Positions 1-64,000 of a stretch of DNA of 64,000 nt are shown here, one piece after another. Position 1 is the stretch's first letter, and every line of letters begins with the position of its first letter. Under the pieces are notes generated by a model that made no database searches, was not told the DNA's origin, and worked only from the letters and a program-made list of their open reading frames with translations. Made by a program: the position numbers and the translations under genes. The stretch comes from Tritonibacter multivorans (GTDB lineage Bacteria > Pseudomonadota > Alphaproteobacteria > Rhodobacterales > Rhodobacteraceae): positions 1-64,000 of the forward strand of contig NZ_CYSD01000020.1 in the NCBI RefSeq assembly GCF_001458415.1, written 5' to 3'.

Positions 1-123
1 GACAACCTGAAGTTCGACGTTGAACTGATCGCACCGATCGCAATGGAAGACGGTCTGCGCTTCGCGATCCGCGAAGGCGGCCGCACCGTTGGCGCGGGCG
101 TTGTCTCCAAGATCACCGAGTGA
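1..123 (+). CDS. tuf: Elongation factor Tu, C-terminal end (partial)
   Basis: The window opens inside a gene whose last 40 residues match the C-terminal beta-barrel of EF-Tu: the segment [15 protein letters not shown] is the family hallmark just before the end. EF-Tu delivers aminoacyl-tRNA to the ribosome as a GTP complex in the cytoplasm. Only domain III is visible. A tuf copy directly before rpsJ is the usual str-S10 arrangement, although here a fic gene on the other strand separates the two. Identification is firm; the start lies outside the window. Confidence 0.95.
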
Positions 124-212
124 TCTTAGAGGTTGCGACAGGGTATTTGCGCCACAGTCCGGTTCAGGGCAGGCGCGAATGTCCCGACAGCAACACGCTG
201 GCAAGTAAAGAA

Positions 213-237
213 AGGGCGTCCCGCGGGGCGCCCTTTT
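213..237 (+). terminator. Rho-independent terminator after tuf
   Basis: An 8-bp GC stem (GGGCGTCC / GGGCGCCC, one T-G pair) with a CGCG loop is followed by five Ts. It lies about 90 bases after the tuf stop and before the convergent fic gene. It should end the tuf transcript, so rpsJ needs its own promoter. Confidence 0.85.
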
Positions 238-244
238 TGCGTGT

Positions 245-1339
245 TTAATCGCTTTCTCCAGAAAGTAGCTCGACTAGGGCGACGTTCACATAGTAATTAT
301 TTCTGCCCTCTACGATTTTCATCAGTGGAAGCTTTTCGTCGGCACTGAGCTTTTCCAGGTAACTCGTCGCTGTGGGCCTTGAAACGCCCAGCTCATCCAT
401 TACGAATTCTATTCGTGTGTAGGGATGGCGGAATAAGTTGTTGATAAGATCTTGAGAATAGATTTTTCGATGTTCGCTTCGGATGTGATCCTTGAAAAAT
501 GCCATCTCGATTCTGATGCCTTCTATCAGATCCAAAGTCAGTTTTGCCGTGCGAGTAACAATATTGAGCATGTAAACGACCCAGTCTTCCCAATTCCCGG
601 TGTCGCGTACTTCTTGTAAGAGGCGATAATAGTCTGATTTTGTTTCGTTTATACCACGGCTCATATAGAGGATTGGTATCCCTAGTAGCCCTTCCTTTGT
701 GAGGTAGAGCACGTTGAGCATTCTCCCCAATCGCCCGTTTCCGTCCGGGAACGGGTGGATGCTTTCAAATTGATGGTGAATGATTGCCATGCTTATTAGC
801 GGGTCGAGCTCAGAAGGTGAATTGATGAAGATCTCTAGTTCAGCCATTTGAGCGTCTATAAGATCGGCTTCCTGCGTCGGCACGTATACAATTTCCCCAG
901 AGTTATTCTGAAGACCGGTGCCAGGCAACTTCCGAAAGCCGTCGCTGCGGTTCTTCAAAAGGCGAAACATCTCAATTAACGTCCTGTTCGTCAGTAAACC
1001 GTTCTCACAAAGATGTTCGAAACCGAGCCGAAGCGCGTCCCGATATACGGCCACTTCTTTGGAGGGACCGCTAAGGGCTGTGTCGCGATCCGCACTGCCA
1101 CGGAACAACTCGTCGTTGGTGGTCACGATGTTTTCGATTTCCGAGCTCTCTTTTGCTTCTTGCAGTGACAGAGTATCGATTAGAATGCCTTGATTGGGTA
1201 TGACAGGGGCTCGCCCTTTGACTTCCGCTAGCGCTCGCGTCGCAGCGTTCAGCGCCTTCAAAATTGGCAGGGTGTCGAAGTTGTAGTTGGGTGGAAGCGA
1301 AGGGATATTGTAAGTTTGTTTTAATGAACGTTCCGACAT
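245..1339 (-). CDS. Fic family protein (class II AMP-transferase)
   Basis: This 364-residue protein carries a complete Fic core, HPFPDGNGRLGR, at residues 195-206. The His is the catalytic base and the GNGR loop binds nucleotide phosphates. Residues 65-70 (SSEIEN) fit the [ST]xxxE[GN] inhibitory helix, so it is a class II Fic with built-in autoinhibition. The last ~70 residues look like a winged helix. Proteins of this layout transfer AMP (or another NMP) to target proteins; the target here is unknown. It sits antisense between tuf and rpsJ and is visibly more AT-rich than its neighbours, which suggests acquisition. The ATG is followed closely by a normal N-terminus. No separate antitoxin gene is present or needed for this class. 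Confidence 0.9.
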   Translation of the reverse strand: MSERSLKQTYNIPSLPPNYNFDTLPILKALNAATRALAEVKGRAPVIPNQGILIDTLSLQEAKESSEIENIVTTNDELFRGSADRDTALSGPSKEVAVYRDALRLGFEHLCENGLLTNRTLIEMFRLLKNRSDGFRKLPGTGLQNNSGEIVYVPTQEADLIDAQMAELEIFINSPSELDPLISMAIIHHQFESIHPFPDGNGRLGRMLNVLYLTKEGLLGIPILYMSRGINETKSDYYRLLQEVRDTGNWEDWVVYMLNIVTRTAKLTLDLIEGIRIEMAFFKDHIRSEHRKIYSQDLINNLFRHPYTRIEFVMDELGVSRPTATSYLEKLSADEKLPLMKIVEGRNNYYVNVALVELLSGESD

Positions 1340-1429
1340 GCAAAGAAAATCCTGTTTTCTTTAAGTGTCGACGGGGGCCTGCAAAGAAACAAGCTTTTTT
1401 TTTGCATGGCTTGGTTCCGCCTTTCCCCC

Positions 1430-1458
1430 TTGCCAGACCCCCGAATAAGGCGTAGATA
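1430..1458 (+). promoter_or_regulatory. Candidate sigma-70 promoter for the rpsJ block
   Basis: TTGCCA, a 17-base spacer and TAGATA lie about 120 bases before rpsJ, after the tuf terminator and upstream of the fic start. A short dyad (TCCCGC GAT GCGGGA, near 1466-1480) follows in the predicted leader. The match is by eye only. Confidence 0.5.
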
Positions 1459-1576
1459 GCGCCATCCCGCGATGCGGGACGAAGGCGGGGTGATTCCCGC
1501 CTTTTGGGTTCGATGAGGGTTCGTGGTGGTCACGGTGCCTTCCTCTCAACCTTAACGCCGATAAAAGGCTGACGAA

Positions 1577-1891
1577 ATGCAAAGTCAAAACATTCGCATT
1601 CGGCTGAAGGCTTTCGATTACCGTGTGCTGGACGCAAGCACTCAGGAAATCGTGAACACTGCAAAGCGCACCGGCGCGCAGGTTCGTGGCCCGATCCCGC
1701 TTCCGAACAAGATCGAAAAATTCACCGTTCTGCGTGGCCCCCACGTTGACAAGAAATCTCGCGATCAGTTCGAGATCCGTACGCACAAGCGTATGCTCGA
1801 CATCGTCGACCCGACACCCCAGACCGTGGATGCGCTGATGAAGCTCGACCTGGCCGCTGGTGTTGACGTCGAAATCAAGCTGCAGTCGTAA
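1577..1891 (+). CDS. rpsJ: 30S ribosomal protein S10
   Basis: This 104-residue protein matches S10 along its length, including the RGPIPLP loop near residue 47 that reaches into the 30S head. S10 assembles into the small subunit and, with NusB, also acts in transcription antitermination. It is the first gene of the S10 block, 12 bases before rplC. Its leader of about 110 bases contains a short hairpin but no recognisable L4-binding structure like that of enterobacteria. Confidence 0.97.
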
Positions 1892-1903
1892 GATCGGAGG
1901 GTA

Positions 1904-2614
1904 ATGAAAATGCGCTCTGGTATTATCGCAAAAAAAGTGGGCATGACCCGCTTGTTCCTGGAAGACGGCAAGCAGATCCCTGTGACCGTTCTTTCGCTGG
2001 ACGGCCTGCAGGTTGTCGCTCAGCGCACCGAGGAAAAGGACGGCTACACCGCTGTTCAGCTCGGCGCCGGTTCCGCAAAAGTAAAGCGCGTGTCTCAGGC
2101 ACTGCGCGGTCACTTTGCAGCCGCAAAAGTTGAGCCCAAGCGTAAGCTGGTCGAATTCCGCGTTCCCGCTGAAGGCCTGATCGAAGTTGGTGCAGAAATC
2201 TCTGCCGAACACTTCCTGGCAGGTCAGAAAGTGGACGTCACCGGTACCTCCATTGGTAAAGGTTTCGCGGGTGCAATGAAGCGTCACAACTTCGGTGGTC
2301 TGCGCGCTACCCACGGTGTGTCGATCTCTCACCGCTCCCACGGTTCCACCGGTCAGTGTCAGGATCCGGGTCGCGTCTTCAAAGGTAAGAAGATGGCCGG
2401 TCACATGGGTGCAGCCCGTGTAACCACCCAGAACCTGGAAGTCGTGAAAACCGACGCCGAACGCGGTCTGGTCTTCATCAAAGGCGCCGTACCTGGTCCG
2501 AAATCCGGCTGGGTTACCGTCAAAGACGCCGTGAAGAAGAAAGCTCCCGAAGGTCTGCCGTTCCCGGCTGCCGTGAAAACTGCGGAAGTAGCCGCGGAAG
2601 GTGGTGAAGCATGA
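1904..2614 (+). CDS. rplC: 50S ribosomal protein L3
   Basis: L3, 236 residues, binds near the 3' end of 23S rRNA and is an early assembly protein. The conserved central loop ([15 protein letters not shown], then [12 protein letters not shown]) is intact, including the Gln that PrmB methylates in other bacteria. Two in-frame ATGs occur, at 1904 and 1910. The GGAGG lies only about 4 bases before the first and about 10 before the second, so the shorter form is also possible. The stop overlaps the rplD start (ATGA), indicating translational coupling. Confidence 0.97.
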
Positions 2615-3228
2615 AACTTGACGTGATCAAACTGGACGGCGGCGTTGCAGGCGACATCGAACTCTCTGAAGAGCTGTTCGGCCTGGAGCCGCGTGCGGAC
2701 ATCCTGCACCGTGTGGTCCGTTGGCAGCGTAACAACGCACAAGCCGGCACCCACAAGGTTCTGACCCGCTCCGAGACCTCCTACTCGACCAAGAAGATTT
2801 ATCGCCAAAAAGGCACCGGTGGCGCACGTCACGGTGACCGTAACGCGCCGATCTTCCGTAAAGGTGGTATCTACAAAGGTCCGACCCCGCGTTCGCACGG
2901 CCACGACCTGCCGAAGAAGTTCCGCAAGCTGGGCCTGCGCCACGCGCTGTCCGCAAAAGCTAAAGCGGGTGAACTGGTCATCATCGAAGACGCAGCTGCC
3001 GAAGGCAAAACCGCTGCTCTGGCCAAACAGGTGAAAAACCTGGGCTGGAAACGCGCGCTGATCATCGACGGTGCATCCGTGAACGCTGACTTCCTCAAAG
3101 CGTCCAAAAATATTGAAGGTCTGGATATCCTGCCGACAATGGGCGCAAACGTCTATGACATCCTGAAGCGTGACACCCTGGTGATCACCAAAGCAGGTGT
3201 CGAAGCACTGGAGGCTCGCCTGAAATGA
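2611..3228 (+). CDS. rplD: 50S ribosomal protein L4
   Basis: L4, 205 residues, lines part of the peptide exit tunnel. The tunnel loop [19 protein letters not shown] is clear near residues 67-85. In E. coli L4 also represses its own operon, but that control is not known to extend to Alphaproteobacteria. The gene overlaps rplC by four bases at its start and rplW by four at its end, so the three are translated in series. Confidence 0.97.
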
Positions 3229-3521
3229 GCGCGAAGGCAGAACACTACGACGTGATCCGCAAGCCGATCATCACCGAGAAATCCACAATGGCATCTGAAA
3301 ATGGCGCCGTGGTTTTCGAAGTTGCGATCGACTCCAACAAACCCCAGATCAAAGAAGCTGTTGAAGCGCTCTTTGGTGTGAAGGTCAAAGCGGTCAACAC
3401 CACCGTCACCAAAGGTAAAGTGAAGCGTTTCCGCGGCACGCTGGGTAAGCGCCGCGACGTGAAAAAAGCCTATGTGACCCTGGAAGAAGGCAACACAATC
3501 GACGTGACCACCGGTCTCTGA
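3225..3521 (+). CDS. rplW: 50S ribosomal protein L23
   Basis: L23, 98 residues, sits at the mouth of the exit tunnel and docks SRP and trigger factor. The N-terminal block [13 protein letters not shown] is typical, and the length is normal for the family. It overlaps rplD by four bases. Unlike the usual order, rplB does not follow directly: a strong terminator lies 25 bases after the stop, and 1.9 kb of other genes separate it from rplB. Confidence 0.97.
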
Positions 3522-3546
3522 GATTTGCCTCTCTGACAATTTAAGA

Positions 3547-3577
3547 AAGCCCCTCGCACTTCGCGGGGGGCTTTTTT
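3547..3577 (+). terminator. Terminator after rplW
   Basis: AGCCCC(TCGC...GCG)GGGGCT forms a GC-rich stem followed by six Ts. It ends the rpsJ-rplW transcript inside what is normally one continuous S10 operon. Confidence 0.9.
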
Positions 3578-3670
3578 CATGTCCGTGCCACTGTACCCGC
3601 CGCTTTATGCTATAGTCACGAGGGCCCGGCTTTGGGCTGTGTTAAGGTTTGTTAACGATGGGGTGGGCTT

Positions 3671-3826
3671 ATGTGGAAAACGGCGTCTTCGGTGATTTTG
3701 GTGGTTGTGGTCTCGACGGCCTTGCTGGGCTGTGGCCGGGTTCAGAATTCGGTCCGTGAGGGGCCGCAGACCATGGACCCGCTGGCAGGCGCCTATACGG
3801 AGGCGTCAGCGACCGCGTCACAGTAG
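3671..3826 (+). CDS. Small lipoprotein, 51 residues
   Basis: A 51-codon frame starts at ATG 3671 and ends at TAG 3824-3826. It encodes a short basic start, a hydrophobic stretch and a lipobox LLGC with the Cys at residue 21, leaving a mature peptide of about 31 residues rich in Ala, Gly and Ser. This is the layout of very small membrane lipoproteins such as the entericidin type, although I see no specific homology. It would be lipid-anchored at the inner or outer membrane. Upstream spacing is loose and no strong ribosome-binding site is visible, so expression is likely but unproven. The gene lies in the rplW-rplB gap, ahead of the cold-shock gene. Confidence 0.6.
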   Translation: MWKTASSVILVVVVSTALLGCGRVQNSVREGPQTMDPLAGAYTEASATASQ

Positions 3827-3861
3827 GCACGGGGTTTCTCCCGCGTGACCTGCGCCTGCCT

Positions 3862-3925
3862 ACTCTTGGCCCGTCTCTGGCCGATCCCTGGCCGATCTAT
3901 GGGCCGCGTCTGGCCCGCCTCTGGA
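3862..3925 (+). repeat. Imperfect CTGGCCSRTC-like tandem repeat
   Basis: Five to six degenerate copies of a 10-12 base unit (CTGGCCGATC, CTGGCCCGCC and similar) occur in a row between the small lipoprotein gene and the csp leader. The 337-base stretch from 3827 to 4163 otherwise holds no convincing gene. Its second half is presumably the untranslated leader of the cold-shock mRNA. Confidence 0.5.
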
Positions 3926-4163
3926 CAGTACGCGGGCGGCTGCGGTCGCCACGTCAGTGTGGCAGAGGCGACCATTTTGGCGTCCTTTTCAATTGTTGAT
4001 GGGAATGTCATTGACCCGGCGGGGGAATAGCTTCATGTCATGGATGCTACGTTACCGTTTCTCGATTCTTTTCTGGCCTTCACGTCAACGGATCTCGATG
4101 TTGCCACGACGCGGCCCCAGCTGTCGCATCCTGCGGACAGCTCTCAACAAAAGGAATTGCGGA

Positions 4164-4370
4164 ATGGCTACTGGCACCGTGAAATGGTTCAACTCTACCA
4201 AAGGTTTTGGCTTTATTGCTCCCGAAGATGGCGGCAAAGACGTCTTTGTTCACATCTCTGCGGTTGAGCGTTCCGGCCTGACCGGCCTGGCGGACAATCA
4301 GAAAGTAAACTACGAGCTGCAAGCGGGCCGTGACGGCCGCGAAAGCGCGATCAACCTGGAACTGATCTAA
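4164..4370 (+). CDS. Cold-shock domain protein (CspA family)
   Basis: This 68-residue single cold-shock domain carries both RNA-binding motifs, KGFGFI at residues 13-18 (RNP1) and VFVHI at 27-31 (RNP2). Such proteins bind single-stranded RNA or DNA and melt secondary structure, aiding translation at low temperature or in general. The start at 4164 gives the canonical MATGTVKWFN N-terminus; upstream in-frame codons do not look coding. It stands alone between terminators in the rplW-rplB gap. The long upstream stretch would allow a structured, thermosensing leader as in cspA genes, but this cannot be shown here. Confidence 0.95.
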   Translation: MATGTVKWFNSTKGFGFIAPEDGGKDVFVHISAVERSGLTGLADNQKVNYELQAGRDGRESAINLELI

Positions 4371-4422
4371 GGATCCCTAGGTGATGGCCACCGGCACGTC
4401 TGGTGGTGCTTGAGAATTGAGA

Positions 4423-4451
4423 AAGCCCCTCGCCAACTGCGGGGGGCTTTT
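4423..4451 (+). terminator. Terminator after the csp gene
   Basis: AAGCCCC...GGGGCTTTT forms a GC stem with a short T run about 55 bases after the csp stop. It closely resembles the terminator after rplW (AAGCCCCTCG core), so the two could recombine or derive from one another. Confidence 0.85.
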
Positions 4452-4655
4452 GCGTGTTTATTTCGGCGTTTAGCCACGCGAAACGTAAGCCACAGAGGGC
4501 AGAGAAGCTGAGTCTGGGGGGGGCGACGCGCCTTTGCCTGAAGTTGATGTCAAATGTGGAAATTCGTTTACAGATCCGCTAAGGGTTGCATGCCAGTGGT
4601 TTTTTGTGACCATGTTGTTGGAAACTAATATTTTTAGTATTTGGGAGAAGCTAAA

Positions 4656-5186
4656 TTGAAGCTTTCGATTTTTTTAGTTTGTCTTGCTGCAGGCATGTTG
4701 AGTGCATGTGATGTGCAGCGATCGCCTGCTCAACTGTACGAAGCTCGAAAGCCATTGGTCTTTGACCATTACAAGAATGGCGCCACATCCGACGAAATTG
4801 ACAGAGACGTTCTTGATTGCCAGATCGAGGCTTCGCAGCGAGTGCCTCAGAATCTGCAAGTCCGAACAACACCTGCTTACACTACTCCTGTGAATACTTA
4901 CTGCAGCGGTTCAGGATACTACGTTTCCTGCAATTCCTATGGCGGCCAGACAATTGGTGGCGACACTTATACGATCGATGTCAATAGTAGCTTGAGAGCG
5001 AAGGCGCGTGCGCAGTGTGTGGCAAGAAAGGGATACAGAGCCGTTTCCATTCCGCCCTGTCCAGTTGGTGTCAACGCAGAATCCATGAAATTAAAAAGCA
5101 AACAGGGTGTTCTGGCGCTTCCGAAGTTCTCAAGTAAAACTTGCTACTTTGCGGATGCCGAGAATTTTCTAGTAGGAGAGCCTTAG
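4656..5186 (+). CDS. Hypothetical lipoprotein
   Basis: This 176-residue protein has a signal sequence ending in the lipobox LSAC, followed by a polar domain with several Cys residues and a Tyr/Ser/Gly-rich middle (near residues 75-105). I do not recognise the family. The start is taken as TTG 4656, because GGGAGAAG lies 6-13 bases before it; the TTG at 4641 would place that site inside the gene. The coding sequence is clearly more AT-rich than the ribosomal genes on either side, and the gene lies in the rplW-rplB gap. Transfer into the locus is likely. It would be membrane-anchored and face the periplasm. Confidence 0.7.
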   Translation: MKLSIFLVCLAAGMLSACDVQRSPAQLYEARKPLVFDHYKNGATSDEIDRDVLDCQIEASQRVPQNLQVRTTPAYTTPVNTYCSGSGYYVSCNSYGGQTIGGDTYTIDVNSSLRAKARAQCVARKGYRAVSIPPCPVGVNAESMKLKSKQGVLALPKFSSKTCYFADAENFLVGEP

Positions 5187-5469
5187 ATATTTTTCTGGCA
5201 TAACAAGCCGATTTGTCTTGGTGGTTTCAAACACTCCATTGCCTCCCCCCCGCGACTCTGATATGTCCCGCGCATCTTGCAGCCTCGGATTCGTTCCGGG
5301 GCTCATGATTTTTGGAAATGAGGGACCTTCGGGGCCCTATCAAATCGGTCACCTGAACCGACTACGTCAACACCCAGAACACCGGGATGGCGCGGGGCAG
5401 GGGGCTTTCACATAGCGGGTCCAAAGACAAAAACCTAAGGGCTCGCACGCTAAACGGAAGACAGAAAGC
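5187..5469. other. Leader region of the rplB block
   Basis: These 283 bases between the lipoprotein gene and rplB hold no convincing gene. Because two terminators lie upstream, a promoter for rplB-rplP must lie here or within the lipoprotein gene. No consensus hexamer pair stands out. Confidence 0.4.
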
Positions 5470-6312
5470 ATGGCACTTAAGTCGTATAAGCCGACTACGC
5501 CGGGCCAGCGTGGGCTGGTTCTGATCGACCGTTCGGAGCTTTGGAAAGGGCGTCCGGTCAAGTCTCTCACTGAGGGTCTGACCAAATCGGGCGGCCGGAA
5601 CAACACCGGACGGATCACTTCTCGCCGCCGTGGTGGTGGCGCAAAGCGTCTTTACCGGATCGTTGACTTCAAACGGAACAAATTTGATGTCGCCGCGACC
5701 GTCGAGCGCATTGAATATGACCCCAACCGTACTGCCTTTATCGCACTGGTAAAGTATGACGATGGCGAGCAGGCTTACATCCTCGCTCCGCAGCGTCTGG
5801 CAGTTGGTGATCAGGTCATCGCCTCCGCAAAGGCCGACATCAAACCGGGCAACGCAATGCCGTTCTCGGGCATGCCGATCGGTACCATCGTACACAACAT
5901 CGAACTGAAACCGGGCAAAGGCGGCCAGATCGCTCGTGCCGCTGGTACTTATGCTCAGTTCGTTGGTCGTGACGGTGGCTACGCTCAGATCCGCCTGTCC
6001 TCGGGCGAACTGCGCATGGTCCGTCAGGAATGCATCGCCACCGTTGGTGCGGTTTCCAACCCGGACAACTCCAACCAGAACTACGGTAAAGCCGGTCGTA
6101 TGCGCCACAAAGGCAAGCGTCCGTCCGTTCGTGGTGTGGTTATGAACCCGATCGATCACCCGCACGGTGGTGGTGAAGGTCGTACCTCTGGTGGTCGTCA
6201 CCCGGTAACCCCCTGGGGTAAACCGACCAAAGGTAAGCGCACCCGCAATACCAACAAAGCGTCGCAAAAGCTCATCATCCGCTCGCGTCACGCCAAGAAG
6301 AAAGGGCGTTAA
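5470..6312 (+). CDS. rplB: 50S ribosomal protein L2
   Basis: L2, 280 residues, binds 23S rRNA close to the peptidyl transferase centre and is required for subunit joining. The C-terminal signature [15 protein letters not shown], with the His important for peptide-bond formation, is intact. Length is normal. It now heads its own block, three bases before rpsS, after a 1.9-kb interruption of the S10 operon. Confidence 0.97.
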
Positions 6313-6315
6313 TCT

Positions 6316-6594
6316 ATGTCTCGCTCTGTATGGAAAGGCCCTTTCGTTGACGCTTACGTGCTGAAAAAAGCCGAAGCTGTTCGCGAATCTGGCAAAAACG
6401 AAGTGATCAAAATCTGGTCCCGTCGTTCCACCATTCTGCCCCAGTTCGTGGGTCTGACCTTTGGTGTGTACAACGGCCAGAAGCACATTCCCGTCAACGT
6501 CTCTGAGGACATGATCGGTCAGAAGTTCGGTGAGTATGCACCGACTCGGACCTATTACGGTCACGCAGCAGACAAAAAAGCGAAGCGGAAGTAA
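6316..6594 (+). CDS. rpsS: 30S ribosomal protein S19
   Basis: S19, 92 residues, forms a dimer-like contact with S13 in the 30S head near the A-site tRNA. The conserved opening [12 protein letters not shown] and the segment [17 protein letters not shown] are present. It lies three bases after rplB and three before rplV, tightly coupled to both. Confidence 0.97.
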
Positions 6595-6597
6595 GTC

Positions 6598-6978
6598 ATG
6601 GGTAAGGAAAAGAATCCCCGCCGCGTGGCAGACAACGAAGCAATGGCCAAAGTGCGCATGCTCCGGACCTCCCCGCAGAAACTGAACCTGGTGGCTCAGA
6701 TGATCCGTGGCAAGAAAGTTGAGAAGGCTCTGACCGACCTGACTTTCTCCAACAAGCGGATTGCTCAGGACGTGAAGAAGTGCCTTCAGTCCGCCATCGC
6801 GAACGCCGAAAACAACCACAACCTGGACGTCGATTCTCTGATCGTCGCCGAGGCATGGGTTGGCAAGAACATGGTCATGAAACGCGGTCGTCCGCGGGCA
6901 CGTGGCCGTTTCGGCAAGATCCTGAAACCGTTCTCTGAGCTCACCATCACGGTGCGTCAAGTCGAGGAGCAAGCCTAA
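6598..6978 (+). CDS. rplV: 50S ribosomal protein L22
   Basis: L22, 126 residues, contacts all domains of 23S rRNA, and its extended hairpin lines the exit tunnel (macrolide-resistance site in other bacteria). The hairpin region [13 protein letters not shown] is visible near residues 88-100. The stop shares one base with the rpsC start (TAATG), so the two are coupled. Confidence 0.97.
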
Positions 6979-7697
6979 TGGGACATAAGGTCAATCCGGT
7001 TGGCATGCGCCTGCAGATCAACCGCACTTGGGACAGCCGCTGGTACGCAGACACCAAAGACTATGGTGACCTGCTGCTTGAGGACATCAAGATCCGCGAG
7101 TTCATCAAGGACGAGTGCAAGCAAGCGGGCATCGCCCGTGTGATCATCGAACGCCCCCACAAGAAGTGCCGTGTGACCATTCACACCGCGCGTCCGGGCG
7201 TCATCATCGGCAAGAAAGGTGCAGACATTGAAGTTCTGCGCAAGAAAGTCGCTGCGATGACCACCTCCGAGCTGCACCTGAACATCGTCGAAGTCCGCAA
7301 GCCGGAACTGGACGCACAGCTGGTTGGTGAGTCCATTGCTCAGCAGCTGGAACGCCGTGTTTCCTTCCGTCGTGCGATGAAGCGTGCCGTTCAGAACGCA
7401 ATGCGCATGGGCGCCCAGGGTATCCGGGTGAACATCGCAGGCCGTCTGGGTGGCGCTGAAATCGCTCGTACCGAATGGTACCGCGAAGGTCGTGTGCCCC
7501 TGCACACCCTGCGCGCCGACATCGACTACGCGCACTCTGAAGCCATGACCCCCTATGGTATCATCGGGATCAAGACATGGATCTTCAAAGGCGAGATCAT
7601 GGAAAATGATCCGCAAGCGCGTGACCGCAAATCCCAGGAAGTCCAAGACGGCCCGGCACCTCGCGGTGCAGGCGGCAACCGTCGTGGCGACCGCTAA
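6978..7697 (+). CDS. rpsC: 30S ribosomal protein S3
   Basis: S3, 239 residues, lies at the mRNA entry pore and contributes helicase activity. The KH-domain loop [12 protein letters not shown] (near residues 74-85) is intact. The C-terminal tail is Arg/Gly/Ala-rich, as in many alphaproteobacterial S3 proteins. It lies one base overlapped with rplV and 12 bases before rplP. Confidence 0.97.
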
Positions 7698-7709
7698 GGA
7701 GAACGCGAC

Positions 7710-8123
7710 ATGCTTCAGCCAAAGCGCACTAAATTCCGTAAGATGTTCAAAGGCCGGATCAAGGGCGAAGCCAAAGGTGGCTCTGATCTGAACTTTGGCA
7801 CCTACGGCCTCAAGGCAACCACACCCGAGCGTGTGACTGCCCGTCAGATCGAAGCTGCACGTCGTGCAATGACGCGTCACATGAAGCGTCAGGGCCGCGT
7901 ATGGATCCGTATCTTCCCTGACGTTCCCGTAACCTCCAAGCCCGTCGAAGTTCGTATGGGTAAAGGTAAAGGTTCCGTGGACTTTTGGGCCTGCAAAGTG
8001 AAGCCGGGCCGCGTCATGTTCGAAATCGACGGCGTTGCCGAAGATATCGCCCGTGAAGCGCTGCGTCTCGCTGCCATGAAACTGCCGGTGAAAACCCGCG
8101 TTGTGGTGCGCGAAGACTGGTAA
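7710..8123 (+). CDS. rplP: 50S ribosomal protein L16
   Basis: L16, 137 residues, organises the A-site region of the large subunit. The conserved run [14 protein letters not shown] followed by MGKGKG is clear, including the Arg hydroxylated by YcfD in some species. rpmC should follow directly, but a terminator and 5.7 kb of other genes intervene. Confidence 0.97.
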
Positions 8124-8145
8124 TCCCAGCTTTTCGGAAAAAATA

Positions 8146-8182
8146 AAGACCCCCGTCAGGCAACTGGCGGGGGTTTTCTTTT
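8146..8182 (+). terminator. Terminator after rplP
   Basis: ACCCCCGTCAGG-CAA-CTGGCGGGGGTTTTC forms a near-perfect stem with a T run, 25 bases after the rplP stop. It cuts the S10 block before rpmC. Confidence 0.9.
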
Positions 8183-8197
8183 GTGAGGGCGTCGTGG

Positions 8198-8245
8198 TTG
8201 GGGGCCAGCCCCCAAACCCCCGGGATATTTTGGAAAAGATGAAGT
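8198..8245 (+). repeat. Extragenic hairpin plus CCCCCGGGATATTTT tail
   Basis: TTGGGGG-CCAG-CCCCCAA is a perfect 7-bp hairpin, followed by ACCCCCGGGATATTTTGG. I recall closely similar sequences at many gene 3' ends in Rhodobacteraceae genomes, so it is likely a copy of a dispersed extragenic element. Copy number cannot be judged from this window. Confidence 0.5.
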
Positions 8246-8353
8246 GAGGGTCGCGGGGGGGCGTGAGCCTGTCGCACAGCTTACACGTTCACTATACTTT
8301 GCGATTTCACGATGTGGCCTGAGATTAAACGCGGCCTTCGAGACTAGCTGAAA

Positions 8354-8698
8354 TCAGCCCTTGTCTTCAAAATAGTAGGGGGCGTTCGGTGGATCGAAAA
8401 CGCCCTGATCAACCAAAGCGTCCAAGTCATCTGGCAACATATTCCCCATGATGTCGCAACGCGCCATAGTTATAAGTTTGAAGGCGCCATTGGTCTCAAG
8501 AGAGCCCAAATAGGTCTCAACGTCTTCGAGTGTTTGCATGTGGCTGGGTTGATGGAAGAATTGGTTCAATTCCTGAAGGGCTGCATGAACCTTCATCAGG
8601 TCCCGCAAGGTCACAACAACCGTTCGATCAGCAGGTATATTCTCCTCGATCCCGTAGAAAGCATGTTCAATAATATTGTCAGTGTATTCTTTTTTCAT
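8354..8698 (-). CDS. Hypothetical protein, 114 residues
   Basis: I do not recognise this gene. It encodes a soluble acidic protein starting MKKEYTDNII, with no signal peptide or membrane segment and a helical middle (VHAALQELNQFFHQ). The ATG at 8698 is chosen because GAGGA lies 7-8 bases upstream; the longer open frame lacks such a site. It is AT-richer than the ribosomal genes and stands alone, opposed to them, between rplP and the binding-protein gene. A DNA-binding or antitoxin role cannot be inferred. Confidence 0.6.
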   Translation of the reverse strand: MKKEYTDNIIEHAFYGIEENIPADRTVVVTLRDLMKVHAALQELNQFFHQPSHMQTLEDVETYLGSLETNGAFKLITMARCDIMGNMLPDDLDALVDQGVFDPPNAPYYFEDKG

Positions 8699-8962
8699 TC
8701 CATCCTCTGAACAGTGAATTCTGCGTTGCAGTTGGTTCCTGCGTTCCCGCACGAGACATTATAATGAGCTTTAAACATTTCTTGGGCCCTCTATCGAGCT
8801 GCGTCAGTATTGAAAGCAACTGTTGGAAACGTGGCCGGCAGTTCAGGGCGCAAAGCTTCCAAGTTTAACGATCCCGTTTTGATTTTTCGGAATTCGCAAC
8901 CTTCCCTTAGGGTTTCGGATCCAATCTCCGGGCCATCAATGACCTTAGGGAAGTTCAAAACA

Positions 8963-9688
8963 ATGAAGACCTTTGCAGCTCTGAAATCCTGTGTTGCCTC
9001 TGCCGCCTGTGTGATCGCACTGGCCACTTCTGCTTCTGCCGTGGAGCTGAAGCTCTTGACCGAAGACTACGCGCCGCTGAACTTTGAACAGGGCGGCCAG
9101 ATCGTTGGCCTTGGCGCCGATCAGGTGGTTGAAATGATGTCCCGTGCGGGCGTGGCTTACGATATGGAGCTGACCCAGTGGTCCCGTGCGATCAATCTGG
9201 CGGAAAAGAAGCCCGACACCTGCGTGTTCTCCACCACCCACACGGCCGAACGCGATCCGAACTTCCAATGGGTCGAACCGCTTGCTGCGGATCGCACTGT
9301 GCTGGTCAAAGCCAAGGGCAGCGATGTGGCTGTGGCGGATGTGGCCGCAGCTGCGGCACTGCGCACTGGTACACAGACCGGCGACTACACCGTCGGTGTT
9401 CTGGAAGAAAACGGCTTTGGCAAAGTGGACCTGTCGCCGACCCCGGAAACCACGATCAAGAAGCTGCTCGCGGGTCGTATTGATCTGATGGTCACCTCGC
9501 AGTCTTTCTTTGAGGCCTCGATCGCGGCGGGTGTCGAGATTGAAGAGGTGCTGGTCCTGTCAGAGACCATTATGTCGGTGGCCTGCAGCAAATCCACCGA
9601 TTCGGCCGTGGTCGCCAGCCTGCAGGCGGCGCTGCAGTCGATGATCGACGATGGCACTCAGGCGGACATCCAGGCCAAATACAACTGA
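8963..9688 (+). CDS. Orphan periplasmic substrate-binding protein (SBP family 3)
   Basis: This 241-residue protein has a signal peptide (cleavage after SASA, about residue 26), then a family-3 solute-binding fold beginning VELKLLTEDYAPLNFE. The WSRAINLAEKKPDTCVFS block corresponds to the hinge region seen in amino-acid-type binding proteins. It probably binds a small polar solute in the periplasm. No permease or ATPase gene is adjacent, so it may serve a distant transporter or act as a sensor module. The ATG at 8963 gives a clean signal peptide. A terminator follows. A second, similarly orphan SBP lies at 18876-19619. Confidence 0.8.
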   Translation: MKTFAALKSCVASAACVIALATSASAVELKLLTEDYAPLNFEQGGQIVGLGADQVVEMMSRAGVAYDMELTQWSRAINLAEKKPDTCVFSTTHTAERDPNFQWVEPLAADRTVLVKAKGSDVAVADVAAAAALRTGTQTGDYTVGVLEENGFGKVDLSPTPETTIKKLLAGRIDLMVTSQSFFEASIAAGVEIEEVLVLSETIMSVACSKSTDSAVVASLQAALQSMIDDGTQADIQAKYN

Positions 9689-9730
9689 TCCGCGCCTTTG
9701 ATCCGCATCCCGGTTTTCCGAGGTGCCACA

Positions 9731-9763
9731 AAGCCCCCGCCCGGCAACCGGCGGGGGTTTTTT
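9731..9763 (+). terminator. Terminator after the binding-protein gene
   Basis: AAGCCCCCGCC-CGGCAACC-GGCGGGGGTTTTTT forms a strong GC stem with six Ts, about 45 bases after the stop. Confidence 0.9.
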
Positions 9764-9872
9764 GGTCTTGCGGGCATTTCCCTCGGTTTTCTGTCGCAAA
9801 TGGTTTGGGAAGAGGGGCCGCTTGGCTGTTAGGGCAGGGCCAAGACTGAGCTCTGAGGAGAGGATTTCGACA

Positions 9873-10856
9873 ATGACCAAAGAAACCGTTCTGGTGACAT
9901 CCGCCACTGGCCGTATTGGCCGGGAACTGGTCGCGCGCCTGTCGCAGGCCGGCACCTTCACCGTGCGCGCCTGTTACTTCAGCGACAGCAAAGTGGACCT
10001 CCTCAAGGCGCTTGGGGCGGATGAGGTGGTGAAATTTGACCTCTCGGATGCCACGACATGGGATGCAGCGCTGGACGGGGTCAGTGCAATCTATTCGGCC
10101 TCTCTCGATCCGATGCTGGAAGGGCATCTGGCTTTCTGCAAGGAACTGGGCAATCGCACTGCGCAGATCAAACATGTGGTGCGCGTCAGCTGCATGGGGG
10201 CGGATACCAATACTGCGTCCTATGAGGCGGACACCCATGCCTCGCGCGAGGGGGCGGCGATCCCGCTGATGCTGCAGCACTACTGGTGGGGCGAAAAGGC
10301 GCTGATTGATGCGGGCCTCACGGTGACCGCGCTGCGCAATAACTTCTTTATGAACCACCTGCTGAAAACTGATTGCGACACCATCCGCGACGAGGGCTGG
10401 TTCAGCAATCCACTGGGCAATATCCGCAATTCCTTTGTGGCCACCCGCGACATCGCCGAAGCAGCCGCCGTGGTCCTGACCGAAGGGCCCGTGCGTCACG
10501 GCAACAAATTCTACGACATCACCGGCCCGGTGCCGCAGTCGATGGCGGAAATCGCGGCCGATCTGGGCCGCGCGATGGGGCAGGACATTGAATACCGCCC
10601 CCAATCCATGACCCAGTTCGAAGCCGACTTTGGCGCCACACGCGCCGAATTCTTTGAGTATCTGACCAATGGCTTCTACACCCGCAGCAGCCCGGATTTC
10701 TATAATATCACCGGTCACAAGCCGACGTCCTATTTTGACTATCTGACCACCAAAGGGGCCTCGGGTGAAACCGGCCTTGAGGAGCTGTGGCAGGGCAACC
10801 TTTGGAAAAAGGGCGAGGATGCGATGAAGGAAGCGGTGTCTGCGGCTGCGGACTGA
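9873..10856 (+). CDS. NmrA-like NAD(P)-binding oxidoreductase (atypical SDR)
   Basis: This 327-residue protein begins with a Rossmann turn, TSATGRIGRELVARL (GxxGxxG variant near residues 9-16), and is related to the NmrA/quinone-oxidoreductase group of atypical short-chain dehydrogenases. These bind NAD(P)H; some reduce substrates, while others only sense the redox state. The substrate is unknown. The ATG at 9873 is preceded by GAGGAGAGG, which favours it over upstream in-frame codons. It stands between terminators as a single-gene unit within the rplP-rpmC insertion. Confidence 0.8.
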   Translation: MTKETVLVTSATGRIGRELVARLSQAGTFTVRACYFSDSKVDLLKALGADEVVKFDLSDATTWDAALDGVSAIYSASLDPMLEGHLAFCKELGNRTAQIKHVVRVSCMGADTNTASYEADTHASREGAAIPLMLQHYWWGEKALIDAGLTVTALRNNFFMNHLLKTDCDTIRDEGWFSNPLGNIRNSFVATRDIAEAAAVVLTEGPVRHGNKFYDITGPVPQSMAEIAADLGRAMGQDIEYRPQSMTQFEADFGATRAEFFEYLTNGFYTRSSPDFYNITGHKPTSYFDYLTTKGASGETGLEELWQGNLWKKGEDAMKEAVSAAAD

Positions 10857-10870
10857 TCCGTTGACCTGAA

Positions 10871-10907
10871 ACATCAGCGGGGGCTGTCGGAAGATGGCCC
10901 CCGTTTT
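10871..10907 (+). terminator. Terminator after the NmrA-like gene
   Basis: The arms CGGGGGC and GCCCCCG enclose a short loop and are followed by TTTTGCTGG. The T run is short, so confidence is moderate. Confidence 0.6.
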
Positions 10908-10971
10908 GCTGGGGCTGAGCGGGGCGGCAAGAGGGATCGCTTATGGGGCAGCCCTGCGCTAGAACGCCTTT

Positions 10972-11592
10972 ATGGCCCAGATTGATTCCCTCTTCGTGAC
11001 CCGCCTTTATCGTGCCTCCCTGTCAGAGCACGGCCCTAAAATCGATGCGCAGGAGATGGAGAACTCCTGCATTGCCATTGCCGAGGATGACGAGGCAGGC
11101 CAGGACTGGTGCGAGGAGCACGGCTATCCCGGCTATACGTCCTATGCCTCGCTCACCGATCTGCCGTGGCGGTTTCCGATCTTCAAGGATCTGGTCGACA
11201 GTCTGGACGCCCATGTTGCCGCCTTTGCCGAGGATCTGGAACTGAACCTCGATGGCCGCAAGCTGGTGCTCGAGGATCTGTGGATCAATATCCTGCCCGA
11301 AGGCGGCACCCACGCCAGCCATATTCACCCGCATTCGGTGATTTCCGGCACCACCTATGTCTCCATGCCGGAAGGCGCATCCGCGCTGAAGCTGGAAGAT
11401 CCGCGCCACGCGATGATGATGGCGCATCCGCCGCGCAATTCTGACTGCCGCCAAGAACTGCGGACCTTTGTTTATCAATCGCCCAAGGTCGGTGATGTCC
11501 TCTTGTGGGAAAGCTTCATCCGCCACGAGGTGCCGCTCAATATGGCCGAAGAAGAACGTATTTCTGTTTCGTTCAATTATCGGTGGGAGTGA
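10972..11592 (+). CDS. Putative 2OG-Fe(II) oxygenase (TIGR02466 / PF13759)
   Basis: This 206-residue protein matches the TIGR02466 family of predicted 2-oxoglutarate/iron-dependent oxygenases. HIHPH at residues 117-121 supplies the first metal His, RHEVPLN with His185 the distal one, and Arg196 before SVSFNYRW is the likely 2OG-binding residue. The substrate is not known for this family. The protein is cytoplasmic with no signal. It is followed by a GC-rich repeat region rather than another coupled gene. Confidence 0.85.
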   Translation: MAQIDSLFVTRLYRASLSEHGPKIDAQEMENSCIAIAEDDEAGQDWCEEHGYPGYTSYASLTDLPWRFPIFKDLVDSLDAHVAAFAEDLELNLDGRKLVLEDLWINILPEGGTHASHIHPHSVISGTTYVSMPEGASALKLEDPRHAMMMAHPPRNSDCRQELRTFVYQSPKVGDVLLWESFIRHEVPLNMAEEERISVSFNYRWE

Positions 11593-11605
11593 GCGAGCTT
11601 CCCGG

Positions 11606-11711
11606 AAACGCTCCGGGGGAGCGTTTCGCTCGCGAACGGGCGGAGCCCCAGCAGCGCCGCGAAGCGGCAATCGCTCCGGGGGAGCGATTGAGGGGCGAAC
11701 GGGCGGAGCCC
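11606..11711 (+). repeat. Two-copy 63-bp-period palindromic repeat
   Basis: Two palindromes, AAACGCTCCGGGGGAGCGTTT (11606-11626) and AATCGCTCCGGGGGAGCGATT (11669-11689), each end at the same distance before GCGAACGGGCGGAGCCC (11632-11648 and 11695-11711). The repeat period is 63 bases. The flanks of each palindrome changed together (AAA/TTT versus AAT/ATT), so pairing has been conserved. It looks like an extragenic palindromic element in tandem. Confidence 0.8.
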
Positions 11712-11848
11712 AAGCGACCCCGCACCGCCATTGACCTTGCCCCGCTTAGTAGCGATCGGCTGCATTCCGCCCCATCTGACGCCCCTCTTGATCGCTTGTC
11801 CAAAACCGCGCAGCATTCTGGCGGGTCTTTGGAATGGGGGTCTTAGAG

Positions 11849-12727
11849 ATGCGAATTGCAGGAGTATTGGCCGTGTTGGGTCTGGGAACAGCATCGGTGG
11901 CATGCGCAGACGGGCGGCAAGAGGTCGTCACGCTTATGTCCGGCGGGCAAGAGGTCGTGGGCACGCTCATGCGCCCAGATGGTGCCCCGGCGCCTGTGGT
12001 CCTGATGCTGCATGGCTTCACCGGCGCGCGTGACGAATTGGCCAGCGACCATGTGCCCGCAGGCGTCTTTGGCCATACGGCCGCGAAACTGGCCGATGCG
12101 GGCTATGCCTCGCTTCGGATTGATTTCCGTGGATCGGGCGAAAGCCTTGCGGATCTGACCTTTGCCGACACAACGTTCGAAGGCCAGATCGCCGATGGCC
12201 TTGCCGCGCTGGAGTATCTGGCGACCTCAGCGGCTGTGCAGGGCGAAAAAATCTATGTGATCGGCTGGAGCCAGGGCGGGCTGGTGGCCTCAGCCGTGGC
12301 GGGCCGTTCTGGCACCCCGCGCGCGGTGGCGCTGTGGAACGCGGTGGGCACGCCGATGCAGACCTTCAGCGACCTTCTGGGAACCGAGGCGGTAGAAGCT
12401 GCCATCGCCGCCGAGGCAGATGCCACCCTGGGCTTCACCCTGCCGTGGGGGGCAGAGCTGGACCTGAAGGGCGCGTTCTTCGATCAGGTCGCCACCTTTG
12501 ACCCCATGGCCGAGATCGCCGCCTATCCCGGCCCGCTGTTGGTGGCCCAAGGCGACAAAGACACCGCCGTGCTGCCGGAAAACGGGCCGAAATACATCGA
12601 GGCCCACACTGGCACCGAACGCCTGTGGGCCGCGGATATGGACCATGTGTTCAATATCTTTGGCGAGTCCACCACGCTCGACGCGCTGATCGGCGAGACG
12701 ATTGCCTTCTTTGACGGGGTGCATTGA
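11849..12727 (+). CDS. Secreted alpha/beta hydrolase
   Basis: This 292-residue serine hydrolase has a signal peptide ending about residue 20. The oxyanion-region motif HGFTGARDE precedes the nucleophile elbow GWSQGG (Ser141). The acid lies in QGDKD (Asp236/238) and the His is 266 (DMDHVFN), so the triad is complete. It resembles the serine-aminopeptidase/dienelactone-hydrolase-like group, most likely a periplasmic esterase or acyl hydrolase. The ATG at 11849 is chosen because GGGGGT lies about 10 bases upstream and the signal peptide then starts cleanly. A 15-base-longer start is possible. Confidence 0.85.
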   Translation: MRIAGVLAVLGLGTASVACADGRQEVVTLMSGGQEVVGTLMRPDGAPAPVVLMLHGFTGARDELASDHVPAGVFGHTAAKLADAGYASLRIDFRGSGESLADLTFADTTFEGQIADGLAALEYLATSAAVQGEKIYVIGWSQGGLVASAVAGRSGTPRAVALWNAVGTPMQTFSDLLGTEAVEAAIAAEADATLGFTLPWGAELDLKGAFFDQVATFDPMAEIAAYPGPLLVAQGDKDTAVLPENGPKYIEAHTGTERLWAADMDHVFNIFGESTTLDALIGETIAFFDGVH

Positions 12728-12858
12728 AGAACAGGAGAAGGGTGGGAGACCGCTGTTCTGCAATAAGAGGTATCCCATCTTATGTGATTGAATTTTTTGT
12801 GACTTTGTACGATAGCTTGCAGCATTGATTGAACTATTGCCGTTGGCTAGGAGAACTT

Positions 12859-13677
12859 TTGTCACAACTTAAGACGCTTGAATTGTTGGACGTGATGGAA
12901 ATCCACGAACGCTTGGTAGACGACGCAATTGAGTCGGAAGACCCAATTTCTCCGCCGGGAGTGAAAAATGAAGGCCTTTTGAACTCAGCGTTGTCTCGAC
13001 AACTAGTCGGTATGGGGGACACATTAAAGTATGCCGACCCTATCGAAAACGCGGCTACTCTTTGCTACGGCGTATGCTGTAATCACGCGTTTCACAACGG
13101 CAACAAGCGAACGGCATTGGTTGCGCTCATGTGCCACTTGGATCGAAATGGGTACACTTTTACCGATCGTGCAAGCCAAGATGTGTTGTATTCCTTCATG
13201 ATCCGAGTTGCTAACCATTCCATTTTGCCGAAGAAAAAGAAGGCGCTTTATCATGATAACTCTGATGCTGAAGTATCAGAGATGGCCTCGTGGATTCGAA
13301 GACGTACTCGGCGCATCGAAAAGAGCGAAAGGTCGCTGTCGTACCCTGAATTTGAAAGGGTTCTTCGGGCGCACGATGTCTACTTCGAAAACCATAAAAA
13401 CAATACTGTTGATGTCGTGAAGTACGAAACAGTTGTGACGAAGAAGGGGTGGTTTGGTTTAAAAGAAGTGTCGGCCCGAGAGGCCAAAAAGGTGGCCAAC
13501 ATTCCCTACTTTCCTTCAAGGACTGTTGGCAAGAAGCTAGTTCGTTCTGTTAGAATGCAGGCGGGCTTGTCACATGACGATGGGGTGGATTCGACACTTT
13601 TCTATGGCGTGGAAGCTAAACCTGATGATTTTATTCAGAAGTATAAGCGAGTCTTGCGGCGACTTGCAAAAACTTGA
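12859..13677 (+). CDS. Doc/Fic-type toxin with extra C-terminal domain
   Basis: This 272-residue protein starts at TTG 12859, with TAGGAGA 5 bases upstream. Residues 76-85 (HAFHNGNKRT) match the Doc motif, where the final positions are KR as in phage P1 Doc, a kinase that phosphorylates EF-Tu. The Doc core ends near residue 140. Residues ~155-272 form a second, basic domain of unknown function that I cannot assign with confidence. The gene is AT-rich compared with its surroundings, and no Phd-like antitoxin is adjacent. It lies just before rpmC, the second Fic-fold enzyme lodged in this ribosomal operon. Its activity is inferred, not shown. Confidence 0.8.
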   Translation: MSQLKTLELLDVMEIHERLVDDAIESEDPISPPGVKNEGLLNSALSRQLVGMGDTLKYADPIENAATLCYGVCCNHAFHNGNKRTALVALMCHLDRNGYTFTDRASQDVLYSFMIRVANHSILPKKKKALYHDNSDAEVSEMASWIRRRTRRIEKSERSLSYPEFERVLRAHDVYFENHKNNTVDVVKYETVVTKKGWFGLKEVSAREAKKVANIPYFPSRTVGKKLVRSVRMQAGLSHDDGVDSTLFYGVEAKPDDFIQKYKRVLRRLAKT

Positions 13678-13736
13678 CCCCTCTCCGCAACGCCAACTTT
13701 CCCTTGCCCCCGCTTGCAATTTCCCTTAAAGGAACC

Positions 13737-13788
13737 CATCGCTCTTGGGACTCGCCATGCGAATCCCTTTGGGCGATGATTTTTTTTC
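13737..13788 (+). terminator. Terminator or attenuator before rpmC
   Basis: CATCGCTC pairs with GGGCGATG around an inner GGGA/TCCC pair, and eight Ts follow. It may end doc transcription, or act in the rpmC leader, about 100 bases before the rpmC start. Confidence 0.55.
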
Positions 13789-13890
13789 GTGCTTCCGACT
13801 TGTTCGGGATCACGTGTTACATAACCCACCAGATCACAAGGTGACCCGTCATAAGGGGCCTTCTGGTGCCAAGGAAAAGGAACAAAGGCG

Positions 13891-14091
13891 ATGAACGCCA
13901 ATGATCTTCGCGAGAAGACCGTGGATGAACTCCGCGAGCTGCTTGCTTCCATGAAAAAAGAGAGCTTCAACCTGCGTTTTCAGCAGGCAACCGGTCAGCT
14001 GGAAAACACTGCTGCTGTGCGCAACGCGCGCCGTAACGCAGCCCGTGTGAACACCATCCTGAACGAAAAAGCCGCAGCAGCGGCTGAATAA
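13891..14091 (+). CDS. rpmC: 50S ribosomal protein L29
   Basis: L29, 66 residues, is a two-helix protein beside the exit tunnel. The N-terminal pattern [18 protein letters not shown] is typical. The ATG follows AAAGGAACAAAGGCG. It begins a long uninterrupted block running to rpmD, 12 bases before rpsQ. Confidence 0.97.
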
Positions 14092-14103
14092 GGAGCTACT
14101 CGA

Positions 14104-14334
14104 ATGCCCAAACGTATCCTGTCTGGCGTCGTGACCTCCGACGCAAACGCACAGACCGTAACCGTGTCCGTTGAACGTCGCTTCACGCACCCGGTTCTGA
14201 AGAAAACCATCCGTAAGTCCAAAAAATACCGGGCTCACGATGAAAAGAACGCTTTCAAGGTCGGCGACTCTGTACGCATCATCGAATGCGCGCCGAAATC
14301 GAAAACGAAACGCTGGGAAGTTCTGGAAGCCTAA
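14104..14334 (+). CDS. rpsQ: 30S ribosomal protein S17
   Basis: S17, 76 residues, is an OB-fold protein that binds 16S rRNA in the body of the 30S subunit. The conserved opening [18 protein letters not shown] and the KYRAHDE segment are present. It is followed by a perfect 7-bp hairpin and a 102-base gap before rplN. Confidence 0.97.
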
Positions 14335-14353
14335 GAGCCTGATTTTCAGGCTC
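14335..14353 (+). promoter_or_regulatory. Hairpin between rpsQ and rplN
   Basis: GAGCCTG-ATTTT-CAGGCTC is a perfect 7-bp stem right after the rpsQ stop, at the S10/spc junction. TTTTT appears 16 bases later. It could be a weak terminator or an RNA-processing site. Confidence 0.5.
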
Positions 14354-14436
14354 CTGGCGACTAGGCTTTTTAGCACAGTCGAAACCCTGGGGGATCACAG
14401 CAACGCATCGCTGCCCCATAGGTCGGGAGAAACCAC

Positions 14437-14805
14437 ATGATCCAGATGCAAACAAATCTGGATGTTGCTGACAACTCCGGCGCTCGCCGAGTTCAGTGCA
14501 TCAAGGTTCTGGGTGGCTCCAAGCGTAAATACGCTTCCGTAGGCGACGTTATCGTTGTCTCGGTTAAAGAAGCCATCCCGCGCGGTCGCGTTAAAAAGGG
14601 TGACGTCCGTAAGGCCGTCGTCGTGCGCACCGCCAAAGAGGTCCGTCGTGAAGACGGCACCGCAATCCGTTTTGACCGCAACGCAGCTGTTATCCTGAAC
14701 AACAGCGGCGAGCCGGTCGGCACCCGTATCTTCGGCCCGGTTGTTCGCGAACTGCGCGCGAAAAACTTCATGAAGATCATCTCTCTGGCTCCGGAGGTGC
14801 TGTAA
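14437..14805 (+). CDS. rplN: 50S ribosomal protein L14
   Basis: L14, 122 residues, lies at the subunit interface and contacts 16S rRNA helix 14. The segment [18 protein letters not shown] is the family hallmark. The ATG follows GGGAGA. It is the first gene of the classical spc operon, two bases before rplX. Confidence 0.97.
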
Positions 14806-14807
14806 TT

Positions 14808-15113
14808 ATGGCTGCTAAACTCCGTAAAGGCGACAAAGTTGTAGTTCTGTCCGGCCGCGATAAGGGCAAAGAAGGCACCATTGCCTCCGTTGACCCCAAA
14901 GCCGGTAAAGCCGTTGTTGATGGTGTGAACATGGCGATCCGCCACACCCGTCAGTCCCAGACTGCCCAAGGTGGCCGTCTGCCCAAAGCTCTGCCGATCG
15001 ACCTGTCGAACCTGGCACTGCTGGACTCCAAAGGCAAAGCCACCCGCGTTGGCTTCCGCGAGGAAGACGGCAAGAAAGTGCGCTTCGCTAAGACCACCGG
15101 GGAGACTGTCTGA
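14808..15113 (+). CDS. rplX: 50S ribosomal protein L24
   Basis: L24, 101 residues, initiates large-subunit assembly. The KOW motif [19 protein letters not shown] is at residues 7-25. The stop shares one base with the rplE start (TGATG), so the two are coupled. Confidence 0.97.
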
Positions 15114-15676
15114 TGCTGGATAACGCAACCTACACCCCGCGTCTGAAGACCCTCTACAAAGACACCATCCGTGGTGCTCTGAAAGAGGAATTCGGCTACA
15201 AAAACGAGATGATGATCCCCAAGCTGGAGAAAATCGTTCTCAACATCGGTTGTGGCCGCGCGGCTGTCAAAGACAGCAAAAAAGCGAAGTCTGCTCAGGC
15301 TGACCTGACCGCAATCGCGGGCCAGAAAGCTCTGACCACCGTTGCAAAGAACTCCATCGCTGGCTTCCGCGTTCGTGAAGGCATGCCGATGGGTGCAAAA
15401 GTGACCCTGCGCGGCGACCGGATGTTCGAATTCCTCGATCGTCTGATCACCATCGCGATGCCCCGCATCCGCGACTTCCGTGGCGTCTCTGGCACTTCTT
15501 TCGACGGTCGTGGCAACTATGCCATGGGTCTGAAAGAGCACATGGTGTTCCCGGAAATCGACTTCGACAAGATCGACGAAGCCTGGGGCATGGACATCGT
15601 AATTGCCACCAACGCAAACACCGACGCTGAAGCTAAGGCACTGTTGAAAGCTTTCAACATGCCCTTCAACAGCTGA
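15113..15676 (+). CDS. rplE: 50S ribosomal protein L5
   Basis: L5, 187 residues, binds 5S rRNA in the central protuberance. The blocks [12 protein letters not shown] and [19 protein letters not shown] are conserved. The family name motif near the C-terminus ([17 protein letters not shown]) is intact. Length is slightly above the E. coli protein, as is usual in Alphaproteobacteria. Confidence 0.97.
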
Positions 15677-15695
15677 TCGCGGGAAGGAAGAGACC

Positions 15696-16001
15696 ATGGC
15701 TAAGAAAAGCATGATCGAACGCGAGAAGAAGCGCGAGCGTCTGGTTGCAAAATACGCTGCCAAGCGCGCCGAGCTGAAAGAAATCGCAAACGACGAATCT
15801 CGCCCGATGGAAGAGCGCTTCAAAGCGCGTCTGAAACTGGCGAAACTGCCGCGTAACTCGTCGGCAACCCGTCTGCACAACCGTTGCCAGCTGACCGGCC
15901 GTCCTCACGCTTACTACCGTAAGCTGAAGATCAGCCGTATCGCGCTGCGGGAACTGGGCTCCAACGGCCAGATCCCCGGTATGGTGAAATCGAGCTGGTA
16001 A
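15696..16001 (+). CDS. rpsN: 30S ribosomal protein S14 (zinc-free form)
   Basis: S14, 101 residues, sits in the 30S head. This is the long C-minus form: the CxxC pairs of the zinc-binding version are absent, while the core [14 protein letters not shown] and the ending MVKSSW are present. Being zinc-independent, it needs no alternative paralogue under zinc limitation. It lies 19 bases after rplE and 12 before rpsH. Confidence 0.97.
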
Positions 16002-16013
16002 GGAGAGACTGAT

Positions 16014-16406
16014 ATGAACGATCCTATCGGCGATATGCTCACCCGTATCCGCAACTCTCAGATGCGCGGCAAGTCCACCGTATCCACACCGGCTTCCAAG
16101 CTGCGTGCCTGGGTTCTGGACGTGCTCGAGGACGAGGGCTACATCCGCGGCTACGAAAAATCCACCGACGCCAATGGCCACCCGGCGATTGAAATCTCGC
16201 TGAAGTACTACGAAGGCGAGCCGGTTATCCGCGAAGTGAAGCGGGTTTCCAAACCCGGTCGTCGCGTTTACATGGGCGTAAATGACATCCCCTCCGTCCG
16301 TCAGGGCCTGGGCGTGTCGATTGTCTCCACCCCCAAGGGTGTGATGTCGGACGCAAAAGCACGTGCTGCCAACGTTGGCGGCGAAGTGCTCTGCACCGTC
16401 TTCTAA
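16014..16406 (+). CDS. rpsH: 30S ribosomal protein S8
   Basis: S8, 130 residues, organises the central domain of 16S rRNA. In E. coli it also represses the spc operon by binding within the rplE region. The N-terminus [13 protein letters not shown] and the C-terminal signature [19 protein letters not shown] are conserved. It is followed after 15 bases by rplF with a strong AAGGAGG site. Confidence 0.97.
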
Positions 16407-16421
16407 GGAGGCCTACGCACT

Positions 16422-16955
16422 ATGTCTCGTATTGGTAAAAAACCGGTCGAACTGCCCAGCGGTGTTACCGCTGCGGTTTCCGGCCAGTCCATCGAAGTAA
16501 AGGGCCCGAAAGGCGCCCAGACCTTCACCGCAACTGACGACGTCACTCTGACCGTTGAAGACAACCTGGTAAAAGTTGAGCCGCGCGGCAAATCCAAGCG
16601 CGCGCGCCAGCAGTGGGGCATGTCCCGCACCATGGTTGCGAACATGGTTCAAGGTGTCACCGGTGGTTTCAAGAAAGAACTTGAAATCCAAGGTGTTGGT
16701 TACCGTGCTCAGATGCAGGGCAACACCCTGAAGCTGAACCTCGGCTACAGCCACGACGTTGATTTCACTGCTCCGGAAGGTGTCACCATCACCGCTCCGA
16801 AGCCGACCGAAATCATTGTGGAAGGTGCAGACGCTCAAGCGGTTGGCGAAGTTGCGGCGAAAATCCGCGATTGGCGCCGTCCCGAGCCCTACAAGGGCAA
16901 AGGGATCCGCTACAAAGGCGAATTCATCTTCCGCAAAGAAGGCAAGAAGAAGTAA
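16422..16955 (+). CDS. rplF: 50S ribosomal protein L6
   Basis: L6, 177 residues, has two similar alpha/beta domains and lies near the factor-binding site. [12 protein letters not shown] at the start and the C-terminal [21 protein letters not shown] signature segment are typical. It lies 11 bases before rplR. Confidence 0.97.
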
Positions 16956-16966
16956 GGACGAACACA

Positions 16967-17326
16967 ATGGCAAACAGCAAACGTACCCTGTTTCTGAAGC
17001 GCCGCCTGCGCGTCCGGAACAAGCTCCGCAAAGTGAACGCAGGCCGTCCGCGTCTGTCCGTTCACCGCTCGAACAAGAACATCTCTGTTCAGTTGATCGA
17101 CGACGTGCGTGGCGTGACTCTGGCAGCGGCCTCGACCCTCGAGAAGGATCTGGGCTTTGTCGGCAAAAACAACATCGAAGCGGCGACCAAGGTCGGCGCG
17201 GTGATTGCCGAACGTGCCAAGGCAGCTGGCGTCGAAGCAGCATACTTCGATCGCGGCGGCTTCCTCTTCCACGGCAAAGTGAAGGCTCTGGCCGACGCTG
17301 CGCGTGAAGGTGGTCTGAAGATCTAA
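16967..17326 (+). CDS. rplR: 50S ribosomal protein L18
   Basis: L18, 119 residues, binds 5S rRNA with L5. The start at ATG 16967 gives the usual basic N-terminus ([21 protein letters not shown]). The body [20 protein letters not shown] and the ending [23 protein letters not shown] are family-typical. Upstream in-frame codons overlap rplF and are not used. Confidence 0.97.
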
Positions 17327-17330
17327 GGAT

Positions 17331-17357
17331 CTTGGGCGTCCCAGCCTTGGGGCGCCC
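17331..17357 (+). promoter_or_regulatory. Hairpin in the rplR-rpsE spacer
   Basis: TGGGCGTCCC...GGGGCGCCCA forms a stem without a T run inside the 148-base rplR-rpsE gap. It is probably a processing or attenuation structure rather than a full terminator. The rest of the gap shows nothing recognisable. Confidence 0.4.
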
Positions 17358-17474
17358 ACCCTTGATAATGTGGTCTATGGCAACATAGGCCCGATGATCC
17401 GGGAGGGGGCAAACCCTCACCAGGATTGGATATATGGGGGCCAAAAGCCCCTATCGTTCTGAAAGGAAAGCCAA

Positions 17475-18038
17475 ATGGCAGAACGTGAAAACCGTCGCGG
17501 CAAAGGCCGTCGCGAGGAAGAGACCCCGGAATTCGCAGACCGTCTGGTCGCGATCAACCGCGTCTCCAAAACCGTTAAAGGCGGTAAGCGCTTTGGTTTC
17601 GCAGCCCTGGTTGTCGTAGGCGACCAAAAAGGCCGCGTTGGCTTCGGTAAAGGTAAAGCGAAAGAGGTCCCCGAGGCCATCCGCAAAGCCACCGAGCAAG
17701 CAAAGCGTCAGATGATCCGCGTGCAGCTGAAAGAAGGCCGCACCCTGCACCACGACATGCACGGCCACCACGGTGCCGGCAAAGTTGTGATGCGCACCGC
17801 ACCGGAAGGTACTGGTATCATCGCCGGTGGTCCGATGCGTGCCGTGTTCGAAATGCTGGGCGTGAAAGACGTTGTTTCCAAGTCCATCGGGACCCAGAAC
17901 CCCTACAACATGATCCGCGCAACCATCGACGGTCTGAAAAAAGAGCAGAGCCCCCGCGCTGTTGCTCAGCGTCGTGGTAAAAAAGTTGCTGACATCCTGC
18001 CCAAGCGGGACGAAGCAGCTGCGGAAGCAGAAGCGTAA
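17475..18038 (+). CDS. rpsE: 30S ribosomal protein S5
   Basis: S5, 187 residues, lies at the mRNA entry site and affects decoding accuracy. The dsRNA-binding N-domain ([18 protein letters not shown]) and the segment [23 protein letters not shown] are conserved. The C-terminal tail is rich in Glu and Ala. It lies 12 bases before rpmD. Confidence 0.97.
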
Positions 18039-18050
18039 GGAACCTGATCC

Positions 18051-18239
18051 ATGGCTAAAACCATCGTCGTCAAGCAGATCGGCTCCCCGATCCGCCGTCC
18101 CGCAGACCAGCGCGCAACCCTCGTTGGCCTGGGCCTGAACAAGATGCACAAAACCCGTGAGCTGGAAGACACCCCTTCCGTTCGCGGCATGATCCGCAAG
18201 ATCCCGCATCTGGTAGAGATCGTCGAAGAGCGCGACTAA
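18051..18239 (+). CDS. rpmD: 50S ribosomal protein L30
   Basis: L30, 62 residues, is a small protein at the base of the central protuberance. The block [19 protein letters not shown] is the family pattern. It is the last gene of this block. rplO, which normally follows, is displaced by 4.2 kb after a strong terminator. Confidence 0.97.
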
Positions 18240-18263
18240 GCCTCTTTTGACCGACTATTCGGA

Positions 18264-18296
18264 AACGCCCCGCAGGACACTGCGGGGCGTTTTCGT
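18264..18296 (+). terminator. Terminator after rpmD
   Basis: AACGCCCCGCA-GGACAC-TGCGGGGCGTT is a perfect 11-bp stem followed by TTCGTTT. It cuts the spc operon between rpmD and rplO. Confidence 0.9.
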
Positions 18297-18425
18297 TTGG
18301 CGCATATATTTGCAAAAAAAATCACCCTAAGCGCGAATAAACCTCGCGCGCCCCGTGTTTCCTATTTGACTGCACCACGCAAAGCTTCGGGTGCGGCACT
18401 CAGATTTAAACCAAAGGAAACAGAC

Positions 18426-18803
18426 ATGATCCGCATTCTTGCCCTCTCTGCCGCCATTGCCACCGCCGCTGTTGCCGCTCAGGCCGCAGGCCACGCCCAT
18501 GCGCCGGTGAAAACCTCCGCTGACGGCTACCTGACCGACGGCCACGACATGACGCTTTACACCTTCGACAAGGACAGCGCCGGTCAATCCGCCTGCTATG
18601 ACAAATGCGCCGTCGCCTGGCCGCCGCTGGCATTAGAAGAGGGGGCAAAGCTGCCCGAGGGCTTTGACCTGATCAAACGCACCGACGGCACCGAGCAGAT
18701 CGCCTATAAAGGCCAGCCGCTGTACCTGTGGTTCAAGGACACTGCGCCGGGAGAAACCTCGGGCGATGGCGTCAAAGGCGTGTGGCACATCGCCAAACCG
18801 TAA
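18426..18803 (+). CDS. Secreted PF03640-type (COG4315) protein
   Basis: This 125-residue protein has a signal peptide (cleavage near residue 20), then the repeat family whose signature is LYTFDKD...C...C..WPP at residues 40-65, plus a second element PLYLWFKDTAPGETSGDGVKG-type run. PF03640 proteins are small periplasmic or surface proteins of unknown function, often near redox or heme genes. Two Cys residues (CYDKC) could form a disulfide. It is a single-gene unit with its own terminator in the rpmD-rplO insertion. Confidence 0.85.
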   Translation: MIRILALSAAIATAAVAAQAAGHAHAPVKTSADGYLTDGHDMTLYTFDKDSAGQSACYDKCAVAWPPLALEEGAKLPEGFDLIKRTDGTEQIAYKGQPLYLWFKDTAPGETSGDGVKGVWHIAKP

Positions 18804-18825
18804 TCCGGTGTCCCAACCGATACTG

Positions 18826-18856
18826 AAACGCCCCGGACAGGTCCGGGGCGTTTTTG
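18826..18856 (+). terminator. Terminator after the PF03640 gene (bidirectional position)
   Basis: AAACGCCCCGGAC-AG-GTCCGGGGCGTTTTTG is a near-perfect stem with Ts on the plus strand. The convergent SBP gene ends 20 bases later and may use the same structure from the other side. Confidence 0.9.
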
Positions 18857-18875
18857 TTTGGATCACGGGGGCAGA

Positions 18876-19619
18876 TCAGGAGGCGTTTGCGACAATATCG
18901 TCCACGGCGCCGCTGGATTGCATCTCTTCCAGCTTGGCTTTGAATTTGTCCCCCAGCGCGATGCCTTCAGGGGTTTTCTGGAACCCGATGTAGCGTGCGC
19001 CCTTGGTCGCCGGGGTGGGCATTGTGCGGAAAGCGTCCGACAGGCCCAGCGTGCGAGCGGTATGGTCAAACACGGCCTCATTGGCGATCACCACATCCAC
19101 GCGGCCTGCCTTCAGCTTTTTGATATTGGCCTCCAGCGAGGGGGCGGCGGCCTTTTTGAAATTGCTGGCCGCATCAAAGGCGTCATTGTAGCTGAAGCCC
19201 GCCATCACACCGACAGTCAGCCCGCTCAGATCCTCGAGCGATGTGATGTCCTGAACGTCCGAACCGGCGGTGACAAAATAGGCCTGGTTGTTGGAGCGAA
19301 GGCGCACAATATGCCATTTGGCGTCGCGTGTGTCGTTGTGTTTGAACTGGAACAGAACATCGGTGTCGCCATGTTCAAATTCCGCCAGTGCGCGCTTCCA
19401 CGGGCGCGGCGCGTGTTCTACGGACACGCCAAGCGCCTCAAACACGGCATCCACAACGGCGGTATCCAGACCGACGTAGGTGCCTGCCTCATTGGTGTAG
19501 TTAAAGGGGGCAAACCCTTCCATTGAACTGATCCGCACCGTACCTGCGGCATGGGCGGTCTGAGCAAGGGGGAGCAGGGTGGACACAGCGAGCGACAGCG
19601 CAAGGGCCAGTTTTTTCAT
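18876..19619 (-). CDS. Orphan periplasmic substrate-binding protein (SBP family 3)
   Basis: This 247-residue protein starts at ATG 19619 with a signal peptide cleaved after HAA (about residue 24). The mature part begins VRISSMEGFAPFNYTNEAG, typical of amino-acid-type solute-binding proteins. The region RPWKRALAEFEHGDTDVLFQF matches the equivalent block of the SBP at 8963, so the two are distant paralogues. No transporter genes adjoin. The ribosome-binding site AGGAG lies in a small dyad (AGGAGACCTCCT) that could mask it. The ligand is unknown. Confidence 0.8.
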   Translation of the reverse strand: MKKLALALSLAVSTLLPLAQTAHAAGTVRISSMEGFAPFNYTNEAGTYVGLDTAVVDAVFEALGVSVEHAPRPWKRALAEFEHGDTDVLFQFKHNDTRDAKWHIVRLRSNNQAYFVTAGSDVQDITSLEDLSGLTVGVMAGFSYNDAFDAASNFKKAAAPSLEANIKKLKAGRVDVVIANEAVFDHTARTLGLSDAFRTMPTPATKGARYIGFQKTPEGIALGDKFKAKLEEMQSSGAVDDIVANAS

Positions 19620-20021
19620 AGGAGGTCTCCTGGAAATTAGGGAGGAAGGACTGAAATATTGCAGCGCCAACATCCATCCGCCCCCTTTCCCAGAAGTTAA
19701 CCGAGCGCCCTGCGCGCGCGGCGTCTTATTAGAATTGCGTGCGACCCGAGGTTTCGGGGCAAGACATGTCGAAAATGGCGCAATGCCGCCGGGAAAACCC
19801 GTGATCCTCGTCCCATCTGGGGCCTGCCAATCCGCCCCAGCGTACGGCGGGAGGGCTGATTAACCTTTGGGCAAGGCCCCATGCATTTGATGCATAACGG
19901 CTGTTCCGAACTGTGCGTTGTTAGCGCCATCACGCTGCCTTATCTTCGGAAGTGTCAGAACAAGAGACAACAACAGAGAGCCGCGGAAATCTGTCCCGGC
20001 TGAAAGATAAGGAAAACACCC

Positions 20022-20234
20022 ATGGCAAACATCGCCTATACCGCCCAGAACGCTTCCCTGATCGCACGCCTGCGTGCCGTGGTTGCAACCGCACAGGAAA
20101 ACTGGGCTCTGTACAACGACTACCGCAAGACTTTCGGTGAACTGGACGCGCTGTCTGATCGCGACCTCTCCGACATCGGCATCGCCCGTGCGGACATAGC
20201 CGACATTGCCCGCGCCCACGTCTACGGCGCGTAA
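20022..20234 (+). CDS. DUF1127 small protein (CcaF1-like)
   Basis: This 70-residue protein ends in the DUF1127 motif LSDRDLSDIGIARADI (residues 44-59), preceded by an amphipathic helix. Small DUF1127 proteins are stress-induced in Alphaproteobacteria. In Rhodobacter sphaeroides, CcaF1 is an RNA-binding DUF1127 protein co-transcribed with the CcsR sRNAs. The same layout appears here: directly downstream lie two hairpins with CUCCUCCC loops. The start follows AAGGAAAACACCC. The 400 bases upstream (19620-20021) hold no gene; a dyad ATGCAT-TTG-ATGCAT sits at 19881-19895. Confidence 0.85.
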   Translation: MANIAYTAQNASLIARLRAVVATAQENWALYNDYRKTFGELDALSDRDLSDIGIARADIADIARAHVYGA

Positions 20235-20254
20235 TAACAAGAATACACCCTTTG

Positions 20255-20346
20255 GGTTCCGCGACCTTTTTCTCCTCCCTGAGGGTCGCAACCCGAACCA
20301 GAGAACGCCTCGCCCCTCCTCCTCCCTGGGCGGGGCGTTTTCTTTT
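20255..20346 (+). ncRNA. CcsR-like anti-Shine-Dalgarno sRNA
   Basis: Two hairpins follow the DUF1127 stop. The first (20261-20289) pairs GCGACC with GGTCGC around a loop holding CUCCUCCC. The second (20304-20339) pairs AACGCCTCGCCC with GGGCGGGGCGTT, 12 bp, around the loop CUCCUCCUCCCU, and ends in TTTTC as a terminator. Two stem-loops each displaying CCUCCUCCC-type loops are the defining features of the CcsR ('cuckoo') sRNAs of Rhodobacter sphaeroides, which are processed from a DUF1127 transcript under stress. The exposed loops are complementary to Shine-Dalgarno sequences. Only one copy is present here, against four in R. sphaeroides. Confidence 0.8.
20304..20345 (+). terminator. Terminator of the DUF1127/CcsR-like transcript
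   Basis: The perfect 12-bp stem of the second sRNA hairpin (one T-G pair) followed by TTTTCTTTT serves as an intrinsic terminator. Confidence 0.88.
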
Positions 20347-20412
20347 GTCTGGCCCCCTGCAGATCCCTGCGCTAGACCTTTGCGTCCTGACATTTCTGAA
20401 GGAACGCAACGC

Positions 20413-21399
20413 ATGGCACGCTGGGCAATTTTGGGCACCGGGTTTATCTCTCAAACGGTGGCGCAGGCCATTCAGGCCCATCCGAGATCAGAGCTGTTGA
20501 CCATTGCCGGCCGCAATGCGGACCGGGTGGCGGACTTTCAGGCGAAATTCGACATTCCCAAGACCTCGATCGGCTATGAGGACGCGCTGGCCGATCCTGA
20601 GGTCGACATTGTCTATATCGGTCTGCCCAACCACGTGCATCACACCCTGACCGCACAGGCCGCCGCCGCAGGCAAGCCGGTGCTAAGCGAAAAATCCCTG
20701 ACCACAACAATGGATCAGGCCGCCGAACTGGTCGCGGCGGTGCGTGCGCATGACACGTTCTTTGTCGAAGGCTTCATGTATCTGGCCCATCCGCTCTATC
20801 AGCGTCTGACCGAGGTGCTGACGGATGGACGACTGGGCAAACTGCGGTCGATCCACGGGTTTTATTCGGCAGCAATTTCCAATGTCACCAATCCGCTTGG
20901 GCGGGGCACCATCTATAATCTTGGCTGCTACCCCGCATCGCTGGCGCATCTGGTGGTGCAGGTGATGGAGGGCGAGGGGGCCTTTGCCTCCGCGCGCCTC
21001 GGCGGTTTTGGTGTGACCGAACCGGATCACGGCACCTTGGTCGATGCCGCAGTGACCGCAAAGATTGGCGATGTGCTGGTCAACCTGCACTCCACCGACA
21101 GCTATGGTATGGCGCATGAGTTTGTGATTGCCGGGGAATGCGGCACGCTCAAGTTCCTGACCAACCCCTGGCGCCCCAATGCGGGCGACAATCGCATCCT
21201 CTGGCAGCCCTATAAAGGCGAAGGTGAAGAGATCGTGGTCAACACCGGTCAGGATGATTTCTATCATCAGGTCGCCATGGTCGAAGCCAATGTCGCCGCA
21301 GGCAACCGCGAGGCCAGCCGCCCCAGCCCGCGCATTCAGGATTCGCTCGAGATTATGGCGTTTCTGACCCAGTGGGAGGCGCTCTGCCTCAAGGGCTGA
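20413..21399 (+). CDS. Gfo/Idh/MocA family oxidoreductase
   Basis: This 328-residue protein has an N-terminal Rossmann domain (ARWAILGTGFISQTVAQAI) and the EKS variant of the conserved EKP motif (PVLSEKSLT, near residue 97), followed by the beta-sheet substrate domain with GCYPASLAHLV. Members oxidise or reduce sugars and related polyols with NAD(P). The substrate cannot be told from sequence. The ATG at 20413 is preceded by GAAGGAAC; the longer open frame would run through the sRNA hairpins and is not credible. Confidence 0.85.
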   Translation: MARWAILGTGFISQTVAQAIQAHPRSELLTIAGRNADRVADFQAKFDIPKTSIGYEDALADPEVDIVYIGLPNHVHHTLTAQAAAAGKPVLSEKSLTTTMDQAAELVAAVRAHDTFFVEGFMYLAHPLYQRLTEVLTDGRLGKLRSIHGFYSAAISNVTNPLGRGTIYNLGCYPASLAHLVVQVMEGEGAFASARLGGFGVTEPDHGTLVDAAVTAKIGDVLVNLHSTDSYGMAHEFVIAGECGTLKFLTNPWRPNAGDNRILWQPYKGEGEEIVVNTGQDDFYHQVAMVEANVAAGNREASRPSPRIQDSLEIMAFLTQWEALCLKG

Positions 21400-21645
21400 C
21401 GCGCAGGGCGTTGCGCCCCCCGCGACCGCCCGCCTCAGACAATCTCAAACCCGGCCCCCTAAGGTGGTCTGCGATTGCAATCACCGGGCCGGGTCTGGCA
21501 CCCCGACCCACATGACCAAAGCCTGCGGGGTGACGCCTGCGGCTGCGACTTGGGCCTGACGGGTGACGCCCTCAGGCAAGGAATCAGAGATCTGACCACC
21601 GGGGCGTAAAACCCCCGGCCCCCCGCACATGGCGGCGCCGCCTTT

Positions 21646-22206
21646 TTATTGGCTCGACTTGGGTATCAGCATTGCACGATCAGCAACCGGCAGGGCAAGG
21701 GCCTTGGCTGGCCGAAAAGTGTTCTTTTTAGGCAAGTACAAACGCACAAATGCATCAAAAGATCGCGACAGCTTCCAAGTGTGATTTGTGGCATGGTCCC
21801 AAACATACACCCCGGCGTTTCTGCTGGAAGGAGGGGTAAGATCACCGAGATCAAAGCAGATCTGATTGCCTTGACTGTCGCGGGCAAAGGGCAGGAGGCT
21901 TGCGGGCATTCGCACCAGCCGTAAGTTCAGCGTATTTAACATTTTTTCGGGGGTATAGAACTCCATCAGATGGGGCCGCGGCCGCGCGAGTGACCATGTC
22001 TCCCCAATGCCCTTGTTGTTGTCGAGCCATTCCCAAAGTTTGGATGTGGTGTTCGGTATCCCGAAGCCAAGGATTTGAGTTCGGTAATCCTGCGGCAGTG
22101 CGATCCCCAGCCGTGTTTCGACAGCTTGTAGGTTCTCTGCTGTGATTGGTGCCGGCTTGTCGTCTTCGTGGCCCCATATCTCGTGAAAGGTTTGTAGACT
22201 GCCCAT
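21646..22206 (-). CDS. SMI1/KNR4 (SUKH) family protein
   Basis: This 186-residue protein shows the SUKH pattern: an N-terminal helix with VETRLGIALPQDYRTQIL, then PFARDSQGNQICFDLGD and VYVWDHATN. In bacteria SUKH proteins are mostly immunity proteins of polymorphic toxin or contact-inhibition systems. No toxin gene or transport partner is nearby, so this may be an orphan immunity gene or a regulator. It opposes the ribosomal genes in the rpmD-rplO gap. The ribosome-binding site is weak (the leader is AT-rich), making the start slightly uncertain. Confidence 0.7.
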   Translation of the reverse strand: MGSLQTFHEIWGHEDDKPAPITAENLQAVETRLGIALPQDYRTQILGFGIPNTTSKLWEWLDNNKGIGETWSLARPRPHLMEFYTPEKMLNTLNLRLVRMPASLLPFARDSQGNQICFDLGDLTPPSSRNAGVYVWDHATNHTWKLSRSFDAFVRLYLPKKNTFRPAKALALPVADRAMLIPKSSQ

Positions 22207-22425
22207 AATTTTTTCAAAAATTCATAGTTATAATTCGGGCGAGAATGCGTTCTGTTCTTTTGGAAAGTCAATAGCCTTGATCCAAACTCCCAACAGGCGT
22301 ATACGCCCCCGGTGGCAGTCCGCCTGCCGCCAGAATCACATCTTGTGATCGGTAGTCAAAACCAAGAAATGCCGTGTCTGACCCTCTTCGCTTCATGGGG
22401 TCACTTCCGGCTAAGGAGAAGCGAT

Positions 22426-22896
22426 ATGAAACTCAATGAACTGCGCGACAATCCCGGCGCCGCACCGAAACGTACCCGCGTTGGCCGTGGTCCGGGTTCC
22501 GGCAAAGGTAAAATGGGTGGCCGTGGTATCAAAGGTCAGAAGTCCCGTTCCGGTGTAGCCATCAATGGTTACGAGGGCGGCCAAATGCCCCTGTACCAAC
22601 GTCTGCCGAAGCGCGGCTTCAACAAGCCGAACGCAAAGAAATTTGCAGTTGTGAACCTGGGCCTGATCCAGAAGTTCATCGACGCCGGCAAACTGGACGC
22701 AAGCTCCATCACCGAAGACAGCCTGGTTGCTTCCGGTCTGGTACGTCGCAAGCTGGACGGCATCCGCGTTCTGGCAAAAGGCGAATTCACCGCCAAAGCG
22801 ACCATCGCAGTAACCGGTGCTTCTAAATCCGCAGTCGAAGCCGTTGCCAAAGCAGGCGGCGCGCTGACTGTGGCCGTAGAGGCCGCAGCTGAGTAA
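22426..22896 (+). CDS. rplO: 50S ribosomal protein L15
   Basis: L15, 156 residues, is a late assembly protein of the large subunit. The Gly/Arg/Lys-rich N-terminal extension ([20 protein letters not shown]) and the core [16 protein letters not shown] are typical. The ATG follows AAGGAGAAGCGAT. It restarts the spc operon after the 4.2-kb insertion. A dyad ATCACA-TCT-TGTGAT lies 77 bases upstream. Confidence 0.97.
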
Positions 22897-22947
22897 CAGC
22901 TTGTGAGCGGGAACAATCCCGCTTACATAGAACTCAGTTTTCCAATG

Positions 22948-22988
22948 ACGCCGCCCAAGCCGGAAAACGGCTTCGGGCGGCGTTTTCG
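22948..22988 (+). terminator. Attenuator-like terminator between rplO and secY
   Basis: ACGCCGCCCAAGCCG-GAAAA-CGGCTTCGGGCGGCGTTTTCG forms a long stem with a short T run, 50 bases after rplO and 18 before secY. It probably lets only part of the transcription continue into secY. Confidence 0.75.
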
Positions 22989-23006
22989 CTAAAAGAGACG
23001 GAATTT

Positions 23007-24377
23007 ATGGTATCAGCAGCAGAACAGATGGCGGCCAACACCAGCTGGGCGGCGCTCGGCAAGGCCACCGATCTGCGCAACCGCATCCTCTTTACAATCA
23101 TGCTTTTGATTGTTTACCGGCTGGGCACGTTTATCCCCGTGCCGGGCATTGATGCATCAGCGTTGCGCGAATTCATGGAGAGCGCAGGTCAGGGCATTGG
23201 CGGCATGGTGTCGATGTTTACCGGCGGCGCCCTTGGTCGTATGGGCATTTTTGCCCTGGGTATTATGCCCTATATCTCGGCCTCCATTATCATCCAGCTG
23301 CTGACCTCTATGGTCCCGGCGCTCGAACAGCTCAAAAAAGAGGGCGAGCAGGGCCGTAAGAAGATCAACCAGTACACCCGCTATGGCACCGTGGCGCTGG
23401 CAACCGTCCAGTCCTATGGTCTGGCCGTGGGCCTTGTGAACGGCGATATGGTCGCTGTCGATCAGGCGGGCTGGTTCTTTATTGCCTCCTGCATGATCAC
23501 CCTGGTGGGGGGCACCATGTTCCTGATGTGGCTGGGCGAACAGATCACCCAGCGCGGCATCGGCAATGGTATCTCTCTGATCATCTTCGTCGGCATTATT
23601 GCCGAGGTTCCGGCTGCCATGGCGCAGTTCCTGGCCTCTGGCCGCTCTGGCGCGATCAGCATTCCGGTGATCCTGTTCGTGATCGCCATGGTGGTTGGCA
23701 CCATCATGTTCGTCGTGTTCATGGAACGCGCGCTGCGCAAGATCCATATCCAATATCCCCGCCGTCAGGTGGGCATGAAGATGTATGACGGTGGCTCCTC
23801 TCACCTGCCGGTGAAAGTGAACCCCGCAGGCGTCATCCCGGCGATCTTTGCATCGTCCCTGCTGCTGCTGCCGACCACCATTTCGACCTTCTCCACAGGC
23901 TCTGCTGCCAACCCGGTGATGAGCTGGATTCTGGCGAACTTTGGTCCCGGTCAGCCGCTGTACCTCTTGTTCTTCATCGCGATGATTGTGTTCTTTGCCT
24001 ACTTCTACACCTTCAACGTGGCCTTCAAGCCCGAGGACGTGGCGAAGAACCTGAAGAACCAGAACGGCTTTGTGCCCGGTATCCGCCCTGGTAAGAAAAC
24101 CGAGGAATATATCGAGTATGTGGTGAACCGCGTGCTGGTGCTTGGCTCTGCCTACCTTGCGGCAGTTTGTCTCCTTCCGGAGATTTTGCGTGGCCAATTT
24201 GCATTCCCGGTCTATTTTGGCGGTACTTCTGTCCTCATCGTGGTCTCTGTGACCATGGATACGATCCAGCAAGTGCAAAGCCACCTGCTTGCGCATCAGT
24301 ATGAGGGCCTCATTGAAAAGAGCCAGCTGCGTGGCCGTAACAAGAAACGTGCGAAACGGGGACCTTCTCGTCGATGA
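23007..24377 (+). CDS. secY: Preprotein translocase subunit SecY
   Basis: SecY, 456 residues with ten predicted membrane helices, is the channel of the Sec translocon in the inner membrane. The N-terminal plug region (FIPVPGID), the loop [19 protein letters not shown], and the C-terminal [22 protein letters not shown] ribosome/SecA-binding loop are intact. It overlaps adk by four bases (ATGA). Placement after rplO is the standard spc order. Confidence 0.97.
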
Positions 24378-24955
24378 CCAACATTATTCTTCTCGGCCCG
24401 CCCGGTGCGGGTAAGGGGACGCAGGCCAGCCATCTGGTCGAGTCCCGCAATATGACCCAACTGTCCACGGGTGACATGCTGCGCGAAGCTCAGGCCTCTG
24501 GCACTGAGATGGGCAAAAAGGTCGCCGCCATTATGGCAGAGGGCAAGCTGGTCACCGACCAGATCGTGATTGGTCTGATCCGCGAAAAGCTCCAGCAGGG
24601 CTCTGAGGGTGGGTTCATCTTTGACGGCTTCCCCCGCACCCTGCCGCAGGCGGACGCGCTGGAGAAGCTGCTGAAAGAAATGGACCTGAAGCTCGACTAT
24701 GTGATCGAGATGCAGGTGGATGACGAAACGCTGGTGAAGCGTATCGTCAACCGCGCCGCCGAGGCCGCCGCTGCGGGCAAGCCCGTGCGCGCCGACGACA
24801 ACGAGGACAGCGTGCGTATCCGTCTTGGCGAATACTACAAAAAGACCTCGCCGCTGATCGGCTACTACTATGCCAAGGGCAACCTGCAGCGTCTGGATGG
24901 TCTGGCGGCCATCGAAGAGGTGCGCAGCTCTATTGCCTGGATCTTGGGCGATTAA
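24374..24955 (+). CDS. adk: Adenylate kinase, short form
   Basis: This 193-residue kinase interconverts ATP + AMP and 2 ADP. The P-loop GPPGAGKGT (residues 8-15) and the DGFPRT motif are present. Between [17 protein letters not shown] and the C-terminal RLGEYY the long LID domain with its zinc site is missing, which defines the short bacterial type. It overlaps secY, as in many proteobacteria, so its translation is tied to secY. Confidence 0.95.
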
Positions 24956-24997
24956 GGACAGCGGGCAGGGGATACCCTGCCGTCTTGACAGAATTCA

Positions 24998-25034
24998 AAC
25001 GGGGCTGCCTTTTTACGGGCAGCCCCGTTTCGGT
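24998..25034 (+). terminator. Terminator after adk
   Basis: AAACGGGGCTGCC-TTTTTAC-GGGCAGCCCCGTTT is a 12-bp stem with short Ts, 45 bases after adk. It separates the secY-adk unit from the rpsM block. Confidence 0.85.
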
Positions 25035-25077
25035 TTCGGGGACCGGTTGTTTGACGGTTTCCGGGGAGGGGGCTGGC

Positions 25078-25509
25078 TCAGGCGACGGCGGCCATTTTTC
25101 CATGCAGCAGGGTTGCCACCTCGCGCAGGACAGACAGCTTCAGCGCGTCCGGTGCGTTGGCGTCAAGCTGGCTGAGACGCCTATGCAGTGCGTGGTCGTC
25201 CTGGCCCAGCATATGAATGTCCATCGGCGCGTGATCAAACTGGCGCTGGCGGATCGGGTGGCTCAGCAGCTCTTCAAAGGCAAAGACGCGCGGATCCCGG
25301 GCGATCTTGGCCACCAGATCCCGCACTTCGCTTTCTGGGCCTTCGAGGACCTGAAAATACTCGCGGTTGCTGCGCAGCAGCAGGCTGGAAATCTGACGTT
25401 CTGCATTGCGGGCCAATCCCGCGCGGAGAATGTCGAGGTCATGGTAGGTAAAGGCGGGATGCGTCGCCCGAGCCTTGAACATATATCGAATGAGCATAGC
25501 GCGTTTCAT
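25078..25509 (-). CDS. BLUF-domain blue-light sensor
   Basis: This 143-residue protein is essentially a single BLUF domain. The residues that bind and tune the flavin are in place: Tyr9, Asn35 (RNAE) and Gln53 in YFQVLEG. The usual ITG(x)L turn after the Asn is replaced by ISSLLL, a departure that could alter the photocycle. Short BLUF proteins act through partner proteins, for example anti-repressors or c-di-GMP enzymes. No such partner adjoins; an EAL protein lies 30 kb away. The gene opposes the ribosomal genes between adk and rpsM. Flavin binding is predicted, not shown. Confidence 0.85.
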   Translation of the reverse strand: MKRAMLIRYMFKARATHPAFTYHDLDILRAGLARNAERQISSLLLRSNREYFQVLEGPESEVRDLVAKIARDPRVFAFEELLSHPIRQRQFDHAPMDIHMLGQDDHALHRRLSQLDANAPDALKLSVLREVATLLHGKMAAVA

Positions 25510-26087
25510 TTCCGTGTTGGGTAGCTGGCGTCAGCCAAAGTCGGTTTTGTTTGTTGTTATGTCGGTCAGACTACCCATGTTCACGCTTAGGGCGAGTAAT
25601 TTTCCCGTTAAAGCTGCTAGTAAGCGCACGTAATATCTTGGGGATAAGTCCCGCATGGCATAAGATTGCGCCGGTAACGGGTGATTATTCAATAATATTT
25701 CTCAGCATCGGCAAAAAACGGCCTGTAATCCACGGCTTGTGATTTAATTTGTTTTTTGAAGGAGATGCTCATTCCTTGAGCAGTCTGTAAACAATGAGAC
25801 CAGAAAATCGCATGTTCCAATGGCACAGTTGCAGTGAAACCGAATCTTTTCCGGGCGGCAGCCATGCGGTCTGGACAAAGCACCTTGACATCTGCATCAA
25901 GAGGGCTTGACTGACAGCCGGTCAGCCCATAGGAACCAACATCCCTGCTGGGAATGATTCCAGACGGGCAGATTCGTTTGCCTGATCTGAACACCTCGAT
26001 GATGTCGGCCTGATGCTTTTGCAGAAGCCCGGCGTTGTGAAAAAAGGTTCTGGTATTACGGAACCGCAACGAAAAGGAAAGTGACAC
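25510..26087. other. Gene-free AT-rich leader before rpsM
   Basis: This 578-base stretch between the BLUF gene (opposed) and rpsM holds no convincing gene. It is clearly more AT-rich than its surroundings. It should contain the BLUF promoter on one side and the alpha-operon promoter on the other. rpmJ and infA, which sometimes lie here in other bacteria, are not present. Confidence 0.5.
25907..25935 (+). promoter_or_regulatory. Candidate promoter for the rpsM block
   Basis: TTGACT, a 17-base spacer and TAGGAA occur about 150 bases before rpsM. The -10 match is poor. It is offered as the best visible candidate only. Confidence 0.3.
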
Positions 26088-26456
26088 GTGGCACGTATTG
26101 CCGGCGTAAACATCCCGACTGCAAAGCGGGTACCTATCGCCCTCACATATATCACCGGTATTGGTCCGGCTTCCGCAAAAGAAATCTGCGCAGCAGTGAA
26201 CATCGACGAAACCCGTCGTGTGAACGAACTGTCCGATGCTGAAGTTCTGGCCATCCGCGAGCACATCGACGCAACCTACACCGTTGAAGGTGACCTGCGT
26301 CGTGAAGTGCAGATGAACATCAAGCGCCTGATGGACCTGGGCTGCTACCGTGGCCTGCGCCACCGTCGCAACCTGCCGGTTCGCGGTCAGCGTACCCACA
26401 CCAATGCTCGTACCCGCAAGGGCCCGGCGAAACCTATCGCTGGTAAGAAGAAGTAA
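26088..26456 (+). CDS. rpsM: 30S ribosomal protein S13
   Basis: S13, 122 residues, contacts P-site tRNA and the large subunit. The helix-two-turn-helix region near [13 protein letters not shown] and the C-terminal [23 protein letters not shown]-type tail are typical. Translation starts at GTG 26088, with AAAGGAAAG eight bases upstream. It is the first gene of the alpha block, 14 bases before rpsK. Confidence 0.97.
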
Positions 26457-26470
26457 GGGGGTCCTGACAG

Positions 26471-26860
26471 ATGGCACGTGATAAGACTCGTACTAAGAAA
26501 AAAGAGCGTAAGAATATCGCATCGGGCGTTGCCCACGTGAACTCTTCGTTCAACAACACCAAAATCCTGATCTCTGACGTTCAGGGTAATGCTATCGCAT
26601 GGTCCTCTGCTGGCACCATGGGCTTCAAGGGCTCTCGTAAGTCCACGCCCTATGCTGCACAGATGGCTGCGGAAGATGCTGGTAAAAAAGCGCAAGAACA
26701 CGGCGTTAAGACCCTTGAGGTCGAAGTGCAAGGTCCCGGTTCCGGCCGTGAATCCGCACTGCGCGCGCTGGCCGCAATCGGCTTCAACATCACTCAGATC
26801 CGTGATGTGACCCCGATCGCACACAACGGCTGCCGCCCGCCGAAGCGTCGTCGCGTCTAA
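26471..26860 (+). CDS. rpsK: 30S ribosomal protein S11
   Basis: S11, 129 residues, lies on the platform near the mRNA exit. The segment [17 protein letters not shown] and the ending [12 protein letters not shown] are family signatures. It lies 14 bases after rpsM; rpoA follows after 114 bases. In many proteobacteria rpsD sits between rpsK and rpoA, but in Alphaproteobacteria it is generally elsewhere, as here. Confidence 0.97.
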
Positions 26861-26974
26861 GCGATTTGAAAAACTTTTGGGGCCTTGCCATGTGCAGGGC
26901 CCTAATGCGTCATTTGAAACCTCGGGAGTCTGCACCTTTTGGACATGGGGTACAGACAGGAATGGAGGGAAGGC

Positions 26975-27991
26975 ATGATCCACAAGAATTGGGCAGAACT
27001 TATCAAGCCCACACAGCTTGAGGTCAAACCGGGCAACGACCCGGCACGTCAGGCGACTTTGGTTGCAGAACCGCTGGAGCGCGGTTTTGGTCTGACGCTG
27101 GGCAACGCCCTGCGCCGCATCCTGATGAGCTCTCTGCAAGGTGCCGCAATCACCTCCGTGCAGATCGACAACGTCCTGCACGAGTTCTCCTCTGTTGCAG
27201 GCGTACGTGAAGATGTCACCGACATCATCCTGAACCTGAAGCAGGTTGCCCTGCGCATGGAAGTCGAAGGCCCCAAGCGTCTTTCGATCAATGCAAAAGG
27301 CCCGGCAGTTGTCACCGCAGGCGACATCTCCGAAACCGCTGGCATCGAGGTTCTGAACCGCGAGCACGTGATCTGCCACCTCGACGATGGTGCAGACCTG
27401 TTCATGGAACTGACCGTGAACACCGGCAAGGGCTATGTGTCCGCCGACAAGAACAAACCGGAAGATGCCCCCATCGGCCTCATTCCGATCGACGCGATCT
27501 ACTCGCCGGTCAAAAAAGTGTCTTACGACGTTCAGCCCACCCGTGAGGGCCAGGTTCTGGACTATGACAAACTGACCCTGAAAGTAGAGACCGACGGTTC
27601 CGTGACCCCCGAGGACGCGCTGGCCTTTGCCGCACGCATCCTGCAGGACCAGCTGTCCATCTTCGTGAACTTCGACGAGCCGGAATCGGCTGGCCGTGCG
27701 GATGAAGACGACGGTCTGGAGTTCAACCCGCTTCTCTTGAAGAAAGTGGACGAACTGGAACTGTCCGTGCGTTCTGCAAACTGCCTGAAGAACGACAATA
27801 TCGTGTATATTGGCGATCTGATCCAGAAAACCGAAGCCGAGATGCTGCGCACCCCGAACTTCGGCCGCAAGTCGCTGAACGAGATCAAAGAAGTGCTCTC
27901 CGGCATGGGCCTGCACCTCGGCATGGATGTCGAAGACTGGCCGCCAGAGAACATCGAAGATCTGGCCAAGAAATTCGAAGACAGCTTCTGA
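26975..27991 (+). CDS. rpoA: RNA polymerase subunit alpha
   Basis: The alpha subunit, 338 residues, dimerises to start polymerase assembly and uses its C-terminal domain to bind UP elements and activators. The N-domain block [22 protein letters not shown] and the CTD segment [21 protein letters not shown] are intact. The ATG at 26975 is preceded by GGAGGGAAGGC; a longer in-frame start lacks a site and gives a non-homologous N-terminus. Confidence 0.97.
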
Positions 27992-28138
27992 GTTGATCTT
28001 TGAAGGGGAGGGCCAAGGCCCTCCCCAAACAATTCCCGGGTTTGGCCGGGGAACGTCTGGGCTTTCCGCCCCAAGGTGAGTTGGCAACACGCATTGCCGA
28101 CCTGACAAAGCAAAAACGCAATATGAAGGACTGAAATC

Positions 28139-28564
28139 ATGCGTCACGCACGTGGCTATCGCCGCCTGAACCGTACTCACGAGCACCGTAAAGCCCTGTT
28201 CTCCAACATGGCCGGCTCCCTGATCGAACACGAACAGATCAAAACCACCCTGCCCAAGGCAAAAGAACTGCGCCCGATCATCGAAAAGATGATCACCCTG
28301 GCGAAACGCGGCGATCTGCACGCCCGTCGTCAAGCAGCGTCCAAGCTGAAGCAGGACCAGTATGTTGCGAAACTGTTCGACGTTCTGGGCCCGCGCTACA
28401 AGGACCGTCAGGGCGGCTACGTTCGCATCCTGAAAGCCGGTTTCCGTTATGGTGACATGGCGCCGATGGCGATCATCGAATTCGTCGACCGCGACACTGC
28501 CGCAAAAGGCGCAGCTGACAAAGCACGCGTTGCAGCAGAAATCGAAGTTGCTGGCGAAGAATAA
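28139..28564 (+). CDS. rplQ: 50S ribosomal protein L17
   Basis: L17, 141 residues, lies near the exit tunnel. The opening [21 protein letters not shown] and the core [28 protein letters not shown] are typical. It is the last gene of the ribosomal region, 147 bases after rpoA and closed by a strong terminator. Confidence 0.97.
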
Positions 28565-28594
28565 TATTTTCAGCCCTGAACTGGGTTGAGACTG

Positions 28595-28627
28595 ACCCCC
28601 GCTCTGGCAACAGGGCGGGGGTTTTTC
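28595..28627 (+). terminator. Terminator after rplQ
   Basis: ACCCCCGCTCTG-GCAA-CAGGGCGGGGGTTTTTC is a strong stem with five Ts. It ends the alpha block. Confidence 0.9.
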
Positions 28628-28650
28628 TTTGGGGGGAAGCTCAGCGCGCT

Positions 28651-28839
28651 TTAGCGGCAGGCCTGTTTTCGCGCTTCATAGTTAGCAATGAAGCGGGACG
28701 ATGTGGAATCCGAGCAAAAGTCGATTTCGGCATTTAGGTCGCCCAATCCAGTGCCCACAAAAAGTCCGATGCCGAAAGAAAAAGCGGCGATAACGGCTGT
28801 TATTAGAAACCAAATCCAAAATCTCTTTAGGAAGTCCAT
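28651..28839 (-). CDS. Small single-pass membrane protein, 62 residues
   Basis: This hypothetical protein begins MDFLKRFWIW and has one long hydrophobic segment (about residues 6-31, ending GIGLFVGTG), followed by a short acidic/Cys-containing tail. I see no family. The ATG at 28839 has GAGG upstream at fair spacing; the longer frame does not. It lies just behind the rplQ terminator on the opposite strand and is AT-richer than its neighbours. Topology suggests an inner-membrane protein; the function is unknown. Confidence 0.55.
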   Translation of the reverse strand: MDFLKRFWIWFLITAVIAAFSFGIGLFVGTGLGDLNAEIDFCSDSTSSRFIANYEARKQACR

Positions 28840-28965
28840 CAAAGGCCTCAAAACAAACGAGGGATGTTTCGGAGCCAAGCTACTCCGGAGTTGCAAAAGG
28901 GTGCTAGACTAAATTTTCAAAGCGGCTTGTCGATTTCAGCCCCTAGTCTGGCCACAGGCCGGACC

Positions 28966-29018
28966 GCGCCCGACCCTCCCCCCGGGAGGGCGCTTCGCCC
29001 CCATCCAGGCTCGGGCGC
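28966..29018 (+). repeat. Extended extragenic palindrome
   Basis: GCGCCCGA (28966) pairs with TCGGGCGC (29011), and inside lies a second palindrome CCCTCCC-CCC-GGGAGGG. There is no gene here, and the arms are GC-rich against an AT-rich flank. Probably a dispersed extragenic palindromic element. Confidence 0.6.
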
Positions 29019-29044
29019 TGTCCTTAGTAGAACACAGGTCGGAC

Positions 29045-29068
29045 ACAAAAAAGGGCGCCGAAGCGCCC
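29045..29068 (-). terminator. Terminator after the phnA-like gene
   Basis: On the minus strand GGGCGC-TTCG-GCGCCC is followed by six Ts, 13 bases after the stop of the PhnA-type gene. The UUCG tetraloop makes it very stable. Confidence 0.9.
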
Positions 29069-29080
29069 CCGTCGGTGTCT

Positions 29081-29416
29081 TTACTCCGACACTTTCTTCA
29101 CAAACTGGCTCTTGAGGCCCATGGGGCCGATCCCCGGCACTTTGCAGTCGATGTCGTGATCGCCCTCGACCAGACGGATGCCGCGGACCTTGGTGCCAAC
29201 CTTGACCGTCGACGAGGTGCCCTTGACCTTCAGGTCCTTAATGACCGTGACGGTATCCCCGTCCGCCAGCACATTTCCTACTGCATCGCGGATCATCGGT
29301 GCGGCGGAGTCCTCGGCCGACCAGGTGTGGCCGCATTCGGGGCAGTTCAGCAGGCTGTCCATCTCGTAGGCATAGACAGAGCCGCATTCGGGGCAGGGGG
29401 GCAGGGTATCATTCAT
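29081..29416 (-). CDS. yjdM: PhnA/YjdM-family zinc-ribbon protein
   Basis: This 111-residue protein has a zinc ribbon of four Cys (8, 11, 25, 28; CPEC...CPEC) and the PhnA core [23 protein letters not shown]. The family was first named for phosphonoacetate hydrolysis (PhnA), but most short members, like E. coli YjdM, are of unclear role and lack evidence of hydrolase activity. No phosphonate genes adjoin. It is a single-gene unit with its own terminator. The name rests on family membership, not function. Confidence 0.85.
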
Positions 29417-29612
29417 GGCTTCTCTTTAGCCGACCTGACCTATGGCCGCCAGTCTGCTGAATTGAGCAGCACGGCCCAGCCGCTTTGGCGGAATTTACGC
29501 GGCCAGACCTTGCGCCTGAAGGAATTGGATCCTAAAAGAGGTCATAATTGTTGACCTATTATCCTCCTCCTCACGCGCCACCGTTCGGCGTTTTGTAAAA
29601 GGTCTCTGTTCG

Positions 29613-30401
29613 ATGTCTGTGATCTCCTCCTTCTTTGGGCGGCATGTGCGCCTGTTTGACCTGCAGGGTCTGGCGATTGGCGTGGTGCTGATCAGCCTTG
29701 GCATTCTGTTCCTGCAATCGGCGGGTCTGGTGACCGGGCAGGCGGCGGGGCTGTCGCTGTTGTTGTCCTATGTGCTGCCGTTCGACTTTGGCAGCATCTT
29801 TTTTGCCACCGCAGTGCCCTTCCTGGTGCTGGCCTGGGGGCAGCGCGGGGCGGCGTTTACCCTGCGCACGCTGGCGGTGGTGGTTGGCATTTCCCTGACC
29901 GTGGAGGCGCTGCACTGGCTGGTGGACATCCGCACGCCTGCGCCTTGGGCGGCGGCGATCCTTGGCGGGATCTGCTGCGGTATTGGGGTGCTGGCGGTGT
30001 TCCGGCACAATGCCTCGGCCGGTAGCCTGTCGATCCTGTCGCTGGTGATCGAGCAGCGCTATGGCATCAAGGCGGGTTGGGTGCAGCTGGCTGTGGATGC
30101 GGTGATCTTTGCCTGCACCTGTCTGGTGCTGGCGCCTATGCAGGTGCTGTGGTCCTTTCTGGCGGCGGGGATCATGAACCTGATCCTCGTGTGGAACTTT
30201 GACATCCGTCAAAGCGGCACGGGAAGCAATGCGCGCGTGGCGCGCACGGGCAGCAAAGAGCGCGTGGCGCGCTCAGGCGGCGATGGCGCGATCCCCCCGC
30301 AGCCATTTGACAAAATCCGGGTAGTCAAAGCCGAGCGACATCAGATCAATCACCAAGAGCGCCATCAGGAAAGTCGCATAAGCCCCGCTGGTTCCGCCTG
30401 A
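29613..30401 (+). CDS. YitT-family membrane protein (paralogue 1, extended tail)
   Basis: This 262-residue protein has a hydrophobic core of about 200 residues with roughly six membrane helices; the conserved run SAGLVTGQAAGLSLLLSYVLP is shared with the second copy at 30856. YitT-family members are integral membrane proteins of unknown transport role. After the core, a tandem 9-residue repeat (TGSNARVAR, TGSKERVAR; 27-bp units at 30219-30272) leads into about 43 residues that are antisense to the neighbouring gene's C-terminus. The natural stop seems lost and the tail read into foreign sequence. The shine-dalgarno is weak. Confidence 0.75.
   Translation: MSVISSFFGRHVRLFDLQGLAIGVVLISLGILFLQSAGLVTGQAAGLSLLLSYVLPFDFGSIFFATAVPFLVLAWGQRGAAFTLRTLAVVVGISLTVEALHWLVDIRTPAPWAAAILGGICCGIGVLAVFRHNASAGSLSILSLVIEQRYGIKAGWVQLAVDAVIFACTCLVLAPMQVLWSFLAAGIMNLILVWNFDIRQSGTGSNARVARTGSKERVARSGGDGAIPPQPFDKIRVVKAERHQINHQERHQESRISPAGSA
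30219..30272 (+). repeat. Tandem 27-bp repeat in the YitT gene tail
   Basis: Two 27-base units (ACGGGMAGCAAWGMGCGCGTGG-type) lie head to tail and in frame, giving two copies of TGSxxRVAR. They contain the palindromic element GCGCG(TGG)CGCGC and mark the point where the paralogues stop matching. Confidence 0.8.
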
Positions 30402-30662
30402 GAGCTGCGACAGGATCACGACACAAAGCGGGGTCCAGATCAGAATATGGGGCAGGGCCATCAGCTTGGAAAACCCGCGTTCGTAAAAAATGATCGGTAA
30501 ATTGGGGATCATGCCGCCAATGGCCAAGAGGCCGACAAGGGGCGCGCCGGGCTGATCCAGAAAGGCCAAAGCGGCAATATTGGCGGGCGCCAGCACAAAA
30601 GCGACCCAGATTTGCACCCAGAGGGGCATTGCGCGGAAACTGCGCCAGATGTCGAACAGCAT
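30273..30662 (-). CDS. Hypothetical membrane protein, 129 residues
   Basis: This protein has about four membrane helices (e.g. MPLWVQIWVAFVLAPANIAAL, LIWTPLCVVILSQL) and a short polar C-terminus (PDFVKWLRGDR). I do not recognise the family, although similar short membrane proteins are common in Rhodobacteraceae. The ATG at 30662 has GGAT/AGG-type bases upstream, at normal spacing. It is convergent with the first YitT gene and overlaps its tail by 129 bases, so one of the two gene ends is probably abnormal; the conserved-looking coding belongs to this gene. Confidence 0.65.
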   Translation of the reverse strand: MLFDIWRSFRAMPLWVQIWVAFVLAPANIAALAFLDQPGAPLVGLLAIGGMIPNLPIIFYERGFSKLMALPHILIWTPLCVVILSQLSGGTSGAYATFLMALLVIDLMSLGFDYPDFVKWLRGDRAIAA

Positions 30663-30855
30663 AAACCTATCCTTTTGCGGCCCCCCTCCTGGGGGCGTGA
30701 CATCCATCCCAACGTCTGTGGTACAGCATCGGGCCCGTGCCCTTTGTCACATTGCGGTGAGGGGCGCGTGAGGCGCGGTCAATGGTCAAGTGAATTGCGC
30801 TTGTGGCCATAGCGTCTATGGTGGCCAAAAATCGGATCCTATTGGGCAGACCCTC

Positions 30856-31497
30856 ATGAAACCTCTTTCGCTTTTTGATCTTCAGGGGCTCGTCTTTGGC
30901 GTGCTGATGTGCAGCCTTGGGGTGGTGTTTCTGAAGGCGGCGGGGCTGGTGACCGGGCAGACGGCGGGGCTGGCGCTCTTGTTGTCTTATGTGCTGCCTT
31001 TTGGCTTTGGCCCGATCTTCTTTGTGATTGGCGTGCCGTTTCTGATCCTCGCCTGGCGTCGCCGGGGCGCGGTTTTTGCGCTGCGCACGGTGGCGGTGGT
31101 CCTGGGGATTTCGGTCTGTTCGCAGGTGCTGCCGCAATTCCTGTCCTTTGCGCGGCTGGACACATGGTTGGCGGCACTATTGGGCGGGATCTGTTCGGGG
31201 GCCGGGCTGATCGCGATTTTCCGGCACAATGCCTCGGCCGGGGGGATGACGATCTTGGGCATCCTTATCGAACAGCGCACCGGCTTTAAGGCGGGCTGGT
31301 TTCAGGTCTGTGTTGACGCCTGTGTCTTTGCAGTCTCGGCGCTGGTGCTGAGCGCGGATCAGCTGCTGTGGTCGTTCCTCGGCGCGATGGTGACGAACTT
31401 CTGTATCGTATGGAACTTTGACGTGGCGCAGTCGGGCACCGGGCGTCCCGGCTATGGGCGTGCGACGCCTTCGGGCGAAGAAGACAGCCGCACTTAG
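30856..31497 (+). CDS. YitT-family membrane protein (paralogue 2)
   Basis: This 213-residue protein is a near match to the first YitT copy: LFDLQGL, AAGLVTGQTAGLALLLSYVLP, NASAGGMTILGILIEQR and VTNFCIVWNFD all align. It ends normally soon after the last helix (SGEEDSRT). The duplication is tandem, with an opposed gene between. The ATG at 30856 gives the N-terminus MKPLSLFDLQG, equivalent to the other copy. Its stop overlaps the convergent MATE gene's stop by four bases. Function unknown; an inner-membrane carrier is likely. Confidence 0.8.
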   Translation: MKPLSLFDLQGLVFGVLMCSLGVVFLKAAGLVTGQTAGLALLLSYVLPFGFGPIFFVIGVPFLILAWRRRGAVFALRTVAVVLGISVCSQVLPQFLSFARLDTWLAALLGGICSGAGLIAIFRHNASAGGMTILGILIEQRTGFKAGWFQVCVDACVFAVSALVLSADQLLWSFLGAMVTNFCIVWNFDVAQSGTGRPGYGRATPSGEEDSRT

Positions 31498-32891
31498 CGC
31501 CGGTTGAAGAACAGCACCACCTGACGCGCCTGTCGCTGGAACAGACCGGGGGTGGCGACGACCGGGGTGGTTTCGGTCTGGTCGATCAGGCGCAGGGCCA
31601 GCCAGACCGCCAGAAGCCCAAAGATCAACCCGCCCAGAGCCTGCCCCACCAAGGCCCCCGGCGCCCCCCAGAGCTGCGCACCCACCCACACAAAGGGGAT
31701 CGTCCCCACCGTATGTCGGCCCCAGTTCAGCCATGTGGAATAAAACGGCCGTCCAAGGTTGTTGAAACAGGCGTTGGCGACAAACAGCGCCCCGTTGAAA
31801 AAGAACATCAGCGCCAGCGGTCCGCAGAACAGGTAGATCAGCGTCTGCGCGTCGCCTGTGGCGTTGAACAGCGCAATGACATGATCGCGCAGCAAAAACA
31901 GCAGCAGCGCCATGGCGACAACAAACAGCCCGGTAAAGATCAGCGAATCCCGCAGGGTCTGGCGCACGCGGGGCAGCTGTCCGGCCCCGAAGTTCTGCCC
32001 GACAATGGGTCCAATCGCCCCAGAGAGCGCGAAAATCGTGGCAAAGGCCAGCGGCGTCATACGGCCGACAATGGCCATGCCGGCGACCGCCTCTTCGCCG
32101 AATTCGGCCATGGCGCGGGTGACATAGGCTTGGCCCACAGGGGTGGCCAGCTGCGTCAGAATGGCGGGCAGCGCGATGGCGGCAATCGGGGGCAGATCCC
32201 GCAGAAAGGCAAGCGGCCGCGGCCAGCGCAGACCGCCGTGATGGCGAAAGATCGGCGCCAGAGCAAAATAGGCCATCGCGATCCGTGCCGCGACCGAGGC
32301 CAGCGCTGCCCCGGTCAGTTCCAGATCCAGTCCAAAAATCAGGATCGGGTCCAGCACCGCATTGACCAGACCGCCTGCGATGGTGGCCATCATCGCGCGT
32401 CGGGCATCGCCATGGGCGCGCAGGATCGCCCCCCCCGCCATGCCGATCAGCAGGAACGGCAGGCTGGGGACAATGATCTGCAGGTAATGCACCGCCAGGT
32501 CATGGGGGCGCCCGGAGGCCCCGACCAGTGATACAAGCGTCTCCAAGGACAGCCAAATGAGCACCACAAAGCCTGCGCAGGCAAGACCGCCCGCCAGCAG
32601 CGCATGGGACGCCCGCGCCTGCGCTTGCGCTGCATTGCCCGCGCCAAGCGCGCGGGCGACCAGCGCGCCGGCCGCAATGGCCACGCCAATATTGAACGAG
32701 GTGGTGAAAAACAAAATCGCCGCCGCATAGCCGACAGCCGCGGCCAATTCGTCCTTCCCCAACATGGAGATGAAGATCATATCGACGAAATCCACCGCAA
32801 AAACCGCCATCAAACCAAGCGAGGCGGTGAAGGACATCACGGTGATATGGCGGAATAAATTGCCGCTGAGGAATTTTGCCTGTTCCGCCAT
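31494..32891 (-). CDS. MATE-family efflux transporter
   Basis: This 465-residue protein has twelve predicted membrane helices in two halves. Typical MATE stretches include SFTASLGLMAVFAVDFVDMIFISMLG, and the repeat-like GNAAQAQARASHALLAG and VGQNFGAGQLPRVRQTLRDSL. MATE proteins export cationic drugs or toxic metabolites in exchange for H+ or Na+. The ATG at 32891 is preceded by GGAGG. No regulator gene adjoins. The substrate is not predictable. Confidence 0.88.
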   Translation of the reverse strand: MAEQAKFLSGNLFRHITVMSFTASLGLMAVFAVDFVDMIFISMLGKDELAAAVGYAAAILFFTTSFNIGVAIAAGALVARALGAGNAAQAQARASHALLAGGLACAGFVVLIWLSLETLVSLVGASGRPHDLAVHYLQIIVPSLPFLLIGMAGGAILRAHGDARRAMMATIAGGLVNAVLDPILIFGLDLELTGAALASVAARIAMAYFALAPIFRHHGGLRWPRPLAFLRDLPPIAAIALPAILTQLATPVGQAYVTRAMAEFGEEAVAGMAIVGRMTPLAFATIFALSGAIGPIVGQNFGAGQLPRVRQTLRDSLIFTGLFVVAMALLLFLLRDHVIALFNATGDAQTLIYLFCGPLALMFFFNGALFVANACFNNLGRPFYSTWLNWGRHTVGTIPFVWVGAQLWGAPGALVGQALGGLIFGLLAVWLALRLIDQTETTPVVATPGLFQRQARQVVLFFNRR

Positions 32892-33016
32892 GGGGGCCTC
32901 CGTTGGGTGGTCTTTCCCATGTAGGCACACCCCCTGCCGGAGCCTAGAAAAAAACACAAGCAAGGGGTGAAAATAGGGGATCGACAGTTTTCCGAATCTC
33001 CGTTAGCGTCCGTCAC

Positions 33017-33106
33017 ATGAACATGACCCGCCCTCAATCCTATGCCGCATTCTGGTATTTTTATTATCCGAGCCATCAGGCGGTCGGAGGGTCAGTCGCG
33101 CTGTAA
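33017..33106 (+). CDS. Aromatic-rich attenuation leader peptide
   Basis: A 29-codon frame (ATG 33017, TAA 33104-33106) encodes a peptide containing the run FWYFYY (codons 12-17), plus Tyr9: seven aromatic residues out of 29. It lies upstream of a DAHP synthase gene, with a hairpin series and a T-run terminator between them. This is the layout of a transcription-attenuation leader sensing charged tRNA-Phe, -Trp and -Tyr. No strong ribosome-binding site precedes the ATG. TCGACA-17-TAGCGT just upstream is a possible promoter that would make the message nearly leaderless. Confidence 0.75.
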   Translation: MNMTRPQSYAAFWYFYYPSHQAVGGSVAL

Positions 33107-33165
33107 AGAAAGAGCGACAACAGACACCAGATACCAACCGCCCCAGGATCCCGGGCGGTTTTTTT
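33079..33165 (+). promoter_or_regulatory. Attenuator region of the DAHP synthase gene
   Basis: The terminator pairs AACCGCCC (33136-33143) with GGGCGGTT (33153-33160), then seven Ts. The alternative arm GGCGGTCGG (33079-33087) can pair with CCAACCGCC (33134-33142), which shares the terminator's left arm, so the two folds exclude each other. A further hairpin GTCGC...GCGAC (33095-33118) covers the leader stop codon. CCGCC at 33028-33032 can occupy GGCGG when the leader is fully translated. Stalling at the aromatic codons should favour antitermination. Confidence 0.7.
33136..33165 (+). terminator. Attenuator terminator before DAHP synthase
   Basis: AACCGCCC-CAGGATCCC-GGGCGGTT followed by TTTTT lies 65 bases before the aroG start. 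It is the terminator arm of the attenuator. Confidence 0.85.
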
Positions 33166-33229
33166 GTATCTCACGCCTGAGGATCAAGACGGGGCCTGAC
33201 ACAGATTAAACACTGACAGGACACCGAAA

Positions 33230-34312
33230 ATGACCAAGCAAACTCAGGACATCCGGATCAACGACATGCAGGAACTGATCTGCCCCGAAGCGCTCGAGGT
33301 GAAGCATCCGCTTACCGATGCGGCGCGCAAAACCGTGCTGGAGGCGCGCGCGCGCATTCAGGACATTCTGCACGGCCGCGACGACCGTCTGGTGGTGGTC
33401 GTGGGGCCCTGTTCGGTCCATGACCCAGAGGCCGCGATGGATTATGCCCGCCGCCTCGCGCCGCTGCGCGCGGAACTGGGCGACCGGCTGGAAATCGTCA
33501 TGCGCGTCTACTTTGAAAAACCGCGCACCATTGCGGGCTGGAAGGGTCTGATCAATGACCCGGATCTGGATGGGTCGTTCCGCATCAATAAGGGCCTGTC
33601 CAAGGCGCGCCAGCTGTGTCTGCAGGTGAATGAAATGGGCCTGCCGGTGGGCACCGAATTCCTCGACACCGCTGTGCCGCAGTACCTGGATGATCTGGTG
33701 TCCTGGGCGGCGATTGGCGCACGCACCACCGAAAGCCAGATCCACCGCGAGATGGCCTCGGGCCTGTCCTGCCCGGTGGGGTTCAAGAACGGCACCCGTG
33801 GCAATGTGCAGATCGCCATTGATGCGGTGCGTTCAGCCGCGACGCCGCATCATTTCATGGCGATGGCGAAATCCGGTCTGGCGGCGATTGCCCATACCTC
33901 CGGCAACCCGGATTGCCACATTATCCTGCGTGGCGGTGGCGGCACCAACTTTGACGCGGACAGTGTCGACAAGGCCTGCCGCACGGCGGAAAAAGACGGC
34001 ATCCGCGGTCAGGTGATGATTGACGCAAGCCACGCGAACTCTGGCAAGGATCCGGAGAAACAGCCCGAGGTGCTGGCAGATGTCGCAGGCCAGATCGCCG
34101 TGGGCGATGGCCGCATCACCGGCATTATGATCGAGAGCCACATTGTTGCGGGCCGTCAGGATCTGCCCAAAGACGGTGACCTGTCGAAACTGACCTACGG
34201 CCAGTCCGTCACCGATGGCTGCATCGGCTGGGACGACACCGTGGTGCAGCTGCGCAAACTGGCCGAAGCGGTGGAAACCCGCCGCACCGCCAGCGCCCGT
34301 CTTGCAGGTTAA
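33230..34312 (+). CDS. aroG: DAHP synthase, class I (AroG/AroF type)
   Basis: This 360-residue enzyme joins phosphoenolpyruvate and erythrose 4-phosphate, the first step of the shikimate pathway. The motifs VVVVGPCSVHD (near residue 60), KPRTIAGWKGLINDP and QLCLQVNEMGLPVGTE mark the AroI-alpha class, which is normally feedback-inhibited by an aromatic amino acid. The substrate-binding Lys in KPRT is present. The upstream leader peptide and attenuator imply control by aromatic tRNA charging. No other aro gene is linked. The choice among aroF/G/H-type naming cannot be settled by sequence here. Confidence 0.93.
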   Translation: MTKQTQDIRINDMQELICPEALEVKHPLTDAARKTVLEARARIQDILHGRDDRLVVVVGPCSVHDPEAAMDYARRLAPLRAELGDRLEIVMRVYFEKPRTIAGWKGLINDPDLDGSFRINKGLSKARQLCLQVNEMGLPVGTEFLDTAVPQYLDDLVSWAAIGARTTESQIHREMASGLSCPVGFKNGTRGNVQIAIDAVRSAATPHHFMAMAKSGLAAIAHTSGNPDCHIILRGGGGTNFDADSVDKACRTAEKDGIRGQVMIDASHANSGKDPEKQPEVLADVAGQIAVGDGRITGIMIESHIVAGRQDLPKDGDLSKLTYGQSVTDGCIGWDDTVVQLRKLAEAVETRRTASARLAG

Positions 34313-34335
34313 GGCTGCCCGGTTCATTAGGTTTT

Positions 34336-34435
34336 GCGCGCCCCATTCCTCCCCGAGGGGGCGCGCAAGTCTTGGCGGTCGCGCGCTCCTCACGTTGTGC
34401 GGCCTCAGACGAGGAGCGCACCCTGCGGGGTGCGC
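34336..34435 (+). repeat. Cluster of GC-rich extragenic palindromes
   Basis: Three dyads follow each other between aroG and the protease gene: GCGCGCCCC...GGGGGCGCGC (34336-34366), GCGCTCCTC...GAGGAGCGC (34383-34419) and GCGCACCCTGCGGGGTGCGC (34416-34435). The second and third overlap, so they could switch. No T run follows the first, so it is not a clear terminator. Function unknown. Confidence 0.55.
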
Positions 34436-34517
34436 TTTGCTTTTGGTGTGCGCTTTGGCTTGCATTAGGGGCTTTGGCTTCGCATATCCTCTTTGCACCA
34501 AAGAGGAATCACAATTG

Positions 34518-35903
34518 ATGCTGCGCGCCCTGTTCTTAGCCGTTTCACTGATGTTGCCGACCCTTGCGCTGGCTGAAACCCGCGTGCCGCAGTCGCAGGC
34601 CGAGATCGCCATGGGGTTTGCCCCGGTGGTCAAACAATCTGCCCCTGCGGTTGTGAACATCTACGCCAAGATCGTGCGTCAGGGGCAGACCCGCAGCCCT
34701 TTTGCGGGCGATCCCTTCTTTGACGAATTTTTCCGCGGCCTGACCCAGCCACGGCCGCGGGTTCAGAACTCGCTCGGCTCTGGTGTGATCCTGTCGGCGG
34801 ACGGGCTGGTGGTGTCGAATTACCATGTGGTTGGCATGGCCACCGACATTCGCGTGGTCACCAATGAACGCCGCGAATACCGGGCCGAGGTGATCCTGGC
34901 CGACAAGGACAGCGATCTGGCGCTGCTGCGGCTGGAAGGGGCCGAAGACCTGCCGTTTCTGCACCTGCGCGACAGTGACCGCGTCGAGGTCGGAGAGCTG
35001 GCGCTTGCGATTGGCAACCCCTTTGGGGTGGGGCAGACCGTGTCGTCGGGGATTATCTCCGGGTTGGCGCGCACTGGCTCCGGCGGCGGGCAGGGGTTTG
35101 GGTATTTCATCCAGACCGACGCGCCGATCAACCCCGGCAATTCGGGCGGTGCGCTGATTGATATTCGGGGCGATCTGATCGGGATCAACACCCGTATCCT
35201 CAGCCGATCCGGCGGGTCCAATGGCATTGGCTTTGCGATTCCGGCGAATTTGGTCTCTGAATTTTTGCGACAAGCCGAGGTGGGCACCGAGGAATTCCAA
35301 CGCCCCTGGGCGGGCATGAGCGGGCAAAGCGTGGATTATGATCTGGCGGAAGCCCTGGGGCTAGAGCGCGCCGATGGTATGCTGATTTCCGAGCTTCATG
35401 ACCAAAGCCCCTTTGCCGAGGCAGGCTTTCGCGTCGGGGATGTGGTGCTGGCCGTGGATGGGTTGTCGGTGACGTCTCCGGCGGAAATGGTGTTTCGCCT
35501 GACGGTGGCGGGATTGGGCAATACGGCTGAGGTCACGCGCCTGCGCGCAGGCAAGGTGAGCACTCATGACATTCCGCTGCAGGTCGCACCGGGCGGGGAT
35601 GAGCTGCGCACGCTAACGCTGAATGATCGCGCCGCGTTGCCGGGGCTGACCGTGGCCGATCTGACGCCCAAGCTGGTGTCGCAGATGCAGTTGCCGCTGG
35701 ACACCAAAGGCGTGGTTGTCACCGACCCCGGCCCTGTGGCCGCGCGGGTGGGGGTGCAGCCCGGCGATGTGATTTTGGCGGTCAATCGCGCCACGCTGGA
35801 ACGGGCCGAGGATCTGCCGGATTTCCTGGCGGAAGCGGGCCGGTGGGTCCGTCTGGACGTGCAGCGCCGTGGGCGTCACGTGCAATTGCGGTTCCGGCTC
35901 TGA
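34518..35903 (+). CDS. DegP/HtrA-type serine protease
   Basis: This 461-residue protein has a signal peptide (to about Ala19) and a trypsin-like domain with a complete triad: His103 (SNYHVVG), Asp133 (KDSDLALL) and Ser209 (NPGNSGG). Two PDZ domains follow (from about residues 275 and 380). DegP-type proteins degrade or hold misfolded envelope proteins in the periplasm. The ATG at 34518 has GAGGA ten bases upstream; TTG 34515 is an alternative. The stop overlaps the rarA start (TGATG), an unusual pairing for translational coupling. Confidence 0.92.
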   Translation: MLRALFLAVSLMLPTLALAETRVPQSQAEIAMGFAPVVKQSAPAVVNIYAKIVRQGQTRSPFAGDPFFDEFFRGLTQPRPRVQNSLGSGVILSADGLVVSNYHVVGMATDIRVVTNERREYRAEVILADKDSDLALLRLEGAEDLPFLHLRDSDRVEVGELALAIGNPFGVGQTVSSGIISGLARTGSGGGQGFGYFIQTDAPINPGNSGGALIDIRGDLIGINTRILSRSGGSNGIGFAIPANLVSEFLRQAEVGTEEFQRPWAGMSGQSVDYDLAEALGLERADGMLISELHDQSPFAEAGFRVGDVVLAVDGLSVTSPAEMVFRLTVAGLGNTAEVTRLRAGKVSTHDIPLQVAPGGDELRTLTLNDRAALPGLTVADLTPKLVSQMQLPLDTKGVVVTDPGPVAARVGVQPGDVILAVNRATLERAEDLPDFLAEAGRWVRLDVQRRGRHVQLRFRL

Positions 35904-37231
35904 TGGCGGATCTCTTCGATAGCGGCGCGCCCAAAGGGATCGACACGCCGGATCCGGGCCGCGCAGCACCGCGCCCGCTGGCGGACCGGTTGCGGCCGCA
36001 GTCCCTGGGCGAGGTGATCGGGCAGGAACAGGTGCTGGGGCCAGAGGCGCCGCTGGGTGTCATGCTGGCCGCGGGGTCGCTGTCATCGCTGATTTTCTGG
36101 GGGCCGCCGGGGGTGGGCAAGACCACCATTGCGCGGCTGCTGGCGCAGGAAACGGACCTGCATTTTGTGCAGATCTCTGCCATCTTTACCGGCGTGCCGG
36201 ATCTGAAAAAGGTCTTTGAAGCCGCCAAGGTACGCCGCCAGACCGGGCAGGGCACGCTGCTGTTTGTGGACGAGATCCACCGTTTCAACAAAGCGCAGCA
36301 GGACGGGTTTCTGCCGCATATGGAAGACGGCACGATTTTGCTCGTTGGCGCCACAACAGAGAACCCCAGTTTTGAACTGAACGCCGCGGTGCTGTCCCGC
36401 TCGCAGGTGCTGGTGCTGGAACGCCTGTCAGACGATGATCTAGAACGGTTGACCGCGCGCGCAGAGGCCGAACTGGGCCGGGCGCTGCCGCTGACGCCCG
36501 ATGCGCGATCCGCACTTCAGGAAATGGCCGATGGCGATGGGCGGGCGCTCTTGAACCTGATCGAACAGGTTGCGGCGTGGCGTGTCAGTGACCCCCTGGG
36601 CCGCGAGGCGCTGTCGACGCGGTTGATGAAACGCGCCGCGAAATACGACAAGTCCGGGGATGAGCATTATAACCTGATTTCGGCGCTGCATAAATCCGTG
36701 CGCGGATCAGACCCGGATGCAGCGCTGTATTGGTATGCGCGGATGTTGGAGGGCGGCGAAGACCCCCGCTATCTGGCGCGGCGCTTGACGCGGATGGCGG
36801 TGGAAGACATCGCGCTGGCCGACCCGCAGGCGCAGGCGATCTGCCTGCAGGCCTGGGAGACCTATGAACGCCTTGGCAGCCCCGAAGGGGAACTCGCGCT
36901 GGCGCAGGCGGTGATCTATCTGGCGCTCGCGCCGAAAACCAATGCGGGCTACATGGCCTATAAGGCGGCGCGGCGGTTGGCAAAACAGACCGGGTCGCTG
37001 ATGCCGCCCAAACATATCCTCAATGCGCCGACCAAGCTGATGGAGGATCAGGGCTATGGCACGGGCTATGATTACGACCACAACGCGGAAGATGGGTTTT
37101 CGGGCCAGAATTACTTCCCGGATGGGATCGAACGGCCGACGCTATATGATCCGGTGGAACGCGGGTTTGAGCGGGATTTGAAAAAACGCGTCGAGTATTT
37201 CGCCAAACTGCGCGCGCAGCGGGGCGGCTAG
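35903..37231 (+). CDS. rarA: Replication-associated recombination protein RarA (MgsA)
   Basis: This 442-residue AAA+ ATPase belongs to the clamp-loader-related RarA/Mgs1 family that acts at stalled replication forks. Walker A is GPPGVGKTT (residues 67-75), Walker B FVDEIHRFN, and the sensor motif GATTENPSFE follows. The C-terminal family domain (KHILNAPTKLM...GYDYDHNAEDGF) is present and full length. The start codon overlaps the upstream protease stop by one base. Confidence 0.93.
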   Translation: MADLFDSGAPKGIDTPDPGRAAPRPLADRLRPQSLGEVIGQEQVLGPEAPLGVMLAAGSLSSLIFWGPPGVGKTTIARLLAQETDLHFVQISAIFTGVPDLKKVFEAAKVRRQTGQGTLLFVDEIHRFNKAQQDGFLPHMEDGTILLVGATTENPSFELNAAVLSRSQVLVLERLSDDDLERLTARAEAELGRALPLTPDARSALQEMADGDGRALLNLIEQVAAWRVSDPLGREALSTRLMKRAAKYDKSGDEHYNLISALHKSVRGSDPDAALYWYARMLEGGEDPRYLARRLTRMAVEDIALADPQAQAICLQAWETYERLGSPEGELALAQAVIYLALAPKTNAGYMAYKAARRLAKQTGSLMPPKHILNAPTKLMEDQGYGTGYDYDHNAEDGFSGQNYFPDGIERPTLYDPVERGFERDLKKRVEYFAKLRAQRGG

Positions 37232-37234
37232 GGC

Positions 37235-38617
37235 CTATCCCAACACCCGCACCCATGTGCCCATGCCGGCCATATGGTGGCCCAGCATATGGCAGTGAAA
37301 CAGCCAGTCGCCGGGGTTATGGGCCTGAAAGGCGATGTCGCGGGTGTCCCCCGGTTGCATCAACAGCGTATCGCGCAGGGGGCCAAGCTGGCCATCCGGC
37401 AGCACCTCGGCAAAATGCATGCCGTGCAGATGCATCGCATGCGGCCAACGGGTGGTGTTGCGCAGGGTCACGCGGATGGTTTCGCCAAGGTTGGCGGTGA
37501 CCAGCGGCTCGGCGGGGCGGCCCACATGGCCGTTGAAGGCCCAGAACTTGCCGATTTGCGCCAAGGCCCGCCCGTCGAGTGCGACGCCATCCAGCTGTGC
37601 CTTTTGCAGCCAAGCCATGGCGCCACCTTCCATGGTCAGATCGACGTTGCGAGCCTGTGTCAGGTCAATCGGGAAGTCGGGGTTTGGCGGCAGAGGGGGC
37701 GGCGCGGGGCGCGCTGTGCCTGCGCCCGAGACCAGAAAACGCGCCTGCTCAAACCCGCCGTCGCGGTCGAAATGGATCAGAAAGGCATCTTCGCCTGCGG
37801 CGGCGGTCACATCGACAAACAGGTCAACGCGTTGCGCCGGGGCGAGCGTGATGCGGTCAGGTAGGTTCTGCGGCGCAGGTAACGGCATCCCATCCAGCGC
37901 CATGATCCAGCCGCGCAGCCCTTGCAGCCCCAGCGTGAAAATCCGCGCATTGGCGCTGTTGATGAGGCGCAGGCGCAGGCGGTTGCCTTGTTGGACCGGA
38001 TAGGCGGCCTGCATCGTGCCATTGGTCAGCAGCACATTGCCCAAGCGCCCGCCGTGCGACAGGTCGTGGCCATTGTCGAAGCCCTCGGAAATCGCGGCCT
38101 CGCGGGTCAGGCGCATGTCGTCGAGCATTAGGGTCAGGTCCTGATCCACATCCGGGGCTTCGGCCTCATTGACAATCAGCGGCCCTTGGAGGCCGCGTTC
38201 GACCTGCTCGATCGCCTGCGCGTGGGAGTGATACCAATAGGTGCCCGCGTCGGGCAGGGCGAAATCATAGTCAAAGCGCGCGCCGGGGGCGATCGGGTCC
38301 TGCGTGATGCCGGGCACGCCGTCCATCGTGTTCTGGATCCGGATGCCATGCCAGTGCAGCGCGCTGGGCTGAGGCAGGTCGTTCTGGACCGTGACCCGCA
38401 GCCGGTCCCCTTGGGCCGCATGCAGGGCCTCACCGGGCAGGCGGCCATTGATGGTCCAAAGATCAGTGGCAGGATAGCCCTCGGGCGCGATCTGCTGTGT
38501 TGAGGGCATCAGGCGCAGCAGCTGCGGCGTCCCATTGGCCTGCGCCAGGGACGGAAAGGCGGGCAGGGTCGCCATCCCGGCGAGAATCTGGCGGCGGCTG
38601 AGGCGCGGTTGTGGCAT
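37235..38617 (-). CDS. Tat-exported multicopper oxidase
   Basis: This 460-residue protein starts with a twin-arginine signal (SRRQILAG, residues 7-14). All copper motifs are seen: HWHG, HSH, HLHGMHF and HCHMLGHHMAGM, giving the T1 and trinuclear centres with a Met axial ligand. Relatives include CueO, SufI and laccase-like enzymes that oxidise Cu(I), Mn(II) or phenols in the periplasm. No Met-rich insert like that of CueO is evident. The ATG at 38617 follows AAGGAAG. It is divergent from crcB. The substrate is not predictable. Confidence 0.9.
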   Translation of the reverse strand: MPQPRLSRRQILAGMATLPAFPSLAQANGTPQLLRLMPSTQQIAPEGYPATDLWTINGRLPGEALHAAQGDRLRVTVQNDLPQPSALHWHGIRIQNTMDGVPGITQDPIAPGARFDYDFALPDAGTYWYHSHAQAIEQVERGLQGPLIVNEAEAPDVDQDLTLMLDDMRLTREAAISEGFDNGHDLSHGGRLGNVLLTNGTMQAAYPVQQGNRLRLRLINSANARIFTLGLQGLRGWIMALDGMPLPAPQNLPDRITLAPAQRVDLFVDVTAAAGEDAFLIHFDRDGGFEQARFLVSGAGTARPAPPPLPPNPDFPIDLTQARNVDLTMEGGAMAWLQKAQLDGVALDGRALAQIGKFWAFNGHVGRPAEPLVTANLGETIRVTLRNTTRWPHAMHLHGMHFAEVLPDGQLGPLRDTLLMQPGDTRDIAFQAHNPGDWLFHCHMLGHHMAGMGTWVRVLG

Positions 38618-38779
38618 GTGGGCTTCCTTTGGTTTCCCAAAAACACTAGGCGCGGCGGGGCAAAGGGCAACCCGTCCACCCACTGGAAGCTTTGCAGAAA
38701 CTGCAGCGCCGCCCTGCATAAGAGGTGCCAACGGCCCGGCACGCTTGACATCTTCCCCCCGGCGGGCGAAGGGCGGCAT

Positions 38780-39160
38780 ATGTTTATGTCTGTTCTTCAA
38801 GTGGCCCTTGGCGGCGCGATTGGCGCAAGCCTGCGATACCTCGCCGGTGTTGGCGTGCTGCGCGCGCTGGGGGCGGGGCCGTTTCCCGTGGCGGTGCTGG
38901 GGTGCAATATCCTCGGCTCGTTCCTGATGGGCGTCTTTGTGGTGGTGGCGGCGCAACGCGGTCTGACCCATCTGTCGCCTTTTGTGATGACCGGGATCCT
39001 GGGTGGGTTCACCACCTTTTCGGCCTTTTCGCTTGAGACCATGACCTTGATGGAGCGCGGTGACATTGCCCCCGCGCTTCTATATGTTGCCCTGTCTGTG
39101 GGCCTGTCCGTTGGTGGGCTGGCCTTGGGGTTGATGGCTGCCAGAGGAGTCCTGCTATGA
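38780..39160 (+). CDS. crcB: Fluoride channel CrcB/Fluc
   Basis: This 126-residue four-helix membrane protein matches Fluc: GGAIGASLRYL and the conserved GGFTTFSAFSLE segment with its pore Thr/Ser/Phe residues. Two copies assemble as a dimer that exports fluoride. No fluoride riboswitch is recognisable in the 160 bases upstream. The ATG at 38780 is taken; an internal ATG three residues on is possible. It overlaps the downstream pseudouridine synthase gene by four bases (ATGA). Confidence 0.93.
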   Translation: MFMSVLQVALGGAIGASLRYLAGVGVLRALGAGPFPVAVLGCNILGSFLMGVFVVVAAQRGLTHLSPFVMTGILGGFTTFSAFSLETMTLMERGDIAPALLYVALSVGLSVGGLALGLMAARGVLL

Positions 39161-40203
39161 GCGGCGTGCAAATGATTACCGTCACCGAAGACGATGGCGG
39201 CCAGCGCCTGGACCGGTGGCTGCGGCGGCTGTTTCCCCATGTGAATCAGGGGCGTGTTGAAAAGATGTGCCGCAAAGGCGAACTGCGCGTGGACGGGGGC
39301 CGGGTGAAGGCCAACACCCGTGTGGAAACCGGACAGGTCGTGCGCGTGCCGCCGCTGCCTGCAACGGATCTGAAACCGGCAGAGCCGCGCGAGATGAAGA
39401 TCTCGGACGCGGATGCAAAGATGATGCGCGACGCGGTGATCTATAAAGATGACGATGTGATCGCGATCAACAAACCGGCGGGTCTGGCGGTGCAGGGCGG
39501 ATCCGGCACCACCAAACATGTCGATGGCCTGTCGGCGGCCTTGCAGTTTGATGCGGAAGAAAAACCGCGTCTGGTGCACCGTCTGGACAAGGACACATCC
39601 GGCGTTCTGGTGCTGGCGCGCACCCGCAAGGCAGCCCAAGGGCTGACCGCGGCCTTCCGTCACAAAGACACCCGCAAGATCTACTGGGCCTTGGTGGCGG
39701 GTGTGCCGACGCCCTATCTGGGTGAGATCAAGACCGGTCTGGTCAAGGCTGGTGGTCACGGCAAATCGGGCGAGGGCGAGAAGATGATCGCCGTGCACCC
39801 CGATGAGATCCGCGACACGCCCGGTGCAAAACGGGCGCATACCTATTACGCGACCCTCTACCGTGTGGCGAGCCGCGCCAGCTGGGTTGCGATGGAGCCG
39901 ATCACCGGCCGCACCCACCAGCTGCGGGCGCATATGGCGGGGCTGGGTCATCCGATCATTGGCGACGGCAAATATGGTGGCTCGGGTCAGGAAAACCTTG
40001 GCGATGGCTGGGGCGCGCAGATTGGCGGGATTATCTCCAAGAAACTGCACCTGCACGCGCGCCGTCTGCAGTTCCAGCATCCGGTGACACAGAAGGTCAT
40101 CACCGTGGAGGCCGAGCTGCCGAGCCATATGAAAGAAAGCTGGGACACCTTTGGCTGGGAGCCCTGCATGGCCGCCGACGACCCGTTTGAAACCCTGTTC
40201 TAA
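39157..40203 (+). CDS. rluC: RluA-family 23S rRNA pseudouridine synthase (RluC-like)
   Basis: This 348-residue enzyme has an N-terminal S4 RNA-binding domain (residues 15-60) and the catalytic motif HRLDKDTSG with Asp144. GRTHQLRAHMAGLGHPI is the second family signature. RluC modifies U955, U2504 and U2580 of 23S rRNA in E. coli, and the layout here is RluC/RluD-like. It is overlapped with crcB and followed by the HAD gene, and the set looks like one operon. Confidence 0.88.
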   Translation: MSGVQMITVTEDDGGQRLDRWLRRLFPHVNQGRVEKMCRKGELRVDGGRVKANTRVETGQVVRVPPLPATDLKPAEPREMKISDADAKMMRDAVIYKDDDVIAINKPAGLAVQGGSGTTKHVDGLSAALQFDAEEKPRLVHRLDKDTSGVLVLARTRKAAQGLTAAFRHKDTRKIYWALVAGVPTPYLGEIKTGLVKAGGHGKSGEGEKMIAVHPDEIRDTPGAKRAHTYYATLYRVASRASWVAMEPITGRTHQLRAHMAGLGHPIIGDGKYGGSGQENLGDGWGAQIGGIISKKLHLHARRLQFQHPVTQKVITVEAELPSHMKESWDTFGWEPCMAADDPFETLF

Positions 40204-40221
40204 CCAGCGCGGGGGCTTGGC

Positions 40222-40893
40222 ATGACGGGCACGCCGCTGAAGCTGGTTCTGTTTGACGTCGATGGCACCCTGGTGGACAGCCAGGGCACCATTGTCGCCT
40301 GTATGGCGCAGGCGTTTGCGGCCGAAGGCGTGATAGCGCCCACACGGGAGGAGATCCTGTCGATTGTGGGCCTGTCCTTGCCACAGGCGCTGGCGCAACT
40401 TGCGCCCGCGCAGTCCGAGGCCGTGCAGGCGCAGATCGTCGAAGGTTACAAGATTGCTTACAAGGCCACGCGGGAACGCATGGGGCCGGATCATTCACCG
40501 CTTTATCCCGGTGCGCGGGCCTGTCTGGAGGCGCTGCACAGCGTGCCGGAATTTCTGCTGGGGGTGGCCACGGGCAAATCCCAGCGCGGGCTTGATGGGC
40601 TGATCGACGGGCATGGGCTGCATATGTTTGTGACCCGGCAGGTGGCGGATCATCACCCGTCGAAACCGCATCCCAGCATGGTGCTGACAGCGCTGACAGA
40701 GACCGGCGTGCAGCCCGAACACTGCGTGATGATTGGCGACACCACCTTTGACATGCAAATGGGCCGGGCCGCCGGTGTCACCACCATTGGCGTCGACTGG
40801 GGCTATCACCCGTCGGGGCGTTTGGACGGCGACTATCTGATCTCTGACTACAGCGCGCTGCTGCCGCTGTTGAACGATATATGGAAAGACTGA
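40222..40893 (+). CDS. HAD-family hydrolase (Gph-like phosphatase)
   Basis: This 223-residue HAD subfamily IA enzyme has the nucleophile motif FDVDGTLVDS (Asp12, Asp14), the motif ATGKSQRGL, and GDTTFDMQMGRAAG for metal binding. It probably dephosphorylates a small metabolite such as phosphoglycolate, but the substrate cannot be decided by sequence. It lies 18 bases after rluC and four before the ATP12 gene. Confidence 0.85.
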   Translation: MTGTPLKLVLFDVDGTLVDSQGTIVACMAQAFAAEGVIAPTREEILSIVGLSLPQALAQLAPAQSEAVQAQIVEGYKIAYKATRERMGPDHSPLYPGARACLEALHSVPEFLLGVATGKSQRGLDGLIDGHGLHMFVTRQVADHHPSKPHPSMVLTALTETGVQPEHCVMIGDTTFDMQMGRAAGVTTIGVDWGYHPSGRLDGDYLISDYSALLPLLNDIWKD

Positions 40894-40897
40894 CGAC

Positions 40898-41608
40898 ATG
40901 AGCGAGTGGAAACAGAAACGGTTCTGGAAAGAAGTCTCTGTGGTGGAAGAGGCGCGCGGCTTTGCCGTGGCGCTGGATGGGCGCAAGGTCAAGACGCCTG
41001 CGAAATCCGCACTGGTGGTGCCGACCCGCAAAATGGCCGAGGCCATTGCCGCAGAATGGGACGCGCAGGACGAGGGCGTGGACCCGCTGACCATGCCGTT
41101 TACCCGATCGGCCAATGCGTCGATCGACAAGGTGACGGTGCAGTTTGCCGAGGTCGCCGACATGCTGGCCGAATATGGCGACAGTGACCTTCTGTGTTAC
41201 CGCGCCGATGGCCCCGAAGGGCTGGTGGCCCGTCAGGCCGAGGTCTGGGACCCGCTGCTGGACTGGGGGGCAGAGGCGCTGGGCGCACGGCTGGAGCCGC
41301 GCACCGGCATTCTGCACGAAGGTCAGGACGCGGCGGCTCTTGCAGCTTTGCGAAAGCGGGTCCACGGGTTCACCGCCTTTGAACTGGCGGCCTTTCATGA
41401 CCTCGTTGGGATTTCCGGATCACTGATTCTTGGTTTTGCAGCGGCACTTGATCATCTGGAAGTTGATGCGCTGTGGGAAGCTTCCCGTTTGGACGAACGT
41501 TGGCAGGAAGAACAGTGGGGCATTGATGAAGAAGCGCGCAGCATGGAGGGTGAAAAGAAAAAGAGTTTCGCCCATGCAGTGGCCTTCTTCCGCAGCTGTT
41601 CTGAATAG
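40898..41608 (+). CDS. ATP12-family F1-ATPase assembly chaperone
   Basis: This 236-residue protein matches the ATP12 family, which helps assemble the alpha subunits of F1-ATPase in mitochondria and Alphaproteobacteria. The family blocks KRFWKEVSV and GRKVKTPAKSALVVPTRKMAEAIAAEW-type run, and FELAAFHDLVGISGSLILGFA, are clear. It is the last gene of the rluC-HAD set. Cytoplasmic, with no signal. Confidence 0.9.
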   Translation: MSEWKQKRFWKEVSVVEEARGFAVALDGRKVKTPAKSALVVPTRKMAEAIAAEWDAQDEGVDPLTMPFTRSANASIDKVTVQFAEVADMLAEYGDSDLLCYRADGPEGLVARQAEVWDPLLDWGAEALGARLEPRTGILHEGQDAAALAALRKRVHGFTAFELAAFHDLVGISGSLILGFAAALDHLEVDALWEASRLDERWQEEQWGIDEEARSMEGEKKKSFAHAVAFFRSCSE

Positions 41609-41719
41609 CCCTGCGCAAGAATCTTCGAATGCTTGGCGCTAACACGCTGAAAAGGAGAAGGTTCTTGCAAAAAAAATCGGGCATGAGATTGGATCCCAAA
41701 ATCTGATCAAACTTTGTGA

Positions 41720-41748
41720 GGGCAGCATCATTTCCAGTGATGCTGCCC
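41720..41748 (+). promoter_or_regulatory. Perfect 11-bp hairpin upstream of aapJ
   Basis: GGGCAGCATCA-TTTCCAG-TGATGCTGCCC is a perfect stem, followed by TTGACC rather than a T run. It lies in the 316-base gap between the ATP12 gene and aapJ, which holds no convincing gene. It could be an operator, a processed RNA end or a weak terminator. Confidence 0.6.
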
Positions 41749-41924
41749 TTGACCTTTCCGGGAGAATGCGCTCAGACTTCCCTCGCGGCTTGGCTCAATC
41801 ACGCCGCATCCTGTCGCAAATGTGCTTGCTTCGCTGAAACCCCAACACCGGGCAATTGCAGGCAAGTCAGGGGCGAAGGGGAAAATCACCACCGATACAG
41901 GTGGGACCACAGGAAGAGGTAAAA

Positions 41925-42941
41925 ATGAAGAAATCCTACATTCTGGGCGCGCTGACCGTTGCGACCCTGTCCGCTGGTGCAGCTGCGGCTGGCACCCTGG
42001 ACGATGTAAAAGCACGCGACAAACTGCAGTGCGGCGTCAACACCGGCCTGGTCGGGTTTGCATCCCCTGATGCAAACGGCGAATGGCAAGGCTTTGACGT
42101 GGCTGTTTGCCGCGCGATCGCAGCTGCGGTTCTGGGCGACAGCTCCAAGGTCGAGTTCATCTCCACCACCGGTAAGACCCGCTTCACCGCGCTGGCTTCC
42201 GGCGAGATCGACGTTCTGGCGCGTAACACCACTTGGACCTTCTCGCGCGATGTTGACCTGAAGTTCGAATTCACCGGCGTGAACTACTACGACGGTCAAG
42301 GCTTCATGGTTCCCAAAGATCTGGGCGTGTCCTCTGCGAAGGAACTGGACGGTGCAACCGTTTGTATCCAGACCGGCACCACCACCGAGCTGAACCTGGC
42401 GGACTTCTTCCGCGCCAACAACATCTCTTACGAGCCGGTTCCGATCGAAACCGATTCTGAGGCGCAGCAGCAGTATCTGGCCGGTGCATGTGACACCTAC
42501 ACCACCGACGCATCTGGTCTGGCCGCAACCCGCGCGACCTTCGACGATCCGGGCGCGCATGTTGTTCTGCCGGAAATCGTTTCCAAAGAGCCGCTGGGCC
42601 CGCTGGTCCGTCATGGCGACGCAGAGTGGGGCGACATTGTCCGCTGGACTCTGAACGCGCTGATCGCAGCTGAAGAGCTGGGCGTGACCTCTGCAAATGT
42701 TGCTGAGCTGTCTTCGGGCACCGGTAACCCGGAAATCAACCGCCTGCTGGGGACCGAAGGCACCCTGGGCGAGATGCTGGGTCTGGACGCAGAATGGGCC
42801 AAGCGCGCGATCATGGTCTCCGGCAACTACGGTGAGATCTTTGCCAAGAACATCGGTGTCGACACACCGGTTGGTCTGGCACGCGGCCTGAACGCACAGT
42901 GGACCGAAGGTGGTCTGCTCTACGCTCCGCCGTTCCGTTAA
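41925..42941 (+). CDS. aapJ: General L-amino acid ABC transporter, binding protein AapJ
   Basis: This 338-residue periplasmic protein has a signal peptide (cleaved after about residue 22) and a family-3 binding domain with LQCGVNTGLVGFASPDANG and GFDVAVCRAIAAAVLG. It is the binding component of AapJQMP, a broad-range L-amino-acid importer known from Rhizobium and other Alphaproteobacteria. The ATG at 41925 has AGGAAGAGG upstream. A hairpin 15 bases after the stop, before aapQ, probably raises binding-protein levels over the permease. Confidence 0.94.
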   Translation: MKKSYILGALTVATLSAGAAAAGTLDDVKARDKLQCGVNTGLVGFASPDANGEWQGFDVAVCRAIAAAVLGDSSKVEFISTTGKTRFTALASGEIDVLARNTTWTFSRDVDLKFEFTGVNYYDGQGFMVPKDLGVSSAKELDGATVCIQTGTTTELNLADFFRANNISYEPVPIETDSEAQQQYLAGACDTYTTDASGLAATRATFDDPGAHVVLPEIVSKEPLGPLVRHGDAEWGDIVRWTLNALIAAEELGVTSANVAELSSGTGNPEINRLLGTEGTLGEMLGLDAEWAKRAIMVSGNYGEIFAKNIGVDTPVGLARGLNAQWTEGGLLYAPPFR

Positions 42942-42956
42942 TTTGACCTTCGGGGA

Positions 42957-42985
42957 AGGGCGCGGTTTCACACCGCGCCCTTTCT
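42957..42985 (+). terminator. Intercistronic hairpin between aapJ and aapQ
   Basis: AGGGCGCGGT-TTCAC-ACCGCGCCCT, followed by TTCTGC, is a stem with a weak T run. It is placed as usual to stabilise or partly terminate after the binding-protein message. Confidence 0.7.
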
Positions 42986-43064
42986 GCAAGTAAGTGCTGC
43001 GCGCCGTGCAGAGTGGGGCAAACCTCACCAAGATCCGCGCGACAGACCACGGGGATAATCTTAT

Positions 43065-44297
43065 ATGTCGACTTTGACCGACCCGCCGAAAGACAACTTT
43101 CGGCTGTCCATGCTGTTCAACGACACCCGCTACAGATCACTGACCTTCCAGGCCATTGCGGCCATACTGGTTGCGCTGTCGATCTTTTATCTGGGGTCCA
43201 ACCTGCTGACCAACTTGGAAGAAGCAGGTCTGAACATCTCTTTTGCGTTCTTCCAGAACCCGGCTGGTTACGATATCAACCAGCGTCTGGTTGAATATAG
43301 CAGCCAATCCAGCCACGGCCGTGCCGCCCTTGTGGGCGCGCTGAACACACTGCTGGTCGCCTTCCTGGCCTGTATCACCGCCACCATCTTCGGGGTGGTT
43401 GCCGGTGTTCTGCGCCTGTCGAAGAACTGGCTGATTTCCAAGCTGATGGCTGTCTACGTCGAGATCTTCCGGAACATTCCGGTGCTGATCTGGATCATCA
43501 TCATCTTCACCATCATGACCGCTGTCATGCCCGCACCGCGCGCGTTCCGGGGCGACGATGCCACGGCCTCGATGCTGTTGGACATGTTCGCCTTCACCAA
43601 CCGCGGCGTCTACATTCCGATGCCGTACTTTGAGCATGGCCTCTTTGCCAGCGCCCAGGGCAATTGGCTGTTGGTGATTGCGGGGCTGATCGGGTCTTTC
43701 TTTGGTGCGCGTGCGATCAACCGCTGGGCCGCTGCCAAACAGGAAGCCACCGGCGAGCGTCCGAAAACCCTGCTGCCGCTCCTGGCGGTCTGGTTTGTGC
43801 CGCTGATCGTCTTGATGTTCGTCCTGGGACTGGCGTGGGAACTGCCTGCGCTCAAGGGGTTTAACTTCAAAGGCGGTATCAAGGTCGGCGGTCCGCTGAT
43901 CGCACTGTGGTTCGCGCTGTCGATTTACACCGGGGCTTTCATTGCGGAAAACGTCCGTGCCGGTATTCAGGCTGTGTCCAAGGGCCAGACCGAGGCCGCC
44001 GCAGCGCTGGGTCTGCGCCCAAGCCGCGTGATGAACCTGGTGGTTCTGCCGCAGGCGCTGCGGGTGATCATTCCGCCGCTGATCTCGCATTACCTGAACA
44101 TCACCAAGAACTCCTCTCTGGCGATTGTTGTGGGCTATGCGGACATTACCGCGACCCTGGGTGGCATTACGCTGAACCAGACCGGCCGGGCGATTGAGTG
44201 CGTGCTTTTGCTGATGGCGTTCTACCTCACCGTGTCACTGGTCACATCGCTGGTGATGAACTTCTACAACGCATCCGTGAAGCTGAAGGAGCGCTGA
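43065..44297 (+). CDS. aapQ: General L-amino acid ABC transporter, permease AapQ
   Basis: This 410-residue permease has roughly eight membrane helices, a split periplasmic insert, and the cytoplasmic EAA-loop motif (GQTEAAAALGLRPSRVMNLVVLPQALRVIIPP) that docks the ATPase. The pair AapQ/AapM forms the channel. It lies one base before aapM. Confidence 0.93.
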   Translation: MSTLTDPPKDNFRLSMLFNDTRYRSLTFQAIAAILVALSIFYLGSNLLTNLEEAGLNISFAFFQNPAGYDINQRLVEYSSQSSHGRAALVGALNTLLVAFLACITATIFGVVAGVLRLSKNWLISKLMAVYVEIFRNIPVLIWIIIIFTIMTAVMPAPRAFRGDDATASMLLDMFAFTNRGVYIPMPYFEHGLFASAQGNWLLVIAGLIGSFFGARAINRWAAAKQEATGERPKTLLPLLAVWFVPLIVLMFVLGLAWELPALKGFNFKGGIKVGGPLIALWFALSIYTGAFIAENVRAGIQAVSKGQTEAAAALGLRPSRVMNLVVLPQALRVIIPPLISHYLNITKNSSLAIVVGYADITATLGGITLNQTGRAIECVLLLMAFYLTVSLVTSLVMNFYNASVKLKER

Positions 44298-44298
44298 G

Positions 44299-45594
44299 AT
44301 GAGCGAACAAAATTCCGTCGCCTTCGTCGCCACCGAAAGCATCCCGCCGTCGCCGCCGCCTGCCAACCAGACGGGCGTGGTCAAATGGCTGCGCGAGAAC
44401 CTGTTCTCCAACTGGCAGAGCAGCCTCCTGACGCTGGTGTCGCTCTATCTGATCTATGTGATCCTGAGCACCTTCCTGCCGTGGGTTTTGAACGGGGTCT
44501 GGACCACGTCGAGCCTGACTGAATGTCGCGAGGTTCTGGAGGGCCGCTTTGGGGCCTGTTTCTCGGTCCTGACCGAGCGCTGGAACCAGCTGCTGTTTGG
44601 CTTCAACTATCCCAGCGACCAATACTGGCGTCCGACACTGGCCTTTGTGTTCATGTTGATCGCCATTGCTCCGGTGCTGTTCTTTGACCTGCCGCGCAAG
44701 ATGCTGGCGTTCACCGTGGCCTATCCCTTTGTCGCCTTCTGGCTGATCTGGGGTGGCACCATTATGGCGCCGATCGTGGCCTTTTTGGGCTGTGCGGCTG
44801 CGGCGTTTGTGTTTGGCGCTTACGGCAAGAACAACTTTGCCCTTGGGTTTATCGGCGCCATCGTTGCGGCCTTTGCGGTCTGGATCATTGGCACGATGCT
44901 GATCCCTGATGGGGCCAATGAGGGCGCATGGCTGGAACATGTCCCGTCGCGTGACCTTGGTGGCTTTATGCTGAACATGATGCTGGGCGTCACCTGTGTG
45001 TCGCTGTCGATCCCGCTGGGCATTGCCCTGGCGCTGGGCCGTCAGTCGAACATGCCGCTGATCAAGGGCATGTGCGTGATCTTCATTGAGTTCGTCCGGG
45101 GCGTGCCGCTGATCACGCTGTTGTTTGTGGCGTCCGTGATGCTGAGCTACTTCTTCCCGCCGGATGCAAACGTCGACCTGTTTGTGCGCGTTGTGATCAT
45201 GATGACCCTGTTCTCTGCGGCCTATGTGGCCGAGGTGATCCGGGGTGGTCTGGCCGCTTTGCCAAAGGGGCAGTACGAGGCAGCTGACAGTCTGGGTCTG
45301 GATTACCCGCAGGCCATGCGCCTGATCATCCTGCCGCAGGCACTGAAGATCTCTATTCCGGGCATCGTGAACGTTGCTGTGGGTCTGTTCAAAGACACCA
45401 CGCTGGTTTCCGTGATCTCGCTCTTTGATCTGGTCGGCATGATCCGTGGCCCGATCCTGGGCGGGTCTGCTGAATGGAATGGCGTCTACTGGGAGCTTTG
45501 GGGCTTTGCGGCCTTGCTGTTCTTCGTCGTCTGCTACGGCATCTCTCAATATTCTCAGTGGCTGGAGCGTCGTCTCGCCACCGATCACCACTAA
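44299..45594 (+). CDS. aapM: General L-amino acid ABC transporter, permease AapM
   Basis: This 431-residue permease is larger than most family-3 permeases, as is typical for AapM. The EAA loop is LPKGQYEAADSLGLDYPQAMRLIILPQALKIS-like and lies near residues 325-355. It follows aapQ by one base and precedes aapP by 12. Confidence 0.93.
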   Translation: MSEQNSVAFVATESIPPSPPPANQTGVVKWLRENLFSNWQSSLLTLVSLYLIYVILSTFLPWVLNGVWTTSSLTECREVLEGRFGACFSVLTERWNQLLFGFNYPSDQYWRPTLAFVFMLIAIAPVLFFDLPRKMLAFTVAYPFVAFWLIWGGTIMAPIVAFLGCAAAAFVFGAYGKNNFALGFIGAIVAAFAVWIIGTMLIPDGANEGAWLEHVPSRDLGGFMLNMMLGVTCVSLSIPLGIALALGRQSNMPLIKGMCVIFIEFVRGVPLITLLFVASVMLSYFFPPDANVDLFVRVVIMMTLFSAAYVAEVIRGGLAALPKGQYEAADSLGLDYPQAMRLIILPQALKISIPGIVNVAVGLFKDTTLVSVISLFDLVGMIRGPILGGSAEWNGVYWELWGFAALLFFVVCYGISQYSQWLERRLATDHH

Positions 45595-45606
45595 GGAGTT
45601 CAAGAT

Positions 45607-46398
45607 ATGTCTGAACTGGCAATCGAACGCGAAATCGACCGCTCCAAGATGCAGGTCTCGGATGAGGTCGCGATCCAAATCTCTGGCATGAACAAGTGGT
45701 ACGGATCGTTCCACGTGCTGCGGGATATCAACCTGACCGTCAATCGCGGCGAGCGGATCGTGATTGCGGGCCCGTCCGGGTCCGGTAAATCCACCCTGAT
45801 CCGCTGCTTGAACGCGCTGGAAGAACACCAGCAGGGGCAGATCATTGTTGATGGGACCGAGCTGACCTCGGACCTGAAAAACATCGACAAGATCCGGTCC
45901 GAGGTTGGCATGTGCTTTCAGCACTTCAACCTGTTCCCGCATCTGACCATTCTGGAAAACTGCACGCTGGCGCCGATCTGGGTCCGTAAGGTTCCCAAGA
46001 AAGAAGCCGAAGAACGCGCGATGCATTTCCTTGAGAAGGTGAAGATCCCCGATCAGGCGCATAAATATCCGGGCATGCTGTCCGGTGGTCAGCAGCAGCG
46101 TGTGGCGATCGCGCGGTCCCTGTGCATGATGCCGCGCATTATGCTGTTTGATGAACCGACCTCGGCGCTGGATCCGGAGATGATCAAAGAGGTGCTCGAC
46201 ACCATGATCGAACTGGCGGAAGAGGGCATGACCATGCTGTGCGTGACCCACGAGATGGGCTTTGCCCGTCAGGTGGCAAACCGCGTGATCTTCATGGCGG
46301 ACGGTCAGATTGTGGAGCAGAACGAACCGGAAGAGTTCTTCAACAACCCGCAGTCCGAACGCACCCAGCAGTTCCTGAGCCAGATTCTGGGCCACTAA
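45607..46398 (+). CDS. aapP: General L-amino acid ABC transporter, ATPase AapP
   Basis: This 263-residue ATPase has Walker A GPSGSGKST, the Q-loop in CFQHFNLFPHLT, the signature LSGGQQQRVAIAR, and Walker B MLFDEPTSALD. It powers amino-acid import by AapJQM at the inner membrane. The first ~25 residues form a short extra N-terminal tail. It closes the operon, followed by a terminator. Confidence 0.95.
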   Translation: MSELAIEREIDRSKMQVSDEVAIQISGMNKWYGSFHVLRDINLTVNRGERIVIAGPSGSGKSTLIRCLNALEEHQQGQIIVDGTELTSDLKNIDKIRSEVGMCFQHFNLFPHLTILENCTLAPIWVRKVPKKEAEERAMHFLEKVKIPDQAHKYPGMLSGGQQQRVAIARSLCMMPRIMLFDEPTSALDPEMIKEVLDTMIELAEEGMTMLCVTHEMGFARQVANRVIFMADGQIVEQNEPEEFFNNPQSERTQQFLSQILGH

Positions 46399-46436
46399 GG
46401 CGGTCCCTGATTTAGGCTCCTGAAAAAGACGCAACG

Positions 46437-46463
46437 AAAAGGCCGGTTTTGTCCGGCCTTTTT
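46437..46463 (+). terminator. Terminator after aapP
   Basis: AAAAGGCCGG-TTTTGT-CCGGCCTTTTT is a stem with Ts on both sides, 38 bases after aapP. Confidence 0.9.
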
Positions 46464-46515
46464 CTTTTTTGGTCGCATCCAGACTTGTTCCACCCGCGCA
46501 GCGCTGCCAGAAGGA

Positions 46516-46659
46516 GGCGTTCTCAGGGCGGGGCGAAATTCCCCACCGGCGGTAAGCAGCAATGTAAGCCCGCGAGCGCCTCGGGCACTGCCCGGGGGTC
46601 AGCAGATCAGGTGCAACTCCTGAGCCGACGGTAACAGTCCGGATGGAAGAGAGACAGCG
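46516..46659 (+). promoter_or_regulatory. FMN riboswitch (RFN element)
   Basis: The conserved RFN blocks appear in order: GGCGTTCTCAGGGCGGGG, then CCCCACCGGCGGTAA, GCCCGCGAGC, GGTCAGCAGATC, GGTGCAACTCC and GCCGACGGTAACAGTCCGGATG with AGAGAGAC. FMN binding should shut down the downstream gene, ribH2. No strong terminator follows, so control is probably on translation. About 90 bases separate the element from the start codon. Confidence 0.95.
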
Positions 46660-46749
46660 CGCGGCGCAGGCAACTGGTTCTTTGGACCGGACGCATGGGC
46701 CCGCGTGTAATCGCCTTGGGTGTCGTGTCACATGCACAGGAGATTACCG

Positions 46750-47184
46750 ATGACACAAACCCGATACGCATTCATCAAAGCCGGCTGGCATGCCGATATT
46801 GTCGATCAGGCGCTGGTTGGCTTTCAGGAGCTGATCCCGGCCGATCAGATTGATGTCTTTGACGTCCCCGGCGCCTTTGAAATGCCGCTGATGGCGCGCG
46901 ATCTGGCGCGCTCTGGCCGCTATGCAGCTGTGGCCGCAGCGGCGCTGGTGGTGGATGGTGGCATCTATCGCCATGACTTTGTGGCCCAAGCCGTGGTCGA
47001 TGGCCTGATGCGCGCGGGGCTGGACAGTGACGTGCCGGTTCTGTCGGTGTCGCTGACCCCGCATCACTTCCAAGAGACCGCGCATCACATTGCGATCTAC
47101 CGCGACCATTTCGTCCAGAAGGGCCGCGAGGCGGCGCAGGCGGCGCTGAAGATCACCGAGACCCGCCGCCTGATCGCGCAATAA
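46750..47184 (+). CDS. ribH2: Lumazine synthase, RibH2 type
   Basis: This 144-residue enzyme condenses 5-amino-6-ribitylaminouracil with dihydroxybutanone phosphate to lumazine in riboflavin synthesis. FDVPGAFEMPL, GGIYRHDFVAQAVVDG and VSLTPHHFQE are closer to the RibH2 type (decameric, as in Brucella) than to the usual 60-mer type. It is isolated from other rib genes and lies behind an FMN riboswitch. The ATG at 46750 follows AGGAGATTACCG. Confidence 0.92.
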   Translation: MTQTRYAFIKAGWHADIVDQALVGFQELIPADQIDVFDVPGAFEMPLMARDLARSGRYAAVAAAALVVDGGIYRHDFVAQAVVDGLMRAGLDSDVPVLSVSLTPHHFQETAHHIAIYRDHFVQKGREAAQAALKITETRRLIAQ

Positions 47185-47260
47185 TGTCAGCGCAGGGAAG
47201 CTGGGCTTCGCGCCTGGCTTCCTGCTATGCTCTGGGTTGAAATCAACTGGGAGCTTCACC

Positions 47261-47752
47261 GTGAGTGACGAGCGATACATTGTGACCGCAGCCGAGATTG
47301 CGGCTGCTGAAGGCACAGCCAAAACCCATTTTCTGAATGATGGTGCCAAGCGCGCCAATATCTCGCTTGGGGATATGACGGGCCTGACGGGCCTTGGGTT
47401 TCATCTTATTGAGGTGCAGCCGGGGTTCGAGAGCACCGAATACCATGTGCACCACCACGAGGACGAATGCACCTTTGTTCTGTCTGGTTCTGGCGAGGTG
47501 GTGATTGGTGACGAGACCCATGCCATTGGGCCTGGCGATTTCATTGGCTACCGGGCGGGCGGGCTGGCGCATACGATGAAGAACACCGGCAGTGACGTTC
47601 TGCGCTGTATTGTGGTGGGCCAGCGGCTGGACCACGACGTGGCGGATTATCCCAATAAAGGTAAGCGCATCTTCCGCAATCAGGGGCTGCCCTGGACCCT
47701 TGTGAATCACGATGCGCTGGAAGAATTGGGCGGGACCGTCGGCAAGAAATAA
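47261..47752 (+). CDS. Cupin-domain protein
   Basis: This 163-residue protein starts at GTG 47261, with GGGAG upstream. The cupin motif EYHVHHHEDECTFVLSGSG supplies the metal His residues, and the second motif near PGDFIGYRAGGLAHTMKNTG completes the barrel. Such small cupins are isomerases, dioxygenases or binding proteins; the substrate is unknown. It is convergent with the histidine-phosphatase gene after it. Confidence 0.85.
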   Translation: MSDERYIVTAAEIAAAEGTAKTHFLNDGAKRANISLGDMTGLTGLGFHLIEVQPGFESTEYHVHHHEDECTFVLSGSGEVVIGDETHAIGPGDFIGYRAGGLAHTMKNTGSDVLRCIVVGQRLDHDVADYPNKGKRIFRNQGLPWTLVNHDALEELGGTVGKK

Positions 47753-47768
47753 ACGGTTCTAAAAGCGG

Positions 47769-48278
47769 TTAGACGGGTTCCGCCAACAGTTCGCGCGGGA
47801 CCACAAAATCCAGAACCCGGCCTGTGCCAAGGCGCAGGTCGGACCATTTGCAGATCTCGAACTGGATCAGGGTGGTCGCGCCGGTCGGGTAGTCCTCGAA
47901 CCTTGCGTGGTCTGGTGTGTGATCCACCAGCTGATGGGCAAATTCGGCAATGCCGGGATTATGACCCAACATCAGAACCCGTTCGGCTTCGGCTTCCTGT
48001 AGGGCGCGCAGCATGACCTCGGGCGTGGCCAGATAAAGCCGTTCGGTGAAGGTCTCGGCAATCGACAGTTCCATCAGCGCCAGTGTTTCGCGGGTCCGGG
48101 CCGCCGAGGAGGACAGCGCCTGCTGCGGGCGCTGGCCTGCGGGCAGGGCGCGGATCCAGTCGCCCAGAACGCCGGCCGATTTGCGGCCACGGGCATTCAG
48201 CGGGCGGGCATGATCTGAAGGGGTCTGGGTGCTCCAGTCAGATTTTGCGTGGCGGGTCAGGATCAGGGTCAAGGACAT
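47769..48278 (-). CDS. SixA-like histidine phosphatase
   Basis: This 169-residue protein has the RHAKS motif with His10, and the second catalytic His in LGHNPGI. SixA-type phosphatases remove phosphate from phosphohistidine proteins, for example PTS or phosphorelay components. The target is not known. It lies 33 bases after the 4Fe-4S gene on the same strand and likely forms one operon with it. Confidence 0.88.
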   Translation of the reverse strand: MSLTLILTRHAKSDWSTQTPSDHARPLNARGRKSAGVLGDWIRALPAGQRPQQALSSSAARTRETLALMELSIAETFTERLYLATPEVMLRALQEAEAERVLMLGHNPGIAEFAHQLVDHTPDHARFEDYPTGATTLIQFEICKWSDLRLGTGRVLDFVVPRELLAEPV

Positions 48279-48311
48279 GGGCGCTCGCTTCTTATGGTAT
48301 GTGGTTTTGGT

Positions 48312-49046
48312 TCAGGCGGGGGTCTTTATGGTTGGCGTTGAGGGGCACAGGTTGGCAAAGAAAGCCTGCATGTGGTGGGCGTTCTGGCCGGGGTCGCGCT
48401 GGGCGCCTGCACTGAGCGGGCAGGCACGTCGGGCCAAGCAGCCGCCGGACAGGCAGGGAGCGCCTGCGGGCTGCGCAAGACGGGTGCCACAGGCCGCGAC
48501 ATTATAGGGACCGCCCTCGGGCATGGCCCCGACCGGGCAGGCCGACAGGCAGGCGCGGCTTTCACAGCTGTCGCAGGGCGGCGCTGTGCGGGCCGGGGTT
48601 GGGGTTGCAAAGTCATCTTCAAATTCGAGCGCCCCGCGCAGGGAAATCATCATACCGTGTTGATCATGCACCATCATTTGCGACGGCGATGTGAAAAACC
48701 GCCCCGAACGATGGGCCCAAGCGATGAAAGGTTCATAGGGCGGCCCCCCAAAGGGAAAGCGTGCGCGGGCCCCAAGATCGGTGGCCAGAGCGGTCAAGAC
48801 GCGGGTGGACCAGCGATCGATTGGGTCGGCGGCACCGTCGGCAAATTCCGGGCTGTTTCGCAGCTGCGGCCAAAACGATGGCGCCGTGCCCAAAAGGATC
48901 AGCGGGCCGGAACAATCTTGGGAAATCGCGCCATGGTTGTGAGGGGGCTGCGGGTCAAGATCGGAAGCCACAACAGCCCCCATCACGCAAAGCCCCAGAG
49001 CTTCTGCGCGCCGCTCGATCTCAAAGTACCGTGACAGCTCCTCCAT
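48312..49046 (-). CDS. 4Fe-4S ferredoxin-like protein (QueG-related)
   Basis: This 244-residue protein ends in two clusters of Cys: CDSCESRACLSACP near residues 159-172 and CGTRLAQPAGAPCLSGGCLARRACP after it. The layout resembles the ferredoxin half of epoxyqueuosine reductase QueG, but the length and N-terminal half (FPFGGPPYEPFIAW) differ, so it is not taken as QueG. It probably carries an iron-sulfur centre and acts in a redox reaction in the cytoplasm. Confidence 0.75.
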   Translation of the reverse strand: MEELSRYFEIERRAEALGLCVMGAVVASDLDPQPPHNHGAISQDCSGPLILLGTAPSFWPQLRNSPEFADGAADPIDRWSTRVLTALATDLGARARFPFGGPPYEPFIAWAHRSGRFFTSPSQMMVHDQHGMMISLRGALEFEDDFATPTPARTAPPCDSCESRACLSACPVGAMPEGGPYNVAACGTRLAQPAGAPCLSGGCLARRACPLSAGAQRDPGQNAHHMQAFFANLCPSTPTIKTPA

Positions 49047-49137
49047 GCGGTCAGTCTAAGGAGGCTGGTGGGTAAAGATCAATCCACAATTGCGAGATCG
49101 TGCCATGCCTTTGGGACGGGCAAACCTGCCCTAAAAC

Positions 49138-49161
49138 GCAAAACAGCCCCCGAAGGGGCTG
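49138..49161 (-). terminator. Terminator after argB
   Basis: On the minus strand CAGCCCC-TTCG-GGGGCTG, followed by TTTTGCG, forms a stem with a UUCG loop, 40 bases after argB. Confidence 0.88.
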
Positions 49162-49200
49162 AAAGGCGGTTCAACTTTAAGCTGTGTTGAGTGGATCGGG

Positions 49201-50061
49201 TCAGTCGCGGATCATGGAGCCCGCACCGTGATCGGTGAACAGTTCCAGCAGAACCGCATTGGCCACGCGCCCATCCACAATGATCGCAGCGCGCACGCCG
49301 TCGCGCACGGCCTTGAGCGCGGTCTCCGTCTTGGGGATCATGCCGCCAGCGATCACGCCGTCTTGGGTCATGGCCTCGACATCTGCGGCGCTCAGCTCGG
49401 TGACCACTTCGCCGTCGTTGTTCTTGACGCCCGCAACATCGGTCAGCAGCAGCAGGCGGTCGGCTTTCAGCGCACCGGCAATGGCACCGGCGGCCGTGTC
49501 GCCGTTGATGTTGAAGGTTTCGCCCTTGGGGCCTGCGCCAATGGGGGCAATGACCGGGATCATTTCGTTTTCAAACAGCGTCGCCAAAACTTTGGTGTCG
49601 ATCTTGGCGGGCGTGCCCACGAACCCGAGGTCGGGGTTGGTCTGGTCGCAGGTAATCAGCCCTGCATCCTTGCCCGACAGGCCCACGGCCTTGCCGCCCT
49701 GCGCGTTGATCGCCTGCACAATGCGTTTGTTGACGACACCGGACAGAACCATTTCCACCACTTCCATGGTGGCCGCATCGGTGACGCGCTTGCCGTTCAC
49801 AAATTCGGACTTGATCGCCAGCTTGTCGAGCATGGCATTGATCATCGGGCCGCCGCCGTGGACGATCACCGGGTTCACGCCCACCTGTCGCAGCAGCACC
49901 ACATCGCGGGCAAAGCTTTCCATGGCCGCGTCGCTGCCCATGGCATGGCCGCCAAGCTTGATAACAACAACGGCGTCATCATAGCGCTGCATATACGGCA
50001 GGGCAGAGGAAAGGGTTTCGGCGGTGGCGATCCAGTCACGGTTCATGTCTTGGGTTTTCAT
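49201..50061 (-). CDS. argB: Acetylglutamate kinase
   Basis: This 286-residue kinase makes N-acetylglutamyl phosphate in arginine synthesis. [12 protein letters not shown] and [14 protein letters not shown] (ATP/substrate loops) and [18 protein letters not shown]-type binding run are present. The N-terminal extension ([22 protein letters not shown]) is typical of arginine-inhibited, PII-sensing forms. It lies near engB and yidC, matching its usual neighbourhood in Rhodobacterales, though an SDR gene and a membrane gene now intervene. Confidence 0.94.
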
Positions 50062-50344
50062 CCTGCGATTTGTCCTGAAGAAGCGCGCTGATGCAACCTT
50101 CTGCGGCGGCGGTCAAGGGCGGGCGCGTGCAATTTGGCGGCTGTCCTACCCGAAACGGCCAGATATGCCAAGATGCAGCCGCAAAGAAAGCGCAGGCTTT
50201 CCAAAATGCACGGGGCATTGCACGGGGGCTATCTGGGCGGATTGCAGCGCCGGAATAGGCTGATAGGGTTGCGGGCAACGGGCCGTGCGAATCCCCTTGA
50301 GGAAGCGCTGGATGCCTGCTGCACCCCATGTCAAAGAGGCCGAT

Positions 50345-51145
50345 ATGACCACCACAGAGGGCACATGCCCGCATCACGCTGCCGCCGATGACGCCACTGC
50401 TGCACGCCCAAAGACAGAGCGGCCCAAGACGCTGCTGCTGACGGGCGCAAGCCGGGGCATTGGCCATGCCACCGTGCGCAAATTCCACGCCGAGGGCTGG
50501 CGGGTGATCACCTGTTCGCGCCAGCCTTTCCCCGAGGAATGCCCCTGGGGCGGCGGCAAGGATGATCACGTGCAGCTGGATCTGGGCGACCCGGCGGACA
50601 CCATCAATGCGGTCGGGGAAATTCAAGAGCGTCTGGACGGCAAGCTGGACGCGCTGGTCAACAATGCGGGCATTTCGCCCAAAGGCCCCGAGGGCGAACG
50701 TCTCAGCACACTGACCACCGATCTGATCGACTGGGGGCGGGTGTTTCATGTGAATTTCTTTGCCTCTGTCGTGCTGGCGCGGGGCCTGAAGGACGAGCTG
50801 GCGGCGGCCAAGGGGTCGGTCGTCAATGTGACCTCGATCGCGGGCAGCCGGGTGCATCCATTTGCAGGGGCAGCCTATGCGACCTCCAAGGCGGCGCTGG
50901 CCGCATTGACGCGCGAGATGGCCCATGACTTTGGCCCGCTGGGCGTGCGGGTGAATGCGATCGCGCCGGGAGAGGTGGAAACCGCGATCCTGTCACCCGG
51001 CACCGAGAAGATCGTGGAGAAGCTGCCCATGCGACGGCTGGGACAGCCAAGCGAGGTGGCTGACGCGATCTATTTCCTGTGCTCGGAGCAGAGCTCCTAT
51101 ATCTCGGGCGCTGAGATCGAGGTGAATGGGGCGCAGCACGTCTGA
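50345..51145 (+). CDS. Short-chain dehydrogenase/reductase
   Basis: This 266-residue SDR has the cofactor motif TGASRGIG (residues 33-40), NNAG at 106-109, and the catalytic Ser164, Tyr178 and Lys182 (YATSK). It probably reduces or oxidises a carbonyl with NAD(P)H. An N-terminal extension of ~25 residues precedes the fold. The ATG at 50345 follows AGAGG. The substrate is unknown. It is divergent from argB. Confidence 0.9.
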   Translation: MTTTEGTCPHHAAADDATAARPKTERPKTLLLTGASRGIGHATVRKFHAEGWRVITCSRQPFPEECPWGGGKDDHVQLDLGDPADTINAVGEIQERLDGKLDALVNNAGISPKGPEGERLSTLTTDLIDWGRVFHVNFFASVVLARGLKDELAAAKGSVVNVTSIAGSRVHPFAGAAYATSKAALAALTREMAHDFGPLGVRVNAIAPGEVETAILSPGTEKIVEKLPMRRLGQPSEVADAIYFLCSEQSSYISGAEIEVNGAQHV

Positions 51146-51203
51146 GGGGGCGTGCGGGGCACGGCTGCCTGCGTGCTGCCCGGAGAGGGGGCGGCCAGAG
51201 GAA

Positions 51204-51243
51204 GGGAGGGGCCCGGAATGCGGGCCGCCTCCCTTTTGTTTTT
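51204..51243 (+). terminator. Terminator after the SDR gene
   Basis: GGGAGGGGCCCG-GAATG-CGGGCCGCCTCCC followed by TTTTGTTTTT is a long stem with Ts. It overlaps the stop of the convergent PepSY gene. Confidence 0.85.
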
Positions 51244-52690
51244 AGCTGAAGGCGCGCTTCAGGGCGGGAATATGCCCAAGGACCAGCAGGTCAAACGCAA
51301 GGACCGCCAGCAGTGTCAGCCCGACCAGCGGGAAGGCCAGCGAACAGAACAAGCCAATGACCACAGCGCCTTTCCAGAACGGCAGTTCCGCAGGCACCGG
51401 CGGGGCCGCCAGACGGCCTGCGCGTGCGGGGCGGCGTTTGAGCCACATGACCACGCCAGAGACGGACAGGAAAATCACGCTGAGGCAGAAGGCCATGTTC
51501 AAAATGAAATTCCACGTGCCCATCAGGCCCATGTGGAAGGGAATGCCCACGGCCATGGATTTGCCCGCCCAAGAGTAGTCTTCGTATTTCACATCCGCCA
51601 GAATCCGACCGCTGTATTGGTCGATATGGATGGTCCGATCGACAAAGGGGTCCGTGCTGTCGGAGGACATGCTGTCGCGGTTGATGGTCCAGACGCCTGT
51701 GTCACCACGGGGGAAACCGACGCGGAACCGACCCTCCATGCCGAGGTGGCGGCCCAGAATGATGACACTCTCCAAGGTCACAGAGGTCTGCGCAGGAACA
51801 CCGGTCAGACCCGCAGCAGAGCCGCTTTCTGGCATCAGGGTCTGCTCCAGCGCCCAGGGCACATCATTGGTGTGGCCATGGTTCAGGGCTTCGTGGTGGG
51901 TGACATCAGACAGGGGCACATTGTCCCATTTCTGCGCCGGGAAGGTGGACCAGGCCTGGACGAATTTACCGCCCCAGATCCCAGCCCAGGCGAGGCCAGA
52001 GATCAGGAAGACGATCAGCAGAGCCGACATCCAGAAGCCGATCACCGCATGCAGGCTTTTCCAGAGGGCACGCCCCTTGGCGCGCAGATTGGGGATTAGC
52101 GCGGCGGTCCAGTTGCCACGGGGCCACCAGATGTAAAGGCCGGTCAGGACCAGTACGATCGACAGGCCTGCAGCGATTTCGATCAGCCGGTCGCCGGTGT
52201 CACCGATCAACAGCGATCCATGCATATTGTCGGCCCAGTCATACCAGCCGGTGCGGCGGTCCCAGATCTTCACGATGTCGCCGGTGTAGGGGTTCATCGC
52301 CACAAGGCGGTTGCCACCTTCTTCGGGGGCGATGCGGAAAACGGTGGCCAGATCGTCACCTTTGGGGCCGATCCATTCAACAATTGTGCCAGGTTGTGCG
52401 GCAAGGGCGGCTTCCATCTGGGCCTCAACCCGCAGCGGGGTCTCGCCCTGTTCGATGCGGATCTTTTCACCGTCGCGCCCCTGATACTGGGTCAGAAGCA
52501 TCATCATCATGCCGGTCACCGCAAGCATGATCATGAAGGGGATGACATAGAGCCCTGCATAGAAATGCCAGCGCCAGGCGGCGAAATAGAACTTCTGTGC
52601 GGCGGTGCGGGTATTGAGGTCTGTGGTCTGTTGAGAAGGGGCCTGCGCGCGCGTTGCGGGCGCAGCCTCAGAAGAGTGGCTGAGTGCCAT
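51242..52690 (-). CDS. PepSY-TM membrane protein
   Basis: This 482-residue protein has about four membrane helices bracketing two periplasmic PepSY-like regions: WRWHFYAGLYVIPFMIMLAVTG near the start and GFWMSALLIVFLISGLAWAG later. PepSY-TM proteins (PiuB type) are often iron-regulated and linked to siderophore or metal uptake, possibly reducing the imported metal complex. The start at ATG 52690 has GGAGA upstream. It shares the strand with the DUF2946 gene just before it. Confidence 0.82.
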   Translation of the reverse strand: MALSHSSEAAPATRAQAPSQQTTDLNTRTAAQKFYFAAWRWHFYAGLYVIPFMIMLAVTGMMMMLLTQYQGRDGEKIRIEQGETPLRVEAQMEAALAAQPGTIVEWIGPKGDDLATVFRIAPEEGGNRLVAMNPYTGDIVKIWDRRTGWYDWADNMHGSLLIGDTGDRLIEIAAGLSIVLVLTGLYIWWPRGNWTAALIPNLRAKGRALWKSLHAVIGFWMSALLIVFLISGLAWAGIWGGKFVQAWSTFPAQKWDNVPLSDVTHHEALNHGHTNDVPWALEQTLMPESGSAAGLTGVPAQTSVTLESVIILGRHLGMEGRFRVGFPRGDTGVWTINRDSMSSDSTDPFVDRTIHIDQYSGRILADVKYEDYSWAGKSMAVGIPFHMGLMGTWNFILNMAFCLSVIFLSVSGVVMWLKRRPARAGRLAAPPVPAELPFWKGAVVIGLFCSLAFPLVGLTLLAVLAFDLLVLGHIPALKRAFS

Positions 52691-52759
52691 AATGGAAGTC
52701 TCCATAGAAACAGGGTCCGGTCCCTTTGGGCCGGTCAAATCAGGGTGTGTTGTTTCAGA

Positions 52760-53122
52760 TCAGGAGAAGGCGGGCGGGCCGCGCGCGTCATAGCGCCAGT
52801 GAAAGCCTGCCGTGTGATGGGTGAACCCCATCTGTGCCCATTGGGCCGCAAGGGCGGGCATACGGGGCAGGGGGATTTCTGCGCTGGGCAGAAGGGCGAC
52901 ATGGACCGGTGCGGCAAAAGGACAGCTACGGTCCTCCATCTGCTCGCCCATGGGGGCGTGTTCGTCGCTGGCGTCAATGTCGACCCAGGTTTCCTGCACC
53001 CCGTCTGTGGTACAGAGAACCAAAAGCATCTTGCCGTCTGTCTGGGCTGGCATCCAGCCTGCGGGGATCATCCCCGCGGCCAGTGTCGCCAGAAGCAGGC
53101 AGTATGCGGCAAGACGCTTCAA
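52760..53122 (-). CDS. DUF2946-like secreted protein
   Basis: This 120-residue protein resembles DUF2946: an N-terminal membrane segment, GWMPAQTDGKMLLVLCTTDGV, and a C-terminal CPFAAP pattern. DUF2946 proteins are often found with PepSY or TonB-type metal genes. Translation is best started at TTG 53122, with GAGGAA five bases upstream, one base beyond the engB stop. The Cys pair could bind metal. Role unknown. Confidence 0.7.
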   Translation of the reverse strand: MKRLAAYCLLLATLAAGMIPAGWMPAQTDGKMLLVLCTTDGVQETWVDIDASDEHAPMGEQMEDRSCPFAAPVHVALLPSAEIPLPRMPALAAQWAQMGFTHHTAGFHWRYDARGPPAFS

Positions 53123-53123
53123 A

Positions 53124-53780
53124 TTATTCCTCGCGCAAACCGTTGATAATGGCGCGCAGGGTGGCAACGCCGTCGCCTTTTTCTGAGGAGGTCAGGACGA
53201 TCTCGGGATAGGCTGCGGGGTGCTTCGACAGGGCGGCGCGCACCTGGTCGATGACCTTCTGGCGTTCGGCGGCTTTGACCTTGTCCGCCTTGGTCATCAC
53301 GCACTGAAACGTCACAGCCGAGCTGTCGAGGAGCTTCATGATCTCCTCATCGACCTTTTTCACCCCGTGGCGGCTGTCGATCAGCACGAAAGCACGGCGC
53401 AGGGTCTGGCGGCCGGACAGATACTGTTTCAGCAGGCGCTGCCATTTCTCCACCACCGCCAGCGGCGCATTGGCATAGCCATAGCCCGGAAGGTCAACCA
53501 GATAGAGGTCGGGGCCTTGGGTGAAATAGTTGATTTCCTGCGTGCGGCCCGGCGTGTTCGACGCGCGCGCCAGACCTTTGGTGCCGGTCAGCGCATTGAT
53601 CAGGGAGGATTTGCCAACGTTCGAGCGGCCGGCAAAGCAGACCTCGATCCGGTCGGCGTCGGGCAGGCCGGACATGGCGACCACACCTTTGACGAACTCC
53701 GATTCGCGGGCAAACAGCTTGCGGCCTGCCTCTTTGGACAGGTCATCGGGCTCTTCTGCGAGGGGGAATTGAATCTGCAT
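53124..53780 (-). CDS. engB: Ribosome-biogenesis GTPase YsxC/EngB
   Basis: This 218-residue GTPase assembles the 50S subunit. GRSNVGKSS (residues 51-59), DLPGYGYA and TKADK are the G1, G3 and G4 motifs. The ATG at 53780 follows GAGAG. It lies after yidC and before argB, the common Rhodobacterales order. The next gene starts one base after its stop, so its message carries DUF2946 translation. Confidence 0.94.
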   Translation of the reverse strand: MQIQFPLAEEPDDLSKEAGRKLFARESEFVKGVVAMSGLPDADRIEVCFAGRSNVGKSSLINALTGTKGLARASNTPGRTQEINYFTQGPDLYLVDLPGYGYANAPLAVVEKWQRLLKQYLSGRQTLRRAFVLIDSRHGVKKVDEEIMKLLDSSAVTFQCVMTKADKVKAAERQKVIDQVRAALSKHPAAYPEIVLTSSEKGDGVATLRAIINGLREE

Positions 53781-53840
53781 CACGTACTCTCGTTTTAACG
53801 GGTCATAACACCGCGCGGTCGCGGCAAACAATCAAAAAGG

Positions 53841-53871
53841 AAAACGCCGGGCACGTGGCCCGGCGTTTGTT
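53841..53871 (-). terminator. Terminator between yidC and engB
   Basis: AACGCCGGGC-CACGT-GCCCGGCGTT, followed by TTCC, is a 10-bp stem. It is symmetrical, so it could work on either strand. Confidence 0.8.
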
Positions 53872-53892
53872 GTGTCATCACGGCAGGGAGAC

Positions 53893-55689
53893 TTACTTTT
53901 CTTCGGTTTTGGGCTTCTTCTGGAAGCTTGCCTTGATGTTGCCGAAGATATCCGGCGTGTAGCCATGGCTGCGCATGATCAGATATTGCTGGGCAAAGGT
54001 GATCACGTTGTTGCAGATCCAGTAGACCACGAGGCCAGAGGCAAAGCTGCCCAGCATGAACATGAAGACCCACGGCATCCAGGCAAAGATCATCGCCTGT
54101 GTTTCATCGGTGGGCGCCGGGTTCAGCTTTTGCTGCAGCCACATGGAGATCCCGAGAAGGATCGGCATAATGCCAATGAAGGCCAGCGCAAGGATGCTTT
54201 CCGGTGCGGGCGCGCCCCACGGCAGCAGGCCGAACAGGTTGAACAGCGAGGTCGGGTCCGGGGCCGAGAGATCCTGGAACGGGCCGAAGAACGGCGCATG
54301 GCGCAGCTCCAGCGTGACAAAGATCACCTTGTAGAGCGAGAAAAAGATCGGGATCTGGATCAGGATCGGCAGACAGCCCGCGGCCGGGTTGACCTTCTCG
54401 CGCTTGTACAGCTCCATCATCTCTTTCTGCATCTGCTGGCGGTCATCGCCTGCACGTTCACGCAGTTTTTCCATCTCTGGCTGGAGTTCTTTCATCTTCG
54501 CCATGGAGGCATAAGATTTATAGGCCAGCGGGAAGACAAGCAGCTTGATCAGGATGGTCAGACCAATGATCGCCAGACCCATATTGCCGATATAGGCGTT
54601 GATGTAGTGCAGCGCCGCAAAGATCGGTTTGGTCAGGAAGAAGAACCAGCCCCAGTCGATGGAGTCGAGGAAGCCATAGATCCCACCGCGTTCATAGTTG
54701 CGGATGGTCGCCCATTCCTTGGCACCGGCGAACAGCTGGGTGGTGACCTCAGCGGTCTCACCAGCGGCCAGCGTCATGGTCGGCAGCACGGTGTCGGTCT
54801 GATAGATGTCGCGGCGCGCGTCATATTTGGCAATGGCGCGGAAGGGCTGGCCTTCGGCGGGGATCAGCGTCGACATCCAATAGTGGTCGGTGAAGCCGAT
54901 CCAGCCATGTTCGGTGACAGCGGTGATTTCAGACTGGGAGCCGTCGCGCGGATCCGGGTCGAAATCGGTCATGTCGCCATAATCCATCTCGGCCAGTTCG
55001 CCATCCGCCATGCCCACAACGCCTTCGTGCAGGACGAAGAAGTTCATCAGATCGCTGGGCTCACCATGACGGGCAATGGTGCCGTAAGGCGCCAGCGCCA
55101 CCGTCGCGCCAGAGCCGTTCTGGACGCTCTGGGTGACGTTGAACATGTAGTTGTCGTCGATGGACACCGTGCGGGTAAAGGTCAGGCCTTTGCCATTGTC
55201 CCAGCTAAGGGTGACAGGGCTGTCGGGGGTCAGGGTCGCCTCTGCGGGTGCGGACCAGATGGTGTTTGCGCTCGGCACATCATCGAGACCCAGACCGGCG
55301 CCGGGGGCCCAGCCATAAAGCGTGTAATAGGCGTCAGCTTCGCCTGCGGGGCGCAGCATGGTGACGATGGGGGATTCCTCGTCCAGCGTCTCGCGGTAGT
55401 CTTTCAGGCGCAGGTCGTCGATGCGACCGCCTTTGAGGGAAATGGAGCCCTCAACACGCGGGGTCTCGATCGCCAGACGCGGGGCCTCGGATGTTTCCGA
55501 TTGGGGCGCGGTTGCGTCACCGGCAGCCAGCGCTTGCGGCGCGGTTGCGGGCGCGTTCAGCGCGGTTTCGGTTGCAACGGCTTCGGGCGCCTCGACCGGC
55601 TCGGGAGCCGGGAAGAAATAAGACCAGCCCAGCAGCACTACGCCGCTCAGCACTGTTGCGAGAAGAAGATTTCTATTCTGATCGTCCAT
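53893..55689 (-). CDS. yidC: Membrane protein insertase YidC
   Basis: This 598-residue insertase helps fold proteins into the inner membrane. An N-terminal helix (NLLLATVLSGVVLLGWSYFF), a long periplasmic P1 domain, and the conserved five-helix core (YYINAYIGNMGLAIIGLTILIKLLVFPL and AGCLPILIQIPIFFSLYKVI) are present. The ATG at 55689 gives the usual MDDQNRN start. It closes the rpmH cluster. Confidence 0.94.
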   Translation of the reverse strand: MDDQNRNLLLATVLSGVVLLGWSYFFPAPEPVEAPEAVATETALNAPATAPQALAAGDATAPQSETSEAPRLAIETPRVEGSISLKGGRIDDLRLKDYRETLDEESPIVTMLRPAGEADAYYTLYGWAPGAGLGLDDVPSANTIWSAPAEATLTPDSPVTLSWDNGKGLTFTRTVSIDDNYMFNVTQSVQNGSGATVALAPYGTIARHGEPSDLMNFFVLHEGVVGMADGELAEMDYGDMTDFDPDPRDGSQSEITAVTEHGWIGFTDHYWMSTLIPAEGQPFRAIAKYDARRDIYQTDTVLPTMTLAAGETAEVTTQLFAGAKEWATIRNYERGGIYGFLDSIDWGWFFFLTKPIFAALHYINAYIGNMGLAIIGLTILIKLLVFPLAYKSYASMAKMKELQPEMEKLRERAGDDRQQMQKEMMELYKREKVNPAAGCLPILIQIPIFFSLYKVIFVTLELRHAPFFGPFQDLSAPDPTSLFNLFGLLPWGAPAPESILALAFIGIMPILLGISMWLQQKLNPAPTDETQAMIFAWMPWVFMFMLGSFASGLVVYWICNNVITFAQQYLIMRSHGYTPDIFGNIKASFQKKPKTEEK

Positions 55690-55866
55690 CTGGACAGCCA
55701 CCTCGTGCATGCAATGACAGGGTGGTTCAACAGACCTCAGCCCCAAAGGTCAAGGGAAAAGGGGGCGGATCTGGTCTGAAGGGGGGCGGTTTCCGTTTAT
55801 TTTGAACGGCCGCGCGGGCAGGGCCAAGGTAGGGACTGGGTCGGGACTGTGCGGAAAAGGGCGCGA

Positions 55867-57405
55867 TCAGGAGCTGCGCGAGCCAATGGCCGGGGCATCC
55901 TGAAGCTTGGCCTCATGGGCGACAGTCCAGTCGATGGTCTGGTCAAAGGGCATGGGGCGGCCAATGCCAAAGCCCTGCACATGGCCGCAGCCCAGCTGCG
56001 CGAGAAGCGCATGTTCGCCCACGGTTTCAACGCCTTCGGCCAGGGTGTCCAGATCCAGACGTTCGGCCATGGTCAGGATTGCGGCGATCAGTTTTTGCTG
56101 GTCGGGGTCATGGTCGGCCTTGGCCACAAAAGAACGGTCGATCTTGATGCGGCTGACGCGGAAGCGACGGACCGAGGCAATGGAGGCATGGCCGGTGCCA
56201 AAATCATCGAGATCAATGCGGCAGCCCAGTTCACCAAGTGCGGTGATATTGCGGGTGATCATATCGTCGGGCTGATCGGTCATCACGGTTTCCAGAATCT
56301 CCACCGACAGGCGGTCGGGGGTCAGGTCAAACCGGTCGAGTTCATTGCGGATGCGGTCCACAAGCCCCGGATCGCGCAGTTCGTCGGTGGCAAAGTTGAC
56401 GCCAACGCAGGGCACATCCAGACCGGCAGCATCCCAGGACTTCAGCGCGGTCAGCGACTGGGTCACCATATGGCAGCTGAGCTTCTGCATCAGGCCAGAT
56501 TCTTCCAGTGCGGGCAGGAACGTCGATGGCGGCACCAGACCTTTGACCGGGTGGGCCCAGCGGGCCAGCGCCTCGAACCCTGAAACACGGCCTGTGTCGG
56601 TGCAGACCTGCGGCTGGAACCAGGCCTGGATCATGCCGCTGTCGAGCGCCTGAGCCACCTCTGCGCGCAGGTCCTTGCCGGTGGATTGCGGGGTGGCGGC
56701 CCCGCTGAAGACACGCACACCCGCCGGGCCCACGGCCTTGGCCTCCTGCAGGGCGGCTTCGGTTGCGTTCTGCCAGTCCTCCACCGTGTCGCCCGGCGCA
56801 CGGTGGCGCAGGCAGATGCCGGTTGACGTGGTGATAAAGACAGAGGTGCCATCAATCGAGATCGGCTCTTCCAGCGCGGCCTGAAGGCGGCCCGCCATCT
56901 GAATGGCCAGTTCCAGATCCAACTGCAGCACCGGGTGCAGGCAGACCGCAAAGCGGTTTTTGTCAACACGGGCCACAACGTCGCGTTGGCGCAGGGTGGA
57001 GACAATCCGGTCACCGCAGCGTTGCAGAACCGCATCCGCAGCGGCAGCGCCGTGCAGATCAAGGAAATCGTCAAACTCATCGATTTCCAGCATCAGCATC
57101 GCGGACTTCATCGTATTGTCGCGAGTCTGTTCGAAGGTGTCGGCAGACGCCCCCTTAAACCGGTCCAAGCCGGGCAGATCGGTCAGCTGTTTGGGCCCAC
57201 CGCTGCCGCCATTGTGCAGCAGATGCGGAAGGACGACCACCAGAATAGGCAGGCCAAGGGCGGCAGCGATCAGCGCGACCTCGCCCCCGAGCCAGAAAGT
57301 CCCCAATGTCAGCGCCGGCAGGAAAGCCAAGGCAGCTGGGCCGAACACGGCCTGCGACATCAAAGTTTTGATGCGCTGCAGAAAACGAGTGCTCGGGTAT
57401 TTCAT
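55867..57405 (-). CDS. EAL-domain c-di-GMP phosphodiesterase with degenerate GGDEF
   Basis: This 512-residue protein has two N-terminal membrane helices (residues ~20-60), a GGDEF-like domain whose active motif is VDKNRF (147-152) instead of GGDEF, and an EAL domain. The EAL residues are intact: E278-A-L, D400-D401 (DDFGTG), K421 and E457, so it should hydrolyse c-di-GMP, while the first domain is likely regulatory. It lies between ttcA and yidC, where it is not part of the standard cluster. Confidence 0.88.
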   Translation of the reverse strand: MKYPSTRFLQRIKTLMSQAVFGPAALAFLPALTLGTFWLGGEVALIAAALGLPILVVVLPHLLHNGGSGGPKQLTDLPGLDRFKGASADTFEQTRDNTMKSAMLMLEIDEFDDFLDLHGAAAADAVLQRCGDRIVSTLRQRDVVARVDKNRFAVCLHPVLQLDLELAIQMAGRLQAALEEPISIDGTSVFITTSTGICLRHRAPGDTVEDWQNATEAALQEAKAVGPAGVRVFSGAATPQSTGKDLRAEVAQALDSGMIQAWFQPQVCTDTGRVSGFEALARWAHPVKGLVPPSTFLPALEESGLMQKLSCHMVTQSLTALKSWDAAGLDVPCVGVNFATDELRDPGLVDRIRNELDRFDLTPDRLSVEILETVMTDQPDDMITRNITALGELGCRIDLDDFGTGHASIASVRRFRVSRIKIDRSFVAKADHDPDQQKLIAAILTMAERLDLDTLAEGVETVGEHALLAQLGCGHVQGFGIGRPMPFDQTIDWTVAHEAKLQDAPAIGSRSS

Positions 57406-57471
57406 GTCGGACCTTTCCCTTCGCCGAATTTGGCTTGAGGGTTACCCTAGGGGCTGGGTCTGACCGGAGAG

Positions 57472-58359
57472 TTAACGGATTAGGGGGATTTCTTCGGATT
57501 CTGTGGGGTCGTCGCTGTTTTTTCGCGCCAGATTTGCGAAGTCGAACAGTTTCGGGTCCAGAAGATGCGAGGGGCGCGCATTCATAAGCGCGCGGAACAT
57601 CACCTGGCGTCGACCGGGGCTGTTTGATTCCCATCCATCCAGAATTTGCTTTACCTGCTGGCGTTGCAGCCCATCCTGACTGCCGCACAGGTCACAGGGA
57701 ATGATCGGGTAATTCATAGATTTGGCGAATTTTTCGCAATCTGCCTCTGCAACATGCGCAAGCGGGCGCAAAACGAACAGATCGCCCTCTTCGTTAACAA
57801 GTTTCGGCGGCATGGTGGCCAGACGGCCGCCGTGAAACAGGTTCATGAAGAAGGTTTCCAGAATGTCGTCGCGGTGATGGCCCAGCACCACAGCCGAGCA
57901 GCCCTCTTCGCGCGCAATCCGATACAGATTGCCACGGCGCAGACGCGAGCAGAGCGCGCAATAGGTGCGCCCCTGTGGGACCTTGTCCATCACAATGGAA
58001 TAGGTGTCCTGATATTCGATGCGATGTGGAACGCCCATCTTTTCAAGGAATTCCGGCAGTACCGTCGCCGGGAATCCGGGCTGGCCCTGATCCAGATTGC
58101 AAGCCACGAGATCCACCGGCAGCAGGCCACGCCACTTCAGTTCATAAAGAACCGCCAGCAGGGTATAGCTGTCCTTGCCCCCCGACAGGCAGACCAGCCA
58201 TTTGGGCGGCTTGCCGTCTTCGGTCTTTTCCACCATGCCGTACTGTTCCACCGCCTCGCGCGTGTAGCGTACGATGCGTTTGCGCAGCTTCTTGAACTCG
58301 GTAGAGCTCGGCGCGCCTTGAAACAGCGGGTGGATATCGTCCAGATCATCATCAAGCAT
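57472..58359 (-). CDS. ttcA: tRNA 2-thiocytidine synthetase TtcA
   Basis: This 295-residue enzyme thiolates C32 of some tRNAs with an iron-sulfur cluster. The PP-loop SGGKDS (residues 59-64) and the cluster Cys residues 134 and 137 (CALC), with 222/225 (CDLC), are present. It lies 33 bases after the DUF4344 gene in the same direction. Function assignment is firm by motif. Confidence 0.93.
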
Positions 58360-58391
58360 GGCCGCCCCTTACCCCAGCCTGCGCGCGCTGG

Positions 58392-59150
58392 CTAGAGGTC
58401 TTGTGCAAGGCTGTACAGGTGGTCTTCGAACTCTGTGCAGAAGATGACCTCAGTGGTGTTGGGGTCATAAAAGGCATTGGCCTCGCCGCAGCTTTCGACC
58501 GTCACGGTGAGGCTATCCTGCAGGGTCAGGTTTTCATTCAGGAAATCGACCTCCTCGGCCAGCAGCTGTTCCGCAAGCGAAGCGTCCTCATCGCGGGCGC
58601 CGGTGAAGGTCAGGCTGTTGCCCGCACCGCGTTCGCCAATGTCGTCCAGAACCGCGCCCCAGCTGTGATTGGCCTGATCAAATTCCTCCGGACAGGTGTC
58701 TGCGCGGTCTTCGGGCAGGTCGAGGTTGCGGGCAAAATCGGCGCGCGCCTCGGGATCGGCGCCGTAGAACAGGCAGACGGTATTGTAAAAGCGCTGGGCG
58801 TCGGGGCCGTGGACGTCCCACCAGGGAATGTCGGTGTGGCCGTGGGTCTCGGCTTCGGCCCAGAAGCCAAGGGCGGCGTGCCAGGCCATCTCCTGCGCGG
58901 CCTCTTCCTCGAAGAGGGCATCAATCAGAAAGATCGAGGCCACATCGGCGGCGTCTTCTTCCTGACCAAAGATCGGCAGGCCTTCGATGTCGATCAGGGC
59001 GTGACCCAGCTCGTGGTAAAAAATGCCGAGGATATTGGCCTCAACAAAAGCGTCGGTCTCGCTTTGGTCTTCCGCTAGGGCAGGCAGCGTCCCTAAGGAA
59101 AAGCCCCCCAAACAGGCCAATACGCTTGCGACTTTCAGATGTTTCAGCAT
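58392..59150 (-). CDS. DUF4344 metallopeptidase, exported
   Basis: This 252-residue protein has a signal peptide (through about ALA, residue 26) and the zinc motif HELGH at 46-50. The remaining DUF4344 features, including CPEEFDQANHSWGAVL and a C-terminal FCTEFEDHLYSL, fit the family. It is probably a periplasmic or secreted zinc protease of unknown substrate. The ATG at 59150 has a G-rich site; the much longer frame above is Arg-rich nonsense and was discarded. Confidence 0.82.
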   Translation of the reverse strand: MLKHLKVASVLACLGGFSLGTLPALAEDQSETDAFVEANILGIFYHELGHALIDIEGLPIFGQEEDAADVASIFLIDALFEEEAAQEMAWHAALGFWAEAETHGHTDIPWWDVHGPDAQRFYNTVCLFYGADPEARADFARNLDLPEDRADTCPEEFDQANHSWGAVLDDIGERGAGNSLTFTGARDEDASLAEQLLAEEVDFLNENLTLQDSLTVTVESCGEANAFYDPNTTEVIFCTEFEDHLYSLAQDL

Positions 59151-59211
59151 GTCTGCCCCCGGTTTTCCTTTGCCGCAGGCTGCACGGAAAGCACGGGCGA
59201 GGCAACAGCGC

Positions 59212-59562
59212 CTAGCAGCAACCGCAGCCTTTGTGTTTCTTCGGGCCTGTCTGCGGGCCTGTCTTCGGGCCTTCCTTCGGGGGGGCATCACCGTTTGGGC
59301 GTGTTTTCCCTGCCCGTTTTGCGCGGTCGTGTTCAGGGTCGGCGCCGGGGACGGGATCATAGCCAGAGCTGCCCAGCGGGTGACAACGGCCGAGGCGGCG
59401 CAGGGTCAGCCAGACGCCTTTGATCGCCCCATGACGCTCCAGCGCTTCCAGCGAATAGGCGGAGCATGTGGGTTGAAAGCGGCAGTTGTGCCCCACCCAG
59501 GGGCTGAAGATCAGCCGATAGGCGCGCACAGGGAGCGAAAAGAAATAGGCCAGCGGTGTCAT
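59212..59562 (-). CDS. yidD: YidD, membrane insertion factor, with repeat tail
   Basis: This 116-residue protein carries the YidD core: [24 protein letters not shown] and the ending [12 protein letters not shown]. YidD helps YidC. The C-terminal tail is unusual: a 12-bp DNA repeat (about 59243-59283) codes for a Lys/Gly/Pro-rich run ([10 protein letters not shown]) and ends GCGCC. The ATG at 59562 is preferred; 59574 is another. It sits after rnpA. Confidence 0.9.
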
Positions 59563-59708
59563 GCTGTTCCACATAAGACGCGGGGGCTCTTGGGGCAAGC
59601 GTGGACCACAGACGCAACCGCGCCGCGCCAGCGGCGCTTGGCCCAACGGGCGGCGATCCTCGTCAGAGGATCAGACGACGGGCGGGAGCACCTGCGCTGT
59701 GCCGGGTG

Positions 59709-60224
59709 CTACTTGCGGCCCGGTTTTTTGGGGGGTCTTGATGTGGTGCCCGAATGGATCTTTCTCAGGGCAAAGATCAGATCCTGCTGCAGCGCTTCAA
59801 AGTCGCGGGTGTCGGTCTGTTCAGCGCGGCCGATCAGCACATAGTCCCAGCCGGGTTTGCCATGGGTCGGCAGCACCAGACGCGCCACTTCACGCATCCG
59901 GCGTTTGGCGCGGGCGCGGGCCACTGCATTGCCAACCTTTTTGGAGCAGGTAAATCCAACCCGCAACGGCGCATCATCGCCGCGGTCGCGGCCCTGCACC
60001 ATCATCGACTTCACCCCCTGTTTGCGGGCGCGCGCACAGGCTAGGAATTCGGAGCGTTTGGTCAGAAGTTCAACGCCGCCGCGCACTTTAGGCGCGCGTT
60101 GCAGACGTTTTGCGGCGACATATTTGGCGTCGCGGGGTTTTTCCACGTAAGTGGAATCAGAAACCGCCGGAGGGGTGCTCCCGGTTGCGGCTTTGCCGTC
60201 CATGGGACCCTCCGGCGGTTTCAT
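59709..60224 (-). CDS. rnpA: Ribonuclease P protein component
   Basis: This 171-residue basic protein is the protein subunit of RNase P, which trims tRNA 5' ends. The RNR motif region AVARARAKRRMREVARL is clear. The N-terminal ~55 residues form an extension longer than in most bacteria, so a later start (for example the Met at 60203) is possible. It is 35 bases after rpmH, the conserved pair. Confidence 0.92.
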   Translation of the reverse strand: MKPPEGPMDGKAATGSTPPAVSDSTYVEKPRDAKYVAAKRLQRAPKVRGGVELLTKRSEFLACARARKQGVKSMMVQGRDRGDDAPLRVGFTCSKKVGNAVARARAKRRMREVARLVLPTHGKPGWDYVLIGRAEQTDTRDFEALQQDLIFALRKIHSGTTSRPPKKPGRK

Positions 60225-60259
60225 GATAAGTTCCGAACGTTAGTCCGAGCAGGCGTATA

Positions 60260-60394
60260 TTACGCGCTCAGGGACTTACGGCCACGTGCGCGGCGTGCGT
60301 TCAGGATTTTGCGGCCAGCTTTGGTTGCCATGCGCGCACGGAAGCCGTGGCGGCGTTTGCGAACCAGGTTCGAAGGCTGATAGGTGCGTTTCAT
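60260..60394 (-). CDS. rpmH: 50S ribosomal protein L34
   Basis: L34, 44 residues, starts [20 protein letters not shown] and ends KSLSA, the standard family sequence. It is very basic. It heads the minus-strand cluster rpmH-rnpA-yidD and has a good promoter upstream on the same strand. Confidence 0.96.
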
Positions 60395-60474
60395 CGCTCC
60401 GGTCTCCAGTTTGGTTGTGTTACGTCATCTGGGTGTGCGGAATCGCTACCCAGAGGGTCTATCTCGAAGCCCGG

Positions 60475-60503
60475 TGCATAAGACCCATTCCCCGGACTGT
60501 CAA
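60475..60503 (-). promoter_or_regulatory. Sigma-70 promoter of rpmH
   Basis: On the minus strand TTGACA (60503-60498), a 17-base spacer and TATGCA (60480-60475) lie about 80 bases before rpmH. It is a near-consensus promoter. The rest of the 385-base gap (60395-60779) holds no gene. Confidence 0.75.
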
Positions 60504-60779
60504 ACCCCTGACCCGCGATTTCGGGCAAACCTGCAATATTTCTGTCAAAAAACTTTGGCCAAACCGGTGTCAGACCCGCGCGGCACAGGGGTTTTGCAAC
60601 AAAACCGGGGGGAATGTGCCCGAATGTGACAGAATCGCCTGCGATCTTCACGAAAACCGGCGCCTGCTTCAAGGCCGCGTGAGGGCAGGGGGCAAGCGCT
60701 CGCCCCGGTCCCATTTTCAAGGTAGCACACAGAAACGCCCCTCTCCCGCGCTGAGGCCCCGTTGATAAGGACATATGAT

Positions 60780-61517
60780 ATGAGCGATCTGCCCGAAAGC
60801 CAGACCCCGCCAAAATCCCTGATGCGGCATCTGCCGCTGGTGGCGATTGCCGCTGTTGCCGTGGTGGGGGCCTTCACATTGGGGGATCTTCTGTCCTTTG
60901 AGACCCTGCGCGACAATCGCGAATGGCTGATTGCGTTCCGCGATCAGAACTATGTCGGGATCGCGGCGGTGTTTGTGGCGATCTATGTGGTGATGGTGGC
61001 GTTTTCCCTGCCCGGCGCGGCGGTGGCGTCAATGACCGGCGGGTTCCTGTTTGGTCTGGGCATGGGCACCTTCTTTAATGTGACGGCGGCGACGATCGGG
61101 GCCTTTGCCATCTTTACCGCCGCGCGTCTGGGGCTGGGTCAGACCCTAGCCAACCGGATGGAGACCGCCGAGGGGCGCATTCAGTCCCTGCGCGAGGCGT
61201 TGCGCAACAATGAAATCGAAGTTCTGCTGCTCTTGCGTCTGGTGCCGGCGGTGCCGTTCTTTGTGGCCAACCTGCTGCCTGCGCTGGTGGGCGTGAAGCC
61301 GCTGAATTTCCTCTGGACCACGGCTGTGGGGATCATCCCCGGCGCGATTGTCTTTACCTGGATTGGTGTGGGCTTGGGCGAGGTCTTTGCCCGCGGCGAA
61401 AGCCCTGACCTAAGCCTTCTGTGGGAGCCCCATGTGATGGGTCCGATCCTTGGCCTTTGTGCGCTGGCGGTGCTGCCGATCATTATCAAGGCCCTGCGCG
61501 GCCAGAAGGAGGCATAA
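60780..61517 (+). CDS. TVP38/TMEM64-family membrane protein
   Basis: This 245-residue protein has about six membrane segments. The family region LPGAAVASMTGGFLFGLGMGT and LLLLRLVPAVPFFVANLLPAL-like run is typical of the DedA/TVP38/TMEM64 superfamily, which moves lipids or maintains membrane potential. The ATG at 60780 follows AAGGACATATGAT. It lies three bases before the flavoprotein gene, so the two are likely co-transcribed. Confidence 0.85.
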   Translation: MSDLPESQTPPKSLMRHLPLVAIAAVAVVGAFTLGDLLSFETLRDNREWLIAFRDQNYVGIAAVFVAIYVVMVAFSLPGAAVASMTGGFLFGLGMGTFFNVTAATIGAFAIFTAARLGLGQTLANRMETAEGRIQSLREALRNNEIEVLLLLRLVPAVPFFVANLLPALVGVKPLNFLWTTAVGIIPGAIVFTWIGVGLGEVFARGESPDLSLLWEPHVMGPILGLCALAVLPIIIKALRGQKEA

Positions 61518-61520
61518 GCC

Positions 61521-62939
61521 ATGGAGGCGATCAAATGTGATGTGCTGGTCATTGGTGCGGGCTCGGGCGGGTTGTCCTTTGCGGCGGGGGCCAGCCAGAT
61601 GGGGGCGGATGTTGTCCTGCTGGAAGGGCATAAAATGGGCGGCGACTGCCTGAACTATGGATGTGTGCCCTCCAAAGCGCTGCTGGCGAGCGGCCATATG
61701 GCCCATGCGCAGGGGCATTCTGCGGCCTATGGTGTGGCCGATGGCGCGCCGCAGGTGGATTACGCCGGGGCCAAGGACCATGTGCAGAACGTGATCGACA
61801 CCATTGCGCCGGTGGACAGTCAGGAACGGTTTGAAGGCTTTGGTGTGCGGGTCATCCGCGAGATGGGCAAGTTTGTCTCGGACCGCGAGGTGGAGGCCGG
61901 GAATTACCGCATCACCGCGCGCCGCATTGTTATTGCCACCGGATCGCATGCCTTTGTGCCGCCGATCAAAGGGCTGGCAGAGGTGGATTACCTCACCAAT
62001 GAAACCCTGTGGGAGCTGCGCGAACAGCCCAAACACCTGCTGATCATTGGTGGCGGCCCCATTGGCATGGAGATGGCGCAGGCGCATCGGCGTTTGGGGT
62101 CCGAGGTCACGGTGATCGAGGCCGACAAAGCGCTGGGCCGGGATGACCCGGAAGCTGCAAGCCTTGTCATCGAGGCGCTGCGCGGCGAAGGCATATCGAT
62201 CCGCGAGAAGACCTTTGCCGATGAGGTGCGCCAGGAGGGCGACGATATTATTGTGCAGACCCGCGACGGCGAAGCCCTTCGGGGCAGTCATCTGCTGGTC
62301 GCCGTGGGCCGTGCCCCCAATACCGAAGGGCTGGACCTGAGCCGCGCGGGGGTGGAGACCACGCCGCAGGGCATTCGGGTCGATGCCAGCCTGCGCACCT
62401 CCAATTCCCGCGTCTATGCCATTGGCGATGTGGCAGGGCAGGGGCAGTTCACCCATATGGCGGGCTATCATGCGGGTGTCATTATCCGGTCGATCCTGTT
62501 TGGCCTGCCCGCCAAGGCCAAGACCGCCCATATCCCCCGTGCCACCTATACCGACCCGGAACTGGCACAGGTTGGCCTGACCGAGGCAGAAGCCCGCGAT
62601 GCGCATGGCGATGCGCTGGAGATCGCGCGCTTTGATTATTCCCATAATGACCGCGCCATTGCGACACGCCAGACGCGCGGGTTTATTAAGGTGATGGTGG
62701 TCAAAGGACGCCCCGTGGGGGCAACGATTGTGGGCCATCAGGCGGGGGAATTGATCGCCACCTGGTCCCTTGCCATCGCCAACCGCTTGAAGATGGGACA
62801 AATTGCCGGCATGGTTGCGCCATATCCGACCATAGCAGAGCTTAACAAACGGGTTGCGGGCGCGTATTTCACGCCTAGGCTCTTTGAGAGTGACCGGGTC
62901 AAACGGGTGGTACGCTTTGTTCAGAAGTGGCTGCCCTAG
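61521..62939 (+). CDS. Flavoprotein pyridine nucleotide-disulfide oxidoreductase
   Basis: This 472-residue protein has the FAD-binding turn GAGSGG (12-17), the redox disulfide CLNYGC (Cys43, Cys48), a NAD(P)-binding GGGPIG, and the FAD site VYAIGDVAG. It resembles mercuric reductase and dihydrolipoamide dehydrogenase. The C-terminal catalytic His of the family (HPT..E) is missing: APYPTIAE stands instead. No vicinal Cys pair at the end, so mercuric reductase is unlikely. The electron acceptor is unknown. It pairs with the membrane gene before it. Confidence 0.85.
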   Translation: MEAIKCDVLVIGAGSGGLSFAAGASQMGADVVLLEGHKMGGDCLNYGCVPSKALLASGHMAHAQGHSAAYGVADGAPQVDYAGAKDHVQNVIDTIAPVDSQERFEGFGVRVIREMGKFVSDREVEAGNYRITARRIVIATGSHAFVPPIKGLAEVDYLTNETLWELREQPKHLLIIGGGPIGMEMAQAHRRLGSEVTVIEADKALGRDDPEAASLVIEALRGEGISIREKTFADEVRQEGDDIIVQTRDGEALRGSHLLVAVGRAPNTEGLDLSRAGVETTPQGIRVDASLRTSNSRVYAIGDVAGQGQFTHMAGYHAGVIIRSILFGLPAKAKTAHIPRATYTDPELAQVGLTEAEARDAHGDALEIARFDYSHNDRAIATRQTRGFIKVMVVKGRPVGATIVGHQAGELIATWSLAIANRLKMGQIAGMVAPYPTIAELNKRVAGAYFTPRLFESDRVKRVVRFVQKWLP

Positions 62940-62954
62940 AGGGGGCGACGCCAC

Positions 62955-64000
62955 ATGCTGAACACGCTTTCGGGCCGTTTCCTGATTCTGACCACGGTTT
63001 TCGTGATGTTGGCCGAGATCCTGATCTTTGTGCCTTCGGTGTCGCGGTTCCGGCTGGATTACCTCAACAACCGGCTGGAACGGGCGCAGCTTGCGTCGCT
63101 GGCCCTGCTGGCGGATGACATGTTGGAGACCGAGCTGGAAGCCGAGCTTCTGGCCAATGCGGGCGTCTTTAACGTGGTCTTGCGCCGCGATGAGATGCGC
63201 CAGCTGGTGCTGTCCTCGCCCATCCCGAAACCCATTGGGGACACGTTTGACTTGCGTATGGGCAGCGCCATGATGCTGATCCGCGATGCGATGATGCGGC
63301 TGGTCACGCCCGAAGAGCAGGTGATCCGGGTGATTGGCGCACCGGTACGCGAGGCGGGTCTGTTGATCGAGGTCACAATGGAAACCGGCCCGCTGAGGGC
63401 GGCGATGATCGATTATGGTCTGCGTATTCTGTTCCTCTCGGCGGTGATCTCGGTCCTGACGGCGCTGTTGCTGTTTGGGGCGGTGCGAATGGTGCTGGTA
63501 AAACCAATCAAAGGCGTGGTGGGCCATATGCAGCGCTATGCCCGCGCGCCCGAAGACGCCCGTGGGATCATCACTCCCAATGCAGGCGTGCGCGAGCTGC
63601 GCGAAGCCGAAGAGGCACTGCTGAGCCTGCAGACCGAACTGACTCAGGCGCTCAAACAAAAAGAACGTCTGGCGCAGCTGGGCGGAGCCGTGGCCAAGAT
63701 CAGCCATGACCTGCGCAATATCCTGACCTCGGCCCAGCTGTTCACCGACCGCATTGAAATGTCCGAGGACCCGCTGGTGCGGCGGCTGGCGCCGAAGCTG
63801 GTGAATTCCATCACCCGCGCGGTGTCGCTGTGCGAGGGCACGCTGGCCTTTGGCCGCGCCGAAGAACCCGCGCCGACCTTCTCTTTGGTGGCCTTGCATG
63901 AGGTCATTGATGACATCGCCGAAAGCGAAACACTGGCCGCCAAAGATGCGCCCGTTGAGATCCTCAATCAGGTGCCTGCCGGATCGACCCTGCGCGGCGA
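62955..64000 (+). CDS. Sensor histidine kinase (partial)
   Basis: The gene runs off the window after 348 codons. Visible are an N-terminal membrane helix (FLILTTVFVMLAEILIFVP), a sensor region of ~130 residues, a second helix near 160-185, a linker, and the phosphoacceptor motif ISHDLRNILTSA with His251. The ATP-binding domain lies outside. It lies 15 bases after the flavoprotein gene. The stimulus is unknown. Confidence 0.88.
   Translation, partial: MLNTLSGRFLILTTVFVMLAEILIFVPSVSRFRLDYLNNRLERAQLASLALLADDMLETELEAELLANAGVFNVVLRRDEMRQLVLSSPIPKPIGDTFDLRMGSAMMLIRDAMMRLVTPEEQVIRVIGAPVREAGLLIEVTMETGPLRAAMIDYGLRILFLSAVISVLTALLLFGAVRMVLVKPIKGVVGHMQRYARAPEDARGIITPNAGVRELREAEEALLSLQTELTQALKQKERLAQLGGAVAKISHDLRNILTSAQLFTDRIEMSEDPLVRRLAPKLVNSITRAVSLCEGTLAFGRAEEPAPTFSLVALHEVIDDIAESETLAAKDAPVEILNQVPAGSTLRG

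Follow-up and report, generated by a model that had tools for sequence, protein, structure and literature searches.

The class I DAHP synthase gene aroG of Tritonibacter multivorans is preceded by a short reading frame rich in aromatic codons, which raises the question of how transcription into this gene may be controlled. The initial annotation had read this region as a leader peptide with an attenuator. This reading was followed up in the window (the whole stretch of 64,000 nucleotides, to the plus strand of which all coordinates refer) and in relatives, where the aromatic codons and the competing stems were found to be conserved, supporting the attenuator reading.

The leader and its putative promoter

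The leader peptide ORF (33017-33106) has 29 codons, encodes MNMTRPQSYAAFWYFYYPSHQAVGGSVAL followed by a stop, and contains FWYFYY; the coordinates originally given for this region proved right to the base. The putative sensor, as read from the sequence, is formed by the codons TTC TGG TAT TTT TAT TAT (Phe-Trp-Tyr-Phe-Tyr-Tyr, 33050-33067). Within the ORF and 11 nt past the last aromatic codon lies the predicted antiterminator 5' arm GGCGGTCGG (33079-33087), which in the predicted fold pairs with the 3' arm CCAACCGCC (33134-33142), matching the helix drawn in the initial annotation with 8 of 9 pairs. Window fold prediction places the tip of this hairpin at 33095-33118 (GTCGC with GCGAC), where it contains the stop codon (33104-33106). 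The antiterminator 3' arm overlaps the 5' arm of an intrinsic terminator (33136-33165) that consists, as first described, of the hairpin AACCGCCC-loop-GGGCGGTT (33136-33160) followed by seven T (33159-33165). The downstream ORF (33230-34312) is aroG according to profile matches (TIGR00034, E 1.9e-154; PF00793, E 1.1e-94), confirming the gene named earlier.

A promoter-like pair (32981-33009), comprised of TCGACA (32981-32986), a 17 nt spacer and TAGCGT (33004-33009), ends 7 nt 5' of the leader ATG. Neither this pair nor the terminator appeared in the output of a generic scan of the leader region, because the -10 element is non-canonical and because the terminator loop is 9 nt where the scan allows 8. 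Across 63 loci, a -35/-10 pair scoring at least 8 of 12 with a gap of 5-12 nt was found in 44 (shuffles: mean 2.1, maximum 7) and the -10 element ended 6-10 nt before the leader ATG in 57, and the promoter block was aligned in 17 Rhodobacterales leaders. The ATG at 33017 is favoured over that at 33023 because the distance between promoter and ATG is conserved. Shine-Dalgarno-like 4-mers precede 3 of 93 leader ATGs. The promoter spacing suggests that the leader ORF is leaderless.

Distribution of the leader and its aromatic codons

Upstream regions were screened with a detector for an aromatic cluster, a stop codon and a hairpin with a T tract. The detector was positive at 120 of 171 loci, duplicates included, and gave no match in base-shuffled upstream regions (0/2400, from 20 shuffles of 120 regions), in reverse complements (0/120) or upstream of class II DAHP synthase genes (0/31, being the 30 best of 146 genomes with a match plus the genome of the window); two stray aromatic stretches occurred in the class II set, and the leader layout was missing there. 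The 51 loci with no detector match include four that nonetheless carry the leader, as recognized by eye or by model (L088, L145, L175, L204), and three that are cut off by contig ends (L029, L054, L191). Additionally, an RNA model (R1, with 7 pairs) was built from an alignment (A1) of 39 leaders hand-chosen from 60 (20 Rhodobacterales, 16 other alphaproteobacteria and 3 Xanthomonadaceae) and was used to search 385 class and 398 phylum genomes; the best 30 matches per search were fetched, giving 58 loci in all. At 41 of the 42 strong full-length fetched loci (E <= 2.3e-7) aroG lies directly downstream, the remaining one ending at a contig edge, and aroG was downstream of none of the 16 weak fetched loci.

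The AroG protein search found 80 named loci, with more from class and phylum genome searches (30 phylum matches were examined). By protein search, class I aroG was found in 35 alphaproteobacterial genomes (17 in the window's family, 5 more alphaproteobacteria and 13 from the phylum search), and a leader lies upstream in all 35: in 32 it was found by the detector, in L088 by eye, and in G806 and G578 by the RNA model, the match adjoining aroG in G806 and sitting at a contig end in G578, where aroG opens another contig. Within the window's family the class I gene is sporadic (17 of 394 genomes, E <= 1e-50), and all 17 genes carry the aromatic leader (16 by the detector; L088, with an interrupted T tract, by eye). 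Among AroG loci titled as alphaproteobacteria the leader is present in 32 of 35; L054 is cut off, and the leader is missing at L030 and L067, which are MAG loci labelled Sphingomonas. The leader also occurs in Pseudoxanthomonas, Stenotrophomonas and Rhodanobacter (Xanthomonadaceae) and at several beta-/Burkholderiales loci, and among the loci examined it was not found at aroG of Pantoea, Lonsdalea, Xenorhabdus, Salinivibrio, Neisseriaceae and others. The leader is therefore not special to Rhodobacterales, occurring in alpha-, beta- and gammaproteobacteria.

Conservation of the aromatic codons upstream of class I DAHP synthase genes, which had been put forward as a check, was borne out in these relatives. 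Phe and Tyr codons are present in all 93 clusters of distinct leaders; a Trp codon is present in 78, all three residues are present in 78, and Trp occurs once in 77, with Trp found in all clusters of the 17 aligned Rhodobacterales leaders. The rare codon TTT is preferred over TTC in the leaders, with a TTT:TTC ratio of 189:76 there against 50:479 in the aroG genes that these leaders precede (odds ratio 24), and TAT:TAC stands at 166:80 in leaders versus 192:272 in aroG genes. Slow codons in the leader would sharpen sensing; the TTT/TAT preference could instead reflect a need for unstructured RNA. The residue after the aromatic cluster is proline in 59 of 93 leaders; a slowing of the ribosome or a role in RNA pairing may account for this.

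Competing helices and the proposed attenuation

In most leaders the GGCGG arm starts 8-14 nt past the last aromatic codon. Over 60 leaders (63 before removal of identical ones), the match of this arm to the terminator scored 16.9 versus 13.8 +/- 0.28 in codon-shuffled ORF ends (highest of 100 shuffles, 14.7), a statistic that, like those on covariation, ignores relatedness among leaders. Matched and swapped arms were not significantly different, with 108 of 2000 permutations as good. After reduction of 120 leaders to 93 distinct ones, exact cores were found on all three arms in 83; the 10 leaders without an exact core were left out of the pair test, and the core pairs are invariant in that test by this selection. 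In 49 of 52 leaders (of 60, the 8 lacking an exact core were left out), the segment from GGCGG to CCGCC, folded alone, gives a long hairpin that the core closes and that carries the stop codon at its tip or close to it. The middle of this hairpin folds into a more stable structure than its shuffled versions do (mean z -1.56, with 39 of the 52 below -1).

The compensatory changes anticipated in relatives are clear for the terminator, whereas the antiterminator, with its invariant core, shows modest ones. In the terminator, 22 double-changed cells were counted versus 7.6 in shuffles and two pairs were matched as well by 0 of 500 shuffles, and the number of pairs with double changes shows no excess (2 versus 2.0 shuffled). 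The flanks of the antiterminator are paired in 51 versus 41.7 and in 41 versus 29.7 in shuffles (0/500 as good), with a third flank pair at 35 versus 28.8 (1/500). For the antiterminator, RNAalifold returned five invariant outer pairs and no covariation. A protector hairpin found no general support (mean z -0.17), though a short local hairpin appeared in 72 of 89 folds (4 of the 93 leaders were dropped). A pairing of UGGUAU, at the Trp-Tyr codons, with AUACCA before the terminator is possible in the window; it was abandoned since, in the alignment, no matching change accompanies UGGUAC or UGGUUU in the relatives that have them.

Clustered end-product codons, an intrinsic terminator and an antiterminator that shares the terminator 5' arm are all present, and the leader is very probably a ribosome-mediated transcription attenuator through which a shortage of Phe, Tyr or Trp switches on the class I DAHP synthase. 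Sequence and comparison support the ORF, the codons, both helices, the spacing and the promoter motif; from these we infer stalling, read-through, OR-type sensing of the three tRNAs, the leaderless start and release of the terminator by an unstalled ribosome. Transcription would begin at the leader ATG or right beside it, and a ribosome would therefore load on the new 5' end. If an aromatic tRNA were short, and a shortage of any one would presumably suffice, the ribosome would stall in FWYFYY and leave GGCGGUCGG, later in the ORF, free to pair with CCAACCGCC, closing the long hairpin that has the stop codon at its tip. This antiterminator would occupy the terminator 5' arm and allow RNA polymerase to enter aroG. 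With all three tRNAs charged, the ribosome would continue across GGCGG and the hairpin, allowing the terminator (ACCGCCC with GGGCGGU) to form, and transcription would end about 150 nt from its start.

When leaders were folded with a ribosome placed on them, the contrast between stalled and finished ribosomes depended on the model, and a stricter one left a modest difference. When only RNA ahead of the ribosome was folded, the terminator 5' arm was held at 0.65 with the ribosome on the aromatic codons versus 0.15 at the stop, in the same direction in 60 of 60 leaders; part of this contrast follows trivially from the smaller amount of free RNA once the ribosome is at the stop. In the window, stalling at any codon of the cluster held the arm equally (0.75). 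The ahead-only model places the switch point directly after the aromatic cluster, and with a shuffled spacer the arm was held at 0.48, not 0.65, at the last aromatic codon. When RNA behind the ribosome was also allowed to pair, with the loop containing the ribosome treated as an ordinary loop, the values became 0.68 versus 0.54, with the contrast present in 69 of 93 leaders (53 to 70 with other footprints). The contrast is smaller here because a ribosome at the stop has GGCGG behind it; release of the terminator was best with the ribosome over GGCGG, before the stop. The window itself gave 0.52 versus 0.40, with a value of 0.14 for a ribosome at the last aromatic codon (the folding scripts began the window ORF at the second ATG, 33023). 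In a ribosome-free fold the arm was held above 0.5 in 63 of 93 leaders and at 0.32 in the window. The equilibrium fold of the isolated full window leader contains neither the terminator nor the antiterminator as drawn; the terminator 3' arm is paired there with CCGCCC near the ORF start, within species-peculiar codons. As modelled, the release step is the weakest link of the attenuation model.

Other readings of the leader differ in what is sensed and whether translation matters. An attenuator that senses Phe and Tyr alone (or Phe alone), with the single Trp codon incidental, is unlikely, though more probable than the other alternatives. In its favour, 15 of 93 clusters have no Trp and 77 have a single one, and a response to Phe limitation is described for the aroR leader of Corynebacterium glutamicum, which contains Phe-Tyr-Phe (PMC11802643). 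It has to contend with the retention of Trp in the other 78 clusters, including those of all 17 aligned Rhodobacterales leaders, and with the equal hold on the terminator arm (0.75) when the ribosome stalls at any cluster codon of the window. Conservation that falls partly in the RNA arms would also fit an element independent of ORF translation, such as a riboswitch or a protein-bound leader. Such an element is extremely improbable, given that the ORF, its start and stop and its aromatic residues are kept while the Phe and Tyr codons vary synonymously, and that the window leader has no Rfam match at E <= 1. Finally, a plain terminator could follow a small gene for a functional micro-peptide, with aroG served by its own downstream promoter; the generic scan listed none between 33165 and 33230. 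This arrangement is highly improbable: the need to match the terminator arm constrains the ORF at its 3' end, and leaders of this kind go with class I aroG.

The preferred attenuator reading could also be extended by analogy to a leaderless three-input OR gate across alpha-, beta- and gammaproteobacteria in which the RNA of about 150 nt that termination releases, or the peptide, additionally acts in trans on other genes. The rnTrpL/peTrpL pair of Sinorhizobium meliloti has been reported to act in this way, and the full extension is rather improbable for the present leader.

Known leaders and the second DAHP synthase

In the E. coli leuL and ilvL leaders the sensor codons lie mid-ORF and the competing arm lies in the 3' part of the ORF, a layout that they share with the window leader while sensing other amino acids. 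The Rfam family RF01859 (Phe_leader, of the E. coli pheA kind) is likewise an aromatic leader peptide with a terminator; the window leader differs in having codons for three amino acids. RF01859 had no match in window positions 31500-35500 at E <= 1, nor at gathering in the whole window, and weak matches in two relatives among ten loci scanned (L050, 29.6 bits; L002, 28.7 bits; gathering 55). Nothing in Rfam exceeded gathering at those ten relatives' loci, in line with the initial remark that no described family was known for this exact leader in Rhodobacterales: no Rfam match to the leader reached threshold in the stretches scanned, and the leader is therefore probably unannotated in many genomes. 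Elsewhere in the window, an FMN riboswitch (46515-46658, 104.3 bits) and an L2-Alphaproteobacteria ribosomal protein leader (5321-5467, 44 bits) were above gathering. Just 3' of aroG, at 34328-34442, lies a sub-threshold ar14 match (E 0.0018; 32.5 bits against a gathering score of 58.8) that has CCTCC in the loop of a hairpin; it may be a small RNA or the region of aroG's own terminator.

Among DAHP synthase genes, the C. glutamicum aroR-aroF leader is described as an attenuated leader peptide (PMC11802643, PMC4046766). Like the window leader, it places aromatic codons before a DAHP synthase gene; compared by its description, it differs in being actinobacterial, with Phe-Tyr-Phe only, no Trp codon reported and a response to Phe limitation. 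The primary paper on this leader is reportedly Neshat 2014. The Acholeplasma uORFC-13-1 before aroF is summarized as having 24 representatives, from Acholeplasma and environmental sequences, with at least one Phe codon (PMC8632094). For E. coli aroF an attenuator with Tyr-tRNA sensing was hypothesized in 1980 (PMC8632094, PMC2659441), and computed RNA motifs are given for Shewanella aroF and aroH, the aroF entry citing the 1980 E. coli hypothesis (PMC2659441). As described there, uORFC-13-1 and the E. coli and Shewanella aroF regions resemble the window leader as candidate upstream ORFs or attenuators before a DAHP synthase gene. The alphaproteobacterial trpL of S. meliloti, described as an attenuator upstream of trpE, has a leaderless ORF for a 14-aa Trp leader (PMC10117765). 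The window leader would resemble it in placing the ORF at the RNA 5' end, as judged from promoter spacing, and, unlike it, has Phe, Trp and Tyr codons before aroG. In the open literature, mostly at the level of titles and abstract openings, no proteobacterial aroG leader of this kind was recognized; the likeliest prior report, Vitreschak 2004, lies outside that coverage. The available portions of PMC2965389, PMC4117421, PMC1273637 and PMC11878033 likewise mention no such leader. TyrR and TrpR proteins are described for the aromatic genes of groups related to Pantoea, Lonsdalea, Xenorhabdus and Salinivibrio (PMC5343134), whose aroG loci examined here are without the leader. Judged from sequence comparison, the mechanism is an ordinary one; its place is widely conserved and is not among the Rfam matches found.

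A class II DAHP synthase is present in 146 of 149 genomes of the window's family, including that of the window, where class I aroG is the second DAHP synthase and the class II enzyme is without such a leader. A sporadic class I aroG marked by the leader beside a near-universal class II enzyme suggests an inducible backup. In the same genome, no Trp leader was recognized by eye in 450 nt upstream of trpE (L130, C42), and RNA-level sensing of Trp in this organism may depend in good part on the aroG leader. This trpE closely follows another ORF. If true, the attenuator reading would put the first step into aromatic synthesis under the control of an RNA in many alphaproteobacteria and some beta- and gammaproteobacteria, and a leader that reads three amino acids at their shared step would be a simple case of multi-input attenuation.
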